Source of the DNA: Planktomarina sp.
GTDB lineage: Bacteria > Pseudomonadota > Alphaproteobacteria > Rhodobacterales > Rhodobacteraceae
NCBI GenBank assembly: GCA_020630595.1
Contig: JAHDBC010000001.1
Span: 200,189-264,188, forward strand
Length of the DNA stretch: 64,000 nt
Reading direction: 5' to 3'
Positions 1 through 64,000 of this stretch are shown one piece after another. Made by a program: the position numbers and the translations under genes. Numbering within the stretch: the first letter of the stretch is position 1; the number at the start of each line of letters is the position of its first letter. The notes beneath the pieces are model-generated. The model was not told where the DNA came from and did not search any database. It saw only the letters and a program-made list of their open reading frames with translations.

Positions 1-1803
1 CTGAAAGAAGAAATGGATATCCCCGTCTTTCACGACGATCAGCATGGCACTGCGGTGATTTGCGCGGCGGGCCTGATCAATGCGCTGCATATTTCAGGCA
101 AAAAGATCGAAGACGTGAAAATCGTTTTGAATGGGGCCGGGGCCGCCGGAATCGCCTGTATCGAACTTTTGAAACGCATGGGTGCACGGCACGAAAATTG
201 TATCGTTTGTGACACCAAGGGCGTGATCTACCAAGGCCGCACCGAAGGCATGAACCAATGGAAATCGGCCCACGCCATTAAAACCGATGCCCGTTCATTA
301 GAAGACGCGATGAAAGGCGCGGATGTGTTTTTGGGCGTTTCCGTCAAGGGCGCGCTGACGCCAGACATGGTTCTGTCGATGGCCGATGCGCCTGTGATTT
401 TTGCCATGGCGAACCCGGATCCCGAAATCACACCCGAAGATGCGCATGAAGTCCGGCCCGATGCAATTGTTGCCACGGGTCGGTCCGATTACCCGAACCA
501 GGTGAACAACGTTCTGGGGTTTCCGTACCTGTTTCGCGGCGCGCTCGACATTCATGCCCGGGCCATCAATGATGATATGAAAATCGCCTGCGCAAAGGCA
601 CTGGCGGAACTGGCCCGCGAAGATGTGCCCGACGAAGTGGCGATGGCCTATGGCAAAAAGCTGTCGTTCGGGCGCGATTACATCATTCCCACGCCATTTG
701 ACCCCCGCCTGATCCACCGTGTTCCGCCTGCCGTGGCAAAGGCCGGGATGGACACGGGCGTCGCCCGTCGTCCGATTGTGGATATGGACGGGTACGAGGT
801 TTCGCTGAAATCGCGGATGGACCCAACCGCCAGCATTTTGCAGGGCATTCATGCCCGTGCCCGTGCATCACAGGCCACCATGCTGTTTGCCGAAGGCGAT
901 GACCCCCGTGTCGTGCGCGCCGCCGTGGCCTATCAGCGCCAAGGCTATGGCAAAGCGATTGTCGTGGGCCGCGAGAACGAGGTGAAAGCGCATCTGGAAG
1001 CCGCCGGCATGGCAGATGCGTTCCGTGAAATTGAAGTGACGAATGCCGCAAAAACCCAGAATTTGGCTCTGTATAAGACGTTTTTGTATGATCGTTTGCA
1101 ACGCAAGGGATTTGACCGGGCTGATATTCACCGCCTTGCCACCCGCGACCGCCATGTCTTTTCTTCGCTGATGTTGGCGCACGGCCACGCAGATGGTTTG
1201 GTGACAGGCGCGACCCGCAAATCGGCGCATGTTCTGGACCTGATCAACCACGTCTATGACGTTGGCCCCCACGATGGGGCCGTGGGGGTCACGGCCGTTT
1301 TGAACCGGGGCAAGATCGTTTTGATTTCGGATACGTTGGTCCATGAATGGCCCGAAACCGAAGATTTGGCAGATATCGCAGAACGTGGGGCCAGCGTTGC
1401 CCGGGCGCTGGGCCTTGAACCGCGCGTGGCCTTTGTTTCGTTTTCCACCTTTGGATATCCAGTGTCTGAGCGGGCGGAAAAGATGCATTTGGCCCCCGCC
1501 GTGCTGGAAAAACGCGGCGCGGATTTCGAATACGAAGGGGAAATGGCCGTGGACGTGGCGCTGAACCCCGGCGTGGCGGAACAATATCCGTTCAGCCGTC
1601 TGTCCGGCCCGGCCAATGTGCTGGTTGTTCCGGCCCGCCATTCCGCATCGATCAGTGTGAAACTGATGCAGGAAATGGCCGGCGCCACGGTGATCGGCCC
1701 CATCCTGACCGGGATTGATCGACCGATTCAGATTTGTTCAACGGGGTCGTCTGTCAGTGACATCATGAATATGGCCGTCATTGCAGCGTGTAATATCAAA
1801 TGA
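1..1803 (+). CDS. maeB: NADP-dependent malic enzyme with phosphotransacetylase-like C-terminal domain (5' end outside window)
   Basis: This enzyme decarboxylates malate oxidatively to pyruvate and CO2, linking the TCA cycle to gluconeogenesis and NADPH supply. The reading frame is open to base 1, so about 150 N-terminal residues lie upstream. The visible part starts in the malic domain (MDIPVFHDDQHGTAV), then has the nucleotide-binding loop NGAGAAGIACIELL and the ANPDPEI motif. From about residue 280 follows a Pta-like domain (LFAEGDDPRVVRAAVAYQ) that lacks obvious independent catalytic status in this family and is thought to be regulatory. The stop overlaps the next start by ATGA, so translation is probably coupled to the kinase gene. 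The family call is firm; the cofactor preference is inferred from the long two-domain form. Confidence 0.95.
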   Translation: MKEEMDIPVFHDDQHGTAVICAAGLINALHISGKKIEDVKIVLNGAGAAGIACIELLKRMGARHENCIVCDTKGVIYQGRTEGMNQWKSAHAIKTDARSLEDAMKGADVFLGVSVKGALTPDMVLSMADAPVIFAMANPDPEITPEDAHEVRPDAIVATGRSDYPNQVNNVLGFPYLFRGALDIHARAINDDMKIACAKALAELAREDVPDEVAMAYGKKLSFGRDYIIPTPFDPRLIHRVPPAVAKAGMDTGVARRPIVDMDGYEVSLKSRMDPTASILQGIHARARASQATMLFAEGDDPRVVRAAVAYQRQGYGKAIVVGRENEVKAHLEAAGMADAFREIEVTNAAKTQNLALYKTFLYDRLQRKGFDRADIHRLATRDRHVFSSLMLAHGHADGLVTGATRKSAHVLDLINHVYDVGPHDGAVGVTAVLNRGKIVLISDTLVHEWPETEDLADIAERGASVARALGLEPRVAFVSFSTFGYPVSERAEKMHLAPAVLEKRGADFEYEGEMAVDVALNPGVAEQYPFSRLSGPANVLVVPARHSASISVKLMQEMAGATVIGPILTGIDRPIQICSTGSSVSDIMNMAVIAACNIK

Positions 1804-2666
1804 TCTATAACCTTGGCTCCATCAACGCTGACTATTTCTATCGGGTGCCCCATATCCCGCAGCCGGGGGAAACGCTGGCCTCTACCGCACATTCTGCGGG
1901 GTTGGGGGGCAAAGGGGCAAACCAGTCTGTTGCCATCGCAAAGGCCGGCGGGGCCGTGCGCCACATCGGGGCCGTTGGGCCGGATGGCGGGGCATGGCTG
2001 AACCGTTTGTCGGGTCTTGGTGTGGCAATCGAAGATGTGGCGCGCGTTGATACCCCAACAGGCCACGCGATTGTCACAGTGGCCGACGATGGGGAAAACG
2101 CGATCACGCTGTTTTCGGGTGCAAATACCATGATCCCGGAAACCCACATCAGGGCCGTTTTGGCTGATATAGGGTCGCATGACTGGTTGGTTTTGCAGAA
2201 CGAAACCAATGGTCAGGTGCTTGCGGCTGAATGTGCCAAAGCCAAGGGCGCAAAGATCGCCTATTCCGCAGCGCCATTTGACGCAATGGTCACAAAATCA
2301 CTGCTGCCCCATCTGGATATGCTGTTTGTCAACGAAGGCGAAGCGACCGCCCTGGTCGACGCGCTTGATCTGTCGCGGACCGAAGATGTGCCCGTGCCCA
2401 AGATGGTGGTCACCTTGGGCGGGGATGGGTGCATGTTGGTGGCGGATGGCACCCGTGTGACAGTGCCCGCGCCAAAGATCACACCCGTGGATACAACGGC
2501 AGCGGGGGATACGTTTTTGGGATATTTCATGGCGGCCATCGACGCGGGCGAAGACACAGCCGATGCGATGGCATTCGCAAATCAGGCTGCGGCATTGAAA
2601 TGCACACGGGCCGGAACCGCAGATGCGATCCCGACCCGGGCAGAGGTTGAAGCGTATTTCGCCTGA
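1800..2666 (+). CDS. PfkB-family carbohydrate kinase (ribokinase-like)
   Basis: A 288-residue sugar kinase that would phosphorylate a sugar or nucleoside with ATP. The N-terminal PfkB signature region contains GGKGANQSVAIAKAGG near residue 36. The C-terminal signature DTTAAGDTFLGYF near residue 230 carries the anion-hole GxGD-type motif with the catalytic Asp. The length is usual for ribokinase. Its ATG lies inside the stop of the malic enzyme gene (ATGA), so the two are co-transcribed. Its stop abuts the stop of the convergent msrA with no base between. The substrate cannot be read from the sequence; ribokinase is the closest match by eye, but other PfkB sugars are possible. Confidence 0.88.
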   Translation: MIYNLGSINADYFYRVPHIPQPGETLASTAHSAGLGGKGANQSVAIAKAGGAVRHIGAVGPDGGAWLNRLSGLGVAIEDVARVDTPTGHAIVTVADDGENAITLFSGANTMIPETHIRAVLADIGSHDWLVLQNETNGQVLAAECAKAKGAKIAYSAAPFDAMVTKSLLPHLDMLFVNEGEATALVDALDLSRTEDVPVPKMVVTLGGDGCMLVADGTRVTVPAPKITPVDTTAAGDTFLGYFMAAIDAGEDTADAMAFANQAAALKCTRAGTADAIPTRAEVEAYFA

Positions 2667-3326
2667 TTATTTGGCAAACGGTGCGGCGCTGCCCCACAAT
2701 TCTTTCACACGCGCGTCGCGCCCACATGCATTGCGATACCGGGTATAAGCGTTTGCTTTGGACAGCGGCCCGAACCGCGTCAGGATGATGTCGGACTGTT
2801 TGTAATAATCCTGATGATACGCATCTGCCGGATAAAACGGCCCTTCGTTCAGAACCGGTGTCACCACGCTGCGGCCCAGGTCTGATTGGGCCTGTGAAAT
2901 CGCTGCGTTTGCGGCAGACCGTTCAGAACCATTGCCTGCAAAAATGGCGGTACGATAGCTTTCGCCCCGATCACAGAACTGGCCCCCAGCATCCGTCGGA
3001 TCCACAGACCGCAAGAACAGGTGCAGCAACTGACCATAGCTGACCACGTCCGCGTCATAGGTGATTTGCACAACTTCATAATGCCCCGTGCCGCCGCCGG
3101 TGACCTGTTTGTATGTGGGGTTGGCCACGGTGCCGCCCATAAAGCCGGATACGGCTTCCTGTACGCCGCGCACCTTTTCGAAATCTGATTCCACGCACCA
3201 GAAACAGCCGCCCGCGACGGTCATCGTTTGGATGTCGCGCGCCTGTGCCTGCGTGGATGAAAGGCTGGCGGCGATAAATGTGGCCACAGCCAGAATAACG
3301 GGTTTGATCAAGCTGGTTTGAGTCAT
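2667..3326 (-). CDS. msrA: Peptide-methionine (S)-S-oxide reductase, exported form
   Basis: This enzyme reduces methionine-S-sulfoxide in oxidised proteins. The active-site motif GGCFWC spans residues 39-44, with Cys41 as nucleophile, and the typical EAVSGFMGG and GHYEVVQ segments follow. A further Cys in YRNACGR near the C-terminus could act as resolving residue. The start at 3326 is chosen because a strong GGAGGG lies a few bases upstream and the first 29 residues then read as a signal peptide ending around AQA, which would place the enzyme in the periplasm. A longer frame begins at 3431 but would include the upstream control region. It is divergent from the sulfotransferase-like gene and ends flush against the PfkB kinase gene. 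Confidence 0.94.
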
Positions 3327-3364
3327 CGGACCCTCCTTCGTTGCAACATCCATTGCAGGGTCGG

Positions 3365-3400
3365 TTGTGACAGACAATAAACAGACCCGTGACGTCACAA
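3365..3400. promoter_or_regulatory. Nested inverted repeats between divergent genes
   Basis: In the 91-base gap between the divergent msrA and sulfotransferase-like genes, TTGTGAC (3365-3371) pairs with GTCACAA (3394-3400) across 22 bases. The right arm lies in a perfect 10-base palindrome, GTGACGTCAC (3389-3398). The arrangement fits a dimeric repressor or activator site serving either gene. No regulator is identified; that it is an operator is inference. Confidence 0.35.
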
Positions 3401-3417
3401 GGGTTTGAGGTTTTGTA

Positions 3418-4140
3418 ATGAAGATCGCCATGTGGTCAGGGCCGCGGAATCTGTCGACCGCCTTGATGTATGCGTTTGGAAATCGCGCTGATTGTGCGGC
3501 GGTCGATGAACCGTTCTACGCAGCCTATCTGGCGCGGTCAGGCGCAGATCATCCCATGCGCAACGCTGTTTTGGCATCGCAGCCTACCGATCCGACCGTT
3601 GTGATGGACCGGCTGACGGGGTCAAACCCCGATGGCGCGCCCCTTTGGTACCAGAAACATATGACCCACCATATGGATGGGATCGAACTGGATGGGTTGG
3701 CGCATCTGACCAACGTGTTCCTGATCCGCCATCCGGCCCGTGTGATCGCAAGTTACGCGCGGAAGCGCGAAAACCCATCGTTGGATGATTTGGGATTTGC
3801 CCGTCAGGCAGACATTTACGAACACTGCATCGCGCTGGGCCAAACGCCGTTGGTTGTGGACAGCGACGATATTCTGGCCGACCCGCCGGCGGTTATGTTG
3901 GCCCTATGTGGCGCACTTGGCATTTCGTTTGATCCGGCGATGCTGGCATGGTCCGCAGGGCCGCGATCTTATGATGGGGTGTGGGCGGCGCATTGGTACG
4001 ACGCCGTTCATGCCTCAACCGGGTTGGATGCAAAACGCAGCGCAATCCCTGTGTTGGGGTCTGAATATCAAGAATTGCTGTCACAGGCGCTGCCCTTTTA
4101 CGAACGAATGTCTGCGGTCAGCATCGGTGTTAATGGTTAA
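3418..4140 (+). CDS. Sulfotransferase-like family protein
   Basis: A 240-residue cytosolic protein with the two marks of PAPS-dependent sulfotransferases. The first is an N-terminal phosphosulfate-binding loop, [12 protein letters not shown], at residues 6-17. The second is a 3'-phosphate-binding stretch, [17 protein letters not shown], near residues 101-117. Conserved EPFY follows the first motif at residues 31-34. Members of this short family are widespread in proteobacteria, are often annotated only as sulfotransferase family, and have no known acceptor. A GAGG ribosome-binding site sits seven bases before the ATG. The gene is monocistronic: msrA diverges upstream and a terminator follows before the convergent argG. 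Confidence 0.72.
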
Positions 4141-4213
4141 TATCCAAACAAGGGACCGCGCAGGATATTAACCGACGCAGCATATGCACACCCTGTCTGT
4201 ACGGGGGGTGTAC

Positions 4214-4244
4214 AGGGGGTGTACGCAATGCACCCCCTTGTTTT
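4214..4244 (+). terminator. Intrinsic terminator after the sulfotransferase-like gene
   Basis: AGGGGGTG (4214-4221) pairs with CACCCCCT (4231-4238), extendable by two pairs into a five-base loop, and is followed by TTGTTTT. The left arm belongs to a short tandem array in which GGGGGTGTAC occurs twice (4206-4224). It reads as a terminator only in the plus direction. Confidence 0.7.
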
Positions 4245-4250
4245 GGCGGG

Positions 4251-5468
4251 TTAACCGACCCGCTTGTTTCGTGCGGCCAACAGTTTCAGGCGCAGCGCAT
4301 TCAACTGGATAAAGCCCGCAGCATCGGCCTGATCGTATGCGCCAGCATCGTCTTCAAACGTCACGTGGGCTTCGGAATACAAGCTGTGATCTGACCAGCG
4401 GCCCACACAGGTTGCCGCCCCTTTGTACAGTTTCAGCCGCACGGTGCCGGTGACGTGTTCTTGGGATTTATCAATCGCCGCTTGCAGCATTTCGCGTTCG
4501 GGGCTGAACCAGAATCCATTGTAGATCAGTTCTGCGTAACGCGGCATCAGGCTGTCTTTCAAATGCCCGGCACCGCTGTCCAGCGTGATCTGTTCGATGC
4601 CCCGGTGCGCTTCTAACAACACCGTCCCGCCGGGGGTTTCATAGATCCCGCGGGACTTCATCCCGACAAAGCGGTTTTCCACAAAATCAAGCCGACCGAT
4701 GCCATGCTTGCCACCCAATTCGTTCAGCTTGGTGAGGATGGTGGCCGGTGACATGGCTTCACCGTTGATGGAAACGGCGTCGCCTTTTTCAAACCCAACT
4801 TCGATGAATTCAGCCTCGTTCGGGGCGTCTTCTGGTGCCACGGTGCGTTGGTACACATAGTCGGGCGCTGCAACGGCAGGGTCTTCCAAAACCTTGCCTT
4901 CGGATGATGTGTGCAACAGGTTTGCATCGACGGAAAACGGGGCTTCGCCACGTTTGTCTTTGGCGACGGGAATCTGGTGCTGTTCTGCAAATTCGATCAG
5001 CCGTGTGCGGGATGACAGATCCCATTCCCGCCATGGGGCGATGACCTTGATGTCTGGGTTCAGCGCATAGGCGGCCAGTTCAAACCGCACCTGATCATTG
5101 CCTTTGCCCGTTGCGCCATGGGCCACGGCATCCGCGCCTTCGGCGGCTGCGATTTCAACCAGCCGCTTGGAAATCAGGGGCCGCGCAATGGATGTTCCCA
5201 GCAAATAAAGCCCTTCGTACAATGCGTTGGCGCGGAACATGGGGAACACGAAATCGCGCACGAATTCTTCGCGCAGGTCTTCGATATAGATCGAAGATGC
5301 GCCCATCATTTCCGCCTTGGCGCGGGCCGGTTCCAATTCTTCCCCTTGGCCCAGATCGGCGGTAAACGTGACAACTTCGCAGCCGTATTCCGTTTGCAGC
5401 CATTTCAGAATGATCGAAGTATCAAGGCCACCGGAATAGGCCAGAACAACTTTCTTTGGGGATGACAT
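4251..5468 (-). CDS. argG: Argininosuccinate synthase
   Basis: This enzyme joins citrulline and aspartate with ATP to give argininosuccinate, the penultimate step of arginine synthesis. The 405-residue product has the N-type ATP-pyrophosphatase loop [10 protein letters not shown] near residues 8-17, followed by the conserved TADLGQGEE segment and [13 protein letters not shown] near residue 120. The start MSSPKKVV at 5468 is preferred over 5513 because AGGAACC lies just upstream and the extra residues of the longer frame look non-conserved. A perfect palindrome, CTGTGCACAG (5483-5492), sits 14 bases before the start and could take part in control. The gene stands alone, divergent from the membrane protein gene. 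Confidence 0.97.
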
Positions 5469-5577
5469 CAGCAGGTTCCTATCTGTGCACAGGGCCATTG
5501 TTGGGCGGCGCACTATCTGCTTTTATTGGGCGGGGCAAGGTTCGCACCGTTTCACATAGACCAAAGGGGACCCGCAA

Positions 5578-6333
5578 ATGTCTATCAGAATGTTCATTCA
5601 TGCACTGCGCATGGTGTTTTCGGATTTGGGGGCATCGCTGCGTGTGACCGGACCGCTGTATATTTTGGCGTATATTCTGATTTCTGCCCCGTTTGTGGTG
5701 TTCATGGGGTCGGCGGATTTTGCATCGGTGATTGGTGATCCGACCAACCCACCGGACGCGTCCGGCGGTTTTGCGTTGTCGCTGTTGATCGGGGTGGTGG
5801 GGTATATCATCCTGTCCACGTGGCTTGCGATTGCGTGGCACCGTTATGTTCTTTTGGGCGAAACCGGCGTGTCTTACCCAAAGGGCAAGGTATCCTCCTA
5901 TTTCTGGCGCGGGCTTGGATATGCGATCGCGGCCTTTCTGCCGACCATAGTTATTTTCGGCATGCTGGTGACTGCCATTGGGCCCAGTTTTACCGTGGCC
6001 GCCATGATGGAAGCCTGCGTTACAATCGTGGGCCTGTACCTGCTGTTTCGGATTTCAATGGGCCTGCCCGGCCTGTGCGTTGATCGTTCGATAGATCTGC
6101 AACAAAGCTGGCGCGCAACTGCACCGGTATCGGGTGCCATCTTGGGGATGGTGGTTTTGATTGCTGTTGCGTCAACCGTTGTGACACTGGTTTTGACGGC
6201 GCTGTTGTCCAGTGGTGGTTTGGCCGTTGGTTTGGTGATCAACCTTGTTGTTGGTTGGGTGCAATTGGTGGTTGGATTGTCGATGCTGACCACGATTTAT
6301 GGCGTCGCCATCGAGGGGCGCGATCTGACCTAA
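5578..6333 (+). CDS. Multi-pass membrane protein of unknown function
   Basis: A 251-residue inner-membrane protein with about six strongly hydrophobic segments, roughly at residues 20-42, 62-84, 103-126, 132-155, 174-198 and 203-230. A charged stretch (VDRSIDLQQSWRATAP) sits between the fourth and fifth. I do not recognise catalytic motifs. The layout resembles the uncharacterised membrane proteins often found in roseobacters, in which amphipathic N-terminal helices precede paired membrane helices. It is 38 bases upstream of ilvA on the same strand and may be co-transcribed with it; this gives no clear functional clue. Confidence 0.78.
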   Translation: MSIRMFIHALRMVFSDLGASLRVTGPLYILAYILISAPFVVFMGSADFASVIGDPTNPPDASGGFALSLLIGVVGYIILSTWLAIAWHRYVLLGETGVSYPKGKVSSYFWRGLGYAIAAFLPTIVIFGMLVTAIGPSFTVAAMMEACVTIVGLYLLFRISMGLPGLCVDRSIDLQQSWRATAPVSGAILGMVVLIAVASTVVTLVLTALLSSGGLAVGLVINLVVGWVQLVVGLSMLTTIYGVAIEGRDLT

Positions 6334-6334
6334 A

Positions 6335-6364
6335 CCTTGCCAATACGCCCCCCTTGGGGCAAGG
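6335..6364 (+). promoter_or_regulatory. Hairpin overlapping the ilvA ribosome-binding site
   Basis: CCTTGCC (6335-6341) can pair perfectly with GGCAAGG (6358-6364), seven bases before the ilvA ATG. The right arm shares bases with the AAGGGA ribosome-binding site. The loop is C-rich, so an alternative CCCC/GGGG fold is also possible. A role in translational control is inference. Confidence 0.35.
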
Positions 6365-6371
6365 GACTGAC

Positions 6372-7607
6372 ATGACTGACTTTAGCACCGCCGCCAAAGC
6401 CGCGCATGATCGGATGCGCGCCCTGTTCCCTGCAACACCGTTGCAACAGAACGCCCATTTGTCTGCGGTTTATGATGCAAACATCTGGCTAAAGCGCGAA
6501 GATCTTTCCCCGGTGCGGTCCTACAAGCTGCGCGGTGCTTATAACGCGATGGGCAAACAGGCGGACAAAGATGTTTTCGTGTGTGCCAGTGCTGGCAATC
6601 ACGCGCAGGGCGTCGCGTTTGTGTGCCAGCACATGCAGAAAAAGGGCGTGATCTTCATGCCTGTCACGACGCCAGAACAGAAAATCAACAAGACCCGCAT
6701 GTTCGGGGGCGATTGGGTCGAAATTCAACTGGTTGGGGATTACTTCGATGACTGTTTGCGGGCCAGTCAGGCCTATTGCGAACAGGTCGGTGGTCATTTC
6801 CTGTCGCCGTTTGATGACCCTGATGTGATGGAAGGCCAGTCGACGGTCACCCATGAAATTCTGGACCAGCTTCCGGTTCAGCCGGACATCATGATTGTCG
6901 CCGTTGGTGGTGGCGGGTTGTCATCATCCATGCGAAAATTGTTGGCCGAACGATCCCCGGAAACGGAGCTGTATTTTGTTGAACCCGCTGGGGGTCAAAG
7001 TCTGGCTGCCGCAGTTCGTGCGGGCGAACCCGTGACATTGAACAGCATCGATACCTTTGTCGATGGTGCGGCAGTTGCACGGATTGGCACCAACACCTTT
7101 GCCGCCTTGAAGGGCATCGACAGCGATCATGTTCTGGCCATTCACGAAGATCGGATTTGTACCACGATCCTTGAAATGCTGAACGTCGAAGGCATCGTGC
7201 TGGAACCTGCCGGCGCGCTGACCATCGACGCGCTGAAAGATCTGCGCGATGTCGTAAGGGGCAAAACGGTGGTGTGCATTTCATCAGGTGGAAACTTTGA
7301 TTTTGAACGCCTGCCAGAGGTGAAAGAACGCGCCCAGCGCTATAGCGGGGTGAAAAAATACTTCATCCTGCGCCTGCCACAACGCCCCGGCGCCTTGAAA
7401 GAATTTCTGGGTCTTTTGGGGCCAGATGATGATGTGTCGCGTTTTGAATATCTAAAGAAATCTGCGCGAAACTTCGGTACGGTGTTGTTGGGGCTGGAAA
7501 CCACCGCGCCAGAAAATTTCGCGGCCCTTGCCGCACGGCTGGAATCTGCGGGGATGAATATCCGCGATATCACCGACGACGAAGCTATGGTGGATTTTAT
7601 CATTTAG
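6372..7607 (+). CDS. ilvA: Threonine ammonia-lyase (threonine dehydratase)
   Basis: This PLP enzyme deaminates threonine to 2-oxobutanoate, the first committed step of isoleucine synthesis. The 411-residue protein has the PLP lysine in VRSYKLRGAYNAM (Lys52), the phosphate-binding AVGGGGLSSSM loop and a C-terminal PLP-contact segment CISSGGNFDF. From about residue 325 comes a single ACT-like regulatory domain (YFILRLPQRPGALKEF), so this is the one-ACT-domain type rather than the longer two-domain E. coli IlvA. The ATG at 6372 follows AAGGGA; a longer frame to 6255 overlaps the preceding gene and is not conserved. Feedback inhibition by isoleucine is known for the family. Confidence 0.94.
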   Translation: MTDFSTAAKAAHDRMRALFPATPLQQNAHLSAVYDANIWLKREDLSPVRSYKLRGAYNAMGKQADKDVFVCASAGNHAQGVAFVCQHMQKKGVIFMPVTTPEQKINKTRMFGGDWVEIQLVGDYFDDCLRASQAYCEQVGGHFLSPFDDPDVMEGQSTVTHEILDQLPVQPDIMIVAVGGGGLSSSMRKLLAERSPETELYFVEPAGGQSLAAAVRAGEPVTLNSIDTFVDGAAVARIGTNTFAALKGIDSDHVLAIHEDRICTTILEMLNVEGIVLEPAGALTIDALKDLRDVVRGKTVVCISSGGNFDFERLPEVKERAQRYSGVKKYFILRLPQRPGALKEFLGLLGPDDDVSRFEYLKKSARNFGTVLLGLETTAPENFAALAARLESAGMNIRDITDDEAMVDFII

Positions 7608-7672
7608 CATTTTACCCACCGCAAGACGCGCGCCCCGGCTTTGGTCTATGTTCAAGGCCGGGAGAGGTAATC

Positions 7673-8938
7673 TTGGTTGGTGTTTTGGAAAATGGACTTA
7701 GGGCGTTACGCCGTGTGGCTTATTACGGCGATGTGCCGGATGAATGGCGGAAAAGTTTGGCCTATGTGCTGACGGAATGCCACGACACACCCGATGCATG
7801 CATCGTGAACTTTGATGAACCGGCCGCACTGGCATCTTATCAAAAAGACCGGCTTCGCTGGATTTCGGCCATTGATCCGATTGTGATCGGGATTGGCCCG
7901 AAAAATCCGGCGCACGCCCTGCAAGAAGGGGCTGATGTTGTCTTTGATGGATCGGAAACGCAATCCCATTTGATTGCCCAGATCAAGGGCATGGATGGGC
8001 GCATGGCGGCTGCCCGGCATCGCCATTCCCGCCTGATGTCGCTGCGCCATCGGTTGAAAAAGGTGATGGCCGAATATCAGGCGATTGATGGCGATCTGGA
8101 ACAGGCGAAACGGCTGCAACAGGGGTTGTTGCAAAACCGCGAAACCGAAGTGGCCGGTGGTCGTATATCACTGATGCTGGAAGAACGTTCCCATATCGGG
8201 GGCGATCTGGTTGGGCAGTTCCCGGTCACGGACGACATCGTTGGGTTCTTTGCCTTTGATGTGTCCGGGCACGGGATCACCTCTGCCCTGCTGATTGCCC
8301 GATTGGCGGGCATGGTTTTGGGAACATCGGCGCAAACGAATATTGCGATTGATCAAGTGGACGGTGTGTCGGTTCCCAAATCACCATCTTCGGTTTTGGG
8401 CGAATTGAACTGCATCATGTTCGATGAACTGGAAACAGAACATTTCTTCACAGCCATTCTTGGCTATTTCAACCACGCCACGGGCAAGGTTGTGTTGGCG
8501 CAAGCCGGTCACCCGAACCCTGTTCTTATTTCTGCAAGGGGCGACATGAAATCAGTCGGGGGTGGGGGTCTGCCGATTGGCTTGGTGCCCGGCGCAGATT
8601 TCGAAGATGTGGTCGTTCAAATGAAACCCAAAGACCGTCTGTTGGTCGTTTCTGATGGCATCATTGAAACCCCCAGTCGCGATGGCAAAAGCCAGGTGAC
8701 AGAAACGGGATTGGCATGGCTGCTTGCCAAATATCACCGCGTTCCCGCGCTGGAACTGTTTGATCATTTGTTGGCAGATTTACGCAGATTTCAGGGATCC
8801 ACCGATTTCGAAGATGATCTAAGTGCGCTGCTGATCGATTATGTCCCTGCGGATATGAAATCACGCACCGCAGACCGATCCCCTGAAACTGCCAAGGCCA
8901 TCGCTGCGTCGGATAATGTCATCCAAATCGCTGAATGA
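7673..8938 (+). CDS. PP2C/SpoIIE-type protein serine phosphatase with N-terminal receiver-like region
   Basis: A 421-residue signalling protein. The first 115 or so residues look like a degenerate response-regulator fold (IGIGPKNPAHALQEGAD resembles its later strands), but the usual phospho-acceptor Asp pattern is not clear. A coiled-coil linker (residues 120-150) leads to a phosphatase domain with GGDLVGQF, FAFDVSGHGITSALL and VVSDGIIE, which carry metal-binding acidic residues of the SpoIIE/RsbU class. Such proteins usually reverse serine phosphorylation of anti-sigma antagonists; no partner gene is adjacent. The start is TTG, supported by GGAGAGG five bases upstream. Its last 100 bases overlap the convergent NUDIX gene. 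Confidence 0.86.
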   Translation: MVGVLENGLRALRRVAYYGDVPDEWRKSLAYVLTECHDTPDACIVNFDEPAALASYQKDRLRWISAIDPIVIGIGPKNPAHALQEGADVVFDGSETQSHLIAQIKGMDGRMAAARHRHSRLMSLRHRLKKVMAEYQAIDGDLEQAKRLQQGLLQNRETEVAGGRISLMLEERSHIGGDLVGQFPVTDDIVGFFAFDVSGHGITSALLIARLAGMVLGTSAQTNIAIDQVDGVSVPKSPSSVLGELNCIMFDELETEHFFTAILGYFNHATGKVVLAQAGHPNPVLISARGDMKSVGGGGLPIGLVPGADFEDVVVQMKPKDRLLVVSDGIIETPSRDGKSQVTETGLAWLLAKYHRVPALELFDHLLADLRRFQGSTDFEDDLSALLIDYVPADMKSRTADRSPETAKAIAASDNVIQIAE

Positions 8939-9282
8939 TCCGGCTCCAGCGGGGCGTGCAGGGGGCGTACAGGTGTGGCGATGTAGATGGTGCAGATTTT
9001 TTCAGCCCACAGATCGTATTCCGGCATAAAGACAAATCGCTTGAACCTGCGCCACACCCGGGGGCGCGCAATGCGCCAGCCGGTTTCTTCGCGCACTTCG
9101 CGGTGCAGCGCCCATAAGGGGGATTCGCCGGGATCAACGCCCCCACCGGGCAGCTGATATTCGTTGTGGCGGCCCGCCTGATATGTGACCAACGCATCAG
9201 GCCCCCGCGCCAAAATGGCATAGACGCCGGGCCTGCGCCGATATGTTGTGCCTTTTGCCGGTGGCTGTCCGAAACGACGCAA
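8839..9282 (-). CDS. NUDIX hydrolase
   Basis: A 147-residue pyrophosphohydrolase. The NUDIX box GX5EX7REUXEEXGU is intact at residues 47-69, beginning GGVDPGE and ending REVREETGW, so metal binding and catalysis should be possible. The substrate is unknown; the family acts on nucleoside diphosphates linked to another moiety. The 3' end runs about 100 bases antisense into the phosphatase gene, an unusually long convergent overlap, but the box and the domain length (about 140 residues) support the gene. A second NUDIX gene of a different subfamily lies 1 kb downstream on the other strand. Confidence 0.83.
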   Translation of the reverse strand: MRRFGQPPAKGTTYRRRPGVYAILARGPDALVTYQAGRHNEYQLPGGGVDPGESPLWALHREVREETGWRIARPRVWRRFKRFVFMPEYDLWAEKICTIYIATPVRPLHAPLEPDHSAIWMTLSDAAMALAVSGDRSAVRDFISAGT

Positions 9283-9356
9283 AACATTCCCCCCTTTTGT
9301 CTTTGCAGCGCTGCCCCTATATCACCAGCTTAGCGCGAAAAAGGGGAACTTATCCA

Positions 9357-10340
9357 ATGGCGTCCAAGGCTCAGGTTGAATGGGATGACAGCGTCCTGCC
9401 GTTTCAGCTGGATGTGTCAAACATCCGTGGACGGCTTGCGCGGCTTGATAGCGTGCTGAATTCTGTTCTGGAACAACACGACTACCCCACCGTGATCGAA
9501 GCGTTGGTTGCCGAAATGACCCTGCTGACCGCGCTGATCGGCCAAACGATCAAGCTGCGTTGGAAACTGTCATTGCAGGTGCGTGGCAATGGCCCCGCGC
9601 GGTTGATTGCGACAGACTATTACGGCCCAACCGAAGATGGTCAGCCCGCCCGTATCCGCGCCTACGCCAGTTTTGACAAGGAACGGCTGGATTTGGACGG
9701 CAACCCGTTCGATCAAATCGGAAGCGGCTATTTCGCGATTCTGATTGATCAGGGGGAAGGCATGACGCCTTATCAAGGGATCACCCCCATCGCGGGCCAG
9801 TCGCTGGCACAGTGTGCGGAAACCTATTTTGCGCAATCAGAACAAATCCCCACGCGGTTTTCGCTGTCCTTCGGGCAGTCGCAAACCCCGGGTGCGGATC
9901 TGGCCTGGCGTGCGGGTGGTCTGATGATCCAGCACATGCCAGAAGCATCGCCGCTGATGGCCAAAGACGGCGCATCGGGCGAAAACGGCTTGTTGCAACC
10001 GGCTGATGTGTTGGAAGGCGATGATCAGGACCATTGGAACCGCGTCAATATCCTGTTGGATACCGTCGAAGATATGGAACTGATCGGCCCATCTGTCACG
10101 CCGTCAGATTTGCTGGTGCGCCTGTTTCACGAAGAACAACCACGCGCCTTTGATGCACAAACTGTTCGATTTGGCTGCACCTGTTCGGCACAGCGGGTCA
10201 AAGACAGCCTGTCCATCTATTCGGCCAAAGACATCGCACACATGACAACAGATGACGGAAAGGTTGAGGCAGACTGCCAATTTTGCGGCGCGCACTACGA
10301 ACTGGACCCCGCAGATGTTGGCATGGATGCGCCTGCGTGA
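9357..10340 (+). CDS. hslO: Redox-regulated chaperone Hsp33
   Basis: Hsp33 is a cytosolic holdase activated by oxidation and unfolding. The 327-residue product has the N-terminal Hsp33 fold (ALIGQTIKLRWKLSLQVRGNG) and the C-terminal zinc/redox switch. That switch is CTC at about residues 268-270 and CQFC near residue 305, giving the CxC...CxxC pattern. The ATG at 9357 is selected because the preceding part of the longer frame overlaps the NUDIX gene on the other strand and is not Hsp33-like. The stop overlaps the next start by TGATG, so it heads a co-translated series with the NUDIX hydrolase and cca. Confidence 0.94.
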   Translation: MASKAQVEWDDSVLPFQLDVSNIRGRLARLDSVLNSVLEQHDYPTVIEALVAEMTLLTALIGQTIKLRWKLSLQVRGNGPARLIATDYYGPTEDGQPARIRAYASFDKERLDLDGNPFDQIGSGYFAILIDQGEGMTPYQGITPIAGQSLAQCAETYFAQSEQIPTRFSLSFGQSQTPGADLAWRAGGLMIQHMPEASPLMAKDGASGENGLLQPADVLEGDDQDHWNRVNILLDTVEDMELIGPSVTPSDLLVRLFHEEQPRAFDAQTVRFGCTCSAQRVKDSLSIYSAKDIAHMTTDDGKVEADCQFCGAHYELDPADVGMDAPA

Positions 10341-10945
10341 TGCGGACCATCACCCGTGATGACATCGTTTTAGCACTGACCATGACCGGTGATGGATCGT
10401 CGGATTTTGATCTGAATCCCGGCGGCCCATCGGTTGTGTCAAAAAAGGAAGCGGCCGTATTGGTGCCAATCGTGGGTGGGGCGCAGGGCCCAGAACTGGT
10501 TCTGACCAAACGGTCCAAGACGCTGAAGGCGCACCCGGGTCAGATTTCGTTCCCCGGTGGCCGTGTCGATGAAACTGACGCCGATATTCCATCCGCCGCC
10601 CTGCGCGAAGCATGGGAAGAAACGGGCCTTGATCCGAAAACCGTGACGGTCATGGGCACATTGCCCAGCCACAAAACGGTCACTGCGTTCAAAATGACCC
10701 CGGTCGTCGGCTGGATCGACCACCCATGGGATGCCGTTCCCAATCCCGGCGAAGTCGAAGAGGTGTTTTCGGTCCCCCTGTCACACGTGTTGGACATCCA
10801 CCGATACAGTGTTCAGTCCCGGTCATGGCTGGGGCAGGATCGCCACTATTTCACGGTTCCGTTTGGACCCTATTATATCTGGGGCGCAACCGCGCGGATT
10901 CTGTATGGATTTGCGGGGCGAATGGCACATGCAACTGCATCCTGA
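10340..10945 (+). CDS. NUDIX hydrolase, CoA pyrophosphatase-like
   Basis: A 201-residue hydrolase of the NudL/CoAse group, expected to split CoA or related nucleotides. The NUDIX box begins GGRVDETDAD and ends LREAWEETGLD (about residues 73-98). The preceding TLKAHPGQISFPGG and the following LPSHKTVTAFKMTPVVGW match the UPF0035-like extension seen in CoA pyrophosphatases. The start at 10340 overlaps the hslO stop (TGATG); an earlier start would lie inside hslO. Its 3' end overlaps cca by 17 bases, so hslO, this gene and cca are probably translated from one message. Confidence 0.85.
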   Translation: MRTITRDDIVLALTMTGDGSSDFDLNPGGPSVVSKKEAAVLVPIVGGAQGPELVLTKRSKTLKAHPGQISFPGGRVDETDADIPSAALREAWEETGLDPKTVTVMGTLPSHKTVTAFKMTPVVGWIDHPWDAVPNPGEVEEVFSVPLSHVLDIHRYSVQSRSWLGQDRHYFTVPFGPYYIWGATARILYGFAGRMAHATAS

Positions 10946-12083
10946 TTGGTTGAATACCCCCGCATTAGGGTCGATCTTTGCAGCATTCCATGGGGCGGGG
11001 TTCGACATTTTCGCCGTCGGCGGATGTGTGCGGAACACGGTGCTGAACGTGCCAATCACGGACATTGATCTGTCAACCAACGCGACCCCTGATCAAATGC
11101 TTGCGCTGGGCCAGGCCGCACGGATCAAGACCGTGCCAACAGGTGTGGATCACGGAACGATCACGTTTGTTGTTGATGGCGCTGCCTTTGAAGTGACGAC
11201 ATTTCGCAAAGATGTGGAAACAGACGGGCGTCGCGCTGTTGTCGCGTTTGCGGACCGACTGGAAGAAGATTCCCTGCGGCGTGATTTCACGATCAACGCC
11301 TTGTACCTGTCCCCAGACGGTGCGGTGCACGATCCGCAAAATGGATTGAACGACATCGATCCCGTCCGCCTCCGATTTATCGGCAACGCAGAAGACCGCA
11401 TTCGCGAAGATTACTTGCGAATATTGCGGTTCTTTCGGTTCTTCGCGGAATATGGTGACCCGGCGCAGGGGTTTGACGCAGATGGCTTGGCGGCATGTGC
11501 GTCAAACGCGGACGGTTTGGCGCAAATTTCGAAAGAACGCATCGGCGCGGAACTTTGGAAAATCATGGCGGCGCCGAACCCGTCCATGGCCGTGGCTGGG
11601 ATGGAACAAGCGGGTGTGCTGTTGCGTGTTTTGCCGGGGGCATCCGGTCACACATTGGCGATTTTGGTTCATCTTGAAGATGAAGCCCCTGATCCCGCGA
11701 CCCGGTTGGCGGCGCTGGGTGATTTTGATTGGAAAGATTTGCTGCGGCTGTCATCCGCACAGGCGGCCCGGGTTATGGCGGTCCGCGCCGCCGCCCTTTC
11801 AGATCATGGGCCAGCCGCCCTTGGGTATTTGGAAGGGGAAACAATGGCGTGGCAGGCGATGTTGTTGCGCGCTGCGCTTATGAAATCGCAAGTTCCAGAC
11901 GGGGCACGTGCAGCGGTTCAGTTCGGATCTCAGCAGGAATTTCCCCTATCCGCACAGGATCTGATGCCGCGCCTTTCCGGCCCGGAACTGGGGCGCGCGC
12001 TTCAGGATGCGAAAGATCATTGGATTGCCAGCCGATTTGCCCCGGGCAAGCCTGAACTGGTGGCGTGGCTGAAAACGCGCTGA
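10929..12083 (+). CDS. cca: CCA tRNA nucleotidyltransferase / poly(A) polymerase family
   Basis: The product adds or repairs the 3' CCA of tRNAs. The nucleotidyltransferase head contains FAVGGCVRN followed by the metal-binding DIDLST (residues 22-42), then RRDFTINALYLSPDG and the head-neck motif EDYLRILRFFRFF. At 384 residues it has the size of the alphaproteobacterial short class I enzymes that lack the HD domain. GGCVRN replaces the more common GGxVRD at the end of the loop. The ATG at 10929 lies within the end of the NUDIX gene; residues upstream in the longer frame are not conserved. PcnB-type poly(A) polymerase is the alternative, but the context and length favour Cca. Confidence 0.9.
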   Translation: MQLHPDWLNTPALGSIFAAFHGAGFDIFAVGGCVRNTVLNVPITDIDLSTNATPDQMLALGQAARIKTVPTGVDHGTITFVVDGAAFEVTTFRKDVETDGRRAVVAFADRLEEDSLRRDFTINALYLSPDGAVHDPQNGLNDIDPVRLRFIGNAEDRIREDYLRILRFFRFFAEYGDPAQGFDADGLAACASNADGLAQISKERIGAELWKIMAAPNPSMAVAGMEQAGVLLRVLPGASGHTLAILVHLEDEAPDPATRLAALGDFDWKDLLRLSSAQAARVMAVRAAALSDHGPAALGYLEGETMAWQAMLLRAALMKSQVPDGARAAVQFGSQQEFPLSAQDLMPRLSGPELGRALQDAKDHWIASRFAPGKPELVAWLKTR

Positions 12084-12125
12084 CCGTCTTTTCACGGGTT
12101 CCGAAATCAGTCATTCTGACCGGCT

Positions 12126-13967
12126 ATGTTTCGATTCTTTGAAAATCTGATTGACCCCTATCAATCCTATCCCGAAGATCCCCGCCCGCCGCGCCAATTG
12201 CGGGCGTTTCTGTGGTCATATCTGAAACCCTTCAAATCGATCTTTTGGATTGCGGGTCTGCTGTCGCTTGTGGTGGCGGCGATCGAAATCCTTTTGATTG
12301 CGTACATGGGGCGGCTTGTCACGCTGATGGAGGTGACGGACCGAAGCACGTTTTGGGCCGATCACGGTCTGGAATTGGGCGTCGTGGCCTTTGCCATCTT
12401 GTTCTTGCGCCCGATTTTGCAGGGTGTCGACACCATGATTATGAACAACACATTGATGCCAAACATTGGCACGCTTGTTCGTTACCGCGCGCACCGGCAC
12501 GTTCAGGGGCAATCCATTGGCTGGTTCGAACGCGATTTCGCAGGAAGAATTGCAAACCGCATCATGCAAACGCCCCCCGCCGCGGGTGAGGTCGTGTTTC
12601 AGATTTTTGATGCGTTGACGTTTTCGGTCGCTTACCTGGTGGGGGCTGCCATCCTGTTGGCCGATGCAGACGGCCGTCTGGTCTTGCCCTTGATCGCGTG
12701 GTCTGGCCTGTTCTTGGCGCTGGTGTATTGGACCGTGACACGGGTGGGTCCGGCATCCGAAACATCGTCAGACGCACGCAGCGCGGTGACGGGGCGGGTG
12801 GTCGATACTTATACGAACATCCATTCGGTCAAGCTGTTCGCCCATCACACCAAAGAAATCGACTATGTGACCGAATCCATCGAACATGCACGCACGACGT
12901 TTCAGCGTGAAATGCGCCTGTACACCCTGATGGACTGGGGTTTGGTTGCGCTGAACGGTTTGTTGGTGGTCGGGGTTGTTGGCTGGGCCATATACCTGTG
13001 GTCCGTGGATCAGGCCACACTGGGCATTGTTGCCGCCGCATCCGCGCTTGTGTTGCGGTTGAATGCCATGACCGGCTGGATCATGTGGGCGGCCACGTCG
13101 TTTTTTCGGGAACTGGGTGTGGTTGCTGAAGGGATGCGCACCATTGCTGACCCGATCACACTTCTGGATGCCCCCAATGCAACGCCGCTGAACCTTTCGA
13201 ACGGGCGCATCACCATTGATGGGCTGGTGCATCATTATGGGCGCGAAACTGGCGGCCTGAACAATCTGTCGCTTACGATCGAAGCGGGCCAAAAAGTGGG
13301 CATTGTGGGTCGCAGCGGCGCAGGGAAATCGACACTGATCAAGCTGCTTTTGCGGTTTTACGATCCCGAAGGGGGGCGGATCGAAATTGATGGGCAGGAT
13401 ATCACGACCGTCACACAGGAAAGCCTGCGCCGCCACATTGGCGTGGTCCAACAAGACAGTTCGCTTTTGCACCGATCTATTCGCGACAACATCCTGTTTG
13501 GCCGCCCGGACGCAACGACGCAACAAATGATCAGCGCCGCGCAAAAAGCCAAAGCCCACCCCTTTATTGCGGATCTTGCCGATGAAGAAGGCCGGTCGGG
13601 TTATGACGCGCAAGTTGGGGAACGTGGGGTCAAACTGTCGGGCGGTCAACGCCAGCGTATCAGTCTGGCGCGCGTGATCTTGAAGGATGCGCCCATTCTG
13701 GTGCTTGACGAAGCGACCGCCGCACTGGATAGCGAAGTCGAGGCTGAAATTCAAAACACGCTTTATGACGTGATGGCAGGAAAAACGGTCATCGCGATTG
13801 CGCATCGGTTGTCCACCATCGCGCATATGGATCGCATTATCGTGCTGGATGAAGGCGCAATCGTCGAAGACGGCACGCATTCAGAATTGCTTGCCCAAGG
13901 GGGTGTTTATGCCGGCTTTTGGGCCAGACAATCGGGCGGTTTTCTTGATACGGATGGCACGCCATGA
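12126..13967 (+). CDS. ABC transporter, fused permease and ATPase (exporter type)
   Basis: A 613-residue half-transporter of the MsbA/lipid-exporter class that should work as a homodimer in the inner membrane. Six membrane helices fill residues 35-330. The ATPase domain follows, with Walker A GRSGAGKST, the Q-loop region VVQQDSSLLHRSIRDN, the signature LSGGQRQR, Walker B ILVLDEAT and the H-loop AIAHRLSTI. The substrate is not evident; the length and single-protein form suggest a lipid, peptide or drug exporter. It lies 42 bases after cca and overlaps the following methyltransferase gene by ATGA. Confidence 0.9.
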   Translation: MFRFFENLIDPYQSYPEDPRPPRQLRAFLWSYLKPFKSIFWIAGLLSLVVAAIEILLIAYMGRLVTLMEVTDRSTFWADHGLELGVVAFAILFLRPILQGVDTMIMNNTLMPNIGTLVRYRAHRHVQGQSIGWFERDFAGRIANRIMQTPPAAGEVVFQIFDALTFSVAYLVGAAILLADADGRLVLPLIAWSGLFLALVYWTVTRVGPASETSSDARSAVTGRVVDTYTNIHSVKLFAHHTKEIDYVTESIEHARTTFQREMRLYTLMDWGLVALNGLLVVGVVGWAIYLWSVDQATLGIVAAASALVLRLNAMTGWIMWAATSFFRELGVVAEGMRTIADPITLLDAPNATPLNLSNGRITIDGLVHHYGRETGGLNNLSLTIEAGQKVGIVGRSGAGKSTLIKLLLRFYDPEGGRIEIDGQDITTVTQESLRRHIGVVQQDSSLLHRSIRDNILFGRPDATTQQMISAAQKAKAHPFIADLADEEGRSGYDAQVGERGVKLSGGQRQRISLARVILKDAPILVLDEATAALDSEVEAEIQNTLYDVMAGKTVIAIAHRLSTIAHMDRIIVLDEGAIVEDGTHSELLAQGGVYAGFWARQSGGFLDTDGTP

Positions 13968-15172
13968 CCGTGACGATTGAACGGCTGGGCCATGCCGGCG
14001 ACGGGATTGCAGACGGGCCCATTTTTGTGCCGCGCACGCTTCCGGGCGAAGTGGTTAATGGTGATGTGATCGGTGGCCGGATGGATGCACCCCGCATTGT
14101 CACCCCATCAGCCGACCGGATTCGCCCAAAATGCCCCGCATACCAACGCTGTGGCGGTTGCGCGCTGCATCATGCGGCCCCTGACTTTGTTCAGAACTGG
14201 AAGGGCGCAGTTGTCCGGCAGGCCTTATCGGCACATGGGGTCAAAGCCCCGATCAGGCAATTCCACAGTTCACCCCCCAACAGCAGGCGGCGGGCAAAGC
14301 TGACGGGGCGGCGCACAAAAAAAGGCGCAACTGTTGGTTTTTTCGCACCGCGGTCTGATGTGCTGCATGATATTTCCGGATGTCTGACGCTAAGCCCGGC
14401 CATCACCGAAAAAATTCCAGCGCTGCAGGCCTTTACGTCCGATTTTGGATCGCGCCGTGGGGTGTTGCAGTTCTGGGTGTTGGAAACTGCTGCGGGCCTG
14501 GATGTCGCGGTGGATGGGCTGGACGCTGATCCAGGCCAGTTCGAAGCCTTCGCACACTGGGCGCAAACCCACCAAATCGCACGCCTGACAATTCAAGATG
14601 AAACGGTCGTAACGCTGCAAATGCCATCGCTGCGATTTGGGAACGTAATCGTTGCGCCCCCGCCACGCGGCTTTACGCAGGCGACCGCACAAGCGGAACT
14701 TTTCTTGCAAAATGCTGTCCGTGATGCCGTGGGGCCAAGCACACAGATTTTGGATCTTTTTGCCGGTCTGGGAACGCTGGGGCTGCCATTGGCCACGCAG
14801 GCGGCGGTGCATGCAGTCGAAGGTGATGCCGGTCTTTTGTCGGCGATCGATACCGGAATGCGCCATGCAACGGGGGTAAAGCCCGTCCGCACGGAAAAGC
14901 GTGATTTGTTCAAGTCGCCGATCCCCGCCAATGAAATGGCGGATTACGATGCGGTGATCGTGGACCCCCCACGGGCGGGCGCATCTGCACAGGTCGCACA
15001 AATTGCACAATCACAGGTGCCTGTTGTCGCGATGGTGTCTTGCAACCCGATCACGTTTGCGGCTGACGCGGCGGTTTTGTGTTCGGCGGGATTTGAATTG
15101 GATTGGATAGATGTGGTTGACCAGTTCCGTTGGTCAACGCATATCGAAGTCGCCGCGAAGTTCAGTCGCTAG
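13964..15172 (+). CDS. TrmA/RlmD-family RNA (uracil-5-)-methyltransferase
   Basis: A 402-residue SAM-dependent enzyme that methylates C5 of uridine in rRNA or tRNA. An N-terminal OB-like region precedes the iron-sulfur ligands CPAYQRCGGC (residues 47-56). The Rossmann part has LDLFAGLGTLGLPL for SAM binding and VDPPRAGA. The nucleophile is the Cys of MVSCNP, and a terminal Glu in THIEVAAKF matches the catalytic base. All catalytic positions look intact. 23S rRNA is the usual target of this class in alphaproteobacteria, but the exact nucleotide cannot be stated. The stop is seven bases before the ion channel start. Confidence 0.9.
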   Translation: MTVTIERLGHAGDGIADGPIFVPRTLPGEVVNGDVIGGRMDAPRIVTPSADRIRPKCPAYQRCGGCALHHAAPDFVQNWKGAVVRQALSAHGVKAPIRQFHSSPPNSRRRAKLTGRRTKKGATVGFFAPRSDVLHDISGCLTLSPAITEKIPALQAFTSDFGSRRGVLQFWVLETAAGLDVAVDGLDADPGQFEAFAHWAQTHQIARLTIQDETVVTLQMPSLRFGNVIVAPPPRGFTQATAQAELFLQNAVRDAVGPSTQILDLFAGLGTLGLPLATQAAVHAVEGDAGLLSAIDTGMRHATGVKPVRTEKRDLFKSPIPANEMADYDAVIVDPPRAGASAQVAQIAQSQVPVVAMVSCNPITFAADAAVLCSAGFELDWIDVVDQFRWSTHIEVAAKFSR

Positions 15173-15179
15173 GACGCCC

Positions 15180-15941
15180 ATGACACAGCTCAAAACCTTT
15201 CTGGAATCCCCGATTTGCCGAAATGCGATTGTTGGGGTGATCATCTTCAACGCCATTTTGCTGGGCCTTGAAACATCTGAAACGATCATGGATCGCGCGG
15301 GTGGGCTGATCCTGACGTTGGATCGATTGTGCCTTGCCATCTTTGTTGTCGAACTTTTGGCAAAACTGATCGCCTATCGTGCCGGGTTTTTCCGAAATGG
15401 CTGGAATGTCTTTGATTTCGTGATCGTGGGGATCGCGTTGGTTCCTGCGGGTCAGGGGCTGTCTGTGTTGCGGGCCCTGCGCATTCTTCGTGTTCTGCGC
15501 GTGATTTCCGTGTCCGCCAATCTGCGCCGCGTGGTCGAAGGCTTCGTGACAGCCTTGCCCGGGATGGGGTCCGTGTTTTTGTTGATGGGGATCATCTTTT
15601 ATATCGGGGCCGTTATGGCGACCAAACTGTTCGGGGACGCGTTCCCAGAATGGTTCGGCACATTGGGCCTATCAGCCTACACACTGTTTCAGATCATGAC
15701 GCTGGAAAGTTGGTCTATGGGGATTGTTAGACCGGTGATGGAAACGTTCCCCTATGCGTGGTTGTTCTTTGTGCCATTTATCATGGTCACCACATTTGCG
15801 GTGGTGAACCTGTTGGTGGGTTTGATTGTGAATTCCATGCAGGATGCCCATGCACAGGAAAGCAATGCAGCCACAGATGCCTATCGGGACGAGGTTCTGG
15901 AACGATTGCGGCAGATAGAAGCCCAACTCAATAAAAAGTGA
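15180..15941 (+). CDS. Bacterial voltage-gated sodium channel (NavBac family)
   Basis: A 253-residue, six-helix channel subunit that would form a tetramer in the inner membrane. S1-S3 lie at about residues 14-32, 46-70 and 74-91. S4 (94-120) carries arginines 98, 101, 104 and 107 at every third position, the voltage sensor. The pore has TLESWSM at 174-180, the selectivity-filter sequence of characterised sodium-selective members such as NavAb and NavMs. S6 (195-220) ends in a short charged C-terminal helix, probably the tetramer coiled coil. The ATG at 15180 is used; a longer frame overlaps the methyltransferase gene. Sodium selectivity and a link to pH or motility are inferred from the family. 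Confidence 0.93.
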   Translation: MTQLKTFLESPICRNAIVGVIIFNAILLGLETSETIMDRAGGLILTLDRLCLAIFVVELLAKLIAYRAGFFRNGWNVFDFVIVGIALVPAGQGLSVLRALRILRVLRVISVSANLRRVVEGFVTALPGMGSVFLLMGIIFYIGAVMATKLFGDAFPEWFGTLGLSAYTLFQIMTLESWSMGIVRPVMETFPYAWLFFVPFIMVTTFAVVNLLVGLIVNSMQDAHAQESNAATDAYRDEVLERLRQIEAQLNKK

Positions 15942-15996
15942 TCGTCACGGGCCCTGTTTTTCTGGCATAGCCAAAGAAAAAGCAGAGCACAGGCAA

Positions 15997-16488
15997 ATGA
16001 CATTTATCAGAACACTGGCCATCCTTGGCTTGATGGCGCTTTTGGCGGCGTGTTCGTCAAAGTTCAAATCCTATGACGGCCCACGGGTAACGGCGATTAC
16101 CGTTCACAAGGAAGCACGTGTGATGACGTTGTTTCACAACAACGAACCGCTGCGCAGTTTCCGGTTTGAACTCGGGTTTGATCCAACGGGTCACAAAGCC
16201 GTCAGCGGTGATGGGCGCACGCCGGAAGGCACTTATTTCATCGACCGCAAAAACCCCAACAGCATGTTTCACTTATCGATTGGAATTTCATACCCCAACG
16301 CTGCAGATATCGCCCATGCACGGGCGCTGGGCAAAAGCCCGGGGGGCGACATTTTCATTCACGGCACGCCAAAACTAAACTTGGGTCAGTCCGATTGGAC
16401 GTGGGGCTGCATCGCGGTCACGAACGACGAAATGGAAGATATTTATGCCATGGTAGACGTGGGAACGCCGATCTTCATCTATCCCTGA
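15997..16488 (+). CDS. L,D-transpeptidase lipoprotein (YkuD family)
   Basis: A 163-residue lipoprotein: the signal peptide ends in the lipobox LLAAC, with Cys19 as the likely lipidated residue. The YkuD domain follows, with the catalytic pair His in IHGTPK and Cys in GCIAV near residue 138, in the order HGT...WTWGC usual for L,D-transpeptidases. It would cross-link peptidoglycan stems or attach proteins to them in the periplasm. The domain is close to the minimum size. It follows the sodium channel by 55 bases and overlaps the convergent CAP-domain gene by ten bases. A second, unrelated-looking YkuD gene lies less than 1 kb away. Confidence 0.88.
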   Translation: MTFIRTLAILGLMALLAACSSKFKSYDGPRVTAITVHKEARVMTLFHNNEPLRSFRFELGFDPTGHKAVSGDGRTPEGTYFIDRKNPNSMFHLSIGISYPNAADIAHARALGKSPGGDIFIHGTPKLNLGQSDWTWGCIAVTNDEMEDIYAMVDVGTPIFIYP

Positions 16489-17015
16489 AGATCAGCTTCA
16501 AGTGTGGATCGTGATCCGGTGATCAGGGTCCACCAAATCTTTCCGTTTTGTTCCTGAAACCACGCAAATCCCAAATCCTGTGCCTGTGGGTTCAAGATCA
16601 CACGTCGTGTGTTTGGATCTTCCATCCACGCGGCAAGTGTTTCCAATTCGGATTCATACGTTTCGGAAATGTTTTCGCCGATCAATACACCGGTGTAGCC
16701 AACCCGGCGGATCCGGTCGATTGGTGATGATCCATCAGACCCAAAATGCCAGGGCCGGTTTTGAATTGCCATGTCGCGCGAATGGGTCGCCGCAGCGGCG
16801 TTGAGTTGGGAATTGAGTTGCACAGGTGCCACACCTGACACGCGGCGCAGGCTGTTCATTCCATCCAGAAGGCTGAATTGAACCCGTGATGTATCACCCG
16901 CCCCAATCCGGTAAAGCCGCGCAAGGGGTTCGCCATTCGGCCCAACCGCAACCCCACCACCGGAACATGCCGTCAAAAAAGCCAGAAAACCAAGAACAAA
17001 AATAGAACGCTTCAC
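16479..17015 (-). CDS. CAP/SCP-domain lipoprotein
   Basis: A 178-residue envelope protein. After the GTG start (supported by GGGAGG five bases upstream) comes a signal peptide with the lipobox LTAC (Cys about 16). The body is a cysteine-rich-secretory-protein/PR-1 type CAP domain, with LNAAAATHSRDMA, PWHFGSDG, IGENI and NPQAQDLGFAWF in the usual order. Bacterial CAP proteins are extracytoplasmic and often of unknown activity. It is divergent from the Tat-exported L,D-transpeptidase and convergent with the lipoprotein L,D-transpeptidase, so it sits between two cell-wall enzymes; a shared wall role is only suggested by this. Confidence 0.86.
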   Translation of the reverse strand: MKRSIFVLGFLAFLTACSGGGVAVGPNGEPLARLYRIGAGDTSRVQFSLLDGMNSLRRVSGVAPVQLNSQLNAAAATHSRDMAIQNRPWHFGSDGSSPIDRIRRVGYTGVLIGENISETYESELETLAAWMEDPNTRRVILNPQAQDLGFAWFQEQNGKIWWTLITGSRSTLEADLQG

Positions 17016-17165
17016 GGCGACCTCCCAACTTGTACATTCCGCATAACTGTTTCGCTGTGTTGATTCAAACCCAGATGATCCCATATCGGCGGAATGACGA
17101 CAGTTTGATTTGCACTTTTGGGTGAACACGCGATACCCAATTCAAAACAAAAGGTGAGGCCCAGT

Positions 17166-17762
17166 ATGGCAAAACGCAATGAACTTCCCCGCAGAACTTT
17201 TCTGACTGGCGCGGCAACGTTGATGGGAACAGCAGCGGTCGCCCAATCCACTGATTTTCAGGAATCCGTGGAAATTGAATCTGACATCAGCCAGACCACA
17301 CAGCGAAATGTTTCTGCGTTTCGAACCCTGAACTGGCGCCCATACTTTGACAATTTGAACAACGGTGCGATCCTTGTCGATCTGACGTCCCGTGCGCTTC
17401 ATTACTGGAGCGAGGATGAATCGATTTACAAGCTGTATCCGACATCTGTGCCGCTGACCGAAGATTTGACACGCCGCGGCCGGACCCGCGTCACCCGCAA
17501 AGTCGAAGGACCCAGCTGGCGCCCGACACCCGCAATGCGCAAACGCAACCCGGAATGGCCAGAATTCGTTGGGCCAGGTCCAGACAACCCGCTGGGCACC
17601 CATGCGCTGTATCTTTCGTGGACATATTATCGCATCCACGGCACCCACGACACCCGCAAGATTGGCCGCCGTTCGTCCAATGGATGCATCGGTTTGTACA
17701 ATGAACAAATCGCGGAACTTTTCGAATTGTCGAAAGTTGGTACACAAGTGTTGCTTATTTGA
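17166..17762 (+). CDS. Tat-exported L,D-transpeptidase (YkuD/ErfK family)
   Basis: A 198-residue periplasmic enzyme. The N-terminus has a twin-arginine motif (PRRTFLTGAATLMG) at residues 8-22 and a cleavage region near AVAQ. The YkuD domain spans about residues 55-198, with the catalytic His in YRIHGTHD and Cys in SSNGCIGLYN (about residue 174). The ATG at 17166 is preceded by AGGTGAGG; an upstream in-frame start would disrupt the signal peptide. It would cross-link peptidoglycan; with a folded domain exported by Tat this is one of the typical alphaproteobacterial forms. It shares a divergent promoter region with the CAP-domain gene. Confidence 0.9.
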   Translation: MAKRNELPRRTFLTGAATLMGTAAVAQSTDFQESVEIESDISQTTQRNVSAFRTLNWRPYFDNLNNGAILVDLTSRALHYWSEDESIYKLYPTSVPLTEDLTRRGRTRVTRKVEGPSWRPTPAMRKRNPEWPEFVGPGPDNPLGTHALYLSWTYYRIHGTHDTRKIGRRSSNGCIGLYNEQIAELFELSKVGTQVLLI

Positions 17763-17901
17763 CGCCCAAATGATGGCAAGATTTGGAAAAGATATCAGTT
17801 CTGTTTGATTTCTTTACCAAGAAACGCTTAATGGGCGCGCGAGGTAACACTTGGGGACCCATTCACGCACCCGCGTGCTGGGCCGATTATCGGAGGATAC
17901 T

Positions 17902-18093
17902 ATGAAAAAAATCGCAATCGCCGCCGCACTGACACTGGCCGCAACAACTGCATTCGCTGGCGGCATGTCCGAACCAGTTATGGCACCTGAAGTTGTCGCA
18001 GAAGTTGTTGAAACAGCAACAACTGGCTCTTCCAGCTCTACACTGACAATCGCAGCCCTGTTGGTTGCTCTGCTGGCGCTGGGCGGTTCCTAA
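17902..18093 (+). CDS. Small exported protein of unknown function (63 residues)
   Basis: A short protein with a clear signal peptide (residues 1-20, cleavage around AFA-GG), a low-complexity Glu/Val/Thr-rich middle, an STTGSSSS-like hinge and a hydrophobic C-terminal segment (about residues 45-62). If the signal is cleaved the tail could span the inner membrane. GGAGGA lies six bases upstream of the ATG, and a strong terminator follows at once, so this looks like a monocistronic, well-expressed gene. Similar small proteins with an AFAGG signal end and a glycine/serine-rich tail occur across roseobacters. I know of no function. Confidence 0.72.
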   Translation: MKKIAIAAALTLAATTAFAGGMSEPVMAPEVVAEVVETATTGSSSSTLTIAALLVALLALGGS

Positions 18094-18115
18094 TCCCCCC
18101 GCAACGCAGTTTTTT

Positions 18116-18146
18116 AAAGGGCGACGCTTCTTGCGTCGCCTTTTTC
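18116..18146 (+). terminator. Intrinsic terminator after the 63-residue protein gene
   Basis: AAAGGGCGACGC pairs with GCGTCGCC plus TTT around the loop TTCTT, and the right arm runs into a TTTTT tract. The stem is seven to eleven pairs long, and the site lies 23 bases after the stop codon. Confidence 0.85.
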
Positions 18147-18185
18147 ATTTTCGGGATTTGATTATTGCCGCATCCGGGCGGCAGG

Positions 18186-19259
18186 CTAAATCCAACCCTT
18201 CAGGTTGCGATCAATCACACCGCACAGCGCCGCGATGTGATCTTCGTTATCGTTCAGACAAGGGATGTAGGTGAAGTGTTCACCCCCCGCATCTTCAAAA
18301 CTTTCACAGATTTCTTCGTTGATTTCTTCAAGCGTTTCGATGCAATCGGCTGAAAAGGCCGGGGCACAAACCGCAATGGATTTTTTGCCCTGTTCTGCAA
18401 GCCGCGCGACCTCTTCCACCGTATATGGTTTTAACCATTCTTCGGGGCCAAACCGCGATTGAAATGTGGTTACGATGTCCGTGTCTTGCCAACCCAGCCG
18501 TTCTTTCAAAAGACGCGTCGTTTTTTGACATTGGCAATGATAGGGATCGCCTTCCATCAGGTACCGTTTTGGAACGCCGTGGTAAGAACACACCAGAATT
18601 TCCGGCTTGTGTTCAGCATCGGCGTAAGCGCGTTCGATGCTGGCAGCCAGACTGTCAATATAGGCCGGATCATCAAAATAAGGCTGAACCGTTCGCACGG
18701 TGGGCTGCCATTTTTCGTCCATCAGCGCGCGAAAGAACTGATCATTGGCGGTTGCGGATGTTGCGCCCGCATAGTGCGGGTACAAAGGAAAGAACAAGAT
18801 CTTCTGGCAGCCCGCAGCGATCATTTCCTTGACCTTTGATTTGGTCGATGGGTTCCCGTACCGCATGCAGAAATCGACAACCACGCGGTCGCCGTGGGTC
18901 GCATGCATCGATTCCTTGATCTTTGCGGTCTGCGCTTTTGTGATCGTCATCAACGGGCTTTCATCCGCGTCGTGGTTCCAGATGGAACGATAGGCTTCCC
19001 CAGATGAAAACGGACGTTTGGTCAGAATGATCAGCTGCAACAGGGGCTGCCAAATCCAAGGGCTGTAGTCGATCACACGTTTGTCGGACAAAAATTCGTT
19101 CAGGTACCGGCGCATCGACCAGTAGTCATGCCCGTCTGGCGTTCCAAGGTTTGCCAGCAGAATGCCAATCTTACCTTGTGCGACAGGCGGATGATCCGCT
19201 TGCGCATGTTCCGGTATCTTTGACGTCTGCAATTCGGTCATATTCTTGGAATCCAACAT
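18186..19259 (-). CDS. hemH: Ferrochelatase
   Basis: The enzyme inserts Fe2+ into protoporphyrin IX, the last step of protoheme synthesis. The 357-residue protein shows ILLANLGTPD near the N-terminus, the metal-path His/Ser region in CSYHGVPKRY and the acidic TLEEINEE segment near the C-terminus. The start is ATG at 19259, or GTG at 19262 directly before it; no good ribosome-binding sequence is visible, and the region is folded into a hairpin (19264-19304). It lies 49 bases downstream of the NDUFAF5-like methyltransferase gene and is probably co-transcribed with it. Confidence 0.95.
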   Translation of the reverse strand: MLDSKNMTELQTSKIPEHAQADHPPVAQGKIGILLANLGTPDGHDYWSMRRYLNEFLSDKRVIDYSPWIWQPLLQLIILTKRPFSSGEAYRSIWNHDADESPLMTITKAQTAKIKESMHATHGDRVVVDFCMRYGNPSTKSKVKEMIAAGCQKILFFPLYPHYAGATSATANDQFFRALMDEKWQPTVRTVQPYFDDPAYIDSLAASIERAYADAEHKPEILVCSYHGVPKRYLMEGDPYHCQCQKTTRLLKERLGWQDTDIVTTFQSRFGPEEWLKPYTVEEVARLAEQGKKSIAVCAPAFSADCIETLEEINEEICESFEDAGGEHFTYIPCLNDNEDHIAALCGVIDRNLKGWI

Positions 19260-19263
19260 CACG

Positions 19264-19304
19264 GGCTTTCTTTACTACCTATGGCGGCAGATAAAGGGAA
19301 AGCC
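19264..19304 (-). promoter_or_regulatory. Hairpin directly before the hemH start
   Basis: On the minus strand GGCTTTC (complement of 19298-19304) pairs with GAAAGCC (complement of 19264-19270), and TTTA with TAAA inside it, leaving a two-base bulge. The second arm ends two bases before the GTG/ATG start pair. The hairpin would hide any ribosome-binding site of hemH; a regulatory role is inference. Confidence 0.4.
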
Positions 19305-19311
19305 ATCAACG

Positions 19312-20112
19312 TCAATCATCTGCGTCATCTTTCGCCAATTTCAGTGCATCAGCGAGCGGCATTTTCGCCGATCCGGGCCTTAATGGTTTTGGCTGGCTGT
19401 CATCGGGGGCCCATCCGGCCAGAAAAATAAGCTCGAATTGTTCGATGATCCGTCCATCTGTCCGGGGGAAAAGCGCATCAAGGGCGGCCATCATCCCCCG
19501 CGGCACAGGTGTGCGGTCGCGCTGGGCAAGGGCGTTGCCTTCGCCCATGTGGCGCAGATCTTTCATCAGATGGGCAGGATCACGGAAGCTGATATCCTGA
19601 CACAGCGTATCTGCAACGGGCAGGGCAAACCCGGCCCGCTGCATCAAATGGCCAGCATCCCGCACGTCGATCATCGGATGAACACGGGGCGCGACCCCCC
19701 CACGAACCTGAAGTTCTGCGGCTGTCAGGGACTGGCGCAAATTTGTCAGGGTTGTCCCCCCAAGAAAGGCCGCCAGAAACAGCCCATCCGCTTTCAGCCG
19801 TGCGCGGCACTGGATCATCTGGCCCAAGGGGTCGTTGGATTGGTGCAAAGCCATGCCGTGAACAATCAAATCATAGTCAGTGTCCGGAAAATCGATCGTG
19901 TTTGCGGCCGGAACGAAATCCGCGCCAAGCGTTTCCCAGACCGAAGGGAAATTCGACACAACGGCAATCTTCGTAAACGTCCGATTAACGTCTGCCTGTC
20001 TTAATGAAAGCTCATCTTGGGCAATGTCATGCAGAAACAGCCCATCACGCGTGGCCCGCCTGTGCCGCGCTGCAAGTGCGGCGTCATCGTAAAGGGGTTT
20101 TTGGTTTTGCAT
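19312..20112 (-). CDS. SAM-dependent methyltransferase-fold protein, NDUFAF5-like
   Basis: A 266-residue protein resembling BioC and the mitochondrial complex I assembly factor NDUFAF5: it has DYDLIVHGMALHQSNDPLGQ, then LKADGLFLAAFLGG, and DPAHLMKDLRHMGEGNAL typical of that family. The first SAM-binding glycine loop is weak or altered (IAVVSNFPSVWETL where DLGCG would be expected), so the methyl donor site may be changed. NDUFAF5 hydroxylates a complex I arginine, so a complex I role is possible in this organism. It is upstream of hemH on the same strand and divergent from comF with almost no gap. Confidence 0.75.
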   Translation of the reverse strand: MQNQKPLYDDAALAARHRRATRDGLFLHDIAQDELSLRQADVNRTFTKIAVVSNFPSVWETLGADFVPAANTIDFPDTDYDLIVHGMALHQSNDPLGQMIQCRARLKADGLFLAAFLGGTTLTNLRQSLTAAELQVRGGVAPRVHPMIDVRDAGHLMQRAGFALPVADTLCQDISFRDPAHLMKDLRHMGEGNALAQRDRTPVPRGMMAALDALFPRTDGRIIEQFELIFLAGWAPDDSQPKPLRPGSAKMPLADALKLAKDDADD

Positions 20113-20115
20113 AGC

Positions 20116-20865
20116 GTGGCATCTAACAACCGCCCGTCAATCTTTCAAACGGTGATGGATGTTCTGTATCCACCGGCCTGTATCGCGTGCCAAGATCCGG
20201 CTGATCAATTGAATGGGCTGTGCCCGGCCTGTTGGGGAAATGCCCCTTTCATTCAGGATCCATCGTGCGAAGCATGCGGTTGCCAACTGGTTGGGGAGGC
20301 AGATGATCCGACGGATATTCTGTTTTGCGACGAATGCATGACAGACCATCCACCATGGGACAGGGGCCGCGCTGTGTTTCGGTATCATGGGGTCGCGCGC
20401 GATCTGGTCCTGGGGCTGAAACATGCGGATCGACACGATCTGGTCGCCCCTTTCGCAGGCTGGGCGAAATCCAAGATCGAACACCTTGTTACACCCCAAA
20501 CGGTGTTCGTTCCGGTTCCGCTGCATTTTTGGCGGCTGATCAAGCGGCGCTATAACCAATCTGCTGTGATTGCCAACGAACTTGCAGACCAATTTGGCTG
20601 TCCCAGCATTCCAGACGCTTTGATACGTGTTCGGTCGACGCCATCGCTGGATGGCAGAACGCGCGACGAAAGATTTGAAACATTGCAGGGTGCAATTGCC
20701 CCAAACCCAAAGCGCAGCACGCAGATCAAACACAAGGACGTGATTTTGGTGGACGATGTGATGACATCAGGCGCGACATTCACCACCTGCACCCTTGCGC
20801 TTCGGGCGCAGGGCGCGGCTTCTGTCACGGTCCTTGCACTGGCGCGCGTCGGCAAACACGACTAG
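20116..20865 (+). CDS. ComF-family phosphoribosyltransferase-like protein
   Basis: A protein of about 249 residues of the ComF/GntX type. The N-terminal zinc-ribbon part has four cysteine pairs (CIAC, CPAC, CEAC, FCDEC) within the first 75 residues. The C-terminal PRTase domain has the PRPP loop ILVDDVMTSGATFTTC. ComF proteins in competent bacteria aid DNA uptake; elsewhere the role is unclear. The start is uncertain: GTG at 20116 gives a usual leader before YPPAC, ATG at 20155 is the next candidate, and starts further upstream overlap the divergent methyltransferase gene. Confidence 0.85.
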   Translation: MASNNRPSIFQTVMDVLYPPACIACQDPADQLNGLCPACWGNAPFIQDPSCEACGCQLVGEADDPTDILFCDECMTDHPPWDRGRAVFRYHGVARDLVLGLKHADRHDLVAPFAGWAKSKIEHLVTPQTVFVPVPLHFWRLIKRRYNQSAVIANELADQFGCPSIPDALIRVRSTPSLDGRTRDERFETLQGAIAPNPKRSTQIKHKDVILVDDVMTSGATFTTCTLALRAQGAASVTVLALARVGKHD

Positions 20866-20890
20866 TTTGCCCCAAATCAGGAGCGTACCG

Positions 20891-21148
20891 ATGCAAACCG
20901 TAGAAATTTATACCAGCCCCACCTGTGGATATTGCCACGCGGCCAAGCGCCTTTTGACGATGAAAGAGGTGTCGTTCATCGAATATGATCTGATGCAGCA
21001 GCCGGAAAAGCGTGACGAAATGCTGTCGCGTGCGAATGGGCGGCATACGGTTCCGCAAATCTTTGTCGGGGACACCCATGTGGGTGGCTATGATGATATG
21101 GCGGCACTGGAACGTAGCGGCAAACTGGATCCGTTGTTGGCTGGGTGA
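20891..21148 (+). CDS. grxC: Glutaredoxin 3
   Basis: An 85-residue dithiol glutaredoxin that reduces disulfides and mixed glutathione disulfides in the cytosol. The active site is CGYC at residues 12-15, with the cis-Pro segment TVPQIFVGDTHVGGYDDM at residues 51-68, the glutathione-binding part. The length is normal. It follows comF by 25 bases and lies three bases before the nitrilase gene, so it is part of a four-gene plus-strand run ending with the MarR gene. Confidence 0.95.
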   Translation: MQTVEIYTSPTCGYCHAAKRLLTMKEVSFIEYDLMQQPEKRDEMLSRANGRHTVPQIFVGDTHVGGYDDMAALERSGKLDPLLAG

Positions 21149-21151
21149 TCT

Positions 21152-21982
21152 GTGCAGCTTGCCCTGTTCCAAATGAATGCAACGGACCAGCCCGATGAAA
21201 ATCTGGCATCGGTTTTGCATGCAATGGAACAGGCGCGGGATGCGGACCTGTTCCTAACGCCGGAAGTCACGAACTGCGTGTCCCTGTCGCGCAGCCACCA
21301 AGACCATTTTCTGGAACCGGGGCCGAACAATACATTTGTGACTGCGGTTCAGGAAAAGGCCAGATCGCTGGGGCTTTGGGTCCTTTTGGGGTCCATCGCG
21401 CTTAAAACATCGGACCGCGATGGGCGGTTTGCGAACCGCAGTCTTTTGATCAGTGACACGGGCCGCGTTGTGCAATGGTACGACAAAATCCATATGTTTG
21501 ATGTGACCTTGTCGGACGGCGAAGCCTATCGGGAATCAAGCGGATATCGCCCCGGCAACCGGGCTGTCTGCGTCGAAACACCCATGGGCGCGCTGGGCAT
21601 GACCATTTGTTATGATCTTCGCTTTCCCCATTTGTTTCGAACGCTGGCGCAGGCCGGCGCGCAGATCATTTCTGTGCCGTCCGCCTTTGCCGTGCCCACG
21701 GGCCAAGCCCATTGGCACAGCCTTTTGAAGGCGCGCGCGATCGAAACCGGGTGTTTTGTGGTGGCGCCAGCGCAAACAGGCACACATTCAGGATCGGGGC
21801 GCAAAACATTTGGGCATTCGTTGGTGGTTTCGCCCTGGGGTGACATCATTTTGGACGCGGGGACCGCCCCCGGAATTTACACCGTTGATATCAATTTGGA
21901 CGACGTGAATAGTGCCCGGGATCGTGTGCCGTCCTTGGCATGTGACATGCCATTCAAATTGACGACCGAACGACTTGACTGA
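21152..21982 (+). CDS. Carbon-nitrogen hydrolase (nitrilase superfamily, Nit2/YafV-like)
   Basis: A 276-residue amidase-fold enzyme. The catalytic triad is visible as Glu in FLTPEVTN (about residue 35), Lys in YDKIHMFD (about 112) and Cys in MTICYDLRFP (about 153). Members of this branch deaminate omega-amides or the deaminated form of glutathione; this matches the adjacent glutaredoxin but does not prove it. The start is GTG three bases after the grxC stop. The 3' end overlaps the MarR gene by eight bases, so the three genes appear co-translated. Confidence 0.88.
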   Translation: MQLALFQMNATDQPDENLASVLHAMEQARDADLFLTPEVTNCVSLSRSHQDHFLEPGPNNTFVTAVQEKARSLGLWVLLGSIALKTSDRDGRFANRSLLISDTGRVVQWYDKIHMFDVTLSDGEAYRESSGYRPGNRAVCVETPMGALGMTICYDLRFPHLFRTLAQAGAQIISVPSAFAVPTGQAHWHSLLKARAIETGCFVVAPAQTGTHSGSGRKTFGHSLVVSPWGDIILDAGTAPGIYTVDINLDDVNSARDRVPSLACDMPFKLTTERLD

Positions 21983-22415
21983 TTCCGTTGAAACAACTGC
22001 CGTAGCCCTTTTTTCCGAAGTCATGGCGTTGGAACATATTTTGCGCACCAACATCGCCCGTGCCCTGCCAAAGGGGATGGAGCTGTCCCATTTTGTTGTC
22101 TTGAACCATCTGGCGCATGTGGGCGGTGAACGATCACCCGCCCAGCTGGCGCAGGCATTCAATCTGTCGCGCGGGGCCATTACGAATACGCTGACAAAGC
22201 TGGAAGCGCAGGGGTATGTGCACATCCGGCCAGATTGGGATGATGCCCGCCGCAAGCAAATTGTGATCAGCCCGGCGGGCCGTCAGGCGCGGGATTCTGC
22301 CTTTGCGAAAGTGGCGCCCCTGTTGTCGTCTGCAGTCGGCGATACGGGCGAAACTGGATTGAAGACCGCAACTGCACACCTGCGGTCTTTGCGCCAAAAC
22401 CTGATGCGGTCTTAG
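21975..22415 (+). CDS. MarR-family transcriptional regulator
   Basis: A 146-residue winged-helix regulator. The recognition region reads [25 protein letters not shown] (residues about 55-79), followed by the wing [16 protein letters not shown], typical of MarR proteins that bind palindromic operators as dimers. The start TTG at 21975 overlaps the nitrilase stop; the first ATG would remove 16 residues of the N-terminal dimer helix. The ligand and targets are unknown; its own operon or the divergent promoters nearby are the simplest guesses. The stop overlaps the convergent ubiG by four bases. Confidence 0.85.
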
Positions 22416-23155
22416 GGTTTCAGGCTTGCGGTGACATAGTTGACCGAAAGATCGCGGTCGCTGATCGACCATTTCCAAGTCAATTTGTTGAACACAAATC
22501 CCTTGCGGTCGATTGGGTTCAACCCGGCCTGAGACATCAAATCAAACAGTTCGTCAGGCGTGATGAATTTGTCCCATTCATGCGTTCCCTTGGGCAGCCA
22601 GCGCATCACGTATTCTGCCCCAATGATTGCAAAAAGAAACGATTTCGGGTTCCGGTTGAGTGTCGAACAGATATGAAGACCACCTGATTTCAGCAGCTGC
22701 TGACATGCTGTCAAATAGGCCAATGGATCGGCCACATGTTCGACCACCTCCATATTCAGGACGACGTCGAACTGTTCGCCGGCCGCTGCCATCGCTTCGG
22801 CAGTTGTGTGTCGATAATCAATCGCCAGCCCAGACTGTTCCGCATGGATTTGGGCGACCGGAATATTGCGTTCTGCTGCATCTGCGCCGACCACAGTTGC
22901 GCCCAGACGCGCCATGGGTTCGCACAAAAGCCCCCCACCGCATCCAATGTCCAGCAGGCGCAGGCCTTTGAATGGCTGTTCATCGGTCAGATCCCTGTCG
23001 AATTCATGGGCGATCTGCCGGGTGATGTAATCCAACCGACATGGGTTCAGCATATGAAGCGGTTTGAACTTCCCTTCCAAGTCCCACCATTCGGCAGCCA
23101 TCGCTTCAAATTTGGCGATTTCGCTTGGGTCAACAGTTGTCTGCGTCGCTTGCAT
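22412..23155 (-). CDS. ubiG: Bifunctional 3-demethylubiquinol O-methyltransferase / 2-polyprenyl-6-hydroxyphenol methylase
   Basis: UbiG makes both O-methylations of ubiquinone synthesis. The 247-residue product has the family opening [20 protein letters not shown], the SAM site [20 protein letters not shown] (about residues 61-80), and [10 protein letters not shown]. The start at 23155 is preferred because AGG lies seven bases upstream; an earlier ATG at 23167 would add only MRPK. It is divergent from the prolyl iminopeptidase gene, with 66 bases between the starts. Confidence 0.96.
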
Positions 23156-23221
23156 TTTTGGCCTCATCTCGGTTTAGCTGTCTTACGGGAAAATCCCTTC
23201 ATCGCGCTATATAGGGTTCTT

Positions 23222-24193
23222 ATGGACAAAGACGCAGGTCAAAAACGCGCGGTGCAGTATTTGTACCCCCCGATTCAGCCCTTCGAAAAGCGGATGCTGG
23301 ACGTGGGGCAGGGCCATTCCGTCTATGTCGAACAATGTGGCAATCCCGATGGGCAACCTGTTGTCGTACTGCACGGCGGCCCTGGCGGCGGGTGCAGCCC
23401 TGCGATGCGCCGCTATTTCGACCCAGATCATTATCGCATCATTCTGTTTGACCAGCGCGGCTGCGGCCGATCCAAACCGCATGCCAGTGTCAAAGACAAC
23501 ACAACCTGGCATCTTGTTTCAGACATTGATCTGATCCGCAGAACGCTTCGCATTGATCAATGGATTGTGTTCGGGGGCAGCTGGGGCGCAACGCTTGCGC
23601 TGGTCTACGCGCAGGCCCACCCGGATCATGTGCAACACTTGGTTTTGCGGGGGGTATTTTTGGGAACCGAACCGGAATTCGACTGGTTTTATGGCGGTGG
23701 TGCTGGGCAATTCTGGCCAGAAACCTGGGCCCGGTTTCGGGACATCATTCCCGAAGACGAACAAGGCGATCTGATCGCGGCATACGGGCGCCGTCTGTTT
23801 TCCGGTGACATTACGCAAGAGATCCGCTTTGCGCGGGCTTGGACATCGTGGGAAAATGCGATGGCGTCGATTGATACTTCAGGTGTTGGCGGCGAAAGCC
23901 CGGCGGAATATGCACGTGCGTTCGCACGGCTTGAAAATCATTATTTCCAGAATCGCGTTTTCTTAAGTCCAGATCAGGCCATTCTAAACAACATGGATCG
24001 CTTGAAAGATGTTCCCGGGATCGTCGTGCAGGGTCGACTGGATATGATCTGCCCCCCGGTTTCGGCTCACAAATTGGTAAGTCTTTGGAATAAAGCAAGA
24101 ATTAGAATGGTTGCCAAGGCGGGGCACGCCCTTTCGGAACCCGGAATCAGTTCTGAACTTGTGCGTGCAATGGACCGTTTAAGACATAACTGA
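23222..24193 (+). CDS. pip: Prolyl iminopeptidase
   Basis: This alpha/beta hydrolase removes N-terminal proline from peptides in the cytosol. The oxyanion HGGPGGGCSP is at residues 41-50, DQRGCGRS at about 75, the nucleophile elbow GGSWGATLAL at about 107, the acid residue in GRLDMICPP at about 273 and the His in KAGHALSEPG at about 300. At 323 residues it is the usual size. Upstream TATATA (23208-23213) is a good -10 box, but AGGG six bases before the ATG gives a normal ribosome-binding site as well. The peptide importer operon that follows may supply its substrates. Confidence 0.94.
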   Translation: MDKDAGQKRAVQYLYPPIQPFEKRMLDVGQGHSVYVEQCGNPDGQPVVVLHGGPGGGCSPAMRRYFDPDHYRIILFDQRGCGRSKPHASVKDNTTWHLVSDIDLIRRTLRIDQWIVFGGSWGATLALVYAQAHPDHVQHLVLRGVFLGTEPEFDWFYGGGAGQFWPETWARFRDIIPEDEQGDLIAAYGRRLFSGDITQEIRFARAWTSWENAMASIDTSGVGGESPAEYARAFARLENHYFQNRVFLSPDQAILNNMDRLKDVPGIVVQGRLDMICPPVSAHKLVSLWNKARIRMVAKAGHALSEPGISSELVRAMDRLRHN

Positions 24194-24278
24194 TACCCAT
24201 TTGCGACATTCAATTCGCTTTACATATGCCAGAACCCCGTTACGGTTTTAACCTTAGGGACCAAATTGGGGGGCGTTC

Positions 24279-25268
24279 GTGGGAAGCATCGCCAAAATCA
24301 TCGCCCAGCGGCTCGCGCTTGGCGTCCTGACACTTTTGATTGTGTCATTTGTAATTTTCGTATCCGTAAACGCCCTGCCTGGTGATTTTGCACAAGCGAT
24401 CATGGGTCAAGGCGCGACCGAAGAAGCGGTCACCGCAATGCGAAAAGATCTGGGGTTGGATCAACCCTATTTCCAACGGTATTTTTCTTGGCTTGGAAAT
24501 ATCATAACGGGTGATCTTGGCATCAGTTTTGCGCAAATGAATTTTGCGTCGAATTTGGGTGGGGATCAGCTGATCAGTGTGGCCGACCAGATTTACCCAC
24601 GATTTATCAACACAATGTGGCTTGCAGGCTTTGCTGCGCTGATTGCGGTGCCGCTGTCGCTGACGATCGGTGTTCTGGCCGCGCTTTATCGAAATTCCAT
24701 GTTCGATCGCATTGCCAACATTGGGGCGCTGACCTCAATCTCAAGCCCTGAATTTTTTATCGCATATATCTTGGTGCTGTTCCTTGCTGTGTTGAACCCC
24801 GTGTTCTTGCCAGTGGCGGAAGTGACGCCCGGCATCACGCTGGGCGAACGCCTGTACTTTTTGGCGCTGCCTGCGCTGACACTGACACTGGTTGTGACCG
24901 CCCACATGATGCGGATGACGCGGGCATCAATCATCAACTTGCTGGCGTCGCCGTATATCGAAATGGCCCGGCTTAAAGGCGTCAGCCCGATGCGGGTGAT
25001 CGTGAAACATGCGCTGCCGAATGCGTTGGCGCCGATCATCAATGTGATCGCGCTGAACCTTGCATATCTGATCACGGGCGTTGTCGTGGTTGAAGTGGTG
25101 TTCACTTATCCCGGTATCGGCCAGCTGTTCGTGGACAGCGTCATCAACCGTGACATCCCGGTCATTCAGGCCTGTGTGATGATTTTCGCCAGCGCCTACA
25201 TCCTGCTGAACCTGACGGCGGATATTTTGACCATCCTGTCCAACCCAAAGCTGAGGCACCCGAAATGA
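24279..25268 (+). CDS. ABC transporter permease, DppB/OppB type
   Basis: The first inner-membrane permease of a peptide/nickel/opine-family importer, 329 residues. It has the usual single N-terminal helix (residues 10-32), a periplasmic loop with DLGISFAQMN, and five further helices. The EAA loop is EMARLKGVSPMRVIVKHALPNALAP (about residues 228-252), which contacts the ATPase. The start is GTG at 24279 with GGGG upstream. It is the first gene of a four-gene operon with a permease C, a double ATPase and a binding protein, overlapping the next gene by ATGA. Confidence 0.92.
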   Translation: MGSIAKIIAQRLALGVLTLLIVSFVIFVSVNALPGDFAQAIMGQGATEEAVTAMRKDLGLDQPYFQRYFSWLGNIITGDLGISFAQMNFASNLGGDQLISVADQIYPRFINTMWLAGFAALIAVPLSLTIGVLAALYRNSMFDRIANIGALTSISSPEFFIAYILVLFLAVLNPVFLPVAEVTPGITLGERLYFLALPALTLTLVVTAHMMRMTRASIINLLASPYIEMARLKGVSPMRVIVKHALPNALAPIINVIALNLAYLITGVVVVEVVFTYPGIGQLFVDSVINRDIPVIQACVMIFASAYILLNLTADILTILSNPKLRHPK

Positions 25269-26467
25269 GCAATCTGTTATTCGTGATCGCCGTTCTGGCA
25301 GCTGCGGTTGTTGGGGGCTATCTGTTCCGCCTGATCGGCCAAAAGACCACACAAAACCGACCCTATTTCAGGGATATGCCGTTTCTTGTCGCCTTTGGCT
25401 ATGTGTTCGGTGCCATCCTGATTTTTCTGTGTGCGCGGCTGTATCTTCAACCCACGACGCTTGAATCTGGCGTGCCCAACGCCGTGACGATCTTTTTCCG
25501 GTGGACCGTGCATTTGATCGCCGGGCTGGCGTTGGCCGCATTCCTGTTCCGCCTTGCTGGGCGCAATATCGGTACAGATGGATCGAAGCGGCTGTTCCGG
25601 CAAATGCCGATAACCGCATCGTTCGGCATTTTGACAATCATCCTGTACTGTATCGTCGCCTTGATGCCCGAGGTTTTCGCGCCCTACGGCGAAGCCGAAG
25701 TCTTTGCGAAATCCTATGTGTACCCGTTCGGTGATCCGGCGGCCAACGGCGATCCGGCACATATATTGGGAACTGATGAAATTGGCCGGGATATTCTGTC
25801 GCGTCTGATATTCGCAACAAAGAACACCATGTTCATCGCGTTGGCGGCGACCATTCTTGCCTTTTTGATCGGCGGCATTGCCGGGCTGGCTGCGGCAATT
25901 TTTGGCGGCTGGGTGGATTCGGTGATTTCGCGGTCTGTTGACGTTCTGATGGCAATTCCCGCGCTGATCTTTCAGCTTTTGCTTTTGTCTATCGCCAGCT
26001 TCTGGGCGAATTCTTATGGCATTCCGATGGTTCTGTTTATGATTGTAATCATTGCGGTCATCGACAGTACGCGGGTGTTCCGACTGGCGCGATCCGTGGG
26101 ACTGGGCATTGTTGCGATGGATTACATCGAAGCCGCCAAGTTGCGCGGTGAACGGCTTGGCTATCTGATCACGCGGGAAATCCTGCCCAACGCCATGCCG
26201 CCGTTTCTGGTCGAATTTGGGCTTCGGTTCTGTTTCGTTTTCCTGACGATTGCGTCCTTGTCGTTCCTTGGCATGGGCATTCAACCACCAAGCGCAGACT
26301 GGGGCACGATGGTGCGCAAACTGGCCGACTTTATCAAGTTTGCACAGTTCCTGCCCAATGCGGCGCTGCTGCCGCTGTTCCCAGCGCTGGCAATTGCGAT
26401 TCTGGTGTTGGCGGTGAACTTTGTCGTGGATTGGATCCTTGATAAATCCTCTGGTCTGAAAGGGTAG
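25265..26467 (+). CDS. ABC transporter permease, DppC/OppC type with extended N-terminus
   Basis: The second permease, 400 residues, about 100 longer than usual. The standard DppC core begins at LGTDEIGRDILSRLIF near residue 167 and includes the EAA-type loop EAAKLRGERLGYLI near residue 288. In typical DppC only one helix precedes that core. Here the first 135 residues hold about four hydrophobic segments (roughly 2-22, 39-61, 76-98 and 113-135). I see no frameshift or overlap that would explain this as an artefact; the ATG overlaps the dppB-like stop. The extra helices may be a family variant. Confidence 0.88.
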   Translation: MSNLLFVIAVLAAAVVGGYLFRLIGQKTTQNRPYFRDMPFLVAFGYVFGAILIFLCARLYLQPTTLESGVPNAVTIFFRWTVHLIAGLALAAFLFRLAGRNIGTDGSKRLFRQMPITASFGILTIILYCIVALMPEVFAPYGEAEVFAKSYVYPFGDPAANGDPAHILGTDEIGRDILSRLIFATKNTMFIALAATILAFLIGGIAGLAAAIFGGWVDSVISRSVDVLMAIPALIFQLLLLSIASFWANSYGIPMVLFMIVIIAVIDSTRVFRLARSVGLGIVAMDYIEAAKLRGERLGYLITREILPNAMPPFLVEFGLRFCFVFLTIASLSFLGMGIQPPSADWGTMVRKLADFIKFAQFLPNAALLPLFPALAIAILVLAVNFVVDWILDKSSGLKG

Positions 26468-26471
26468 AACG

Positions 26472-28121
26472 ATGGCTGAACAACTGTTGAAAGTGCGCGG
26501 CCTGAAATTGGAAGGCCTGTCAGGGGAAACTTGGACCCCAATCGTGAACGGCGTCAGCTTTGACCTGAAAAAGGGGGAAGTGCTGGGCCTGATTGGTGAA
26601 TCTGGTGCCGGTAAATCGACTGTTGGATTGGCCGCGATGGGGTTTACCCGTGATGGATGCCGGATCAGCGATGGCGAAGTCGAATTTGATGGGATCGATC
26701 TGGTTAACGCTTCTGCTGCGGTCAAACGATCCTTGCTGGGAAAGCGAATCGCATATGTGGCGCAATCAGCCGCGGCCAGTTTCAACCCTGCCCATAAGTT
26801 GATCGATCAACACTCCGAAGCGCCCGTGCAACACGGCGTATCGTCCAAATCTGAAAGCGAAGCGGATGGGATGGAGCTGTATCGCAGGTTGCGTTTGCCC
26901 GACCCAGACAACATCGGGTTCCGCTTCCCCCACCAAGTCTCTGGCGGTCAGTTGCAACGGGCCATGACCGCGATGGCGATGGCCTGCCGCCCGGACCTGA
27001 TAATCTTTGACGAACCAACCACCGCCCTGGACGTGACAACCCAGATCGAAGTTTTGGCGTCCATCAGGGATATCGTGGAACAGTTTGATACGGCTGCGAT
27101 CTACATCACCCATGATCTGGCGGTTGTGGCCCAAATGGCAGACAAAATTAAGGTGCTTTTGAAAGGGGACGAGGTTGAAGAATCCGACACCCGCACCATG
27201 CTGTCCAATCCACAAGAAGATTACACCAAATCATTGTGGGCGGTTCGGTCGTTTGAACGGCCAAAGAAACCAGCCGTGAATACGGGCGCGACGCCCATCG
27301 TTTCGATCAAAAACGTCACCGCGGCCTATGGCACAGTGCCGGTATTGGAAGAAGTCAGTTTTGATATTCACGAAGGGCGCACCGTTGCGGTTGTGGGCGA
27401 ATCGGGATCCGGGAAATCAACGACGGCGCGCTGCATCACTGGCCTTTTGCCGCCAAAAATTGGGCATATCGAATTCGATGGTCAGGCCCTGCCGCTTGAT
27501 TACCGCAGACGATCAAAAGACCAGCTGCGTCAGGCGCAGATGATTTACCAAATGGCCGACACCGCGCTGAACCCGCGCAAAAGCATTGGCGAAATCATCG
27601 GGCGTCCGGTTCAGTTTTACAGTGGAAAGACAGGGTCCGAAAAGCGCCGCCGGGTCGAAGAACTGTTGGAACAAATCGAACTTGATCCCGGTCAGTACAT
27701 TAATCGTTTGCCCTCCGAATTGTCAGGCGGACAAAAGCAGCGCATTGGGATCGCACGTGCCTTGGCCGCTGATCCGAAGTTCATCATTTGTGACGAAGTG
27801 ACATCGGCACTGGATCAGCTGGTGGCAGAAGGCATTCTGAAGCTTTTGGCGAATCTGCAAGATACGCTGGGGCTGTCGTACATGTTCATCACGCACGATC
27901 TGGCCACGGTAAAAGCGATCAGTGACGAAGTTGTGGTCATGAAAGACGGGCGGGTCGTGGAACAAGGGCCAAAAGACGAAATGTTCCAGCCGCCACACCA
28001 TCCATACACAGATTTGTTATTGTCATCTGTGCCGGAAATGGACCCAGACTGGTTAACAACCCTTCTGGATCAACGAGGCGTTGACAATATTGGTGATGCT
28101 GCCGTCAATAAGATGGCATAA
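26472..28121 (+). CDS. ABC transporter ATP-binding protein with two ATPase domains (DppD-DppF type)
   Basis: A 549-residue fusion that supplies both nucleotide-binding sites of the importer. Domain 1 (1-260) has Walker A GESGAGKST, signature VSGGQLQRAMTA and Walker B LIIFDEPTTALD. Domain 2 (275-549) has GESGSGKST, LSGGQKQRIG and FIICDEVTSALD. The tail after each domain carries the NPQ...YT and PPHHPYTDLL-type oligopeptide-transporter extensions. In domain 2 the Walker B ends DEVTSALD rather than DEPTSALD, a tolerated change. The gene is four bases after the permease gene and 52 bases before the binding protein. Confidence 0.93.
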   Translation: MAEQLLKVRGLKLEGLSGETWTPIVNGVSFDLKKGEVLGLIGESGAGKSTVGLAAMGFTRDGCRISDGEVEFDGIDLVNASAAVKRSLLGKRIAYVAQSAAASFNPAHKLIDQHSEAPVQHGVSSKSESEADGMELYRRLRLPDPDNIGFRFPHQVSGGQLQRAMTAMAMACRPDLIIFDEPTTALDVTTQIEVLASIRDIVEQFDTAAIYITHDLAVVAQMADKIKVLLKGDEVEESDTRTMLSNPQEDYTKSLWAVRSFERPKKPAVNTGATPIVSIKNVTAAYGTVPVLEEVSFDIHEGRTVAVVGESGSGKSTTARCITGLLPPKIGHIEFDGQALPLDYRRRSKDQLRQAQMIYQMADTALNPRKSIGEIIGRPVQFYSGKTGSEKRRRVEELLEQIELDPGQYINRLPSELSGGQKQRIGIARALAADPKFIICDEVTSALDQLVAEGILKLLANLQDTLGLSYMFITHDLATVKAISDEVVVMKDGRVVEQGPKDEMFQPPHHPYTDLLLSSVPEMDPDWLTTLLDQRGVDNIGDAAVNKMA

Positions 28122-28127
28122 AAATTT

Positions 28128-28141
28128 GCAGGGGCACCTGC
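28128..28141 (+). promoter_or_regulatory. Intercistronic hairpin before the binding protein gene
   Basis: GCAGG (28128-28132) pairs with CCTGC (28137-28141) around GGCA, between the ATPase stop and the GGGAG ribosome-binding site of the binding protein. A TTGACA at 28081-28086 inside the ATPase gene could be the -35 box of a separate promoter. Both roles are inference. Confidence 0.3.
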
Positions 28142-28173
28142 GAAGTAAAAAGTGTTCAACACGGGAGAAAACA

Positions 28174-29715
28174 ATGACGAAACTAACACGTCGCGGTTTG
28201 ATGAAGACGGGTGTTGCAGCCTCTGTGGTTGCTGCGACTGGTCTTCCAGCAAAAGCCCAGCAACGCGGTGGCACATTGCGTTTGGGTCTGGCAGGGGCCA
28301 ACACCTCTGACAGCTGGGATGGTCGGACCCATTCTGACAGCTACATGATCATCACGGCACACGGCTGTGTGTTTGACTGTCTGACCGAAGTTGCCGCCAA
28401 TGGCGAACTGGTTGGCGAATTGGCAGAAAGCTGGGAAGCATCAGCAGATGCGAAAACCTGGACATTCAATCTGCGCCAAGGCGTGACATTCCACAACGGC
28501 AAACCATTCGGCGCTGACGATGTGATTGAATCACTGCAGATGCACGTGGCCGAAGGTGCGAAATCCGCAGCCAAGCCAATCGTTGCATCCATCACTGAAA
28601 TGAAAAAGATGGGCGACCATCAGGTTCAGTTCACGCTGGCTGCGGGCAACGCTGACTTCCCGTTCCTGCTGTCTGATTACCACATCCTGATGTATCCAGC
28701 AGGCATGATCGACGAAGCGATCGCAAGCGGTATTGGTACGGGTCTGTACAAAGTTGAATCCTTTGATCCAGGTGTGCGCACCGTCATGTCCCGCGTGGAC
28801 AGCCACTACAAAGATGGCAAAGCAGGCTGGTTCGACAGCGTAGAAGTTGTCGCCATCAACGATGCATCCGCACGGATGAACGCGCTGATGACTGGTCAGA
28901 TCGATGCGGCCAACCGGGTTGATTTCAAAACCGAAGCGCTGCTGAAGGCCAACCCGAACGTCGAAATTTTCGAAGTGACCGGCAACCAGCACTTCACCTT
29001 CCCAATGCTGACGAACCAAGCGCCTTATGACGACGTCAACGTTCGCAAGGCACTGAAATACGCGGTGAACCGTCAGGAAATGGTCGACAAGATCCTGCAA
29101 GGTCACGGTAAAGTCGGTAACGACCACCCAATCGGCCCAGCGAACCAGTATTTCGCAGCCGATCTGCCGCAGCTGGAATATGATGCCGACAAGGCGAAAT
29201 TCTACATGCAGCAGGCTGGTCTGGATTCGCTGAACGTTCAGCTGTCCGCATCAGACGCCGCATTCTCTGGCGCAGTGGATGCAGCACAGCTGTATCAGGC
29301 GTCCGCGGGTTCTGCTGGCATCAACATCGAAGTGGTTCAGGAACCAGCAGATGGTTACTGGTCCAACGTCTGGCTGAAAAAGCCATGGTGTGCCTGCTAC
29401 TGGTCCGGTCGTGCGACCGAAGACTGGATGTTCTCAACCGCATATGAATCTGGTGTGCCGTGGAACGACACGTCTTGGGAAAATGCACGGTTCCAAGAAC
29501 TGCTGCTGATGGGCCGCGCCGAACTGGATTCCGGCAAGCGCCGCGACATCTACACCGAAATGCAGATGATCATGTCCGAAGAAGGCGGCACGATTGTTCC
29601 AATGTATGCCAACTATGTTGATGCGAATTCGACAAAACTGGCCCACGGTGAAGACATCGGTAACCTGTGGCAGATGGACTCTAGCCGGATCATCGAACGT
29701 TGGTGGTTCAAATAA
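28174..29715 (+). CDS. ABC transporter substrate-binding protein, peptide/opine type (Tat-exported)
   Basis: A 513-residue periplasmic binding protein of the DppA/OppA class (SBP family 5). The signal has a twin-arginine motif (LTRRGLMKTG) and ends near AKAQ. The body shows LAESWEASADAKTWTF and LRQGVTFHNGKPFGADDV, the family signature. The ATG at 28174 is behind GGGAG. Codon use is biased to CCA, GCA and CTG, in contrast to its neighbours, as expected for a highly expressed protein. It is the last gene of the operon, followed by a strong terminator. The ligand is not predictable. Confidence 0.95.
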   Translation: MTKLTRRGLMKTGVAASVVAATGLPAKAQQRGGTLRLGLAGANTSDSWDGRTHSDSYMIITAHGCVFDCLTEVAANGELVGELAESWEASADAKTWTFNLRQGVTFHNGKPFGADDVIESLQMHVAEGAKSAAKPIVASITEMKKMGDHQVQFTLAAGNADFPFLLSDYHILMYPAGMIDEAIASGIGTGLYKVESFDPGVRTVMSRVDSHYKDGKAGWFDSVEVVAINDASARMNALMTGQIDAANRVDFKTEALLKANPNVEIFEVTGNQHFTFPMLTNQAPYDDVNVRKALKYAVNRQEMVDKILQGHGKVGNDHPIGPANQYFAADLPQLEYDADKAKFYMQQAGLDSLNVQLSASDAAFSGAVDAAQLYQASAGSAGINIEVVQEPADGYWSNVWLKKPWCACYWSGRATEDWMFSTAYESGVPWNDTSWENARFQELLLMGRAELDSGKRRDIYTEMQMIMSEEGGTIVPMYANYVDANSTKLAHGEDIGNLWQMDSSRIIERWWFK

Positions 29716-29735
29716 TCGAAACCATCCTGACATAG

Positions 29736-29766
29736 GAAAGGGGCCCACGCGGCCCCTTTTCTTTTG
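29736..29766 (+). terminator. Intrinsic terminator of the peptide importer operon
   Basis: AAAGGGGCC (29737-29745) pairs perfectly with GGCCCCTTT (29751-29759) around CACGC and is followed by a TTTTCTTTT tract. It lies 21 bases after the stop of the binding protein gene. Confidence 0.88.
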
Positions 29767-29818
29767 TGATTGATACGACTTGGGCCTAGGGTTTTATCAA
29801 ACGGCGAAAGAGACTGCA

Positions 29819-31489
29819 TTGGCAAATCCAGATCGAAATGCGGCCATCTGGTATTCAGCAGATGGATATGATCCGGCCAACAAAGGGATCAATGGACGCC
29901 GCGTCGCCGGTGAAAGTTTCCTGCGTGGCTTTTTGCAGCATGTCGACGCCGATGAATTGCAGGCCATCGTGGCGGGGCACAATACGGCAAACGAATTTGC
30001 TGAACTTGCACGGCCATATGCGGGATCGCGGTCCATCCGCCCCATGCACATCTACAAATCCCGGGACATCGATGCGGTTAGTGCCGTCCATTATCCGGCA
30101 CCAAACATCGCTTCAGAAGCGTGGCGCAGATATCATTTCGGACAAACGTCGTTCAGCATCACCGGCATTACGCATACCACTGCAACGGCGAACATCATGC
30201 AGGCCATGTTTGATTTGCGGACCGCGCCAATTGAACCGTGGGATGGGATCATCTGCACGTCAAAATCTGTGCTGGATCAGGTGCATTATCAATTTGACCT
30301 GTTTGATTCCTATGCGGCCAAGCGGTTCGGAACCCGAAACCCGGCCCGACCCCAAACGAAACTGATCCCCCTTGGCATTCACACACAGGATTTCGAACCC
30401 GATGCGGCGATGGGCGCGGCCCTTCGCGCGGATCTTGGCATTGGGTCGGGGGATATCGTGTTTATGGTTCTATCCCGCCTCAGCGCCCACGAAAAATTTG
30501 ATCCCATGCCCGTCTATCGCGCGCTTTCCATTGCGCAAAAACAAACGGGGCAGACCGTTCATTTGGTGTTGTGCGGTTTCTTTGCGGATGCAACTTCGGA
30601 AAAGGTGTTTCGCCAAGGCGCCGTTGCGGCCATGCCAAAAGTGTCACTGCATGTGGTGGATGGGAAGGACGCACACGTCCGGAAATCCACGTTCAGCGCG
30701 GCAGACATCTTTCTGTTTCCCATCGACAATATCCAAGAAACATTCGGCATCGCCCCGATAGAGGCGATGGCGGCAGGACTTCCTGTTATTGCATCCGATT
30801 GGGATGGGTTGCGCGATACAGTCACGCCCGATGTCGGAATACGAATCCCAACCACGCTGCCATCCGCGTCTGATCTTGCGCAGGAATCGTTCCAGCATCA
30901 GGTCAGTGCAAACAGCTATGTCCAATACACGATGCTGACGGCGTCGATGACCGTTCTGGATGTGCCAAAATTGGCCCGGGCCATGGAAACCCTGATTCGT
31001 GATCCAGATATGCGCCGCCGCATGGGGCAGGCGGGGCAACAGCGTGCGCGTGATGTTTATGATTGGGCCCATGTGATCCCGCAGATGCAGGATTTCTGGG
31101 AAGAACTCGCGCAGCTTAGGAAAGCGGCGATAAATCCCGCGCAGTACACTGGCATGGATGTGCCCGTCGCGCCAAATGTGGGCCACATGTTTGCAAGCTA
31201 TCCAACGCATCAGGGCACGTTGAATGATCAGCCACTTACCGCAACGCCCGGGGCCACCGTCGCTGCGCTAAAATCAGCACTGAATGCCCGCCAATTCGAA
31301 CGCATGCGGCGGATGGTCGAAGCCAACAACCGGATGGAGGCGGTGCTGCGCCACTTTCTGTCTTCGCCAACCCCAGTCACACCAAAAATGGCGGCGGGCG
31401 CGCTGGATATATCCCAACGTGCGGTCACACGGTGTTGTCATTTTCTTTTGAAATATGACTTGCTGCGGGTCGTCGATGAAAGCCATTGA
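29819..31489 (+). CDS. Glycosyltransferase (GT-B fold) with C-terminal winged-helix-like segment
   Basis: A protein of about 556 residues. The N-terminal region (AIWYSADGYDPANKGINGRRVAGESFLRG) and the GT4-like donor site (ETFGIAPIEAMAAGLPVIASDWDG, near residue 315) mark a retaining GT-B glycosyltransferase. After the catalytic part, residues about 517-553 read MAAGALDISQRAVTRCCHFLLKYDLL, the pattern of a winged helix-turn-helix. This tail is not usual for GT4 enzymes. TTG at 29819 is preferred over TTG at 29780 because of a GAAAGAGA-like site upstream; neither is certain. It is a single gene between a terminator and the rimP promoter. Confidence 0.78.
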   Translation: MANPDRNAAIWYSADGYDPANKGINGRRVAGESFLRGFLQHVDADELQAIVAGHNTANEFAELARPYAGSRSIRPMHIYKSRDIDAVSAVHYPAPNIASEAWRRYHFGQTSFSITGITHTTATANIMQAMFDLRTAPIEPWDGIICTSKSVLDQVHYQFDLFDSYAAKRFGTRNPARPQTKLIPLGIHTQDFEPDAAMGAALRADLGIGSGDIVFMVLSRLSAHEKFDPMPVYRALSIAQKQTGQTVHLVLCGFFADATSEKVFRQGAVAAMPKVSLHVVDGKDAHVRKSTFSAADIFLFPIDNIQETFGIAPIEAMAAGLPVIASDWDGLRDTVTPDVGIRIPTTLPSASDLAQESFQHQVSANSYVQYTMLTASMTVLDVPKLARAMETLIRDPDMRRRMGQAGQQRARDVYDWAHVIPQMQDFWEELAQLRKAAINPAQYTGMDVPVAPNVGHMFASYPTHQGTLNDQPLTATPGATVAALKSALNARQFERMRRMVEANNRMEAVLRHFLSSPTPVTPKMAAGALDISQRAVTRCCHFLLKYDLLRVVDESH

Positions 31490-31514
31490 ACTTTCGACCG
31501 GGTCAACGTATATG
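31486..31514 (+). promoter_or_regulatory. Probable sigma-70 promoter of the rimP-nusA-infB operon
   Basis: TTGAAC (31486-31491), a 17-base spacer and TATATG (31509-31514) form a good vegetative promoter, its -35 box overlapping the stop codon of the glycosyltransferase gene. Transcription would begin near 31521, about 90 bases before rimP, giving a long leader. Confidence 0.55.
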
Positions 31515-31530
31515 CAGGTTCAACAGCGGC

Positions 31531-31553
31531 GTTTCAGCCTCCACCCCTGAAAC
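31531..31553 (+). promoter_or_regulatory. First leader hairpin of the rimP operon
   Basis: GTTTCAG (31531-31537) pairs perfectly with CTGAAAC (31547-31553) around a nine-base pyrimidine-rich loop. It lies between the predicted start point and the terminator that follows. It has no T tract of its own and could act as a pause hairpin. Confidence 0.45.
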
Positions 31554-31568
31554 CCACCGGAACATACC

Positions 31569-31591
31569 ACGGGCCGCGCGCCCGTTTTTTT
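31569..31591 (+). terminator. Intrinsic terminator or attenuator before rimP
   Basis: ACGGGC (31569-31574) pairs with GCCCGT (31580-31585) around CGCGC and runs into seven T residues. It can end the glycosyltransferase transcript. Because a probable promoter lies upstream of it, it would also sit in the leader of rimP-nusA. Confidence 0.75.
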
Positions 31592-31612
31592 GTGCCTGAA
31601 CGAAAGGTCACC

Positions 31613-32188
31613 ATGTCAGAAATGATCGCAAAATCCGCGATGGATCGCCGGTTGTTTGAGATCGTGAACCCGTTGGTTGAATCCATGGGGTTTGAAATCG
31701 TGCGCCTGCGTCTGATGGGGGGCAATACGCCCACATTGCAGGTTATGGCACAAAAGCCAGACACGACGATCGAAGTTGACGATTGCGCAGAAATTTCGAC
31801 GGCCATATCGGCTGTGCTGGATGTCGAAGACCCGATTATCGAAGCCTACACGCTTGAAGTTTCCAGCCCGGGCATCGACCGGCCTTTGACCCGGCTAAAA
31901 GATTTCGCCCATTGGGTTGGCTATGTCGCCAAACTGGAAACCAGTGAATTGATCGACGGTCGCAAACGGTTTCGCGGTGAATTGGCCGGCACCGAAGATG
32001 ATGAAGTTTTGATCAATATCGAAGAAGGCACCATTGGCCTGAAATTCGATTGGTTGGCAGATGCCAAATTGGTGCTGACCGATGATCTGATCCGTGACGT
32101 TTTGAAAGGTCGCAAAGACAAAGGTCAAATTGACGATGCGCAATTTGATGAAGTGCAAACCATCGTAGATGGGCAGGAGGACACGTAA
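31613..32188 (+). CDS. rimP: Ribosome maturation factor RimP
   Basis: RimP helps assemble the 30S subunit. The 191-residue product has the N-terminal domain ([19 protein letters not shown]), then VDDCAEIS and the [14 protein letters not shown] motif that marks the family (residues 83-96), followed by the SH3-like C-terminal part. The ATG at 31613 follows AAGG. It is the first gene of the rimP-nusA-ylxR-infB operon, ends directly before the nusA start, and is preceded by a leader with hairpins. Confidence 0.96.
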
Positions 32189-33805
32189 ATGGCAATCACT
32201 TCCGCAAACCAGTTGGAATTGCTTCAGACAGCAGAGGCTGTCGCCCGCGAAAAGATGATCGACCCCGGTCTGGTCGTCGAAGCCATGGAAGAATCCTTGG
32301 CCCGGGCTGCAAAGTCCCGCTATGGCGCTGAAATGGACATTCGTGTGTCGATTGACCGCAAAACCGGCAAGGCCACATTTACCCGCGTGCGCACCGTCGT
32401 CGAAGAAGAAGAGCTGGAAAATTACCAGGCTGAATTCACCGTCGAACAAGCCAAACAGTACATGGAAAATCCATCTGTCGGCGATACGTTTGTCGAAGAA
32501 GTGCCCCCAGTGGAATTGGGCCGGATTGCTGCACAATCGGCCAAACAGGTGATCCTGCAAAAAGTACGCGAAGCCGAACGGGATCGTCAGTACGAAGAAT
32601 TCAAAGACCGCGCTGGCACCATCATCAACGGTTTGGTCAAACGCGAAGAATACGGCAACGTCATCGTTGATATCGGCCGCGGCGAAGCCGTTCTGCGGCG
32701 CAACGAAAAGATCGGCCGCGAAAGCTATCGCCCCAATGACCGGATCCGGGTCTACATCAAGGATGTGCGCCGCGAACAACGTGGCCCACAGATCTTCCTG
32801 TCGCGGACAGCACCGGAATTCATGGCCGAACTGTTCAAGATGGAAGTGCCGGAAATCTATGACGGCATTATCGAAATCAAGGCTGTTGCCCGTGATCCGG
32901 GATCGCGCGCAAAGATCGCGGTGATTTCATATGATGGGTCCATCGATCCTGTTGGGGCCTGCGTTGGTATGCGGGGGTCGCGGGTTCAGGCTGTGGTCAA
33001 CGAATTGCAGGGTGAAAAGATCGATATCATTCCATGGAATGAAGATCAGCCCACATTCCTGGTGAACGCATTGCAACCTGCCGAAGTGTCAAAGGTGGTT
33101 CTGGACGAAGAAGCGGGCCGGATCGAAGTTGTTGTACCCGATGAACAGCTGTCTTTGGCGATTGGGCGTCGTGGTCAGAACGTCCGGTTGGCGTCCCAGC
33201 TCACCAACCTTGATATCGACATCATGACGGAAGAAGAAGAATCCAAACGCCGTCAGGCCGAATTTGAACAGCGCACCAAGCTGTTCATGGATACACTTGA
33301 TCTGGATGAATTCTTTGCCCAGCTGTTGGTCGCCGAAGGCTTCACCAATCTGGAAGAAGTCGCCTATGTCGATGTGGACGAACTGTTGGTCATTGATGGC
33401 GTCGACGACGATACCGCCAACGAACTTCAGACACGTGCGCGGGAATATCTGGAAGCCGAAGCCGAAAAAGCGCTGGCAAATGCCCGTGCACTGGGCGCGG
33501 AAGACAGCCTTATTGCATTCGAAGGCCTGACTGCCCAAATGGTAGAGGCGCTGGCAAAAGATGACGTCAAAACGCTGGAAGATTTCGCAACCTGTGCGGA
33601 TTGGGAATTGGCAGGCGGTTGGACCACCGTGGATGGCGAACGGGTCAAAGACGACGGTGTTCTGGAACCCTTTGGCATCGATCTGGAAGAAGCGCAAAAT
33701 ATGGTCATGACAGCCCGCATCATTTTGGGCTGGGTTGATCCGGATGAATTGGTTGCCGATGAAGACGGTGAAGCCGATGACGCCGCAGAGCAAGAGGATG
33801 CGTGA
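32189..33805 (+). CDS. nusA: Transcription termination/antitermination factor NusA
   Basis: NusA binds RNA polymerase and modulates pausing, termination and antitermination. The 538-residue protein has the N-terminal polymerase-binding domain (1-130), S1 (about 135-200, with VIVDIGRGEAVL), two KH domains (about 205-345, with VGMRGSRVQAVVNELQGEK and AIGRRGQNVRLASQLT) and two acidic helix-hairpin-helix-like repeats at the C-terminus, ending in an acidic tail (DEDGEADDAAEQ). AGGAGG precedes the ATG. It abuts rimP and overlaps the YlxR gene by four bases. In other bacteria NusA controls its own operon, which fits the leader terminator here. Confidence 0.97.
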   Translation: MAITSANQLELLQTAEAVAREKMIDPGLVVEAMEESLARAAKSRYGAEMDIRVSIDRKTGKATFTRVRTVVEEEELENYQAEFTVEQAKQYMENPSVGDTFVEEVPPVELGRIAAQSAKQVILQKVREAERDRQYEEFKDRAGTIINGLVKREEYGNVIVDIGRGEAVLRRNEKIGRESYRPNDRIRVYIKDVRREQRGPQIFLSRTAPEFMAELFKMEVPEIYDGIIEIKAVARDPGSRAKIAVISYDGSIDPVGACVGMRGSRVQAVVNELQGEKIDIIPWNEDQPTFLVNALQPAEVSKVVLDEEAGRIEVVVPDEQLSLAIGRRGQNVRLASQLTNLDIDIMTEEEESKRRQAEFEQRTKLFMDTLDLDEFFAQLLVAEGFTNLEEVAYVDVDELLVIDGVDDDTANELQTRAREYLEAEAEKALANARALGAEDSLIAFEGLTAQMVEALAKDDVKTLEDFATCADWELAGGWTTVDGERVKDDGVLEPFGIDLEEAQNMVMTARIILGWVDPDELVADEDGEADDAAEQEDA

Positions 33806-34434
33806 TCCCCGTGCCGCGTGGTGGAACCCAAAAGGATCGTTCTGAACCCGAACGCAAGTGCCTTGTGACGCAAGAATCAGGCCCGAAACAGGGCCTGATC
33901 CGTTTTGTGACGGGGCCGGACAGTCAGGTTGTGCCCGATGTGTTGGGCAAACTGCCGGGGCGCGGGTATTACGTGACCGCGGATCGGGCGATATTGGAAC
34001 AAGCCGTCGCCAAGCGCGTTTTTGCACGTGGGGCGAAGATGCAGGTCACTGTTCCGGATGGTTTGATCGATGCGATTGACCGCCAATTGGCGGATCGTGT
34101 GGTGGATCTGATTTCTTTGGCGCGCAAAGCCGGGTTGGCCGTAACGGGATTTGAAAAGGTCAAATCCTGGTTGGCCGACGGTAAAGTGAAAGTGCTGCTG
34201 CAGGCGTCGGATGGGTCTGAACGCGGCAAAAGCAAATTGTGGACGCCCGAAGGGGCGCGATATTTCGGCTGTTTGACAGCTCAGGAAATGGGTTTGGCAT
34301 TCGGGCGTGGGCATGCGATACACGGCGCACTCTCGACTGGTGGACTCAGCACACGTGTTATAGAGGAAGCGGCAAAGCTGCGCGGATTAAGAGAATCCGA
34401 TGACAGCAGCCCGAAAGGACGAAAAGCTTTATGA
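33802..34434 (+). CDS. YlxR/DUF448-type RNA-binding protein with L7Ae-like C-terminal domain
   Basis: A 210-residue protein in the fixed position between nusA and infB. The N-terminal part (about residues 10-85) is a YlxR domain, with ERKCLVTQE and [13 protein letters not shown]. The second part (residues 90-195) reads [22 protein letters not shown], the opening of an L7Ae/L30e-like RNA-binding domain, then [12 protein letters not shown]. This two-domain form is usual in alphaproteobacteria. The start is GTG, overlapping nusA by GTGA; the stop overlaps the infB ATG. Confidence 0.92.
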
Positions 34435-36893
34435 GCGACGACGGTAAAAAAACCTTGGGCCTGCGCGGTGGTCCACGATCTGGCAGTGTAAAGCAAAGCT
34501 TTAGCCACGGCCGGACGAAAAGTGTGGTGGTTGAAACCAAACGGAAGCGGGTCGTTGTCCCGAAACCGGGCGGGGCAAAACCATCCGGGGCCGCACCGGC
34601 TGGCGATCCGTCGCGCCGTCCAGCGGGGATTTCCGACGCCGAAATGGATCGCCGGTTAAAGGCTGTTCAGGCCGCGAAAGCCCGCGAAGCGGAAGACGCG
34701 GCAAACCGCGCGGCCGAAGAAAAGGCCCGCGAAGAAGAACGCAAGCGCCGTCGCGAAGAAGCGGAAACCAAAGAACGTGAAGAACGCGAACGCGAAGCTG
34801 CACTGAAAGCCAAGGCTGACGAAGAAGCCCGCAAAAAACGCGAAGCAGAAGATGCAGCGCGCCGTGCGGCTGCACCGCAGCCAACGCCGGAAGACCGCGC
34901 CGCCAAGGGCCCTGTTCGTGCCAAGACGACAACGGAACAACCGCGTCGTCAGCAAGAAGACCGCCAGAACCGCAACCAAAAGGGTCGTGATGACGGGCGT
35001 CGGTCGGGCAAGTTGACCGTTAATCAGGCTTTGTCTGGCGGTGACGGGCGTCAACGTTCGATGGCCGCGATGAAGCGTAAACAGGAACGTGCGCGCCAAA
35101 AGGCAATGGGTGGCACGGAACAGCGCGAAAAGATTATCCGCGACGTGCAGGTGCCAGAGGCAATCGTTGTTTCTGAACTTGCCAACCGTATGGCCGAACG
35201 GGTGCCTGATGTGGTCAAGGCGCTGATGCAGATGGGTATGATGGTCAACCAGAACCAATCCATCGATCAGGACACCGCAGAACTGATTGTCGAAGAATTC
35301 GGCCACCGCATCACGCGCGTATCGGATGCGGACGTTGAAGATGTGATCGACAGCGTCGAAGACAAAGAAGAAGATCTGCGTCCACGCCCACCGGTCATCA
35401 CTGTGATGGGGCACGTCGACCACGGTAAGACATCGCTTTTGGATGCGATCCGGAACGCCAAGGTTGTCGCCGGCGAAGCAGGTGGGATCACACAGCACAT
35501 TGGTGCCTATCAGGTCACCCAAGACGATGCGCTGCTGACATTCCTTGATACGCCGGGCCACGCTGCATTTACATCCATGCGTGCTCGCGGTGCGCAGGTC
35601 ACGGACATCGTTATTTTGGTTGTTGCTGCGGATGATGCCGTGATGCCACAAACGATCGAAGCGATTGCCCACGCCAAAGCAGCACAAGTGCCGATGATCG
35701 TTGCAATCAACAAGATCGACCGCGAAGGGGCGAACCCTGACAAAGTGCGGACAGATTTGCTGCAACACGAAGTGATCGTGGAAAAGATGTCTGGCGAAGT
35801 TCAGGACGTCGAAGTTTCGGCAATCAATGGAACTGGTTTGGACAGCCTGCTGGAATCCATCGCGCTGCAGGCTGAAATTCTGGAACTGAAAGCCAACCCA
35901 AAACGCGCCGCATCCGGTGCTGTGATCGAAGCGCAGCTGGATGTGGGCCGTGGTCCGGTGGCAACGGTTCTGGTGCAAAACGGTACACTGAAACAAGGCG
36001 ACATTTTTGTTGTCGGTGAACAGTGGGGTAAAGTGCGTGCCTTGGTCGATGACAAAGGCAACCGTGTGAAAGAAGCCGGTCCATCCACCCCAGTCGAAGT
36101 TCTGGGCCTGAATGGCACACCGGAAGCAGGCGACGTTCTGAACGTAGTCGACACCGAAGCACAGGCCCGTGAAATCGCGGATTACCGCATCGAAGCTGCC
36201 AAAGAACGACGTGCCGCATTGGGTGCCGCCACGACGCTGGAACAGCTGATGGCCAAAGCGAAAGACGACGAAAACGTTTCCGAATTGCCCGTATTGGTGA
36301 AGGCCGATGTGCAAGGGTCTGCCGAAGCGATCGTTCAGGCGATGGAAAAAATCGGCAACGACGAAGTGCGCGTACGCGTCCTGCATTCGGGCGTCGGTGC
36401 GATCACTGAAACAGATGTCGGTCTGGCCGAAGCATCCGGCGCGCCTGTCATCGGGTTCAACGTTCGGGCAAATGCGCCAGCACGAAATTCGGCGAACCAG
36501 AAGGGCGTCGAAATTCGGTACTATTCCGTCATCTACGATTTGGTGGATGATGTGAAAGCTGCGGCATCGGGTCTGTTGTCCGCCGAAATCCGCGAAAACT
36601 TCATTGGTTATGCCAACATCAAAGAAGTGTTCAAGGTCACAGGTGTGGGCAAGGTCGCCGGTTGTTTGGTGACCGAAGGTGTGGCCCGCCGTTCTGCAGG
36701 GGTGCGCCTGCTGCGCGACAACGTCGTGATCCACGAAGGCACGCTGAAAACGCTGAAGCGGTTCAAGGACGAAGTCGCAGAAGTTCAGTCTGGCCAAGAA
36801 TGCGGCATGGCATTTGAAAACTATGACGATATCCGCCCCGACGACGTGATCGAAATCTTTGAACGCGAAGAAGTCGAACGGAATCTGGACTGA
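34431..36893 (+). CDS. infB: Translation initiation factor IF-2
   Basis: IF-2 is the GTPase that places initiator tRNA on the 30S subunit. The 820-residue protein has a highly charged, Glu/Arg/Ala-rich N-terminal region (about residues 75-215, probably a long helix) and an IF2_N domain near 235. The G domain follows with GHVDHGKTS (about 325), DTPGH (about 370) and NKID (about 425), then domains II, III and IV. It is the last gene of the operon and is followed by a 13-pair terminator. Confidence 0.98.
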
Positions 36894-36911
36894 TCCGGTT
36901 CAATGCAAAAG

Positions 36912-36943
36912 AAAAAGGGGCGCCCCATCCGGCGCCCCTTTTT
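36912..36943. terminator. Bidirectional intrinsic terminator after infB
   Basis: AAAAAGGGGCGCC (36912-36924) pairs perfectly over 13 positions with GGCGCCCCTTTTT (36931-36943) around CCATCC. It lies 18 bases after infB. Its A and T tracts let it also terminate the convergent 44-residue ORF. Confidence 0.92.
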
Positions 36944-36964
36944 CATTCAGTCTTGTCTTTGCCG

Positions 36965-37099
36965 TTAAGCAGCGCGTGAAATCGGAAACCCTTCGAATAC
37001 GCGTTCACCAACGCGTACAACAATCTTACCATCGGCGCCTTTACGAACAAATGTCCCTTGCACGGATACGCAAGAGCCCAACATAATTGTACGTAGCAT
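36965..37099 (-). CDS. Small conserved-looking protein of unknown function (44 residues)
   Basis: The frame reads MLRTIMLGSCVSVQG, then FVRKGADGKIVVRVGERVF and ends GFPISRAA. GGGGA lies six bases before the ATG, and the infB terminator closes it on the other side. The sequence is well formed, with alternating hydrophobic residues suggesting a small beta-rich fold. From memory, similar 40-45-residue proteins occur in roseobacters without a known function. An inverted repeat (37126-37143) lies upstream in the probable promoter. The gene is easily missed because of its size. Confidence 0.75.
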   Translation of the reverse strand: MLRTIMLGSCVSVQGTFVRKGADGKIVVRVGERVFEGFPISRAA

Positions 37100-37125
37100 G
37101 GTCCAATCCCCTTAGATGACCCAAT

Positions 37126-37143
37126 TTAGCCATATTTGGCTAA
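37126..37143. promoter_or_regulatory. Inverted repeat upstream of the 44-residue ORF
   Basis: TTAGCCA (37126-37132) and TGGCTAA (37137-37143) form a perfect seven-base repeat around TATT, 27 bases before the start of the small minus-strand gene. It could be an operator at that promoter. No regulator is known. Confidence 0.35.
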
Positions 37144-37194
37144 GTTTGGCCACAATTTATTCACAACTGGTAAAGAAACCCTAAAAAAGAGTGT

Positions 37195-37593
37195 TCACAG
37201 CCAATCACGAAGTATGGGGATCAGCGGCACGTCCGCTTCGGGCATTGGGTATTTGGCAAGGTCTGCGGGCTTAACCCATTTCAACGCTTGATTTTCTTTG
37301 CCTTGAACGATGCCTTCCCATTTCCGGCAGGCGAATAGTGGCATCAGCAGATGAAAATCATCATAGCTGTGACTGGCAAACGTCAGCGGTGCCAAACAGG
37401 ATTGCCAGGTGTTGATACCCAGTTCTTCCTGCAATTCACGGATCAGGGCCGTTTCAGGCGATTCGCCGGGTTCAACTTTTCCGCCGGGAAATTCCCACAG
37501 ACCTTCCATGGATTTTCCTTTTGGTCGCTGCGCCAACAACACCCGCCCATCCACATCAATCAGGGCGACCGCTGATACCAAAACCATCTTCAT
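37195..37593 (-). CDS. mutT: 8-oxo-dGTP pyrophosphohydrolase MutT
   Basis: A 132-residue NUDIX enzyme that removes oxidised guanine nucleotides. The box runs from GGKVEPGE to RELQEELGI (residues 35-57), and the N-terminal VSAVALIDVDGRVLLAQRP and C-terminal ALKWVKPADL segments match MutT. The ATG at 37593 overlaps the argJ stop by ATGA, so it is translated together with argJ and the upstream isomerase gene. A longer frame lies inside argJ and is not used. The pairing argJ-mutT is common in Rhodobacteraceae. Confidence 0.93.
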   Translation of the reverse strand: MKMVLVSAVALIDVDGRVLLAQRPKGKSMEGLWEFPGGKVEPGESPETALIRELQEELGINTWQSCLAPLTFASHSYDDFHLLMPLFACRKWEGIVQGKENQALKWVKPADLAKYPMPEADVPLIPILRDWL

Positions 37594-38801
37594 GATCTGT
37601 AGTCCGCGTTGATGGTGATGTAGCCGTGCGTCAGATCGCAGGTCCAAACCGTTGATGAACCGGTTCCAATGCCCAAATCCGTTGTGATCACCAAGTTCTG
37701 CTGGGTCATGTATGTTGCACCCGCAGCTTCCGTGTAGGCTGGATCGACCCAACCATTTGATGCCACCTGAATGTCGCCAAACCGAATGGAAAGCCTGTCG
37801 CGATCCGCTGCTGCGCCGGATTTTCCAACGGCCATGACAATCCGGCCCCAGTTCGGATCTTCGCCTGCGATTGCAGTTTTGACCAAGGGCGAATTGGCGA
37901 TGGACAGCGCAACCTTGCGGGCATCATTATCATCTTGCGCGCCTGTCACCGTGATTTCCACAAACTTCGTTGCGCCTTCACCGTCTTTGACGATTTGGTG
38001 GGCCAAATCCAGCATCACGGATTTTAGCGCCGCTTGAAACTCCTCAGATCCGGTCGCGTCGACCCCAGAGGCCCCCGTTGCACACAGCATTAGGGTGTCA
38101 GATGTCGACGTGTCACTGTCGACTGTAATCGCGTTGAATGACTGGTCGCACAGATCCATCAGCATGTTTTGCAAATCATTTTGTGCAATCTTTGCGTCCG
38201 TGAATACGTAAGACAGCATCGTTGCCATATCAGGGGCAATCATCCCCGATCCTTTGGCGATCCCGGCGATGGACACCTTGGTTCCATCGATATCCACAGA
38301 TGCGTGCGCACCCTTGGGAAAAGTATCGGTTGTCATGATCGCGTTTGCCGCGTCTGCAAGCGTTGCGTCGGGATTTGCAGTCATGGCGTCCAGATGGGCG
38401 GCAATCTTGCCGTGTGGCAAAACCTCTCCGATGACGCCGGTTGATGCTGTGAAAACCCGGTTTGCATCCACCCCGGTTGCTTTGGCCACAGCATCACACA
38501 ATGCGTCGACTGCCTTGGCCCCGGCGTTGCCTGTAAATGCATTTGCGTTCCCGGAATTCACCAAAATCGCTGCAGGCTGATCAGATGGGCTGCCCAGCTT
38601 GGCGCGGCAATCCAAAACCGCAGCAGAACAGGTTGCGGACTTTGTGAACACACCCGCCACTGTCGTACCTGGGTCAAGCAATGCCAGCATTACGTCTGTG
38701 CGACCCGCATATTTGACCCCAGCCTGCGCCGTCGCAAGGCGCAGCCCGGCAATCGCAGGCAGTTCAGGAAACTGATCCGGGGCCAAGGGCGATTTCGTCA
38801 T
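37590..38801 (-). CDS. argJ: Bifunctional ornithine acetyltransferase / N-acetylglutamate synthase
   Basis: ArgJ recycles the acetyl group in arginine synthesis. The 403-residue proenzyme is cut by itself before the Thr of PDMATML (about residue 190), the catalytic nucleophile of the beta chain. Other family marks are FTKSATCSAAVLDC and ILVNSGNANAFTG near the N-terminus and GEDPNWGRIVMAVG in the C-terminal half. It starts within the stop of the PpiC gene (ATGA) and ends over the mutT start. With argG at 4-5 kb it is the second arginine gene in the window. Confidence 0.96.
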   Translation of the reverse strand: MTKSPLAPDQFPELPAIAGLRLATAQAGVKYAGRTDVMLALLDPGTTVAGVFTKSATCSAAVLDCRAKLGSPSDQPAAILVNSGNANAFTGNAGAKAVDALCDAVAKATGVDANRVFTASTGVIGEVLPHGKIAAHLDAMTANPDATLADAANAIMTTDTFPKGAHASVDIDGTKVSIAGIAKGSGMIAPDMATMLSYVFTDAKIAQNDLQNMLMDLCDQSFNAITVDSDTSTSDTLMLCATGASGVDATGSEEFQAALKSVMLDLAHQIVKDGEGATKFVEITVTGAQDDNDARKVALSIANSPLVKTAIAGEDPNWGRIVMAVGKSGAAADRDRLSIRFGDIQVASNGWVDPAYTEAAGATYMTQQNLVITTDLGIGTGSSTVWTCDLTHGYITINADYRS

Positions 38802-39643
38802 TTTAGATCATCCAAAGTGACTGTGGACAGCACGGATGGTTCAACGCCGCTGGCATTGCGTTCAATCGTTCCGGCCGCCATCAGTTCCGCAATTTTCGCT
38901 TCGACAGCGGCGTCTTGCAAAGCGACCGTCAATTCTTCGCGCACGTCATCCAGCGATGGTGGGGGCACATCACGGGCATCGTTCAAACGGATCACGTGCC
39001 AGCCGAACTGTGTTTGAACCGGCGCGGACACGGCGCCCACTTCCAATCCAAGCACAGCAAGTTCGAATTCCGGCACCATGCGACCCGTGCCAAACCACCC
39101 CAATTGGCCGCCGTTTGGCCCGGATGGTCCGGTGGAATGTTCTGCGGCCAATTCGGCGAAATCAGCACCGCCATCCAGTTCGGCCACCAACTGCTTTGCC
39201 TTTTCTTCTGTTTCGACCAGAATGTGCGATGCGTTGTATTCACGTTCCACGGGCACATTCTGATAACTGGCGGCATAGGCTGCTTGCAACGCTTCGTCTG
39301 TGACCGCGCCATCACGCAGCGCATCAACCACGACAGATGACAGGATATTGCGCCGTTCGTTTTCCAGCGATGTGTCCAGCCATGATGGCGCTTGATCCAA
39401 CGTCTGTTCCAGCAATGTCTGTTGAATCAACTGATCCAAAATCCCATCAAACAACACGTCGTCAGGCAATGTCTGGTACTGTTGCGGCAACTGATCTTTC
39501 ACCGCCAAAAGATGACCGATGGTGATATCGGTGCCGTTTACGGTCGCAACAATCGTACCGGGTTCTGCGTCCTGCGCTGCTGCTGGCAGGGAAAGACTGA
39601 TGCAGACCGCACATGTCGCAAGAATTTGTTTTCCAAAAGTCAT
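38798..39643 (-). CDS. Exported parvulin-type peptidyl-prolyl isomerase
   Basis: A 281-residue periplasmic protein of the SurA/PpiC/PrsA class that helps fold exported proteins. A signal peptide (residues 1-23, ending near AAAQ) is followed by a helical chaperone region and a parvulin domain at about 130-225, with NASHILVETEEKAKQLVAEL, HSTGPSGPNGGQLGWFGTGRM and VQTQFGWHVIRL. The ATG at 39643 is behind AAAGGA; the frame to 39661 adds six residues and spoils the signal. It heads the ppiC-argJ-mutT operon and is divergent from secA, whose product exports such proteins. Confidence 0.92.
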   Translation of the reverse strand: MTFGKQILATCAVCISLSLPAAAQDAEPGTIVATVNGTDITIGHLLAVKDQLPQQYQTLPDDVLFDGILDQLIQQTLLEQTLDQAPSWLDTSLENERRNILSSVVVDALRDGAVTDEALQAAYAASYQNVPVEREYNASHILVETEEKAKQLVAELDGGADFAELAAEHSTGPSGPNGGQLGWFGTGRMVPEFELAVLGLEVGAVSAPVQTQFGWHVIRLNDARDVPPPSLDDVREELTVALQDAAVEAKIAELMAAGTIERNASGVEPSVLSTVTLDDLK

Positions 39644-39682
39644 GAAGTGTTCCTTTATCAAGGGCCTTCAGGGCGACTGGCG

Positions 39683-39711
39683 TTGACAGTCAAAGGGTGG
39701 CCCCATACATC
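39683..39711 (+). promoter_or_regulatory. Possible promoter upstream of secA
   Basis: TTGACA (39683-39688), a 17-base spacer and TACATC (39706-39711) lie about 120 bases before secA. The -35 box is perfect; the -10 box is weak. TTGAC-A-GTCAA around the -35 box is also a palindrome. Confidence 0.3.
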
Positions 39712-39831
39712 GCTTACTGGTCCCGAAAGGGCTGCGATGGCCCTGCGGGTTTCTTGGTCTTGGTGTAGGGCTGGAATTCCACCGGGGCAAGCGCATCCCT
39801 TACACGAAACGGTTAGTCAGGCGGAAGAAAT

Positions 39832-42519
39832 ATGCTCGGTTTTGGAACACTTGCGAAAAAGGTCTTTGGGACGCCCAACGACCGCAAAGTGAAGGCGACA
39901 AAGCCGACGATCGAAAAGATCAACGCACTTGAATCTGAATTTGCCGCGTTGTCCGATCAGGGTTTGATCGACAAGACTGAAGATCTGCGCAAACGTGCAC
40001 GTGATGGCGAAGATCTGGATGATCTGCTGCCCGAAGCGTTTGCAAACTGCCGCGAAGCCGCGCGCCGTGCGTTGGGGTTGTGGGCCTTTGATGTGCAGCT
40101 GATGGGTGGCATATTCCTGCATCAGGGCAACATTGCAGAAATGAAAACGGGCGAAGGCAAAACGCTGGTGGCCACGTTCCCCGCTTATCTGAACGCATTG
40201 ACGGGCAAAGGTGTGCACGTTGTGACCGTGAACGATTATCTGGCCCGCCGGGATGCAGAGTGGATGGGCAAGGTGTTTGCGGCATTGGGCATGACCACAG
40301 GCGTTGTGTATCCCCAGCAGCCCGAAGATGAAAAAGCTGCCGCTTACGCCAGCGATGTGACGTATGCCACGAACAACGAACTGGGCTTTGACTATCTGCG
40401 CGACAACATGAAGTCAGAGTTGAAGCAAATCCACCAACGCTATCACAACATGGCCATCGTGGACGAAGTGGATTCGATCCTGATCGACGAGGCACGAACA
40501 CCGCTGATCATTTCGGGTCCGGCGCAAGACCGTTCTGCGCTGTACCAGACCATCGATAAACTGATCCCGCGTGTGGAAGAAGATCACTTTACGCTGGATG
40601 AAAAATCGAAAAACGTGACCTTTACCGATGAAGGGAACGATTTTCTGGAACAGGTTCTTTCTGACGAAGGCATCCTGCCCGAAGGTCAATCACTGTACGA
40701 TCCGGAATCCACAACCATCGTGCACCACGTGAACCAAGGTTTGCGGGCCCACAAATTATTCACAAAAGACAAAGATTATATCGTTCGCGATGGCGAAGTG
40801 GTTTTGATCGACGAATTTACAGGCCGTATGATGGCAGGGCGTCGTTTGTCTGACGGGTTGCATCAGGCGATCGAAGCCAAAGAAGGTGTGGACATCAAAC
40901 CAGAAAACGTCACGCTCGCCTCTGTTACATTCCAAAACTATTTCCGGATGTATGATAAGCTGGCCGGGATGACCGGGACAGCTGCGACCGAAGCAGACGA
41001 ATTTCAGGAAATTTATAACCTTGGGGTGGTCGAAGTGCCCACCAACCGCGGCGTCGCCCGTGTGGACGAAGACGACCAAGTTTATCGCAGCACACAGGAA
41101 AAGTTTCAGGCGATTGTTGAAGAAATTAAAGTGGCGCATGACCGGCGTCAGCCTGTTCTGGTCGGAACGACATCAATTGAAAAATCCGAATATCTGTCAC
41201 AGTTGCTGACGCAGGCTGGCGTTCAGCACAACGTCCTGAATGCACGCCAGCACGAACAGGAAGCCCAGATCGTAGCCGATGCGGGCAAATTGGGTGCTGT
41301 GACAATCGCAACCAACATGGCGGGTCGCGGCACTGACATTAAGCTTGGTGGCAATGTCGAATTCAAAATCATGGAAGCCATCGCCGCAGACCCCGATGGT
41401 GATCCTGCAGCCATTCGCGAACGGATCGAAGCGGAACACACCAAAGACGAACAAGCCGTAAAAGACGCTGGCGGTCTGTATGTGTTGGCCACGGAACGCC
41501 ACGAATCCCGCCGTATCGACAATCAGCTGCGCGGGCGGTCTGGCCGTCAGGGTGACCCGGGCAAATCTTCGTTCTTTTTGTCGCTCGACGATGATCTGAT
41601 GCGGATCTTTGGGTCGGAACGGCTGGAAAAAGTGTTGTCGACGCTTGGGATGAAAGAAGGCGAAGCCATTATTCATCCGTGGGTCAACAAATCGTTGGAA
41701 CGTGCGCAGGCGAAAGTCGAAGGGCGCAATTTTGACATTCGCAAGCAACTGCTGAAGTTCGATGATGTGATGAACGACCAACGCCGCGTGATTTTTGGTC
41801 AACGTCGCGAAATCATGGAAGCTGAAGATCTTTCTGAAATCACCACGGATATGCGCCATCAGGTGATTGATGATCTGGTCACACTTTACATGCCGCCAAA
41901 ATCCTATGCCGATCAATGGGATGGCGAAGGTTTGCAAGCTGCCGTCGCCGAAAATCTGGGTCTTGATCTGCCTGTTGCCGACTGGACTGAAGAAGAAGGC
42001 GTTGATGACGATGACATCCGCGAACGTCTGGAAAAAGCATCCGATGAACATATGGCCAAAAAGGCTGTCGATTTTGGACCGGAAAATCTGCGCACTATTG
42101 AAAAGCAGGTCTTGTTGGAAACCATTGATGGCAAATGGCGCGAACATCTTCTGACGTTGGAACATTTGCGGTCTGTTGTCGGATTCCGTGGCTATGCGCA
42201 GCGTGACCCGCTGAACGAATACAAAGCCGAAGCGTTTCAATTGTTCGAAGGTCTGCTGGATGGGCTGCGCAACCAAGTGGCAAAAATCCTTGGGACAGTC
42301 CGCATGCGGACCGAAGAAGAACAGCGCGCCATTATGGAGGCGTTGATCCAACAGCAAGCCGCGCTGCAACAGGCGGCGCAGCAGCAGGCCGCACAGGCCG
42401 GGGCTGCATCAGAGGGATTCGATGAAAACGATCCTGCAACGTGGGGCAACCCGGGTCGCAATGATGCCTGCCCCTGTGGTTCCGGGAAAAAGTTCAAACA
42501 CTGCCACGGAAAGGTCTAA
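39832..42519 (+). CDS. secA: Preprotein translocase ATPase SecA
   Basis: SecA drives export through SecYEG. The 895-residue protein carries Walker A GEGKT (about residue 105), the [12 protein letters not shown] Walker B, the preprotein cross-linking domain, the second motor domain with [14 protein letters not shown], and [19 protein letters not shown]. The C-terminus ends in a zinc motif ([14 protein letters not shown]) that binds SecB and phospholipid. The ATG at 39832 follows GGAAG. It is followed by a weak hairpin and the exported protein gene at 42680. Confidence 0.98.
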
Positions 42520-42526
42520 AACGTTA

Positions 42527-42562
42527 GCGTTCTGTGGAAATCCTGTGGAACGCCACGATTTT
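42527..42562 (+). terminator. Weak terminator-like hairpin after secA
   Basis: GCGTTC (42527-42532) pairs with GAACGC (42548-42553), with GGA/TCC inside, and is followed by CACGATTTTG. The stem is short and interrupted and the T tract imperfect, so termination is uncertain. Confidence 0.35.
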
Positions 42563-42679
42563 GCCGCACCGAAACCGCCCCAAAGCCGTTGAGAGTCCGC
42601 TAAGAGTCCCTTTTTCAGCCCTTCTGCCGACACCGACTCAGTTCAGGTTATCCCCAAGTGGAAGTGAAAGGGGCCTGAA

Positions 42680-43738
42680 ATGCTGGGCTATCGAAATACA
42701 GTTTTGCCACGTTTTGGGATGGTTGCGGGCGCCATGGTGATTGCCATTGGTATCGGTGCGGTCATGCAAAAAGGGGACAGTGCGCATCTGACTGCACTTT
42801 ATGCGCAACCAGATACTGCGCAGACAAACACAACATTGGTGACCGCCACAGATGTGCCGCCTGCGTCGCCAACGTTCCAAATCCCGGAAGTGCCCGCACC
42901 CGTTCAAATGGCGCAGGCCCCGACCACCGTTGCACCCATGTTGCAGCAGCCTGTGATATCCGGAATTCAAATGACATCGTCTGATGCAAGCGTGTCAGCC
43001 CCGGCAGATGCGACATCGACGTTGCGCAGCCCATCAATCATGCAGGCAACGGAATCTGGTTGTCAGGCTTCCGTAACGGCCACACCGGGCCCGGCGGCAT
43101 TGATTGACCTTGCTGTTTCTGCGCCCTGTTTGCCATCGGAACGGATCGTCATCCACCACGAAGGCATGATGTTCACGGGTCAAACCGATGCAGATGGGCA
43201 GGCCAAGGTGATTGTACCTGCGTTGAAAGTTGAATCCGTTGTCATGACGTCATTTGCGGATGGGACCACCATCATGACGCCAACATCGACGCCATCACTC
43301 AATTTCTACGACCGGGTTGTTCTGCAGTGGCAGGGCAATGCGGGGCTTCAAGTCCATGCTTTTGAATATGGTGCGACCTATAATCAGGACGGACATGTTT
43401 GGGCTGGCCGGCCGCAATCCATCGCGACGGCGGCGGCTGGGGACGGCGGCTTTATCATGCAAGTGGGTGTCGCAGATGCGCTGAACCCGATGCTGGCCGA
43501 AGTTTACACATTTCCCAGCGGGATTACGACGCGTTTGGGCGATGTCGGGTTGACGGTCGAAGCTGAAATTACACGCCACAACTGCGAACGGGATGTTGCC
43601 GCACAGACACTGCAATTCGTCCCTGAACAGGGTTTGGCGATCCAAGACCTATCTTTCACAATCCCAACATGCCAAGCGATTGGCGAGTATCTGGTTTTGA
43701 ACAATCTTCTGGAACCGGTGAACCTGGCCCAGCGATAA
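42680..43738 (+). CDS. Exported protein of unknown function downstream of secA
   Basis: A 352-residue protein. An uncleaved or cleaved hydrophobic N-terminal segment (about residues 12-30) precedes a Pro/Ala/Gln-rich stretch (40-115) and a folded part from about residue 125 (ESGCQASVTATPGPAALIDLAVSAPC), probably beta-rich. Four cysteines in the folded part (about residues 128, 152, 300 and 330) could form two disulfides in the periplasm. In roseobacter genomes such proteins are sometimes labelled translocase only because of secA next door; I see no translocase motif. The next gene, 31 bases on, is an OmpA fusion, so both may act at the envelope. Confidence 0.78.
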   Translation: MLGYRNTVLPRFGMVAGAMVIAIGIGAVMQKGDSAHLTALYAQPDTAQTNTTLVTATDVPPASPTFQIPEVPAPVQMAQAPTTVAPMLQQPVISGIQMTSSDASVSAPADATSTLRSPSIMQATESGCQASVTATPGPAALIDLAVSAPCLPSERIVIHHEGMMFTGQTDADGQAKVIVPALKVESVVMTSFADGTTIMTPTSTPSLNFYDRVVLQWQGNAGLQVHAFEYGATYNQDGHVWAGRPQSIATAAAGDGGFIMQVGVADALNPMLAEVYTFPSGITTRLGDVGLTVEAEITRHNCERDVAAQTLQFVPEQGLAIQDLSFTIPTCQAIGEYLVLNNLLEPVNLAQR

Positions 43739-43769
43739 CAATCGCGGGCCTTCGCAAGGGGGTGCGATT

Positions 43770-45263
43770 GTGAAAATTTGGCGTTGCGCGGCATTTGTTG
43801 CCGCGTTTTGCGTTTGTGCTGTTCAGGCGGCCAGCCAGACCGTTACGTTATCGCTGAAAGATGGTTCGTTTTCCGTTTCTGGGAAAATGCGATCGTTTGA
43901 CGGCGAATTTTACGATCTGGATACCCCGCTGGGCCCGATGACACTGTCTGCTGCGACAACAGACTGTCTTGGGTCTGCATGCCCGGATCCTGACGATTAC
44001 GTTCCTTTCATTCGCGTTTCGGGGTCCGCAGCGCTGGGTGAAGTGCTTGTGCCGGCGTTGATTGAAACCTTTGCGACCCAACGGGGCTTGTCCCAAGTGG
44101 CGCGCGTGACTTCGGAAACGACGACCCAGATTGATCTTGTTCGATCTGATGCGCGTTTGGTTGCAACATTTGAAATTTCACTATCGTCAACAGATGGCGG
44201 GTACCGCGCTTTGTCCGAAGGCCAATCTGATATTGTGTTGGCCCGGCGTGGTCCGACAGCGGCAGAAGATGATGCCATACGCGCCGCCTATGAAGGTGGG
44301 TCGACAGATCCAATTCGTTTGGCTGTGATCGGATGGGAAGCGCTGCGGCTTTACACCAATGCGGATAATCCGATCACCGCCCTGACGGTGCGCGATTTGA
44401 TCGGGATGATTGCGGCGCCTGGCTCCAATTGGCCCACCACAACAGATAGACCTGTCCATTACCGTGGTGATGCGGACAGCATTATCGCGCTGCAACAGCA
44501 ATTGGGGCAAACAGAGCCGACCGTTCAATTGGGCGGTGGCGCGGACACAGATCCCGGTATTCTATATGTCACGCCAAACCTGTCCTTGCCACTGACGCCT
44601 GTCCGGCTGACTGGAACCTGTGGCACAGCGCAAGCATCCGTACCGTTTCAGGAAAACCAAAACCCGCTGGCGGCCCCGGTCTATCTGGTCACATCCGCCA
44701 TCCGCCAGTCTGCGCTTATGCGTGAATTCCTTGATTTTACATTGGATCTGCCTGCACAGCGGGTGATTGACCGTGCGGGGTTCATCAGTCGCACCCCGTC
44801 AGAGGCGGCGCTTTCTTCGGAAAATGGCATTCTGGAAGACGCGATTTTGAACGCGACCGATGATACATCAATCGCTGATCTGCAGCGGACGGTTCAAGCG
44901 TTGAAGGGGTATGGGCGTCTGTCACTGACATTTCGGTTCACCGGCGGAACCATGGAACTGGATGATGTGTCACGGTCCAATCTTGATTTTGCGGCGTCCC
45001 TTTTGCGACAGGGCCGATATCGTGATCGGCAAATACTGTTCGCTGGTTTCAGCGATGGTGTTGGCGATCCCGACGCCAATCTTGCCTTGTCCCGCGACAG
45101 GGCCCGCGTAGTGCGGGACGCAATTCGGACCCGGATGGGGGAAAACGCCCCACCGCTTGCCCAGTTCAGAACCCAAGGGTTTGGTGAAACGCTTCCTTTG
45201 GCATGCAACGACACGCGCTGGGGGCAGAACCAAAACCGTCGTGTGGAACTTTGGATTCGCTAA
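43770..45263 (+). CDS. Phosphate-binding-protein-like / OmpA fusion protein
   Basis: A 497-residue exported protein (signal peptide residues 1-23). Residues about 75-350 read as a PstS-like type II periplasmic binding fold (FIRVSGSAALGEVLVPALIETFA, SDIVLARRGPTAAE). Residues 385-497 are an OmpA-type peptidoglycan-binding domain (LTFRFTGGTMELDDVSRSNL, FAGFSDGVGDPDANLALSRDRA, NRRVELWIR). A binding domain tied to the cell wall suggests a sensor or scaffold rather than an ABC transport component; no pst genes are nearby. The start is GTG behind GGGGG; the stop overlaps radC by four bases. Confidence 0.84.
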   Translation: MKIWRCAAFVAAFCVCAVQAASQTVTLSLKDGSFSVSGKMRSFDGEFYDLDTPLGPMTLSAATTDCLGSACPDPDDYVPFIRVSGSAALGEVLVPALIETFATQRGLSQVARVTSETTTQIDLVRSDARLVATFEISLSSTDGGYRALSEGQSDIVLARRGPTAAEDDAIRAAYEGGSTDPIRLAVIGWEALRLYTNADNPITALTVRDLIGMIAAPGSNWPTTTDRPVHYRGDADSIIALQQQLGQTEPTVQLGGGADTDPGILYVTPNLSLPLTPVRLTGTCGTAQASVPFQENQNPLAAPVYLVTSAIRQSALMREFLDFTLDLPAQRVIDRAGFISRTPSEAALSSENGILEDAILNATDDTSIADLQRTVQALKGYGRLSLTFRFTGGTMELDDVSRSNLDFAASLLRQGRYRDRQILFAGFSDGVGDPDANLALSRDRARVVRDAIRTRMGENAPPLAQFRTQGFGETLPLACNDTRWGQNQNRRVELWIR

Positions 45264-46006
45264 AGATGCCCAAGGCTGCGCAAGCTGACCTCTGATGACA
45301 GGCCGATGATTAGATGATCGTGAAGCGTCAGGCCAAGCGCATCTGCCGCCAGTTTTACCTGACCAGTGGTGGCCACATCTTCCGCTGACGGGGACGGATC
45401 ACCGGAAGGATGATTATGCACCAAAATCAGCGCGGACGCATTCAGCGTCAGCGCTGATTTCACGATTTCGCGGGGATAGACGGGCGCGTGGTCTACCGTG
45501 CCTTCACCCAGCACACGATCTTCGATCAAACGGTTTTTCTGGTCCAGATACAGCACCCGAAATTGTTCCGTTTCCCGGTGGGCCATGGTGGCACGACAAT
45601 AATCAACCAACGCGGTCCAGCTGGTGATCACAGGCTGTTCCATCAGCCGTGCCTTTATCGTGCGCTGGGATGCAGCCTCCACAATTTTGAGTTCAGTGAT
45701 CACAGCCGTGCCAACACCTTTCACCGCTTCCAGCCGGGGAATGGGCGCAGCTATGACACCGCCGAACGTGCCAAAAGTATCCATCAACCGCCGCGCCAGT
45801 GGTTTCACATCCTGACGGGGAATCGCACGAAACAAAATAAGTTCAAGAAGCTCATAGTCCGGCAATGCTGCACTGCCGCCCTGCAAAAACCGTTCGCGCA
45901 GGCGTTTGCGATGGTCTTTCAGATACGACGGTGGCGTCGATGCATTGATCGGCTTTGGATCATCGATGTGATGGAACAAGTCCGGGATATGGGGGGACGA
46001 CCGCAT
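45260..46006 (-). CDS. radC: DNA repair protein RadC-like (JAB/MPN domain)
   Basis: A 248-residue protein. The N-terminal helix-hairpin-helix (ELILFRAIPRQDVKPLARRL, residues 53-72) is followed by the JAB domain, with the zinc-binding HNHPSGDPSPSAED motif near residue 196 and a Glu in FRVLYLDQKN context. The RadC name is historical; the family's DNA repair role is not well supported and the biochemical activity is unknown. It lies 38 bases after the dnaJ stop on the same strand. Confidence 0.9.
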   Translation of the reverse strand: MRSSPHIPDLFHHIDDPKPINASTPPSYLKDHRKRLRERFLQGGSAALPDYELLELILFRAIPRQDVKPLARRLMDTFGTFGGVIAAPIPRLEAVKGVGTAVITELKIVEAASQRTIKARLMEQPVITSWTALVDYCRATMAHRETEQFRVLYLDQKNRLIEDRVLGEGTVDHAPVYPREIVKSALTLNASALILVHNHPSGDPSPSAEDVATTGQVKLAADALGLTLHDHLIIGLSSEVSLRSLGHL

Positions 46007-46044
46007 AACGCACCGTCCCCCGTAAGGATTAACCGCAGGTTAAG

Positions 46045-47190
46045 TTAGCTGGAAATCCCATCCCAAAAGGATTTGACCTTGTTGAAAAAGCTGCTGCTTT
46101 CGGGGTTGTTGTCCACAGACAGATCTTCGAATTCCTGCAACAGTTCGCGTTGCCGGGCGGTTAGATTGACGGGCGTTTCGACTGATAATTCGATGAACAT
46201 ATCGCCAAATCCGGCCCCACGAATGGCTGGCATCCCCTTGCCGCGCAGTCGCATTTGGCGGCCTGTTTGGCTGCCAGCTGGAATCTTCACCCGGCTGCGC
46301 CCACCGTCCATCGTGGGCACTTCGATATCGCCACCCAATGCGGCGGACGCCATCGACACGGGCACCCGGCAGAACAGATTTAGGTTGTCGCGTTCGAATA
46401 TCGGGTGCGGTTCAACTTCGATAAAGATGTACAAATCACCTGTCGGGCCGCCCCGAACCCCCGCTTCGCCTTCACCGGCCAAGCGAATGCGTGTTCCGGT
46501 TTCCACACCGGCGGGAATATTGACCGAAAGGGACCGATCTTTTTCCTGCCGTCCCGCGCCACCACATGTGCGACATGGGTTTTTGATAATCTGACCAGAC
46601 CCAGAACAGGTGGGACAGGTGCGTTCAACGGTAAAGAATCCCTGTTGTGCGCGCACTTTCCCCATCCCGGAACACGTGGGGCAGCCGGTTGGTTCGCTGC
46701 CGCCTTCTGCGCCGGTCCCTTCGCAGGATCCACAGGCCACGGTGGTTGGAACGCTGATGGTTTTTTGAAGGCCCTGGAACGCCTCTTCCAGCGAAACACG
46801 AAGGTTGTAGCGCAGATCAGATCCGCGTGTGGATCGTTGACCACGGCCACCGCCACGGCCCCCCATGAAATCACCGAACAGGTCATCGAACACATCGGAA
46901 AAGGCAGATGCGAAATCGCCCTGACCGCCCATTCCGCCTGCACGACCACCGCCACCCATGCCACCTTCGAACGCGGCATGGCCATAGCGGTCGTAAGCTG
47001 CCTTTTTGTCAGCGTCTTTCAGAACTTCGTAGGCTTCGTTTGCTTCTTTGAATTGTGCTTCGGCGTCTGGATTATCTGCATTGCGGTCGGGGTGCAGTTC
47101 TTTGGCTTTGCGACGATACCCTTTTTTGATTTCTTCCGCGCTTGCGCCCCTAGAGACACCCAGAACTTCGTAATAGTCACGTTTTGACAT
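46045..47190 (-). CDS. dnaJ: Chaperone DnaJ
   Basis: The Hsp40 co-chaperone that stimulates DnaK ATPase. The 381-residue protein has the J domain (residues 5-70) with the HPD motif in AKELHPDRN, a Gly/Phe-rich linker (75-120), four CxxCxGxG zinc repeats (about 145-205, beginning [16 protein letters not shown]) and the client-binding C-terminal domains. It is downstream of dnaK on the minus strand, separated by 80 bases with a terminator-like hairpin, so the two are probably co-transcribed with partial read-through. Confidence 0.98.
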
Positions 47191-47215
47191 TGGGTTCCCT
47201 TCCCCATTGAACGTA

Positions 47216-47249
47216 AAAGCCGGCCCGTGGCAGGGCCAAGGCCGGCTTT
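47216..47249 (-). terminator. Terminator-like hairpin between dnaK and dnaJ
   Basis: On the minus strand AAAGCCGGCC pairs perfectly with GGCCGGCTTT around a 14-base loop and continues into TTTT. A ten-pair stem with a short T tract should end part of the transcripts after dnaK and so lower dnaJ expression relative to dnaK. Confidence 0.65.
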
Positions 47250-47270
47250 CAGAGGTTCCGGTTCAGTACC

Positions 47271-49175
47271 TTAGCGTTTGTCGTCGCTCAGATCTTCGAA
47301 ATCAGCGTCGACGATATCATCGTCCATAACGGGGCCATCGTCGGCATCACCATTGTCTGCCGCTTCCTGGCTGGCTTTGTAGATCGCTTCGCCCAGTTTC
47401 ATGGACGCTTCGGTTACGTTCTGGATGCCAGCCTTGATCTTGCCGGCATCTTCGCCTTCCAGATCGTCTTTCAACGATGCCATTGCCAATTCGATCGCTT
47501 CGATCGTTGTCGGATCGACCTTGTCTGCATGTTCTTCCATCGCTTTTTCGGTGGAATGCATCAGGCTTTCGGCTTGGTTCTTGGCTTCCACCAGTTCGCG
47601 GCGGTCTTTGTCTGCTTCTGCGTTGGCTTCAGCGTCTTTGACCATTGCTTCGATGTCTTCGTCTGACAGACCACCCGATGCTTGGATCGTGATTTTCTGT
47701 TCTTTGCCGGTGCCTTTGTCCGCAGCACCAACAGACACGATGCCGTTGGCGTCAATGTCGAACGTCACTTCGATCTGTGGCATCCCCCGTGGTGCAGGTG
47801 GGATATCTTCCAGATTGAATTGGCCCAGCATCTTGTTGTCTGCGGCCATTTCGCGTTCACCTTGGAACACGCGGATTGTCACGGCGTTCTGATTGTCTTC
47901 GGCGGTGGAAAATACTTGCGATTTCTTGGTCGGAATTGTTGTGTTCCGGTCGATCAGGCGTGTGAAGACGCCACCCAATGTTTCGATACCCAAAGACAGC
48001 GGCGTAACGTCCAACAAGACCACGTCTTTGACATCGCCCTGCAGAACACCAGCCTGAATGGCAGCGCCCATGGCCACAACTTCATCCGGGTTCACGCCTT
48101 TGTTCGGTTCTTTCCCAAAGAATTTCGAGACTTCTTCCACAACCTTTGGCATCCGGGTCATACCACCGACCAAGACGATCTCGTCGATGTCGGATGTGGT
48201 CAGACCAGCGTCTTTCAACGCGGCTTGGCACGGCTTCAAAGATGCCTTGATCAGATCACCCACCAGCGATTCCAATTTGGCGCGCGTCAGCTTGACCACC
48301 AAGTGCAATGGTGTGCCGGTTTTTGCATCCATCGAAATAAATGGCTGGTTGATTTCTGTCTGATTGGCAGAGGACAGTTCGATCTTGGCCTTTTCCGCCG
48401 CTTCTTTCAGGCGTTGCAGGGCCATTTTGTCTTTGGTCAGATCGACGCCGTTTTCTTTTTTGAACTCGTCCGCCAGATAATTGACGATGCGCATGTCAAA
48501 GTCTTCACCACCCAGGAACGTATCCCCGTTGGTGGATTTCACTTCAAACAGGCCTTCGTCGATTTCCAGAATGGTCACGTCGAACGTACCGCCGCCAAGG
48601 TCATAAACGGCGATTGTTTGCGTTTCTTTCTTGTCCAAACCATAGGCCAATGCAGCGGCTGTCGGTTCGTTGATGATCCGCAGCACTTCCAGACCGGCAA
48701 TTTTGCCTGCGTCTTTTGTCGCTTGGCGCTGGGCGTCGTTAAAATAGGCGGGGACCGTGATAACGGCCTGATCCACGCTTTCACCCAGATAGGATTCAGC
48801 TGTTTCTTTCATCTTTTGCAGGATGAAAGCAGAAATTTGAGACGGCGAAAACTTGTCGCCCTGTGCTTCGACCCATGCATCGCCATTGCCCCCGTTGATC
48901 ACGGAAAACGGCAGGTTTTTCAGGTCTTTCTTCAAGTGTTCATCGTCAAACCGACGACCGATCAGGCGCTTTACGCCGAACACGGTGTTGTCTGGGTTTG
49001 TTACGGCCTGACGTTTTGCAGGCTGACCCACCAGACGTTCATCATCTGTAAAGGCGACGATAGACGGTGTCGTCCGTGCGCCTTCGGCATTTTCAATGAC
49101 CCGGGGTTGCGACCCATCCATGATAGCCACACAAGAGTTGGTGGTTCCAAGGTCAATTCCAATCACTTTACCCAT
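47271..49175 (-). CDS. dnaK: Chaperone DnaK
   Basis: The Hsp70 chaperone, 634 residues. The ATPase domain begins [14 protein letters not shown] and contains [14 protein letters not shown] and [12 protein letters not shown], followed by the substrate-binding domain (about 390-510) and an acidic C-terminal end ([15 protein letters not shown]). The start at 49175 matches the usual N-terminus and follows AGGG; the longer frame to 49229 adds an unrelated stretch. A vegetative promoter (49288-49316) and a leader hairpin precede it. No CIRCE element is present. Confidence 0.98.
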
Positions 49176-49249
49176 CTTAGCATCCCTTTTCATTTGGCGA
49201 TGTCCGGGGCACTGGCCCATAGTCGGCACCTAAGCCCCAATTCTGGAAA

Positions 49250-49274
49250 GGCGGCCCTTTTCGAAAAGACCGCC
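49250..49274 (-). promoter_or_regulatory. Hairpin in the dnaK leader
   Basis: GGCGG (49250-49254) pairs with CCGCC (49270-49274), with CTTTT pairing to AAAAG inside, leaving a small internal bulge and a tight loop. It lies about 75 bases before the dnaK start, in the predicted untranslated leader. It might affect stability or heat response; this is not shown by the sequence. Confidence 0.4.
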
Positions 49275-49287
49275 CCGTACAGCGCGC

Positions 49288-49316
49288 TATATAGGTGCGT
49301 GATAGCGGTGCTGCAA
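49288..49316 (-). promoter_or_regulatory. Probable promoter of dnaK
   Basis: On the minus strand TTGCAG (complement of 49311-49316), a 17-base spacer and TATATA (49288-49293) form a good vegetative promoter. A start near 49281 would give a leader of about 105 bases. A heat-shock sigma site may overlap it, but I cannot assign one with confidence. Confidence 0.55.
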
Positions 49317-49344
49317 CCATTCTAAGCAAGTGAAAGTGACGAAA

Positions 49345-49968
49345 ATGGAATCAGAACAATGGGTTCCGACGGACATTGTCAGGGGTGTTGCATTTTATGA
49401 TCAGGCATTGTCGCACGATGAACAGGTTGCGCTGGTTGACGACCTGCGCCTGATTGCGAAGCAGGCACCGTTTTTCCGGCCAATCACCCAACGCGGAACA
49501 CCCATGTCTGTGCGCATGACGGCGGCTGGGCAGTTTGGGTGGTATTCTGATCGATCAGGGTATCGCTACATTGAAACCCATCCGTCTGGCCCTGCTTGGC
49601 CGCCCATTCCAATGTCTGTGCTAAGGGTCTGGCGGTCAGTTGTGCCTGCGACATCGCCTGACCCGGAGTGTTGTTTGATCAACTACTATGCAGACGGGGC
49701 AAAGATGGGACTGCATCAGGACCGGGACGAAGCAGATTTTGCATGGCCCGTGGTGTCAATTTCATTGGGTGATGATGCGTTGTTTCGGTTGGGCAATCTG
49801 ACGCGCGGCGGCACCACGGAATCGCGGTGGCTGCGGTCTGGTGATGTTTGTGTCATTGGGGGTGATGCCCGGCTTATTTATCATGGGGTTGATCGTATTG
49901 CACAGGGAAGTTCGACGTTGTTGTCAAACGGGGGGCGGATCAACATCACCCTGCGTGTTGTGCGTTGA
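49345..49968 (+). CDS. alkB: Alpha-ketoglutarate-dependent dioxygenase AlkB
   Basis: AlkB repairs methylated bases (1-methyladenine, 3-methylcytosine) in DNA and RNA by oxidative demethylation. The 207-residue product has the iron ligands of LHQDRDE (HxD, about residue 127) and His in YHGVDRI (about 183), and the 2-oxoglutarate-binding Arg in RINITLR at the C-terminus. NYYADGAKMGLHQD is the family signature. GTG at 49330 would add five residues; ATG at 49345 is chosen as the more usual start. It is divergent from dnaK across a shared control region. Confidence 0.93.
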   Translation: MESEQWVPTDIVRGVAFYDQALSHDEQVALVDDLRLIAKQAPFFRPITQRGTPMSVRMTAAGQFGWYSDRSGYRYIETHPSGPAWPPIPMSVLRVWRSVVPATSPDPECCLINYYADGAKMGLHQDRDEADFAWPVVSISLGDDALFRLGNLTRGGTTESRWLRSGDVCVIGGDARLIYHGVDRIAQGSSTLLSNGGRINITLRVVR

Positions 49969-49974
49969 TTGCGC

Positions 49975-50571
49975 TTATTCAGACAGGGTGCAGCAGCCGG
50001 AAACCATTTCGGTGCCTTTGCCGCGGCCTGTCATCATATGAACGCTCAATCCGTATGCGCGATCTGACATGCCATCACTGCAGCTTTCTTGCAGCAGGGT
50101 TGCGCTGAAATCGCCCGCGCCGAACCCGTAAATCCCCACGCGGTTGGCAGAAATCGTGCGCCAAATTCGGCGGGATTCGGTGTCGGCCCCACCCATTTCT
50201 GCAAAAGTCAGGCTGTCGCGGCCAACGGTAAGGGACCAAAATGGTTCAGTGCCAAAGCATGATCGTATCGGTGGAAATCCCCGATGAAGCTGACGGTCCA
50301 AAAATCGCAATGATACCCAACCAGATTGTTCACCGACATTGACCCGACCCCAACCCGTGTTTTGGTCATCCTGAAACATCACCTCAATATCGGTTTGATC
50401 TGGCTGAAAGGCACCGATGATCTGGCTGTCGGCGGACGGTTCGCTGCGAACATTCAGAACATCGGATGCGGCCACGCCGGTCACGTCATATAGGGCGGGA
50501 AAATCCGCCTGCTGTGCAGCCAAATTGGTGGCACACAGCAGCGCAATCATGGACAGGAACAGATGCCTCAT
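49975..50571 (-). CDS. Exported SH3-domain protein
   Basis: A 198-residue protein with a signal peptide (1-19, ending near LAAQ). Residues 27-92 form a bacterial SH3 domain (VAASDVLNVRSEPSADSQII, GWGRVNVGEQSGWVSLRFL), which usually binds cell-wall or other periplasmic ligands. The rest contains FGTEPFWSLTVGRDSLTF, a pattern found in a family of exported proteins of unknown role (COG3650-like), and several cysteines likely to be disulfide-bonded. Its start overlaps the ABC-2 permease gene stop by ATGA, so it is co-translated with that gene. Confidence 0.82.
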   Translation of the reverse strand: MRHLFLSMIALLCATNLAAQQADFPALYDVTGVAASDVLNVRSEPSADSQIIGAFQPDQTDIEVMFQDDQNTGWGRVNVGEQSGWVSLRFLDRQLHRGFPPIRSCFGTEPFWSLTVGRDSLTFAEMGGADTESRRIWRTISANRVGIYGFGAGDFSATLLQESCSDGMSDRAYGLSVHMMTGRGKGTEMVSGCCTLSE

Positions 50572-51395
50572 CCCCGACGGCTCCAGGATTCTGATGCGTA
50601 TTGGCGGGTATAGTGTTCACCGATCAACCCCAGCATGACCAAAGTCAGGCCCACCAAAAGGGGATAGCTGACCGATGAATGCAGCGGGGTGTAGTTGATG
50701 AACAAATAGCCGCGCGCCTGGTCGATGGCGTGAAACAGGGGGTTCCAATCGAACATCGCCAGCATAAAGCTGGGCAAGGTATTCGCCACGAACATCTTGC
50801 CGGACGCAAACATGTTCACACGCTGATAGATCGTAGATGCAATGCCAATTGCCCCGGGAAACCACGGTTTCAGCGCCAAAAATACCATGCCGACGGCGCA
50901 CCCTGTAAACCAGCCGATCAAAACACAGCCAAAAGCCTGAAGCGGTTGGTGGAACACCAAGGGCACAAAAGCCACGTGATACACAAACAGCATGATCAGC
51001 ATGGTCAGAATTTGAACGTACAAAGACCCCAACGCGCTGGACAGGATCGATAGCATTGTGGTCATTGGCGCGTGCTGCATCATGGGTGATGTCGGCCCTT
51101 CGGACCCGACGACCGCGCTCATCGCTTGTGTATGGGTCATGAAGACGAAAATGCCTGACATGATATACAACAGAAAATCGGCCCCATGGATGCCCGCACC
51201 GCGCATGCCGATGATTTCGAACATGAAAAAGAATGCCAACACGAATGTCAGGGTTTGGGTCATGTTGCCCAAAAGGCCCAAAATTGCGTTGTTGCCGCCT
51301 GTTTTTCGCACAGACCGAACGATGGAATTATAAAGCAGTTCTAAAAACGCGATCGTGCGCGTCAAACCCGACTGCGGTTTGCGTACTTGAAACAT
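50568..51395 (-). CDS. ABC-2 type permease, capsular/surface polysaccharide export (KpsM-like)
   Basis: A 275-residue inner-membrane protein with about six helices (roughly 55-78, 85-108, 135-160, 165-185, 200-220, 245-262) and a cytosolic N-terminus (FQVRKPQSGLTRTIAFLELL), fitting the ABC-2 permeases that export capsule or O-antigen. The ATPase partner (KpsT-like) is not in the window, so it must be supplied elsewhere or shared. The gene is divergent from the cysQ-kdsB polysaccharide operon across a region with a long inverted repeat. Confidence 0.82.
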   Translation of the reverse strand: MFQVRKPQSGLTRTIAFLELLYNSIVRSVRKTGGNNAILGLLGNMTQTLTFVLAFFFMFEIIGMRGAGIHGADFLLYIMSGIFVFMTHTQAMSAVVGSEGPTSPMMQHAPMTTMLSILSSALGSLYVQILTMLIMLFVYHVAFVPLVFHQPLQAFGCVLIGWFTGCAVGMVFLALKPWFPGAIGIASTIYQRVNMFASGKMFVANTLPSFMLAMFDWNPLFHAIDQARGYLFINYTPLHSSVSYPLLVGLTLVMLGLIGEHYTRQYASESWSRRG

Positions 51396-51434
51396 AAAAC
51401 CCGTATCCTGCTTGTTCGTGCCGTTTTGACACGT

Positions 51435-51494
51435 AATTCTTGCTGTTCTTTTACCGTCGGATGATAAACCTAAGCACCTAACGAAGCAAGAATT
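51435..51494. promoter_or_regulatory. Ten-base perfect inverted repeat between divergent operons
   Basis: AATTCTTGCT (51435-51444) and AGCAAGAATT (51485-51494) are perfect reverse complements separated by 40 bases, in the 119-base gap between the permease gene and cysQ. Possible boxes TTGCTG (51440-51445) and GATAAA (51463-51468), 17 bases apart, lie between or over the arms. The layout suggests a regulator binding two half-sites with a loop; this is inference. Confidence 0.4.
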
Positions 51495-51514
51495 GTGATT
51501 AGAGGCGGAATTCC

Positions 51515-52312
51515 ATGGATTTTGAACACCTGACGGCGGTGATGCGGCGGCTTGCGATAGAGGCCGGCGATGTCATCATGAAAGTCTACGATCGCCCCGA
51601 TTTCGAGGTGAAAACCAAATCTGACGAAAGCCCCGTCACCGAAGCTGATGAAGCTGCGGACAAAGTAATTTCTGCCGGGCTGCGCGCCGCTTTTCCCGAC
51701 GTTCTGTTGGTCACCGAAGAACAGGCGGCCACCCACACCCAGCAGGCCGATACGTTTTTGATTGTGGATCCACTGGATGGGACCAAGGAATTCATTAACA
51801 GACGGGGCGATTTCACGGTCAATATCGCCTATGTCGTTGATGGTGTGCCGATCCGGGGGGTGGTTTATGCCCCGGCCAAGGGCCGCATGTTCTACACTCA
51901 GGCGGATGGAACCACAGTCGAAGAAACCGGCGACATGCAGATGGACATTGCCGGACCGATTTCCCCGATACGTGTCGCCACGCCAGACAATTCGGCCCTG
52001 CGTGTCGTTGCATCCAAATCACACCGCGACGCCGCGACCGATGACTATATCAACAAATATCAGACATCAGATTCGAAAAGCGCGGGATCTTCGTTGAAAT
52101 TCTGCCTTGTCGCCACTGGAGAGGCTGACTTGTATCCCCGACTGGGCAGAACAATGGAATGGGATACCGCCGCGGGTCACGCCGTTCTTTCAGGCGCAGG
52201 TGGCAAGGTTGTCGCCTTCGATACGTTGGAACCATTGCGATATGGCAAGCCCGACTACGCAAACAGCTTTTTCATCGCTTACGCAGACGGCGTGGAATTG
52301 GTGCCAGCATGA
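51515..52312 (+). CDS. cysQ: 3'(2'),5'-bisphosphate nucleotidase
   Basis: CysQ hydrolyses 3'-phosphoadenosine 5'-phosphate (PAP), the by-product of sulfate assimilation and of sulfotransferases. The 265-residue protein has the inositol-phosphatase-type metal sites: DESPVTEADEAAD, VTEEQ with the metal Glu, DPLDGTKEF (residues 87-95) and the C-terminal WDTAAGHAVLSGAGG (about 210-225). It starts with ATG after GAGG and overlaps kdsB by four bases. A sulfotransferase gene lies at the end of the same run, whose PAP product it would remove. Confidence 0.93.
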   Translation: MDFEHLTAVMRRLAIEAGDVIMKVYDRPDFEVKTKSDESPVTEADEAADKVISAGLRAAFPDVLLVTEEQAATHTQQADTFLIVDPLDGTKEFINRRGDFTVNIAYVVDGVPIRGVVYAPAKGRMFYTQADGTTVEETGDMQMDIAGPISPIRVATPDNSALRVVASKSHRDAATDDYINKYQTSDSKSAGSSLKFCLVATGEADLYPRLGRTMEWDTAAGHAVLSGAGGKVVAFDTLEPLRYGKPDYANSFFIAYADGVELVPA

Positions 52313-53109
52313 AAACGTTGGTTGTCATTCCGGCGCGGTACGCCAGCACCCGTTATCCCGGCAAACCCCTTGTCGCGCTGACCGGGGCAACAGGCGAAAA
52401 AAAGACGCTGATCCGCAGATCGTGGGATGCAGCGATGGCAGCCCAACGGCCAGACCGGGTTGTTGTTGCAACTGACGATGATCGAATTGTCGCTGAAGCC
52501 GAAACATTTGGTGCGGAAGTTGTCCGCACGTCGTCCGCATGTCGCAATGGCACCGAACGCTGCGCAGAGGCATTGGCGAATCTGGGCGAAGATTTCGATA
52601 TTGTTGTGAATCTGCAAGGCGACGCCCCGTTAACCCCAAGTTGGTTTGTGGATAACTTGGTGGATGGGTTGAAATCTGATCCGTCAAAAATGGTCGCAAC
52701 GCCGGTTCTGCGATGCGATGGGCGCGCGCTAAACGGGTTTCTGGAAGATCGGCGTGCAGGGCGCGTAGGGGGAACAACGGCTGTTTTTGGAAACAATCAG
52801 CAAGCACTCTATTTTTCGAAAGAGGTTATTCCCTTTGTCAGCAAAACGTATGCGGATGCTGATGAAACCCCCGTTTTTCACCACGTAGGCGTTTATGCCT
52901 ATCGGCCCGAAGCGTTGAACGACTACATGTCGTGGGCGCCGGGTCAGGCCGAAGAACTGGAAGGTCTGGAACAACTGCGGTTTCTGGAAAACGGCTGTCC
53001 TGTAAAATGCGTTGAAGTGGATGGCAAAGGCCGCGCGTTTTGGGAACTGAACAACCCAGAAGATGTTGATCGGATTGAAAAAATTCTGAAAGAACTGGGT
53101 ACGGCGTGA
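52309..53109 (+). CDS. kdsB: 3-deoxy-manno-octulosonate cytidylyltransferase-like protein
   Basis: The enzyme activates Kdo to CMP-Kdo for LPS or capsule synthesis. The 266-residue product shows IPARYASTRYPGKPL (residues 7-21), VVVATDDDRI, NGTER and NLQGDAP, and ends with a typical NNPEDVDRIEKIL. It is about 15 residues longer than E. coli KdsB. The ATG overlaps the cysQ stop; the stop overlaps the next start by GTGA. A related sugar-acid cytidylyltransferase remains possible. Kdo-linked capsules use a second copy of this enzyme (KpsU), which fits the neighbours. Confidence 0.85.
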   Translation: MKTLVVIPARYASTRYPGKPLVALTGATGEKKTLIRRSWDAAMAAQRPDRVVVATDDDRIVAEAETFGAEVVRTSSACRNGTERCAEALANLGEDFDIVVNLQGDAPLTPSWFVDNLVDGLKSDPSKMVATPVLRCDGRALNGFLEDRRAGRVGGTTAVFGNNQQALYFSKEVIPFVSKTYADADETPVFHHVGVYAYRPEALNDYMSWAPGQAEELEGLEQLRFLENGCPVKCVEVDGKGRAFWELNNPEDVDRIEKILKELGTA

Positions 53110-54236
53110 CCGCGCTTCGCGTCAGCGTTGTCATTGTCAGCCAAGGGCGGCCTGATGATTTGGGGCTTTGCCTGACATCCCTGCACCAACAGCTGGATGC
53201 GCCACCGTTCGAAATAATTGTGGTCGGGGATGATTCGGCCCTTCGCGTGGTCGAAAACCACGCTGTTGGTTCGGTTGCGAAAACCCAGTTGGATTTGACG
53301 ACCAACATTTCGGTTCTGCGAAACAGGGGCATCGCAATTGCCGCTGGTGACATCATTGCGTTCATCGATGATGATGCGGTTGCCTTGCCCAATTGGCTGC
53401 GCAACCTGACCCGCCCGTTCCAAGACCCTGATGTTCAGGCGGCCGGTGGATATGTTCGAAACCCTGATGGCGTGACGTACCAATGGAAACGGCGCAAGGT
53501 TCTGCCAAACGGCCAATGTGCGGCGGTGCAAGATGCGGCAACAGGGCAAGTGATCAAGCTGGAAGGCACCAATATGGCGGTGCGTGCCAGTTGGTTCGCT
53601 GCAAACGGTGGGTTCGACCGCGCCTATGCGTTCTATTTGGATGAAACAGATTTATGCATGCGCCTGTCGGGTCGTGACGGAACGGTCAAGCTGGTCAACG
53701 ATGCTGATGTGATCCATGGATTTTCCGCAGGTCCCCGACGCCGGGCGGATCGTGTTCCATCCAGTTTGGCTGAAATTGGCGCAAGTCTGGCAGTTTTCAC
53801 AAGAAAATGGCACGCACAGGGTCAGCGGCAGGCGGCGTTCGATATTGAATACCACAATCAACGGCGACGGTTGCTGCGTTGGATGGTTGCGGGGCTGATT
53901 GAACCCCGCGGGGTCAGCGACCTTTTGGAAAGTTTGTCTTTGGGATGGGCGGCAGGCAATGCGCGGCCTGTGGACGACACCCAAATCACGGCCAGCCCGG
54001 TTCCTTTTCAGCCCATGGAAACGCGGTATTCAATCGATGATATTCAAACATTTCAGGGGCACCATGTGCGCCGCCGTCGCCTGATCAACGCTGCAAAGAC
54101 TGTAGCACGCCAAAACACCACACGATTGGTTTTAACATCACTTCTTTTTCGCACTGAAACCCTTCGCCTACATCCATCCGGCGTGTGGATTTTCCGGCGG
54201 CGGCGGCATTTTTCTGATCAGGAATATGAATTTTAA
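53106..54236 (+). CDS. Glycosyltransferase family 2
   Basis: A 376-residue inverting GT-A enzyme. The N-terminus VSVVIVSQGRPDDLGLCLTSL and the DDDAVALPNWL motif (DxD, about residue 88) identify GT2. The later GGFDRAYAFYLDETDLCMRLS carries the acceptor and base residues near residue 170. The C-terminal third is less conserved and may attach to a partner or membrane. The start GTG overlaps the kdsB-like gene. The donor and acceptor are unknown; the position suggests surface glycan synthesis. Confidence 0.85.
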   Translation: MTALRVSVVIVSQGRPDDLGLCLTSLHQQLDAPPFEIIVVGDDSALRVVENHAVGSVAKTQLDLTTNISVLRNRGIAIAAGDIIAFIDDDAVALPNWLRNLTRPFQDPDVQAAGGYVRNPDGVTYQWKRRKVLPNGQCAAVQDAATGQVIKLEGTNMAVRASWFAANGGFDRAYAFYLDETDLCMRLSGRDGTVKLVNDADVIHGFSAGPRRRADRVPSSLAEIGASLAVFTRKWHAQGQRQAAFDIEYHNQRRRLLRWMVAGLIEPRGVSDLLESLSLGWAAGNARPVDDTQITASPVPFQPMETRYSIDDIQTFQGHHVRRRRLINAAKTVARQNTTRLVLTSLLFRTETLRLHPSGVWIFRRRRHFSDQEYEF

Positions 54237-54311
54237 GGGAAAATCGACACAATTCTGCCAAGAGTGTCACGCATAACGAATGCAAAATAAAAGATGGCGA
54301 AGGACAGGCAT

Positions 54312-55205
54312 ATGAAGCGCAAGGTGACAAAGGCAATTTTTCCGGTTGCTGGACAGGGAACACGGTTTTTGCCGGCGACAAAGGCTGTTCCCAAAGAAAT
54401 CATGACGCTGGTGGATCGGCCGCTGATCCAATACGCCATCGATGAAGCGCGTGCCGCGGGCATCAAGGAATTTATCTTTGTGACGTCACGCGGAAAGTCT
54501 GCGCTGGAAGATTATTTTGATCACGCGCCCCAGCTGGAACAATCGCTGCGCAAAAAGGGTAAAACCGAACTTTTGGACACGCTGAAATCCACGAACATGG
54601 ACAGCGGCGCAATCGCGTACATCCGCCAACATCAGGCGCTGGGCCTTGGTCATGCAGTTTGGTGCGCGCGCAGATTGATCGCAAACGAACCCTTTGCTGT
54701 TATCCTGCCGGATGATGTGATCGCTGCTGAAAAGCCGTGTTTGCAGCAGATGGTCGAAGCCTATGAAGAAACAGGCGGCAGTATGGTTGCCGCCATGGAA
54801 GTGCCGCAGGACAAAACATCATCTTACGGTGTGCTTGATGTCAAAGATGACATGGGCAGTCTTGTATCGGTGAATGGCATGGTCGAAAAACCAGCCGCCG
54901 CTGACGCACCATCCAATCTGGCCGTGATCGGACGGTATATTCTTACGCCAACGGTCCTGCAGAACCTGAACAAGATGAAATCTGGGGCGGGTGGCGAAAT
55001 TCAGTTGACCGACGCAATCGCGCAAGAACTGACTGAAGGGCGTGATGTGTTTGGCATGCGGTTCCGTGGTCAGCGTTTTGACTGTGGATCAAAAGCGGGC
55101 TTTTTGCAGGCGACTGTGGCCTTTGGTTTGGCGCGTGATGACCTGCGCGATGAATTCATGGGTTTTCTTGACGAAATGTCAGCCTTGCGCGCAGCAGCGC
55201 AGTAA
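54312..55205 (+). CDS. galU: UTP-glucose-1-phosphate uridylyltransferase
   Basis: GalU makes UDP-glucose, a precursor for many surface glycans. The 297-residue protein has FPVAGQGTRFLPATKAVPKEIM (nucleotide-binding loop and catalytic Lys), QALGLGHAVWCAR, ILPDDVI and EKPAAADAPSNLAVIGRYIL. ATG at 54312 is behind AAGGA. It follows the GT2 gene by 75 bases and precedes the next glycosyltransferase by 14 bases, so the whole block from cysQ to the sulfotransferase could be one operon with perhaps an internal promoter here. Confidence 0.96.
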   Translation: MKRKVTKAIFPVAGQGTRFLPATKAVPKEIMTLVDRPLIQYAIDEARAAGIKEFIFVTSRGKSALEDYFDHAPQLEQSLRKKGKTELLDTLKSTNMDSGAIAYIRQHQALGLGHAVWCARRLIANEPFAVILPDDVIAAEKPCLQQMVEAYEETGGSMVAAMEVPQDKTSSYGVLDVKDDMGSLVSVNGMVEKPAAADAPSNLAVIGRYILTPTVLQNLNKMKSGAGGEIQLTDAIAQELTEGRDVFGMRFRGQRFDCGSKAGFLQATVAFGLARDDLRDEFMGFLDEMSALRAAAQ

Positions 55206-55219
55206 TTCAAAGCTGGGAC

Positions 55220-56404
55220 ATGGTAGAACATGTCCCCCGTTGCCTTGATTTGACCCGCTTGTCACGGCGTGCTGGTCGCACACTGACTGGCGTTGACCGG
55301 GTTGAGCTGGCGTATCTGAAACGGCTTTTGAAGACATCTGATGCAATTTTCGGGTTGGTGCGTACCCGATTGGGCTTTTTGTTGCTGGATCGGTCCGGGA
55401 TGGCGCTGTTCGATCAGTTGTTGACCACGGGCGCCTGGGCACGGGCAAGTTTTCTGGCACGTGTCATCTGGCATGATCCCGTCCGCCGTAACGTCGAAGC
55501 AAGCCTGCGAAAACTCGCGATTGCACGGTGCAGTCCCCGGGGGTTGCGCACAATGTTGCGGCAGAACCTTCCAACCGGGGTTCACTATCTGAACACGGCA
55601 CATTCCAACCTGAACCATCAAGTGTTGGCGGCATTCGCCGGCCTGCCCAAAGCACGGATTGGGGTGTTTTTGCACGACACCATCCCGCTGGATTACCCCC
55701 AATACCAACGGGTCGAAACGCCACAAGCGTTCCGCAAACAGATCAAGGCCGTTTCTGGTCTGGCGGATCTGGTGATCGTGAATTCTGACCAAACGGCGCA
55801 GGATGTGGCACGTCATTTGTCAGCATTTGGGCATGTTCCACCGATCATTTCAGCCCATCTGGGCTACGACGCCGCCCCCGAAGATTCGACGATGTCATTG
55901 CCAGATCGGCCCTATTTCGTCGCGCTTGGCACGATTGAACCGCGCAAAAACCACGATCTATTGTTGCGAATTTGGAGCCAATTTTCAGACGATCCTGATG
56001 CGCCGACGCTTGTCATCTGTGGCAATCGCGGCTGGCGCAATGAAGATGTGTTCAAAAAACTGGATCGCGGCGTGCCCCATGTGGTCGAACACAATGGCCT
56101 GTCAGACGGGCAGATCATGACACTTATGAAAGGTGCGCGGGCCCTGCTGATGCCAAGCTTTGCGGAAGGATACGGCCTGCCGGTGGTAGAGGCAGCGGCG
56201 ATCGGTTGCCCGATAGTGGCGACTGATCTTCCTGTCTATCGGGAAGTTGTGGGTGATATTCCCGTTTACGTGGACCCAAATGATGCCTATCAGTGGATAA
56301 GTGCGATCAAAACACTGATGCTAGCGCGTTCGGGGTTGCCAGCCACAGCATTTAGCCCCCCCACATGGGACGCGCATTTCAGCGAGGTGTTAAGACGAAT
56401 TTGA
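55220..56404 (+). CDS. Glycosyltransferase, GT4-like
   Basis: A 394-residue retaining GT-B enzyme. The C-terminal donor domain contains LGTIEPRKNHDLLL (about residue 236), LVICGNRGWRNEDV and the EX7E-type SFAEGYGLPVVEAAAIGCPIVATD (about 312-335). The N-terminal domain has FLHDTIPLDYPQY and VNSDQTAQDVARHL, as in mannosyl- and rhamnosyltransferases of EPS clusters. The ATG follows GGGA by six bases. The specific sugar is unknown. Confidence 0.87.
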   Translation: MVEHVPRCLDLTRLSRRAGRTLTGVDRVELAYLKRLLKTSDAIFGLVRTRLGFLLLDRSGMALFDQLLTTGAWARASFLARVIWHDPVRRNVEASLRKLAIARCSPRGLRTMLRQNLPTGVHYLNTAHSNLNHQVLAAFAGLPKARIGVFLHDTIPLDYPQYQRVETPQAFRKQIKAVSGLADLVIVNSDQTAQDVARHLSAFGHVPPIISAHLGYDAAPEDSTMSLPDRPYFVALGTIEPRKNHDLLLRIWSQFSDDPDAPTLVICGNRGWRNEDVFKKLDRGVPHVVEHNGLSDGQIMTLMKGARALLMPSFAEGYGLPVVEAAAIGCPIVATDLPVYREVVGDIPVYVDPNDAYQWISAIKTLMLARSGLPATAFSPPTWDAHFSEVLRRI

Positions 56405-56445
56405 GTATATTGGTCTACCAAAGGCCAAAGTAAGAAAGGTGTCGC

Positions 56446-57456
56446 GTGGGGGTATTGCGATCATATCAGCTTAGGTTGCGCCGAAAACGATGGCGTATCC
56501 GGGCCTATCGCAAATCGCGCGAACTTAGGTGCGTGGTAAATCGCGCCCAAGGGGTGCACCCAAACGCACTTTTGGTGTTCAGCACACAGCGCAACGAAAT
56601 GGTGCGGCTGCCGTATTTTCTGGAATACTATCGCAAGATGGGTGTCGATCATTTCTTTTTGGTGGACAATGATAGCACCGATGGGTCGGCCCAATATCTG
56701 GCGGCGCAGCCTGATGTCACGCTTTATGCGACGCGCGGATCATACAAACGATCGCGCTTTGGTGTGGATTGGTTGAATTACCTTCAGATCAAATTCGGGC
56801 ATGGACACTGGTGTTTGACCGTCGATCCAGATGAATTTTTTGTTTATCCGTTCTGCGACACACGCCCGTTGCGGGCCCTGACAGATTGGCTGGATGCATC
56901 TTCGATCAAGTCGTTTAGCGCGATGTTGTTGGATATGTATCCGAAAGGGCCGATCAATTCTGTCACCTATGAAGCGGGTGAAAACCCGATTTCCTTGGCC
57001 AACTGGTTTGACAGTGGAAATTACACAATCAAGAAAAACCCACTTTTCGGAAACCTGTGGATTCAGGGGGGGCCACGCGCGCGCGTCTTTTTCCCCGACA
57101 AGCCGGCTGCCGCGCCAGCATTGAACAAAATCCCGCTGGTGAAATGGGACAAGTCTTATGTTTACGCCAGTTCGACACACAATCTTTTGCCGCGCGGCTT
57201 GAACCTTGTTTATGATTCTTGGGGTGGCGAAAAAGCGTCAGGTATTTTGTTGCACACAAAGTTCCTGTCGACGTTTGAAGAAAAAGCACGCGAAGAACTG
57301 ACCCGCAAGCAGCATTATGCAGGCAGTCTGGAATATCAGGCCTATGCCGATGGGTTGGATAAGAACCCTGATTTGTGGTGCAAATGGTCCGAAAAATACA
57401 TCAACTGGCGACAGCTTGAAATTCTGGGTCTGATGTCAAAAGGGAACTGGGCATGA
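56446..57456 (+). CDS. Glycosyltransferase family 2-like (Glyco_tranf_2_4 type)
   Basis: A 336-residue GT-A protein. FSTQRNEMVRLPYFLEYYRK (about residues 45-64), FFLVDNDSTDGSAQYL and the metal-binding LTVDPDEFFVYPF (DxD, about 126) mark it as a family 2-type transferase of the group often found in marine alphaproteobacterial EPS loci. The N-terminus is unusually Arg-rich (residues 5-27) and could bind phospholipid or nucleic acid. The start is GTG. The stop overlaps the next gene by ATGA. Confidence 0.82.
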   Translation: MGVLRSYQLRLRRKRWRIRAYRKSRELRCVVNRAQGVHPNALLVFSTQRNEMVRLPYFLEYYRKMGVDHFFLVDNDSTDGSAQYLAAQPDVTLYATRGSYKRSRFGVDWLNYLQIKFGHGHWCLTVDPDEFFVYPFCDTRPLRALTDWLDASSIKSFSAMLLDMYPKGPINSVTYEAGENPISLANWFDSGNYTIKKNPLFGNLWIQGGPRARVFFPDKPAAAPALNKIPLVKWDKSYVYASSTHNLLPRGLNLVYDSWGGEKASGILLHTKFLSTFEEKAREELTRKQHYAGSLEYQAYADGLDKNPDLWCKWSEKYINWRQLEILGLMSKGNWA

Positions 57457-59153
57457 CGGTCGGTATTGTCATGTTGGCCCACAGTGATTTGGATCGCGTC
57501 GAACAGATCGCGCGCCATTGGGTGGCTGGTGGGTGCCCAGTGGTCATTCATCTGGACAAAAAGGTTCCAAAAGACGCGGTCGCCGCGTTTCGTGATTCAC
57601 TATCTGATGTTGCTGATATTCGCCTGTCCAAGCGGCACAAATGTGAATGGGGCATGTGGGGTTTGGTTGCGGCAACACAAGACGCATCAGAACTGATGCT
57701 GTCGGAATTCCCACAGGTGCGGCATGTCTTTCTAAGTTCGGGCGCTTGCGTGCCTTTGCGCCCGGTGCAGGAATTGGTTGATTATCTGGATGCAAATCCA
57801 GACACGGATTTTATCGAAAGTGCGACAACATCCGAAGTATCGTGGGCTGTGGATGGGCTGGAAAAAGAACGCTTTACCCTGCGGTTCCCGTTTTCGTGGC
57901 GCACCCAGCGCCGTTTGTTTGATCGTTATGTGGAATTTCAGCGGAAATTGGGCATTAAGCGAAAGGTCCCCGCTGGTCTAACGCCCCATATCGGGTCGCA
58001 ATGGTGGTGTCTGACCCGGCAAACGCTGTCTGCCATTTTGCAAGATCCCCTGCGGGCAAGCTACGACCGGTATTTCCGCCGCGTCTGGATCCCAGACGAA
58101 AGCTATTTTCAGACCCTGGCACGGATCAGCAGCCGCAAGATCCAAAGCCGATCCCTGACCCTTTCGAAATTCGATTTTCAGGGAAAGCCGCATATTTTCT
58201 ATGATGATCATCTGCAGCTTTTGCGGCGGTCTGATTGTTTTGTGGCGCGGAAAATCTGGCCACGTGCTGATCGCCTGTTTGATGCGTTTTTGCGGACACC
58301 GGAATCTGCGTTGAAACAGGCGGAACCCCAGCCCAGCAAAATCGATCGTCTGTTTTCCCGTGCCACGGATCGCAGAACGCGGGGCCGGCCCGGTTTGTCC
58401 ATGCAAAGCCGTTTCCCCAATGAAAGTTGGGAAAACGGCCTGACCGCGCATGCCTATACGGTGCTTGAAGGGTTCGATGATCTGTTCGAAGATTTTCAAC
58501 CATGGCTGCAGCGGCAAGTCACATCCACGGTTCACGGTCATTTGTTTGCCAAGGACCGCGCTGAATTTGCCGGGGGGGAAACCACCTATCGGGGCGGGTT
58601 GTCAGACAACGCGGTCTTGCGCGACTACAATCCCCACGCATTTTTGAAGAACCTGATGTGGAACACACGGGGGCAACATCAGTGTTTCTTTATGGGTCCC
58701 GGGGATGTGATGGACGACATCCATTGGGAATTGGTGAAAGATGCCAATGCAAACCTGTTCGTGATTTCAGGCGCTTGGCTGATTCAGCATTTTCGGTCGA
58801 ACCAGAACTTTGCGGATATTCGTGCGGATGCAGCGCTGCGTCAAAAACTGGAACGTGAACATCTGACGGCTTTGAAATCCCCCTTTGTGAAAGCAACGCA
58901 CAAGGTTTGGACAATGGCCGAATTTTTGGAGGCGCCCGTTGAAAACCTTCGCATTGTGTTGGACGCGCTTGAACCGGGCTTGGGTCAAGGGTTGACCGAC
59001 ACCCCCAAGCTGACGGATTTGACGGGGTTCGGAACATTTGTGCGTACGTTGAAAAATCAGGGGATGCACCCGTATTTGCTGGGGGACTTTGACGAAGGGT
59101 ACGACCAGCCGCGCCAAAATGCAGAAACACGTAAACCATACCTGGTGCGATAG
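57453..59153 (+). CDS. Core-2/I-branching-type beta-1,6-N-acetylglucosaminyltransferase with C-terminal domain of unknown function
   Basis: A 566-residue protein. The first 270 residues match the GT14 branching-enzyme fold, with GIVMLAHSDLDRVEQIARHW, VFLSSGACVPLRPVQELVDYL and GSQWWCLTRQTL. The rest (about 300-566) is a separate domain (HLFAKDRAEFAGG, FMGPGDVMDDIHWELV) that I recognise only as a conserved domain of unknown function attached to GT14 enzymes in Rhodobacteraceae; it contains a possible DxD-like segment at MDDIHW. It overlaps the upstream transferase and precedes the sulfotransferase by three bases. Confidence 0.83.
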   Translation: MTVGIVMLAHSDLDRVEQIARHWVAGGCPVVIHLDKKVPKDAVAAFRDSLSDVADIRLSKRHKCEWGMWGLVAATQDASELMLSEFPQVRHVFLSSGACVPLRPVQELVDYLDANPDTDFIESATTSEVSWAVDGLEKERFTLRFPFSWRTQRRLFDRYVEFQRKLGIKRKVPAGLTPHIGSQWWCLTRQTLSAILQDPLRASYDRYFRRVWIPDESYFQTLARISSRKIQSRSLTLSKFDFQGKPHIFYDDHLQLLRRSDCFVARKIWPRADRLFDAFLRTPESALKQAEPQPSKIDRLFSRATDRRTRGRPGLSMQSRFPNESWENGLTAHAYTVLEGFDDLFEDFQPWLQRQVTSTVHGHLFAKDRAEFAGGETTYRGGLSDNAVLRDYNPHAFLKNLMWNTRGQHQCFFMGPGDVMDDIHWELVKDANANLFVISGAWLIQHFRSNQNFADIRADAALRQKLEREHLTALKSPFVKATHKVWTMAEFLEAPVENLRIVLDALEPGLGQGLTDTPKLTDLTGFGTFVRTLKNQGMHPYLLGDFDEGYDQPRQNAETRKPYLVR

Positions 59154-59156
59154 ATT

Positions 59157-60584
59157 ATGGCCCAGTTCGACTATTTTGTGATCTTTGCTGAAATGCGAAC
59201 CGGATCAAATCTGCTGGAAGAAAATATCAACCAGTTTCCGGACATCACCTCGCACGGAGAGGTGTTTAACCCACATTTCATCGGATACCCCGTGAACGAA
59301 GATTTGTTTGGGGTCACACAGGCAGATCGCGAAGAAAATCCGCTTGCCGCGATTCAGGCGATACAGGCCAACACAGATGGGCTTGCCGGATTTCGCTTTT
59401 TTCATGACCATGACGCGCGTATTTTCGAACATTGCATTGATGATCCGCGCTGCGCGAAAATTATTCTGAATCGCAACCCGATCGACAGTTTCGTGTCTTG
59501 GAAAATCGCCTCTGCCACGGGTCAGTGGAAACTAACCAATGCGACACATCAAAAAGCGACGGCGATCGAATTCAACGCCGATGAATTCGAAGGGTTCATG
59601 CAAAATTGGCAGGATTTCCAAATCGCGATTTTGAACCGAATGCAAAAGTCAGGGCAAACAGCGTTCTACATCGCCTACGAAGATTTGCAGGACGTTGAAG
59701 TTCTGAACGGGATGGCAAAATTTCTGGGAAGTGGGCACAGGATCGAAGCGCTGTCCAAGCGTTTGAAAAAGCAAAACCCTGCGCCTTTGTCGGAAAAAGT
59801 GCAAAATTTCGAAGATATGGTTCAGTCCGTGGCACGGATGGATCGATTCAATCTGAACAGAACGCCAAATTTTGAACCGCGCCGCGGCGCAATGGTACCC
59901 CAATATGTGGCAGCAGCCCGCGCGCCGTTGCTGTATCTGCCCATCAAATGTGGGCCGACTGAATTAATTGAACAGTGGATGGCTGATCTGGATCATGTGA
60001 CCCCGGATGATCTGCGGCGCAATCTTTCCCAAAAGGATTTGCGTCAGTGGAAACGTCAAAACAAGGGCAATCGCAGTTTCACAGTGGTGCGTCACCCCGT
60101 GATGCGGGTCTATGATGCATTTTGTAAGCACATACTGGACACCGGACCGTTGTGTTATACCGAAGTGCGCAAAACGTTGCGCCGTGTTCACAACGTGCCT
60201 ATTCCGCAAGACCAGCCTGACGCCAGTTTCACGCCGAAAGATATGCGTGCTGCATTCGTCGCTTTTCTGACATTCCTGAAAGCCAATCTTTCGGGTCAGA
60301 CTGCACTGCGCGTTGATCCGGCCTGGGCCAGCCAAAGCCACGTGATACAGGGCTTCGCAGATTTCGCGCCACCGGACGTGATCGTTCGGGAAGAAGTTCT
60401 GGAAGATGAACTGGCATTTCTGGCCGCGCAGACCGGAACGCCTTATGCTGCGGTCAGGGATATGGCACCGGTTCACCCAATCGAATTATCGGAAATCTAT
60501 GACGGCCATGTCGAAGGTCTGGTGCGCGATGCATACCAGAAAGACTATTTGGCTTATGGGTTTGGTCCGCTGAACCGAATTTAA
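59157..60584 (+). CDS. Tandem sulfotransferase: two sulfotransferase-like domains in one protein
   Basis: A 475-residue protein with two sulfotransferase-like halves. The first (1-230) has the PAPS loop FAEMRTGSNLLEENIN (residues 10-25, as in NodH/Stf-type enzymes) and the 3'-phosphate motif ILNRNPIDSFVSWK (about 102-115). The second (about 250-475) has YLPIKCGPTELIEQW (about 260) and FTVVRHPVMRVYDAF (about 306), as in the Sulfotransfer_2 group. In the second loop the usual Lys-x-Gly-Ser/Thr pattern is altered (KCGPTE), so one half may be inactive. It ends the polysaccharide run and converges on ptsN with a four-base overlap. Confidence 0.85.
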   Translation: MAQFDYFVIFAEMRTGSNLLEENINQFPDITSHGEVFNPHFIGYPVNEDLFGVTQADREENPLAAIQAIQANTDGLAGFRFFHDHDARIFEHCIDDPRCAKIILNRNPIDSFVSWKIASATGQWKLTNATHQKATAIEFNADEFEGFMQNWQDFQIAILNRMQKSGQTAFYIAYEDLQDVEVLNGMAKFLGSGHRIEALSKRLKKQNPAPLSEKVQNFEDMVQSVARMDRFNLNRTPNFEPRRGAMVPQYVAAARAPLLYLPIKCGPTELIEQWMADLDHVTPDDLRRNLSQKDLRQWKRQNKGNRSFTVVRHPVMRVYDAFCKHILDTGPLCYTEVRKTLRRVHNVPIPQDQPDASFTPKDMRAAFVAFLTFLKANLSGQTALRVDPAWASQSHVIQGFADFAPPDVIVREEVLEDELAFLAAQTGTPYAAVRDMAPVHPIELSEIYDGHVEGLVRDAYQKDYLAYGFGPLNRI

Positions 60585-61048
60585 GCAGCGACTGATGTCG
60601 CAGCGCCGCCCAGAATGATTTCATACAGGATGCCAGTATCGGTATTGTTGCGCAGTTTTTCGCACACAGCCGGATCGCGCAACGTCCGCGACACAGTCGC
60701 CAACGCCTTCAAATGATCAACGCCACCGGCTGTTGGGCCGAACAGCGCAAAGACCAAATCCACGGGTTGGCGGTCGACGGCCGCAAATTCAATCGGCTTT
60801 TCCAATTTCGCGAAACAGCCAAAGATTGATTCTGTGCCTTCAAGGCGCGCATGGGGTAGGGCAACACCATGCCCTACACCCGTTGGTCCCAGCGTTTCGC
60901 GGTCCATCAGGGCCTGCGCAATCATATCCTGACGTTCCAAACTGGACGGGCAGGCCAGCGACGCAATCGCCTGAAACAAGCGTTTCTTGGACGTAACGCC
61001 GTGCAGCACCCGAACGTGTTCTGGGGATAAAATATTGCTCAGATCCAT
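60581..61048 (-). CDS. ptsN: Nitrogen-related PTS enzyme IIA
   Basis: A 155-residue phosphocarrier of the regulatory (non-sugar) PTS branch. The phospho-accepting His lies in GVALPHARL (about residue 64), with RETLGPTGVGHG just before it. The family acts in signalling of nitrogen, potassium and carbon status rather than sugar uptake. It follows hpf by 15 bases on the same strand, the conserved lptB-hpf-ptsN order. The usual rpoN gene is absent from this position. Confidence 0.95.
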   Translation of the reverse strand: MDLSNILSPEHVRVLHGVTSKKRLFQAIASLACPSSLERQDMIAQALMDRETLGPTGVGHGVALPHARLEGTESIFGCFAKLEKPIEFAAVDRQPVDLVFALFGPTAGGVDHLKALATVSRTLRDPAVCEKLRNNTDTGILYEIILGGAATSVAA

Positions 61049-61063
61049 GATATGATTTGGAAA

Positions 61064-61633
61064 TCAAACAGTTGGATCAATCCAACCTATGTTTCCGTCA
61101 TCCCTTTTGTACACAACGTTTACGTTCGCACTGGTTTCATTCTTAAAGACAAGCACCGGTGCACCAGCCAGTTCCATCTGCATAACAGCTTCACCAACAG
61201 AAAGTGCGGGGATTGAATGCTCCATCTCTGCGACAATCATCGGTTGAAGGCTTTCTGGTTCATTGTCGCCTTCGCGCGAGTCGTTGGCTAGGATATATGA
61301 TGCACCCGCAGAAAGTTCAACGGGATTTGCCCGGTCTTTGTGGTGGTCCTTGAGCCGGCGTTTATAGCGCCGCAGTTGCTTTTCCATCTTTTCCGCTGCT
61401 GCGTCGAATGCGGCGTAGATTTCATGTGCCTTTGCCCCGGCTTGTACGGTCAGGCCTGTCGACAAATGAACGGTCGCTTCACACAGGAATTCACTGGCTG
61501 ATTTTGAAAACGTGACATTCGCGTTCGTCGGTCGTTCAGCATATTTTTGAACAGCTTCACCAAGATTGTCTTTTACGTGAACCTGCAATGCGTCGCCGAT
61601 GTCAATTTGTTTGCCAGTGATTTGGTATTGCAT
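61064..61633 (-). CDS. hpf: Ribosome hibernation promoting factor, long form
   Basis: The protein joins 70S ribosomes into inactive dimers in stationary phase. At 189 residues it is the long form: an N-terminal HPF/YfiA domain (1-100, QITGKQIDIGDALQVHVKDN and EIYAAFDAAAEKMEKQLRRY) and a C-terminal dimerisation domain (about 130-189, EMEHSIPALSVGEAVMQMEL). A good ribosome-binding site (AAGGAG) precedes the ATG. The gene lies between lptB and ptsN. Confidence 0.95.
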   Translation of the reverse strand: MQYQITGKQIDIGDALQVHVKDNLGEAVQKYAERPTNANVTFSKSASEFLCEATVHLSTGLTVQAGAKAHEIYAAFDAAAEKMEKQLRRYKRRLKDHHKDRANPVELSAGASYILANDSREGDNEPESLQPMIVAEMEHSIPALSVGEAVMQMELAGAPVLVFKNETSANVNVVYKRDDGNIGWIDPTV

Positions 61634-61784
61634 GGAAACTCCTTTGTTTCGTTGTGTGGATCGAAAAGCCCGGATGTGCGGCTGAACATATCCAGCCGAT
61701 CAATCGGGTAACGCAATTTCGGAATGTGCGGTTTCATAAAATCCACGCTTCAAGTGGACTGATCTAACGACAAAGAGTCAAGCG

Positions 61785-62531
61785 TTAGTTCATCTTGAAA
61801 TTCTGGCCCAGGTAGACGCGCTTGACGTTTTCGTCGTTCACAATTTCAGAAGTTGTGCCGGATTTCAGCACACGACCGTCGTGCAAAATGTAGGCACGAT
61901 CAACGATTTCCAGCGTTTCACGCACGTTGTGGTCTGTAATCAGCACACCCAATCCGCGCTTTTTCAACGTGGCGACCAGATTCCGAATGTCACCCACGGC
62001 GATAGGGTCAACCCCGGCAAAGGGTTCATCCAACAGCAGATATTTTGGATTGGCCGCAAGACTGCGTGCAATTTCCACACGGCGGCGTTCCCCGCCAGAC
62101 AGGGCAAGTGCGGGGGCCTGCCGCAAATGGCCGATGGAAAATTCGTTCAACAATTCTTCCAGCCGTTCGCGTCTGCGCTGTCGTTTGGGTTCAGCGACTT
62201 CCAGAATGGCCATGATGTTGTCTTCGACATTCAACCCGCGAAAGATCGACATTTCCTGCGGCAGATACCCAACACCCAGTTGTGCCCGGCGATACATCGG
62301 CAGCCGTGTCACATCCCGGCCATCCACCTTCACAGCGCCACCTTCGGGGGTGACAAGGCCAGCAATCGAATAAAAGCATGTGGTCTTTCCGGATCCGTTT
62401 GGCCCCAACAAGGCGACGACTTCACCCTTAAACAGCTCCATCGAAACGTCGCGGATCACGACCTTTTTGCGATAACTTTTGCGCAGGGATTCGACGCGCA
62501 GCCCACCCTGACCATCCGTTGCCTGCAGCAT
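61785..62531 (-). CDS. lptB: LPS export ABC transporter ATP-binding protein LptB
   Basis: LptB powers transport of LPS from the inner membrane through the Lpt bridge. The 248-residue protein has Walker [10 protein letters not shown] (about residue 46), signature [13 protein letters not shown], Walker [13 protein letters not shown] and [10 protein letters not shown]. Its ATG at 62531 overlaps the lptA stop (TGATG), which argues against the GTG one codon upstream. It is followed by 151 bases with two short hairpins before hpf. Confidence 0.96.
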
Positions 62532-63025
62532 CACTGCGCCGCCTGTTGCAGGATTGTGCGCACACGCCCGGTCAGCGTTGCATCCCCCGTGGCCAGATCA
62601 ACAACCATGCGATCTGCCAACACGGCGCTTTGCCCCTGGGTGACCATCACGTTGCCCGCCAATGTCAGCTGTCGATTGTCCAGATCATAGATTGCGGTGT
62701 CAGCCTCTGCCGCTTCGTCGGCGGTGACGAATGTGACCTTGCCTTGAACATCAACGCGGCTGATCCCGCCGCCGTTTGAATATCGCACTACAACCTGATC
62801 TGCGCTAAGGCGGATGTTGCCTTGCCCAATGATCACATTGTCCTGAAACAGGGCGCTGCCATCAGATTGGTTCAAGGAAAGCCGATCCGCGGATACCTCC
62901 AAAGGCGCGGATTGATCGGCTTGAAGGCCCGAAAAATTAAGCCCGGTCTGTGCCGCCGCAGGGGTCATCAGTGCGCCGCAAAACCAAAGCAGGGTCAAAA
63001 GATGTTTCACGGTCGTCACTTTCAT
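62531..63025 (-). CDS. lptA: LPS transport periplasmic protein LptA
   Basis: LptA forms the periplasmic bridge for LPS. The 164-residue product has a signal peptide (residues 1-25, ending around AAAQ) and the OstA/LptA beta-jellyroll repeats: [39 protein letters not shown]. The length is typical. It overlaps lptC by four bases (ATGA) and lptB by TGATG, so lptC-lptA-lptB are co-translated. Confidence 0.93.
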
Positions 63026-63630
63026 TCTGTCTTTGGCGGAGTGTAAACCAATCGCACCCCATCCGTGAAGGTCAGCACAAAATTGTCAGCGGACCTTTGC
63101 GCTGTCATTTGGCCAGCGTCGAACCTGCCAAAGGGGCCGGTCACAGCCACTGCACCGCCCGAAGTCACTTGTGCGGCCTGAATATCAAATCGCATGGCAT
63201 CGCTGGTGGCAATGACATCATCCCCTGCTGAAAGGGTGACGGATTCCGCAAATTCGATGCGTTGTTGCTGTTGATCAACAGACCCCGCACCCGCCATGAT
63301 GGTCAAGCTTTGGCCGCCGGGGTCAGACACAAGCGCGTCGATCTGTGTCAGCACGACCAAATCACTGCGTTCCGCATCGGGCCGTGCAGACGCCGCCGTG
63401 ACCCTGATGCCCGTTCCATCGTCCAGCGTGGTTGAAATTTCGGGCTGCGACAGGCGTTGATTGCGGATGATGTCATCTACGTCCAGGTCCGAATAAATCA
63501 CCGAATCCGTGACATCGACACGGCTGGAAAATAGAAAAAGCGTCGACAAAAGCATTAATGCGCCAACGTACAGCCCAACCTTGGCCCAAGACACAAACGT
63601 CGAATAACTGTCTTGGCTGCGAAAAATCAT
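63022..63630 (-). CDS. lptC: LPS export system protein LptC
   Basis: LptC anchors the Lpt bridge in the inner membrane. The 202-residue product has one N-terminal helix (about 19-40, VGLYVGALMLLSTLFLFSS) followed by a periplasmic jellyroll domain. Sequence conservation in LptC is low, but the fold pattern and place before lptA are clear. ATG at 63630 overlaps the upstream isomerase stop (ATGA); the frame to 63651 adds seven residues inside that gene. Confidence 0.88.
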   Translation of the reverse strand: MIFRSQDSYSTFVSWAKVGLYVGALMLLSTLFLFSSRVDVTDSVIYSDLDVDDIIRNQRLSQPEISTTLDDGTGIRVTAASARPDAERSDLVVLTQIDALVSDPGGQSLTIMAGAGSVDQQQQRIEFAESVTLSAGDDVIATSDAMRFDIQAAQVTSGGAVAVTGPFGRFDAGQMTAQRSADNFVLTFTDGVRLVYTPPKTE

Positions 63631-64000
63631 CCAAGACCTGCGCGCAGGCAATCATGAATGTGAATCAGGCCCAATGCGCGCCGATCTGCATTTGTGACAA
63701 ACAGAGATGTGACCTTGCGATCATTCATCACAGCAATCGCACGTTCGGCCAGTGCATCCGGGCTGATCGTTAGCGGATTTGGGGTCATGACATCGCGGGT
63801 TTTGCGTTCCAACAACCCATCCAGATTACGGCGAATGTCGCCATCCGTCACGATACCGACCAAGGTTTCATCCCCCACCACGCCAGCAACGCCAAATCCT
63901 TTTTCGGTCATGGTCAACAATGTGTCTGCCATGGATTGATCGACACCGACCAACGGAAGGGCCTGTGGCCCATGCATCAGGTCGCGCACTTTGGACAGGC
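63627..64000 (-). CDS. kdsD: Arabinose-5-phosphate isomerase, C-terminal part (5' end outside window)
   Basis: The enzyme converts ribulose-5-phosphate to arabinose-5-phosphate for Kdo synthesis. Only the last 124 residues lie in the window: a pair of CBS domains (VGVDQSMADTLLTMTEKG, GIVTDGDIRRNLD, MTPNPLTISPDALAERAI, and GLIHIHDCLRAGLG at the end). The SIS isomerase domain is outside. The frame stays open to the window edge. It precedes lptC with an ATGA overlap, a standard Kdo-LPS transport block. Capsule-associated KpsF is the alternative name. Confidence 0.9.
   Translation of the reverse strand, partial: LSKVRDLMHGPQALPLVGVDQSMADTLLTMTEKGFGVAGVVGDETLVGIVTDGDIRRNLDGLLERKTRDVMTPNPLTISPDALAERAIAVMNDRKVTSLFVTNADRRALGLIHIHDCLRAGLG

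Follow-up and report, generated by a model that had tools for sequence, protein, structure and literature searches.

A PstS-type fold fused to an OmpA-type wall domain behind secA in Planktomarina: a possible wall-tethered docking protein

What might a phosphate-receptor fold be doing when it is joined to a domain of cell-wall-binding type and no transporter stands beside it? The question is raised by a protein of 497 aa, read from a GTG start at 43770..45263 (+) of the window, that is, the whole 64,000-nucleotide stretch of Planktomarina sp. DNA analyzed here. From its open reading frame, Pfam matches, family alignment and structural model, this is a three-domain exported protein, ordered as a signal peptide (by eye), an N-terminal module (N-module), a PstS-type domain and an OmpA domain. 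The initial annotation had described a PstS-like fold fused to an OmpA wall domain. Both of these domains are borne out by Pfam, a family profile and an AlphaFold2 model, while the N-module at aa 22-72 had been overlooked.

The PstS-type fold spans aa 78-340 (44001..44789, +), with a confident lobe 1 and a low-confidence lobe 2 (aa 192-301). The match of the PBP_like_2 family (PF12849) to aa 132-237 scores 25 bits, slightly short of the 27-bit cut-off (24.9 bits in a whole-genome search), and 15 of 20 relatives match this family at E<=0.01. Searched against solved structures, a profile of 20 relatives covers both lobes of the periplasmic-binding-protein fold and recovers phosphate-binding proteins with E-values between 1e-24 and 1e-17 (1twy at 1e-24, 4n13 at 7e-24, 4gd5 at 3e-23), as well as OmpA-type wall domains. 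The AlphaFold2 model, built on a four-sequence alignment and deepened with the viral-contig locus L058, has a mean pLDDT of 62.5 and contains a small beta module (aa 24-67), a confident lobe 1 and the OmpA domain; pLDDT in lobe 2 is almost all below 50. Lobe 1 of the model superimposes on the Clostridium perfringens phosphate-binding protein 4q8r with Z 16.7 and an rmsd of 1.5 over 118 residues. The domain has the fold and ancestry of PstS (PDB 4gd5, 4q8r, 1twy and 4n13) and is clearly a descendant of the phosphate-binding proteins, from which it differs in its rewritten anion loops, its added wall domain and the lack of Pst genes among the neighbors checked.

The OmpA-type peptidoglycan-binding domain occupies aa 384-497 (44919..45260, +) according to Pfam, the model and the alignment. 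The OmpA family (PF00691) matches aa 390-490 with 42 bits against a cut-off of 27.2, and in the AlphaFold2 model this part aligns to 7bba, 7rjj and 3td5 with Z 14.8-16.1. Residues D429 and R444, 15 residues apart, are each kept in 85 of the 86 alignment rows described below, at positions which we take to be those of the diaminopimelate-binding Asp/Arg pair of Acinetobacter baumannii OmpA. The domain shares its fold, the Asp/Arg pair at 15-residue spacing and the NRRVE end with known OmpA-type domains (3td5, TagL 7bba, Pal and YfiB), but rides on a PstS-type domain where the known ones ride on a barrel, a lipoprotein or a secretion protein. These conserved residues and the modeled fold suggest that the protein is anchored to peptidoglycan through its OmpA domain. 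Four cysteines are likewise conserved, C66, C284 and C479 in 86/86 rows and C71 in 85/86. A defense role was considered and dropped, since PADLOC returned weak ZorB/MotB matches to the OmpA part, with a best E of 5.6e-5.

Whether the binding fold could still hold phosphate was assessed in an alignment of 87 rows together with this genome's own PstS and 4gd5. Counts refer to 86 rows, a row with a broken frame (L033) being excluded, and correspond to 85 genes since L018 and L120 are one gene; in a tree of the rows the window's clade holds 70 (69 genes) and the other clade 16, plus two viral-contig rows. At the position of anion-binding loop 2 (44187..44201, +) the window protein has STDGG where PstS has GSSAG, and its loop 3 region (44454..44489, +), under an uncertain alignment, reads VHYRGDADSIIA against R..SGT of 4gd5, with no SGT. 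The window protein therefore has neither the uncharged GSS-type loop 2 nor the R..SGT loop 3 of the PstS anion pocket. Across the rows, which are a non-random set drawn from a relatives search, the upper part of a ranked family list, X-less genomes (see below) and some paralogs, an acid (Asp/Glu) is found in loop 2 in 68/70 rows of the window's clade vs 6/16 of the other clade. The loop 3 motif SG[ST] is kept in 1/70 vs 10/16 rows, the alignment of this loop being uncertain within the window's genus. A full phosphate signature, defined as an acid-free loop 2 plus a loop 3 with both SG[ST] and Arg, occurs in 0/70 vs 5/16 rows. Of two controls, L058a carries an uncharged loop and an SGT; the PstS of this genome combines the GSSAG loop 2 with HGT in loop 3 and therefore fails the strict signature at loop 3, which makes loop 2 the safer half of the test.

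The rewritten loop 2 of the window's clade often reads TDEGFADL outside the window's genus, where it is conserved across many genera and both of its middle positions are acidic in 38/58 rows. An altered loop that is so common in the clade points to a pocket that was rebuilt rather than randomly changed, and these loops make phosphate binding unlikely there. The suggestion that the protein is a wall-fixed sensor or buffer is thus not supported for phosphate, for which the pocket largely lacks ligand-binding residues, while a sensor for another ligand is conceivable; a new ligand or a new interface are both possible roles of the pocket as judged from its residues. Two of the five full-signature rows, L029 and L030 of genomes G034 and G020, both in the other clade, adjoin the partner gene X described below. 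These phosphate-type pockets beside X suggest that X may have begun with a ligand-binding partner, a point against the docking reading preferred below.

The most conserved part of the protein lies elsewhere. The N-module (aa 22-72; 43833..43985, +) follows the pattern VTL..DG..G....FDG..Y...T..G....A....C.G..CP and is small and all-beta in the model. Its mean identity in the 58 clade rows outside the window's genus is 66%, the highest of all parts, with a short lobe-1 return segment at 61%, the OmpA domain at 57% and the main lobe segments at 44-45%. A Pfam scan of six members gave no match above cut-off (MGP3_C, YabP, RimP SH3 and AAL_decarboxy were weak), and comparison with solved structures gave no convincing relative, so that the scan exposes a small exported module covered by no Pfam family. 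The module is present in 17 of 41 relatives, the identical 17 that carry the fusion (the copy in G009 being frame-broken), and in 13 of 299 genomes of the phylum, all 13 in the window's family, whose genomes are only partly listed in that sample. It also varies in copy number, with two copies in this genome's paralog and three in a G022 protein of 656 aa. In three further proteins, 87, 90 and 102 aa long, it is the only module and follows a start that by eye resembles a signal peptide.

Several observations on the paralogs and free modules may be noted. The stand-alone N-module proteins (87-102 aa) lie at L163:3029-3292, L164:2174-2446 and L165:2145-2453, and one is directly downstream of a fusion paralog. 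Paralogs with tandem N-modules are found at L166:2403-4373 (three modules) and L167:1975-3792 (two), and this genome holds a paralog of 605 aa on contig C42. In two genomes PilJ-domain proteins are encoded beside fusion paralogs (L167:916-1848 and L168:3699-4640), and parts of Bmp-type or branched-chain amino-acid transporters occur near the paralogs at L166, L115 and L119. A sensing role is possible for paralogs with such neighbors, although the four of them that were counted lack the full phosphate signature.

Directly upstream of the fusion gene lies gene X (42680..43738, +), which encodes 352 aa with an N-terminal hydrophobic segment, a Pro/Ala-rich linker and a conserved C-terminal half; four cysteines (C128, C150, C302 and C331) are invariant in 12/12 aligned members. 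The initial annotation called X an exported protein of unknown role; by eye it has a single hydrophobic N-terminal segment, and neither Pfam nor NCBIfam gave a match at E<=1. Among solved structures X has one weak match, ZipA, at E 0.022. Its structure model has a mean pLDDT of 39.5, so the topology of X rests on a reading of the sequence. Long forms of X, with open frames of 667-953 aa, were seen at L053, L054 and L057, and two sequences in the 12-member alignment of X match the Ig-like domain Big_9.

To what extent do the two genes belong together? In a survey of 246 genomes from 245 genera of the family (fusion at E<=1e-25, X at E<=1e-10), the fusion was found in 180 and X in 182; 158 genomes had both genes, 22 just the fusion, 24 just X and 42 neither (Fisher p 6e-15, from a test that ignores shared ancestry). 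One of the 22 fusion-only genomes, G282, has a weak X of 77.5 bits. Among the 130 of the 158 genomes for which both places are listed, the genes are adjacent in 128: in 127, X immediately precedes the fusion gene on its strand at no more than 300 bases, the gap being 20-226 bases (median 31), and the 128th case, G254, was seen from reading frames, while G101 and G226 have the two genes on separate contigs. The proposal of an uncharacterised pair is upheld by these figures, whereas the pairing is not constant, as seen from the 22 and 24 genomes with one gene only and from the window's own genus, where X was found in 0 of the 19 relatives searched, 10 of which have an intact fusion gene. The fusion can therefore stand without X, and X is a true, usual and non-obligatory neighbor of the fusion gene.

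The reading we prefer, tentatively and at somewhat less than an even chance, is that the fusion serves as a docking protein tethered to the wall, usually together with X, and is not a phosphate receptor. The adjacency with X, the domains and the loss of phosphate-type loops in the clade are direct observations. On this basis the protein would be exported to the periplasm and then fixed to peptidoglycan through its OmpA domain. The PstS-type domain, its anion pocket rebuilt and, in the window's genus, shortened, would no longer act as a phosphate receptor and would form, with the conserved N-module, a docking surface. The N-terminus of X would anchor it in the inner membrane and the Pro/Ala-rich linker would let it extend into the periplasm, so that the pair could connect the wall to the inner membrane. 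Through this arrangement a binding protein may have been reused as an envelope part, with an unnamed partner that accompanies it in 158 of the 246 genomes.

The conservation of the altered loop could also be explained by a new small ligand, and a wall-fixed sensor or buffer for a non-phosphate ligand, its loops forming a new specific pocket and X relaying occupancy inward, is a doubtful though substantial alternative. The conservation of loop 2 over many genera argues for such a pocket, as do Arg160, present in 84/86 rows, the phosphate-type pockets of the X-paired G020 and G034, and the paralogs beside PilJ-domain proteins (two genomes) or transporter parts (three loci). However, members of the window's genus have a lobe 2 of 109-113 residues, about 20 fewer than the 130 of the four other-genus relatives measured, and have lost the SGT; conservation along the protein is lowest in the main lobe segments; and of the five paralogs with sensor or transporter neighbors none of the four counted has the full signature. 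The locus also holds neither an importer nor a kinase among the genes checked. By Pfam, the genes checked over about 37.2-52.3 kb of the window include no recognized importer, in line with the earlier statement that no transporter is nearby, and no Pst importer gene was among the checked neighbors of the fusion gene.

Selection and decay within the genus bear on a further alternative. Here the fusion would be a dispensable leftover in the window's genus: most members would have lost X, the pocket would have decayed, and the gene itself would then break or vanish. We consider this unlikely. An intact fusion gene is present in 11 of 20 genomes of the genus, the window's own included; in G009 (L033) the gene is split over three frames, G007:C8:66714-67092 is an apparent broken remnant, and in seven genomes the listed matches cover the OmpA part only. 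The genus also sits on a long stem branch in the tree. Several of these genomes are incomplete, however (completeness ranges over 67-100%), so some absences may be gaps, and the window's own genome retains both the fusion gene and X. The OmpA residues are intact, and dN/dS over the whole gene is 0.10-0.27 in six same-genus pairs (one with saturated dS), which shows purifying selection on the fusion gene in these relatives; the window's own copy has a highest identity of 47% and therefore no close relative for dN/dS. An accessory scavenger that feeds phosphate from the wall to the Pst transporter is very improbable and mostly refuted by the sequence, since clear descent from phosphate-binding proteins and the database name of the architecture are set against a full signature in 0/70 rows, an acid in the anion loop in 68/70 rows of the window's clade, and a better PstS match of this genome on another contig (C2).

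The docking reading can be extended to the genomic setting. The local gene order is NUDIX, ArgJ and PpiC (-), secA, X and the fusion gene (+), and RadC, DnaJ and DnaK (-), with secA (39832..42519, +; from Pfam and neighborhood comparison) immediately upstream of the pair. Further neighbors are a 2OG-Fe(II) oxygenase, an SH3 protein and an inositol monophosphatase (Pfam), together with a 275-aa protein that is export permease-like by eye and has no Pfam match at E<=1e-5. A second substrate-binding protein of the genome is on C20, beside genes that are transporter-like by eye. In 12 X-less loci (L011-L014, L103-L109 and L113) secA directly precedes the fusion gene, and the upstream stretch retrieved for L015-L020, six loci of the window's genus, shows no secA. 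In the docking reading the pair would be expressed behind secA, possibly from a shared transcript. Going further, the fusion, X and the N-module may make up an envelope apparatus that is particular to this lineage and tied to the transcription unit of SecA, although we rate this extended proposal as rather unlikely. If it is true, a new small wall-associated beta module, found single, in tandem and free, and a former phosphate receptor turned docking domain would together connect the wall with a partner in the inner membrane, and this connection would act during protein export or envelope growth.

The architecture itself is already known, and the new points are the rewritten pocket, the partner X and the N-module. 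The closest named family is "phosphate ABC transporter substrate-binding/OmpA family protein" (WP_152441739.1, Pseudoalteromonas sp. THAF3), in which, as in the window protein, a single chain carries first a PstS-type and then an OmpA domain; it is 25.8% identical to the window protein over 84% of the query. Unlike the window protein, it keeps the SGT loop, has no N-module in the alignment and has other neighbors; X was not found in the collection that holds it. The window protein has the domain order of this family, but its pocket argues against the phosphate transport that the name implies, and in most sampled members of the window's family the protein is probably not a phosphate receptor.

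Six of 289 genomes of the class match at 1e-25, five from the window's family and the sixth (G442) with the binding fold alone, and a single-protein search of a genome collection gave one relative, probably because its patterns are narrow. One named relative is that of Yoonia maritima, and similar fusions far off occur in Pseudoalteromonas and as tandem pairs on IMG/VR contigs. A scan of viral contigs gave 40 loci, of which L058 alone covers the binding fold too, and further scans gave the same protein on two contigs. The tandem fusion proteins of the IMG/VR contig lie at L058:1423-2784 and 2848-4200, with an SGT loop in one.

As functional analogs of the docking proposed here we take YfiB-YfiR, wall-binding envelope proteins thought to dock other proteins; YfiB shares its OmpA-type domain with the window protein. 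DalA (RSP_1200), annotated as an SCP/PR1-domain protein, is a further such analog, a wall-binding envelope protein thought to dock others, according to passages of PMC10470522. A literature search over titles and abstract openings found nothing on a PstS-OmpA fusion or on X, and passages of PMC9548881 and PMC8839378 name PstS and OmpA proteins separately.

Regulatory signals at the locus were also searched. The PpiC-secA pair of the window resembles RSP_1168-RSP_1169 of Rhodobacter sphaeroides, where passages of PMC9275681 place a binding peak of the envelope regulator CenR, which belongs to an essential two-component system, at RSP_1168 (PpiC)/RSP_1169 (secA), in favor of an envelope role. 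A CenR-like core site, in a pattern guessed from the printed sites, is absent from the PpiC-secA gap of the window; over the whole window the pattern is at chance level (17 found vs 18 expected), and promoter and terminator scans were also near chance level. A stable hairpin (43738..43771, +) spans the 31 bases that separate X from the fusion gene and ends at the GTG start. Its calculated stability is reached by 1.6% of mononucleotide shuffles and was set beside that of six roughly cut gap regions from relatives, a comparison from which no conservation is claimed. Such a hairpin could tie together the translation of both genes.
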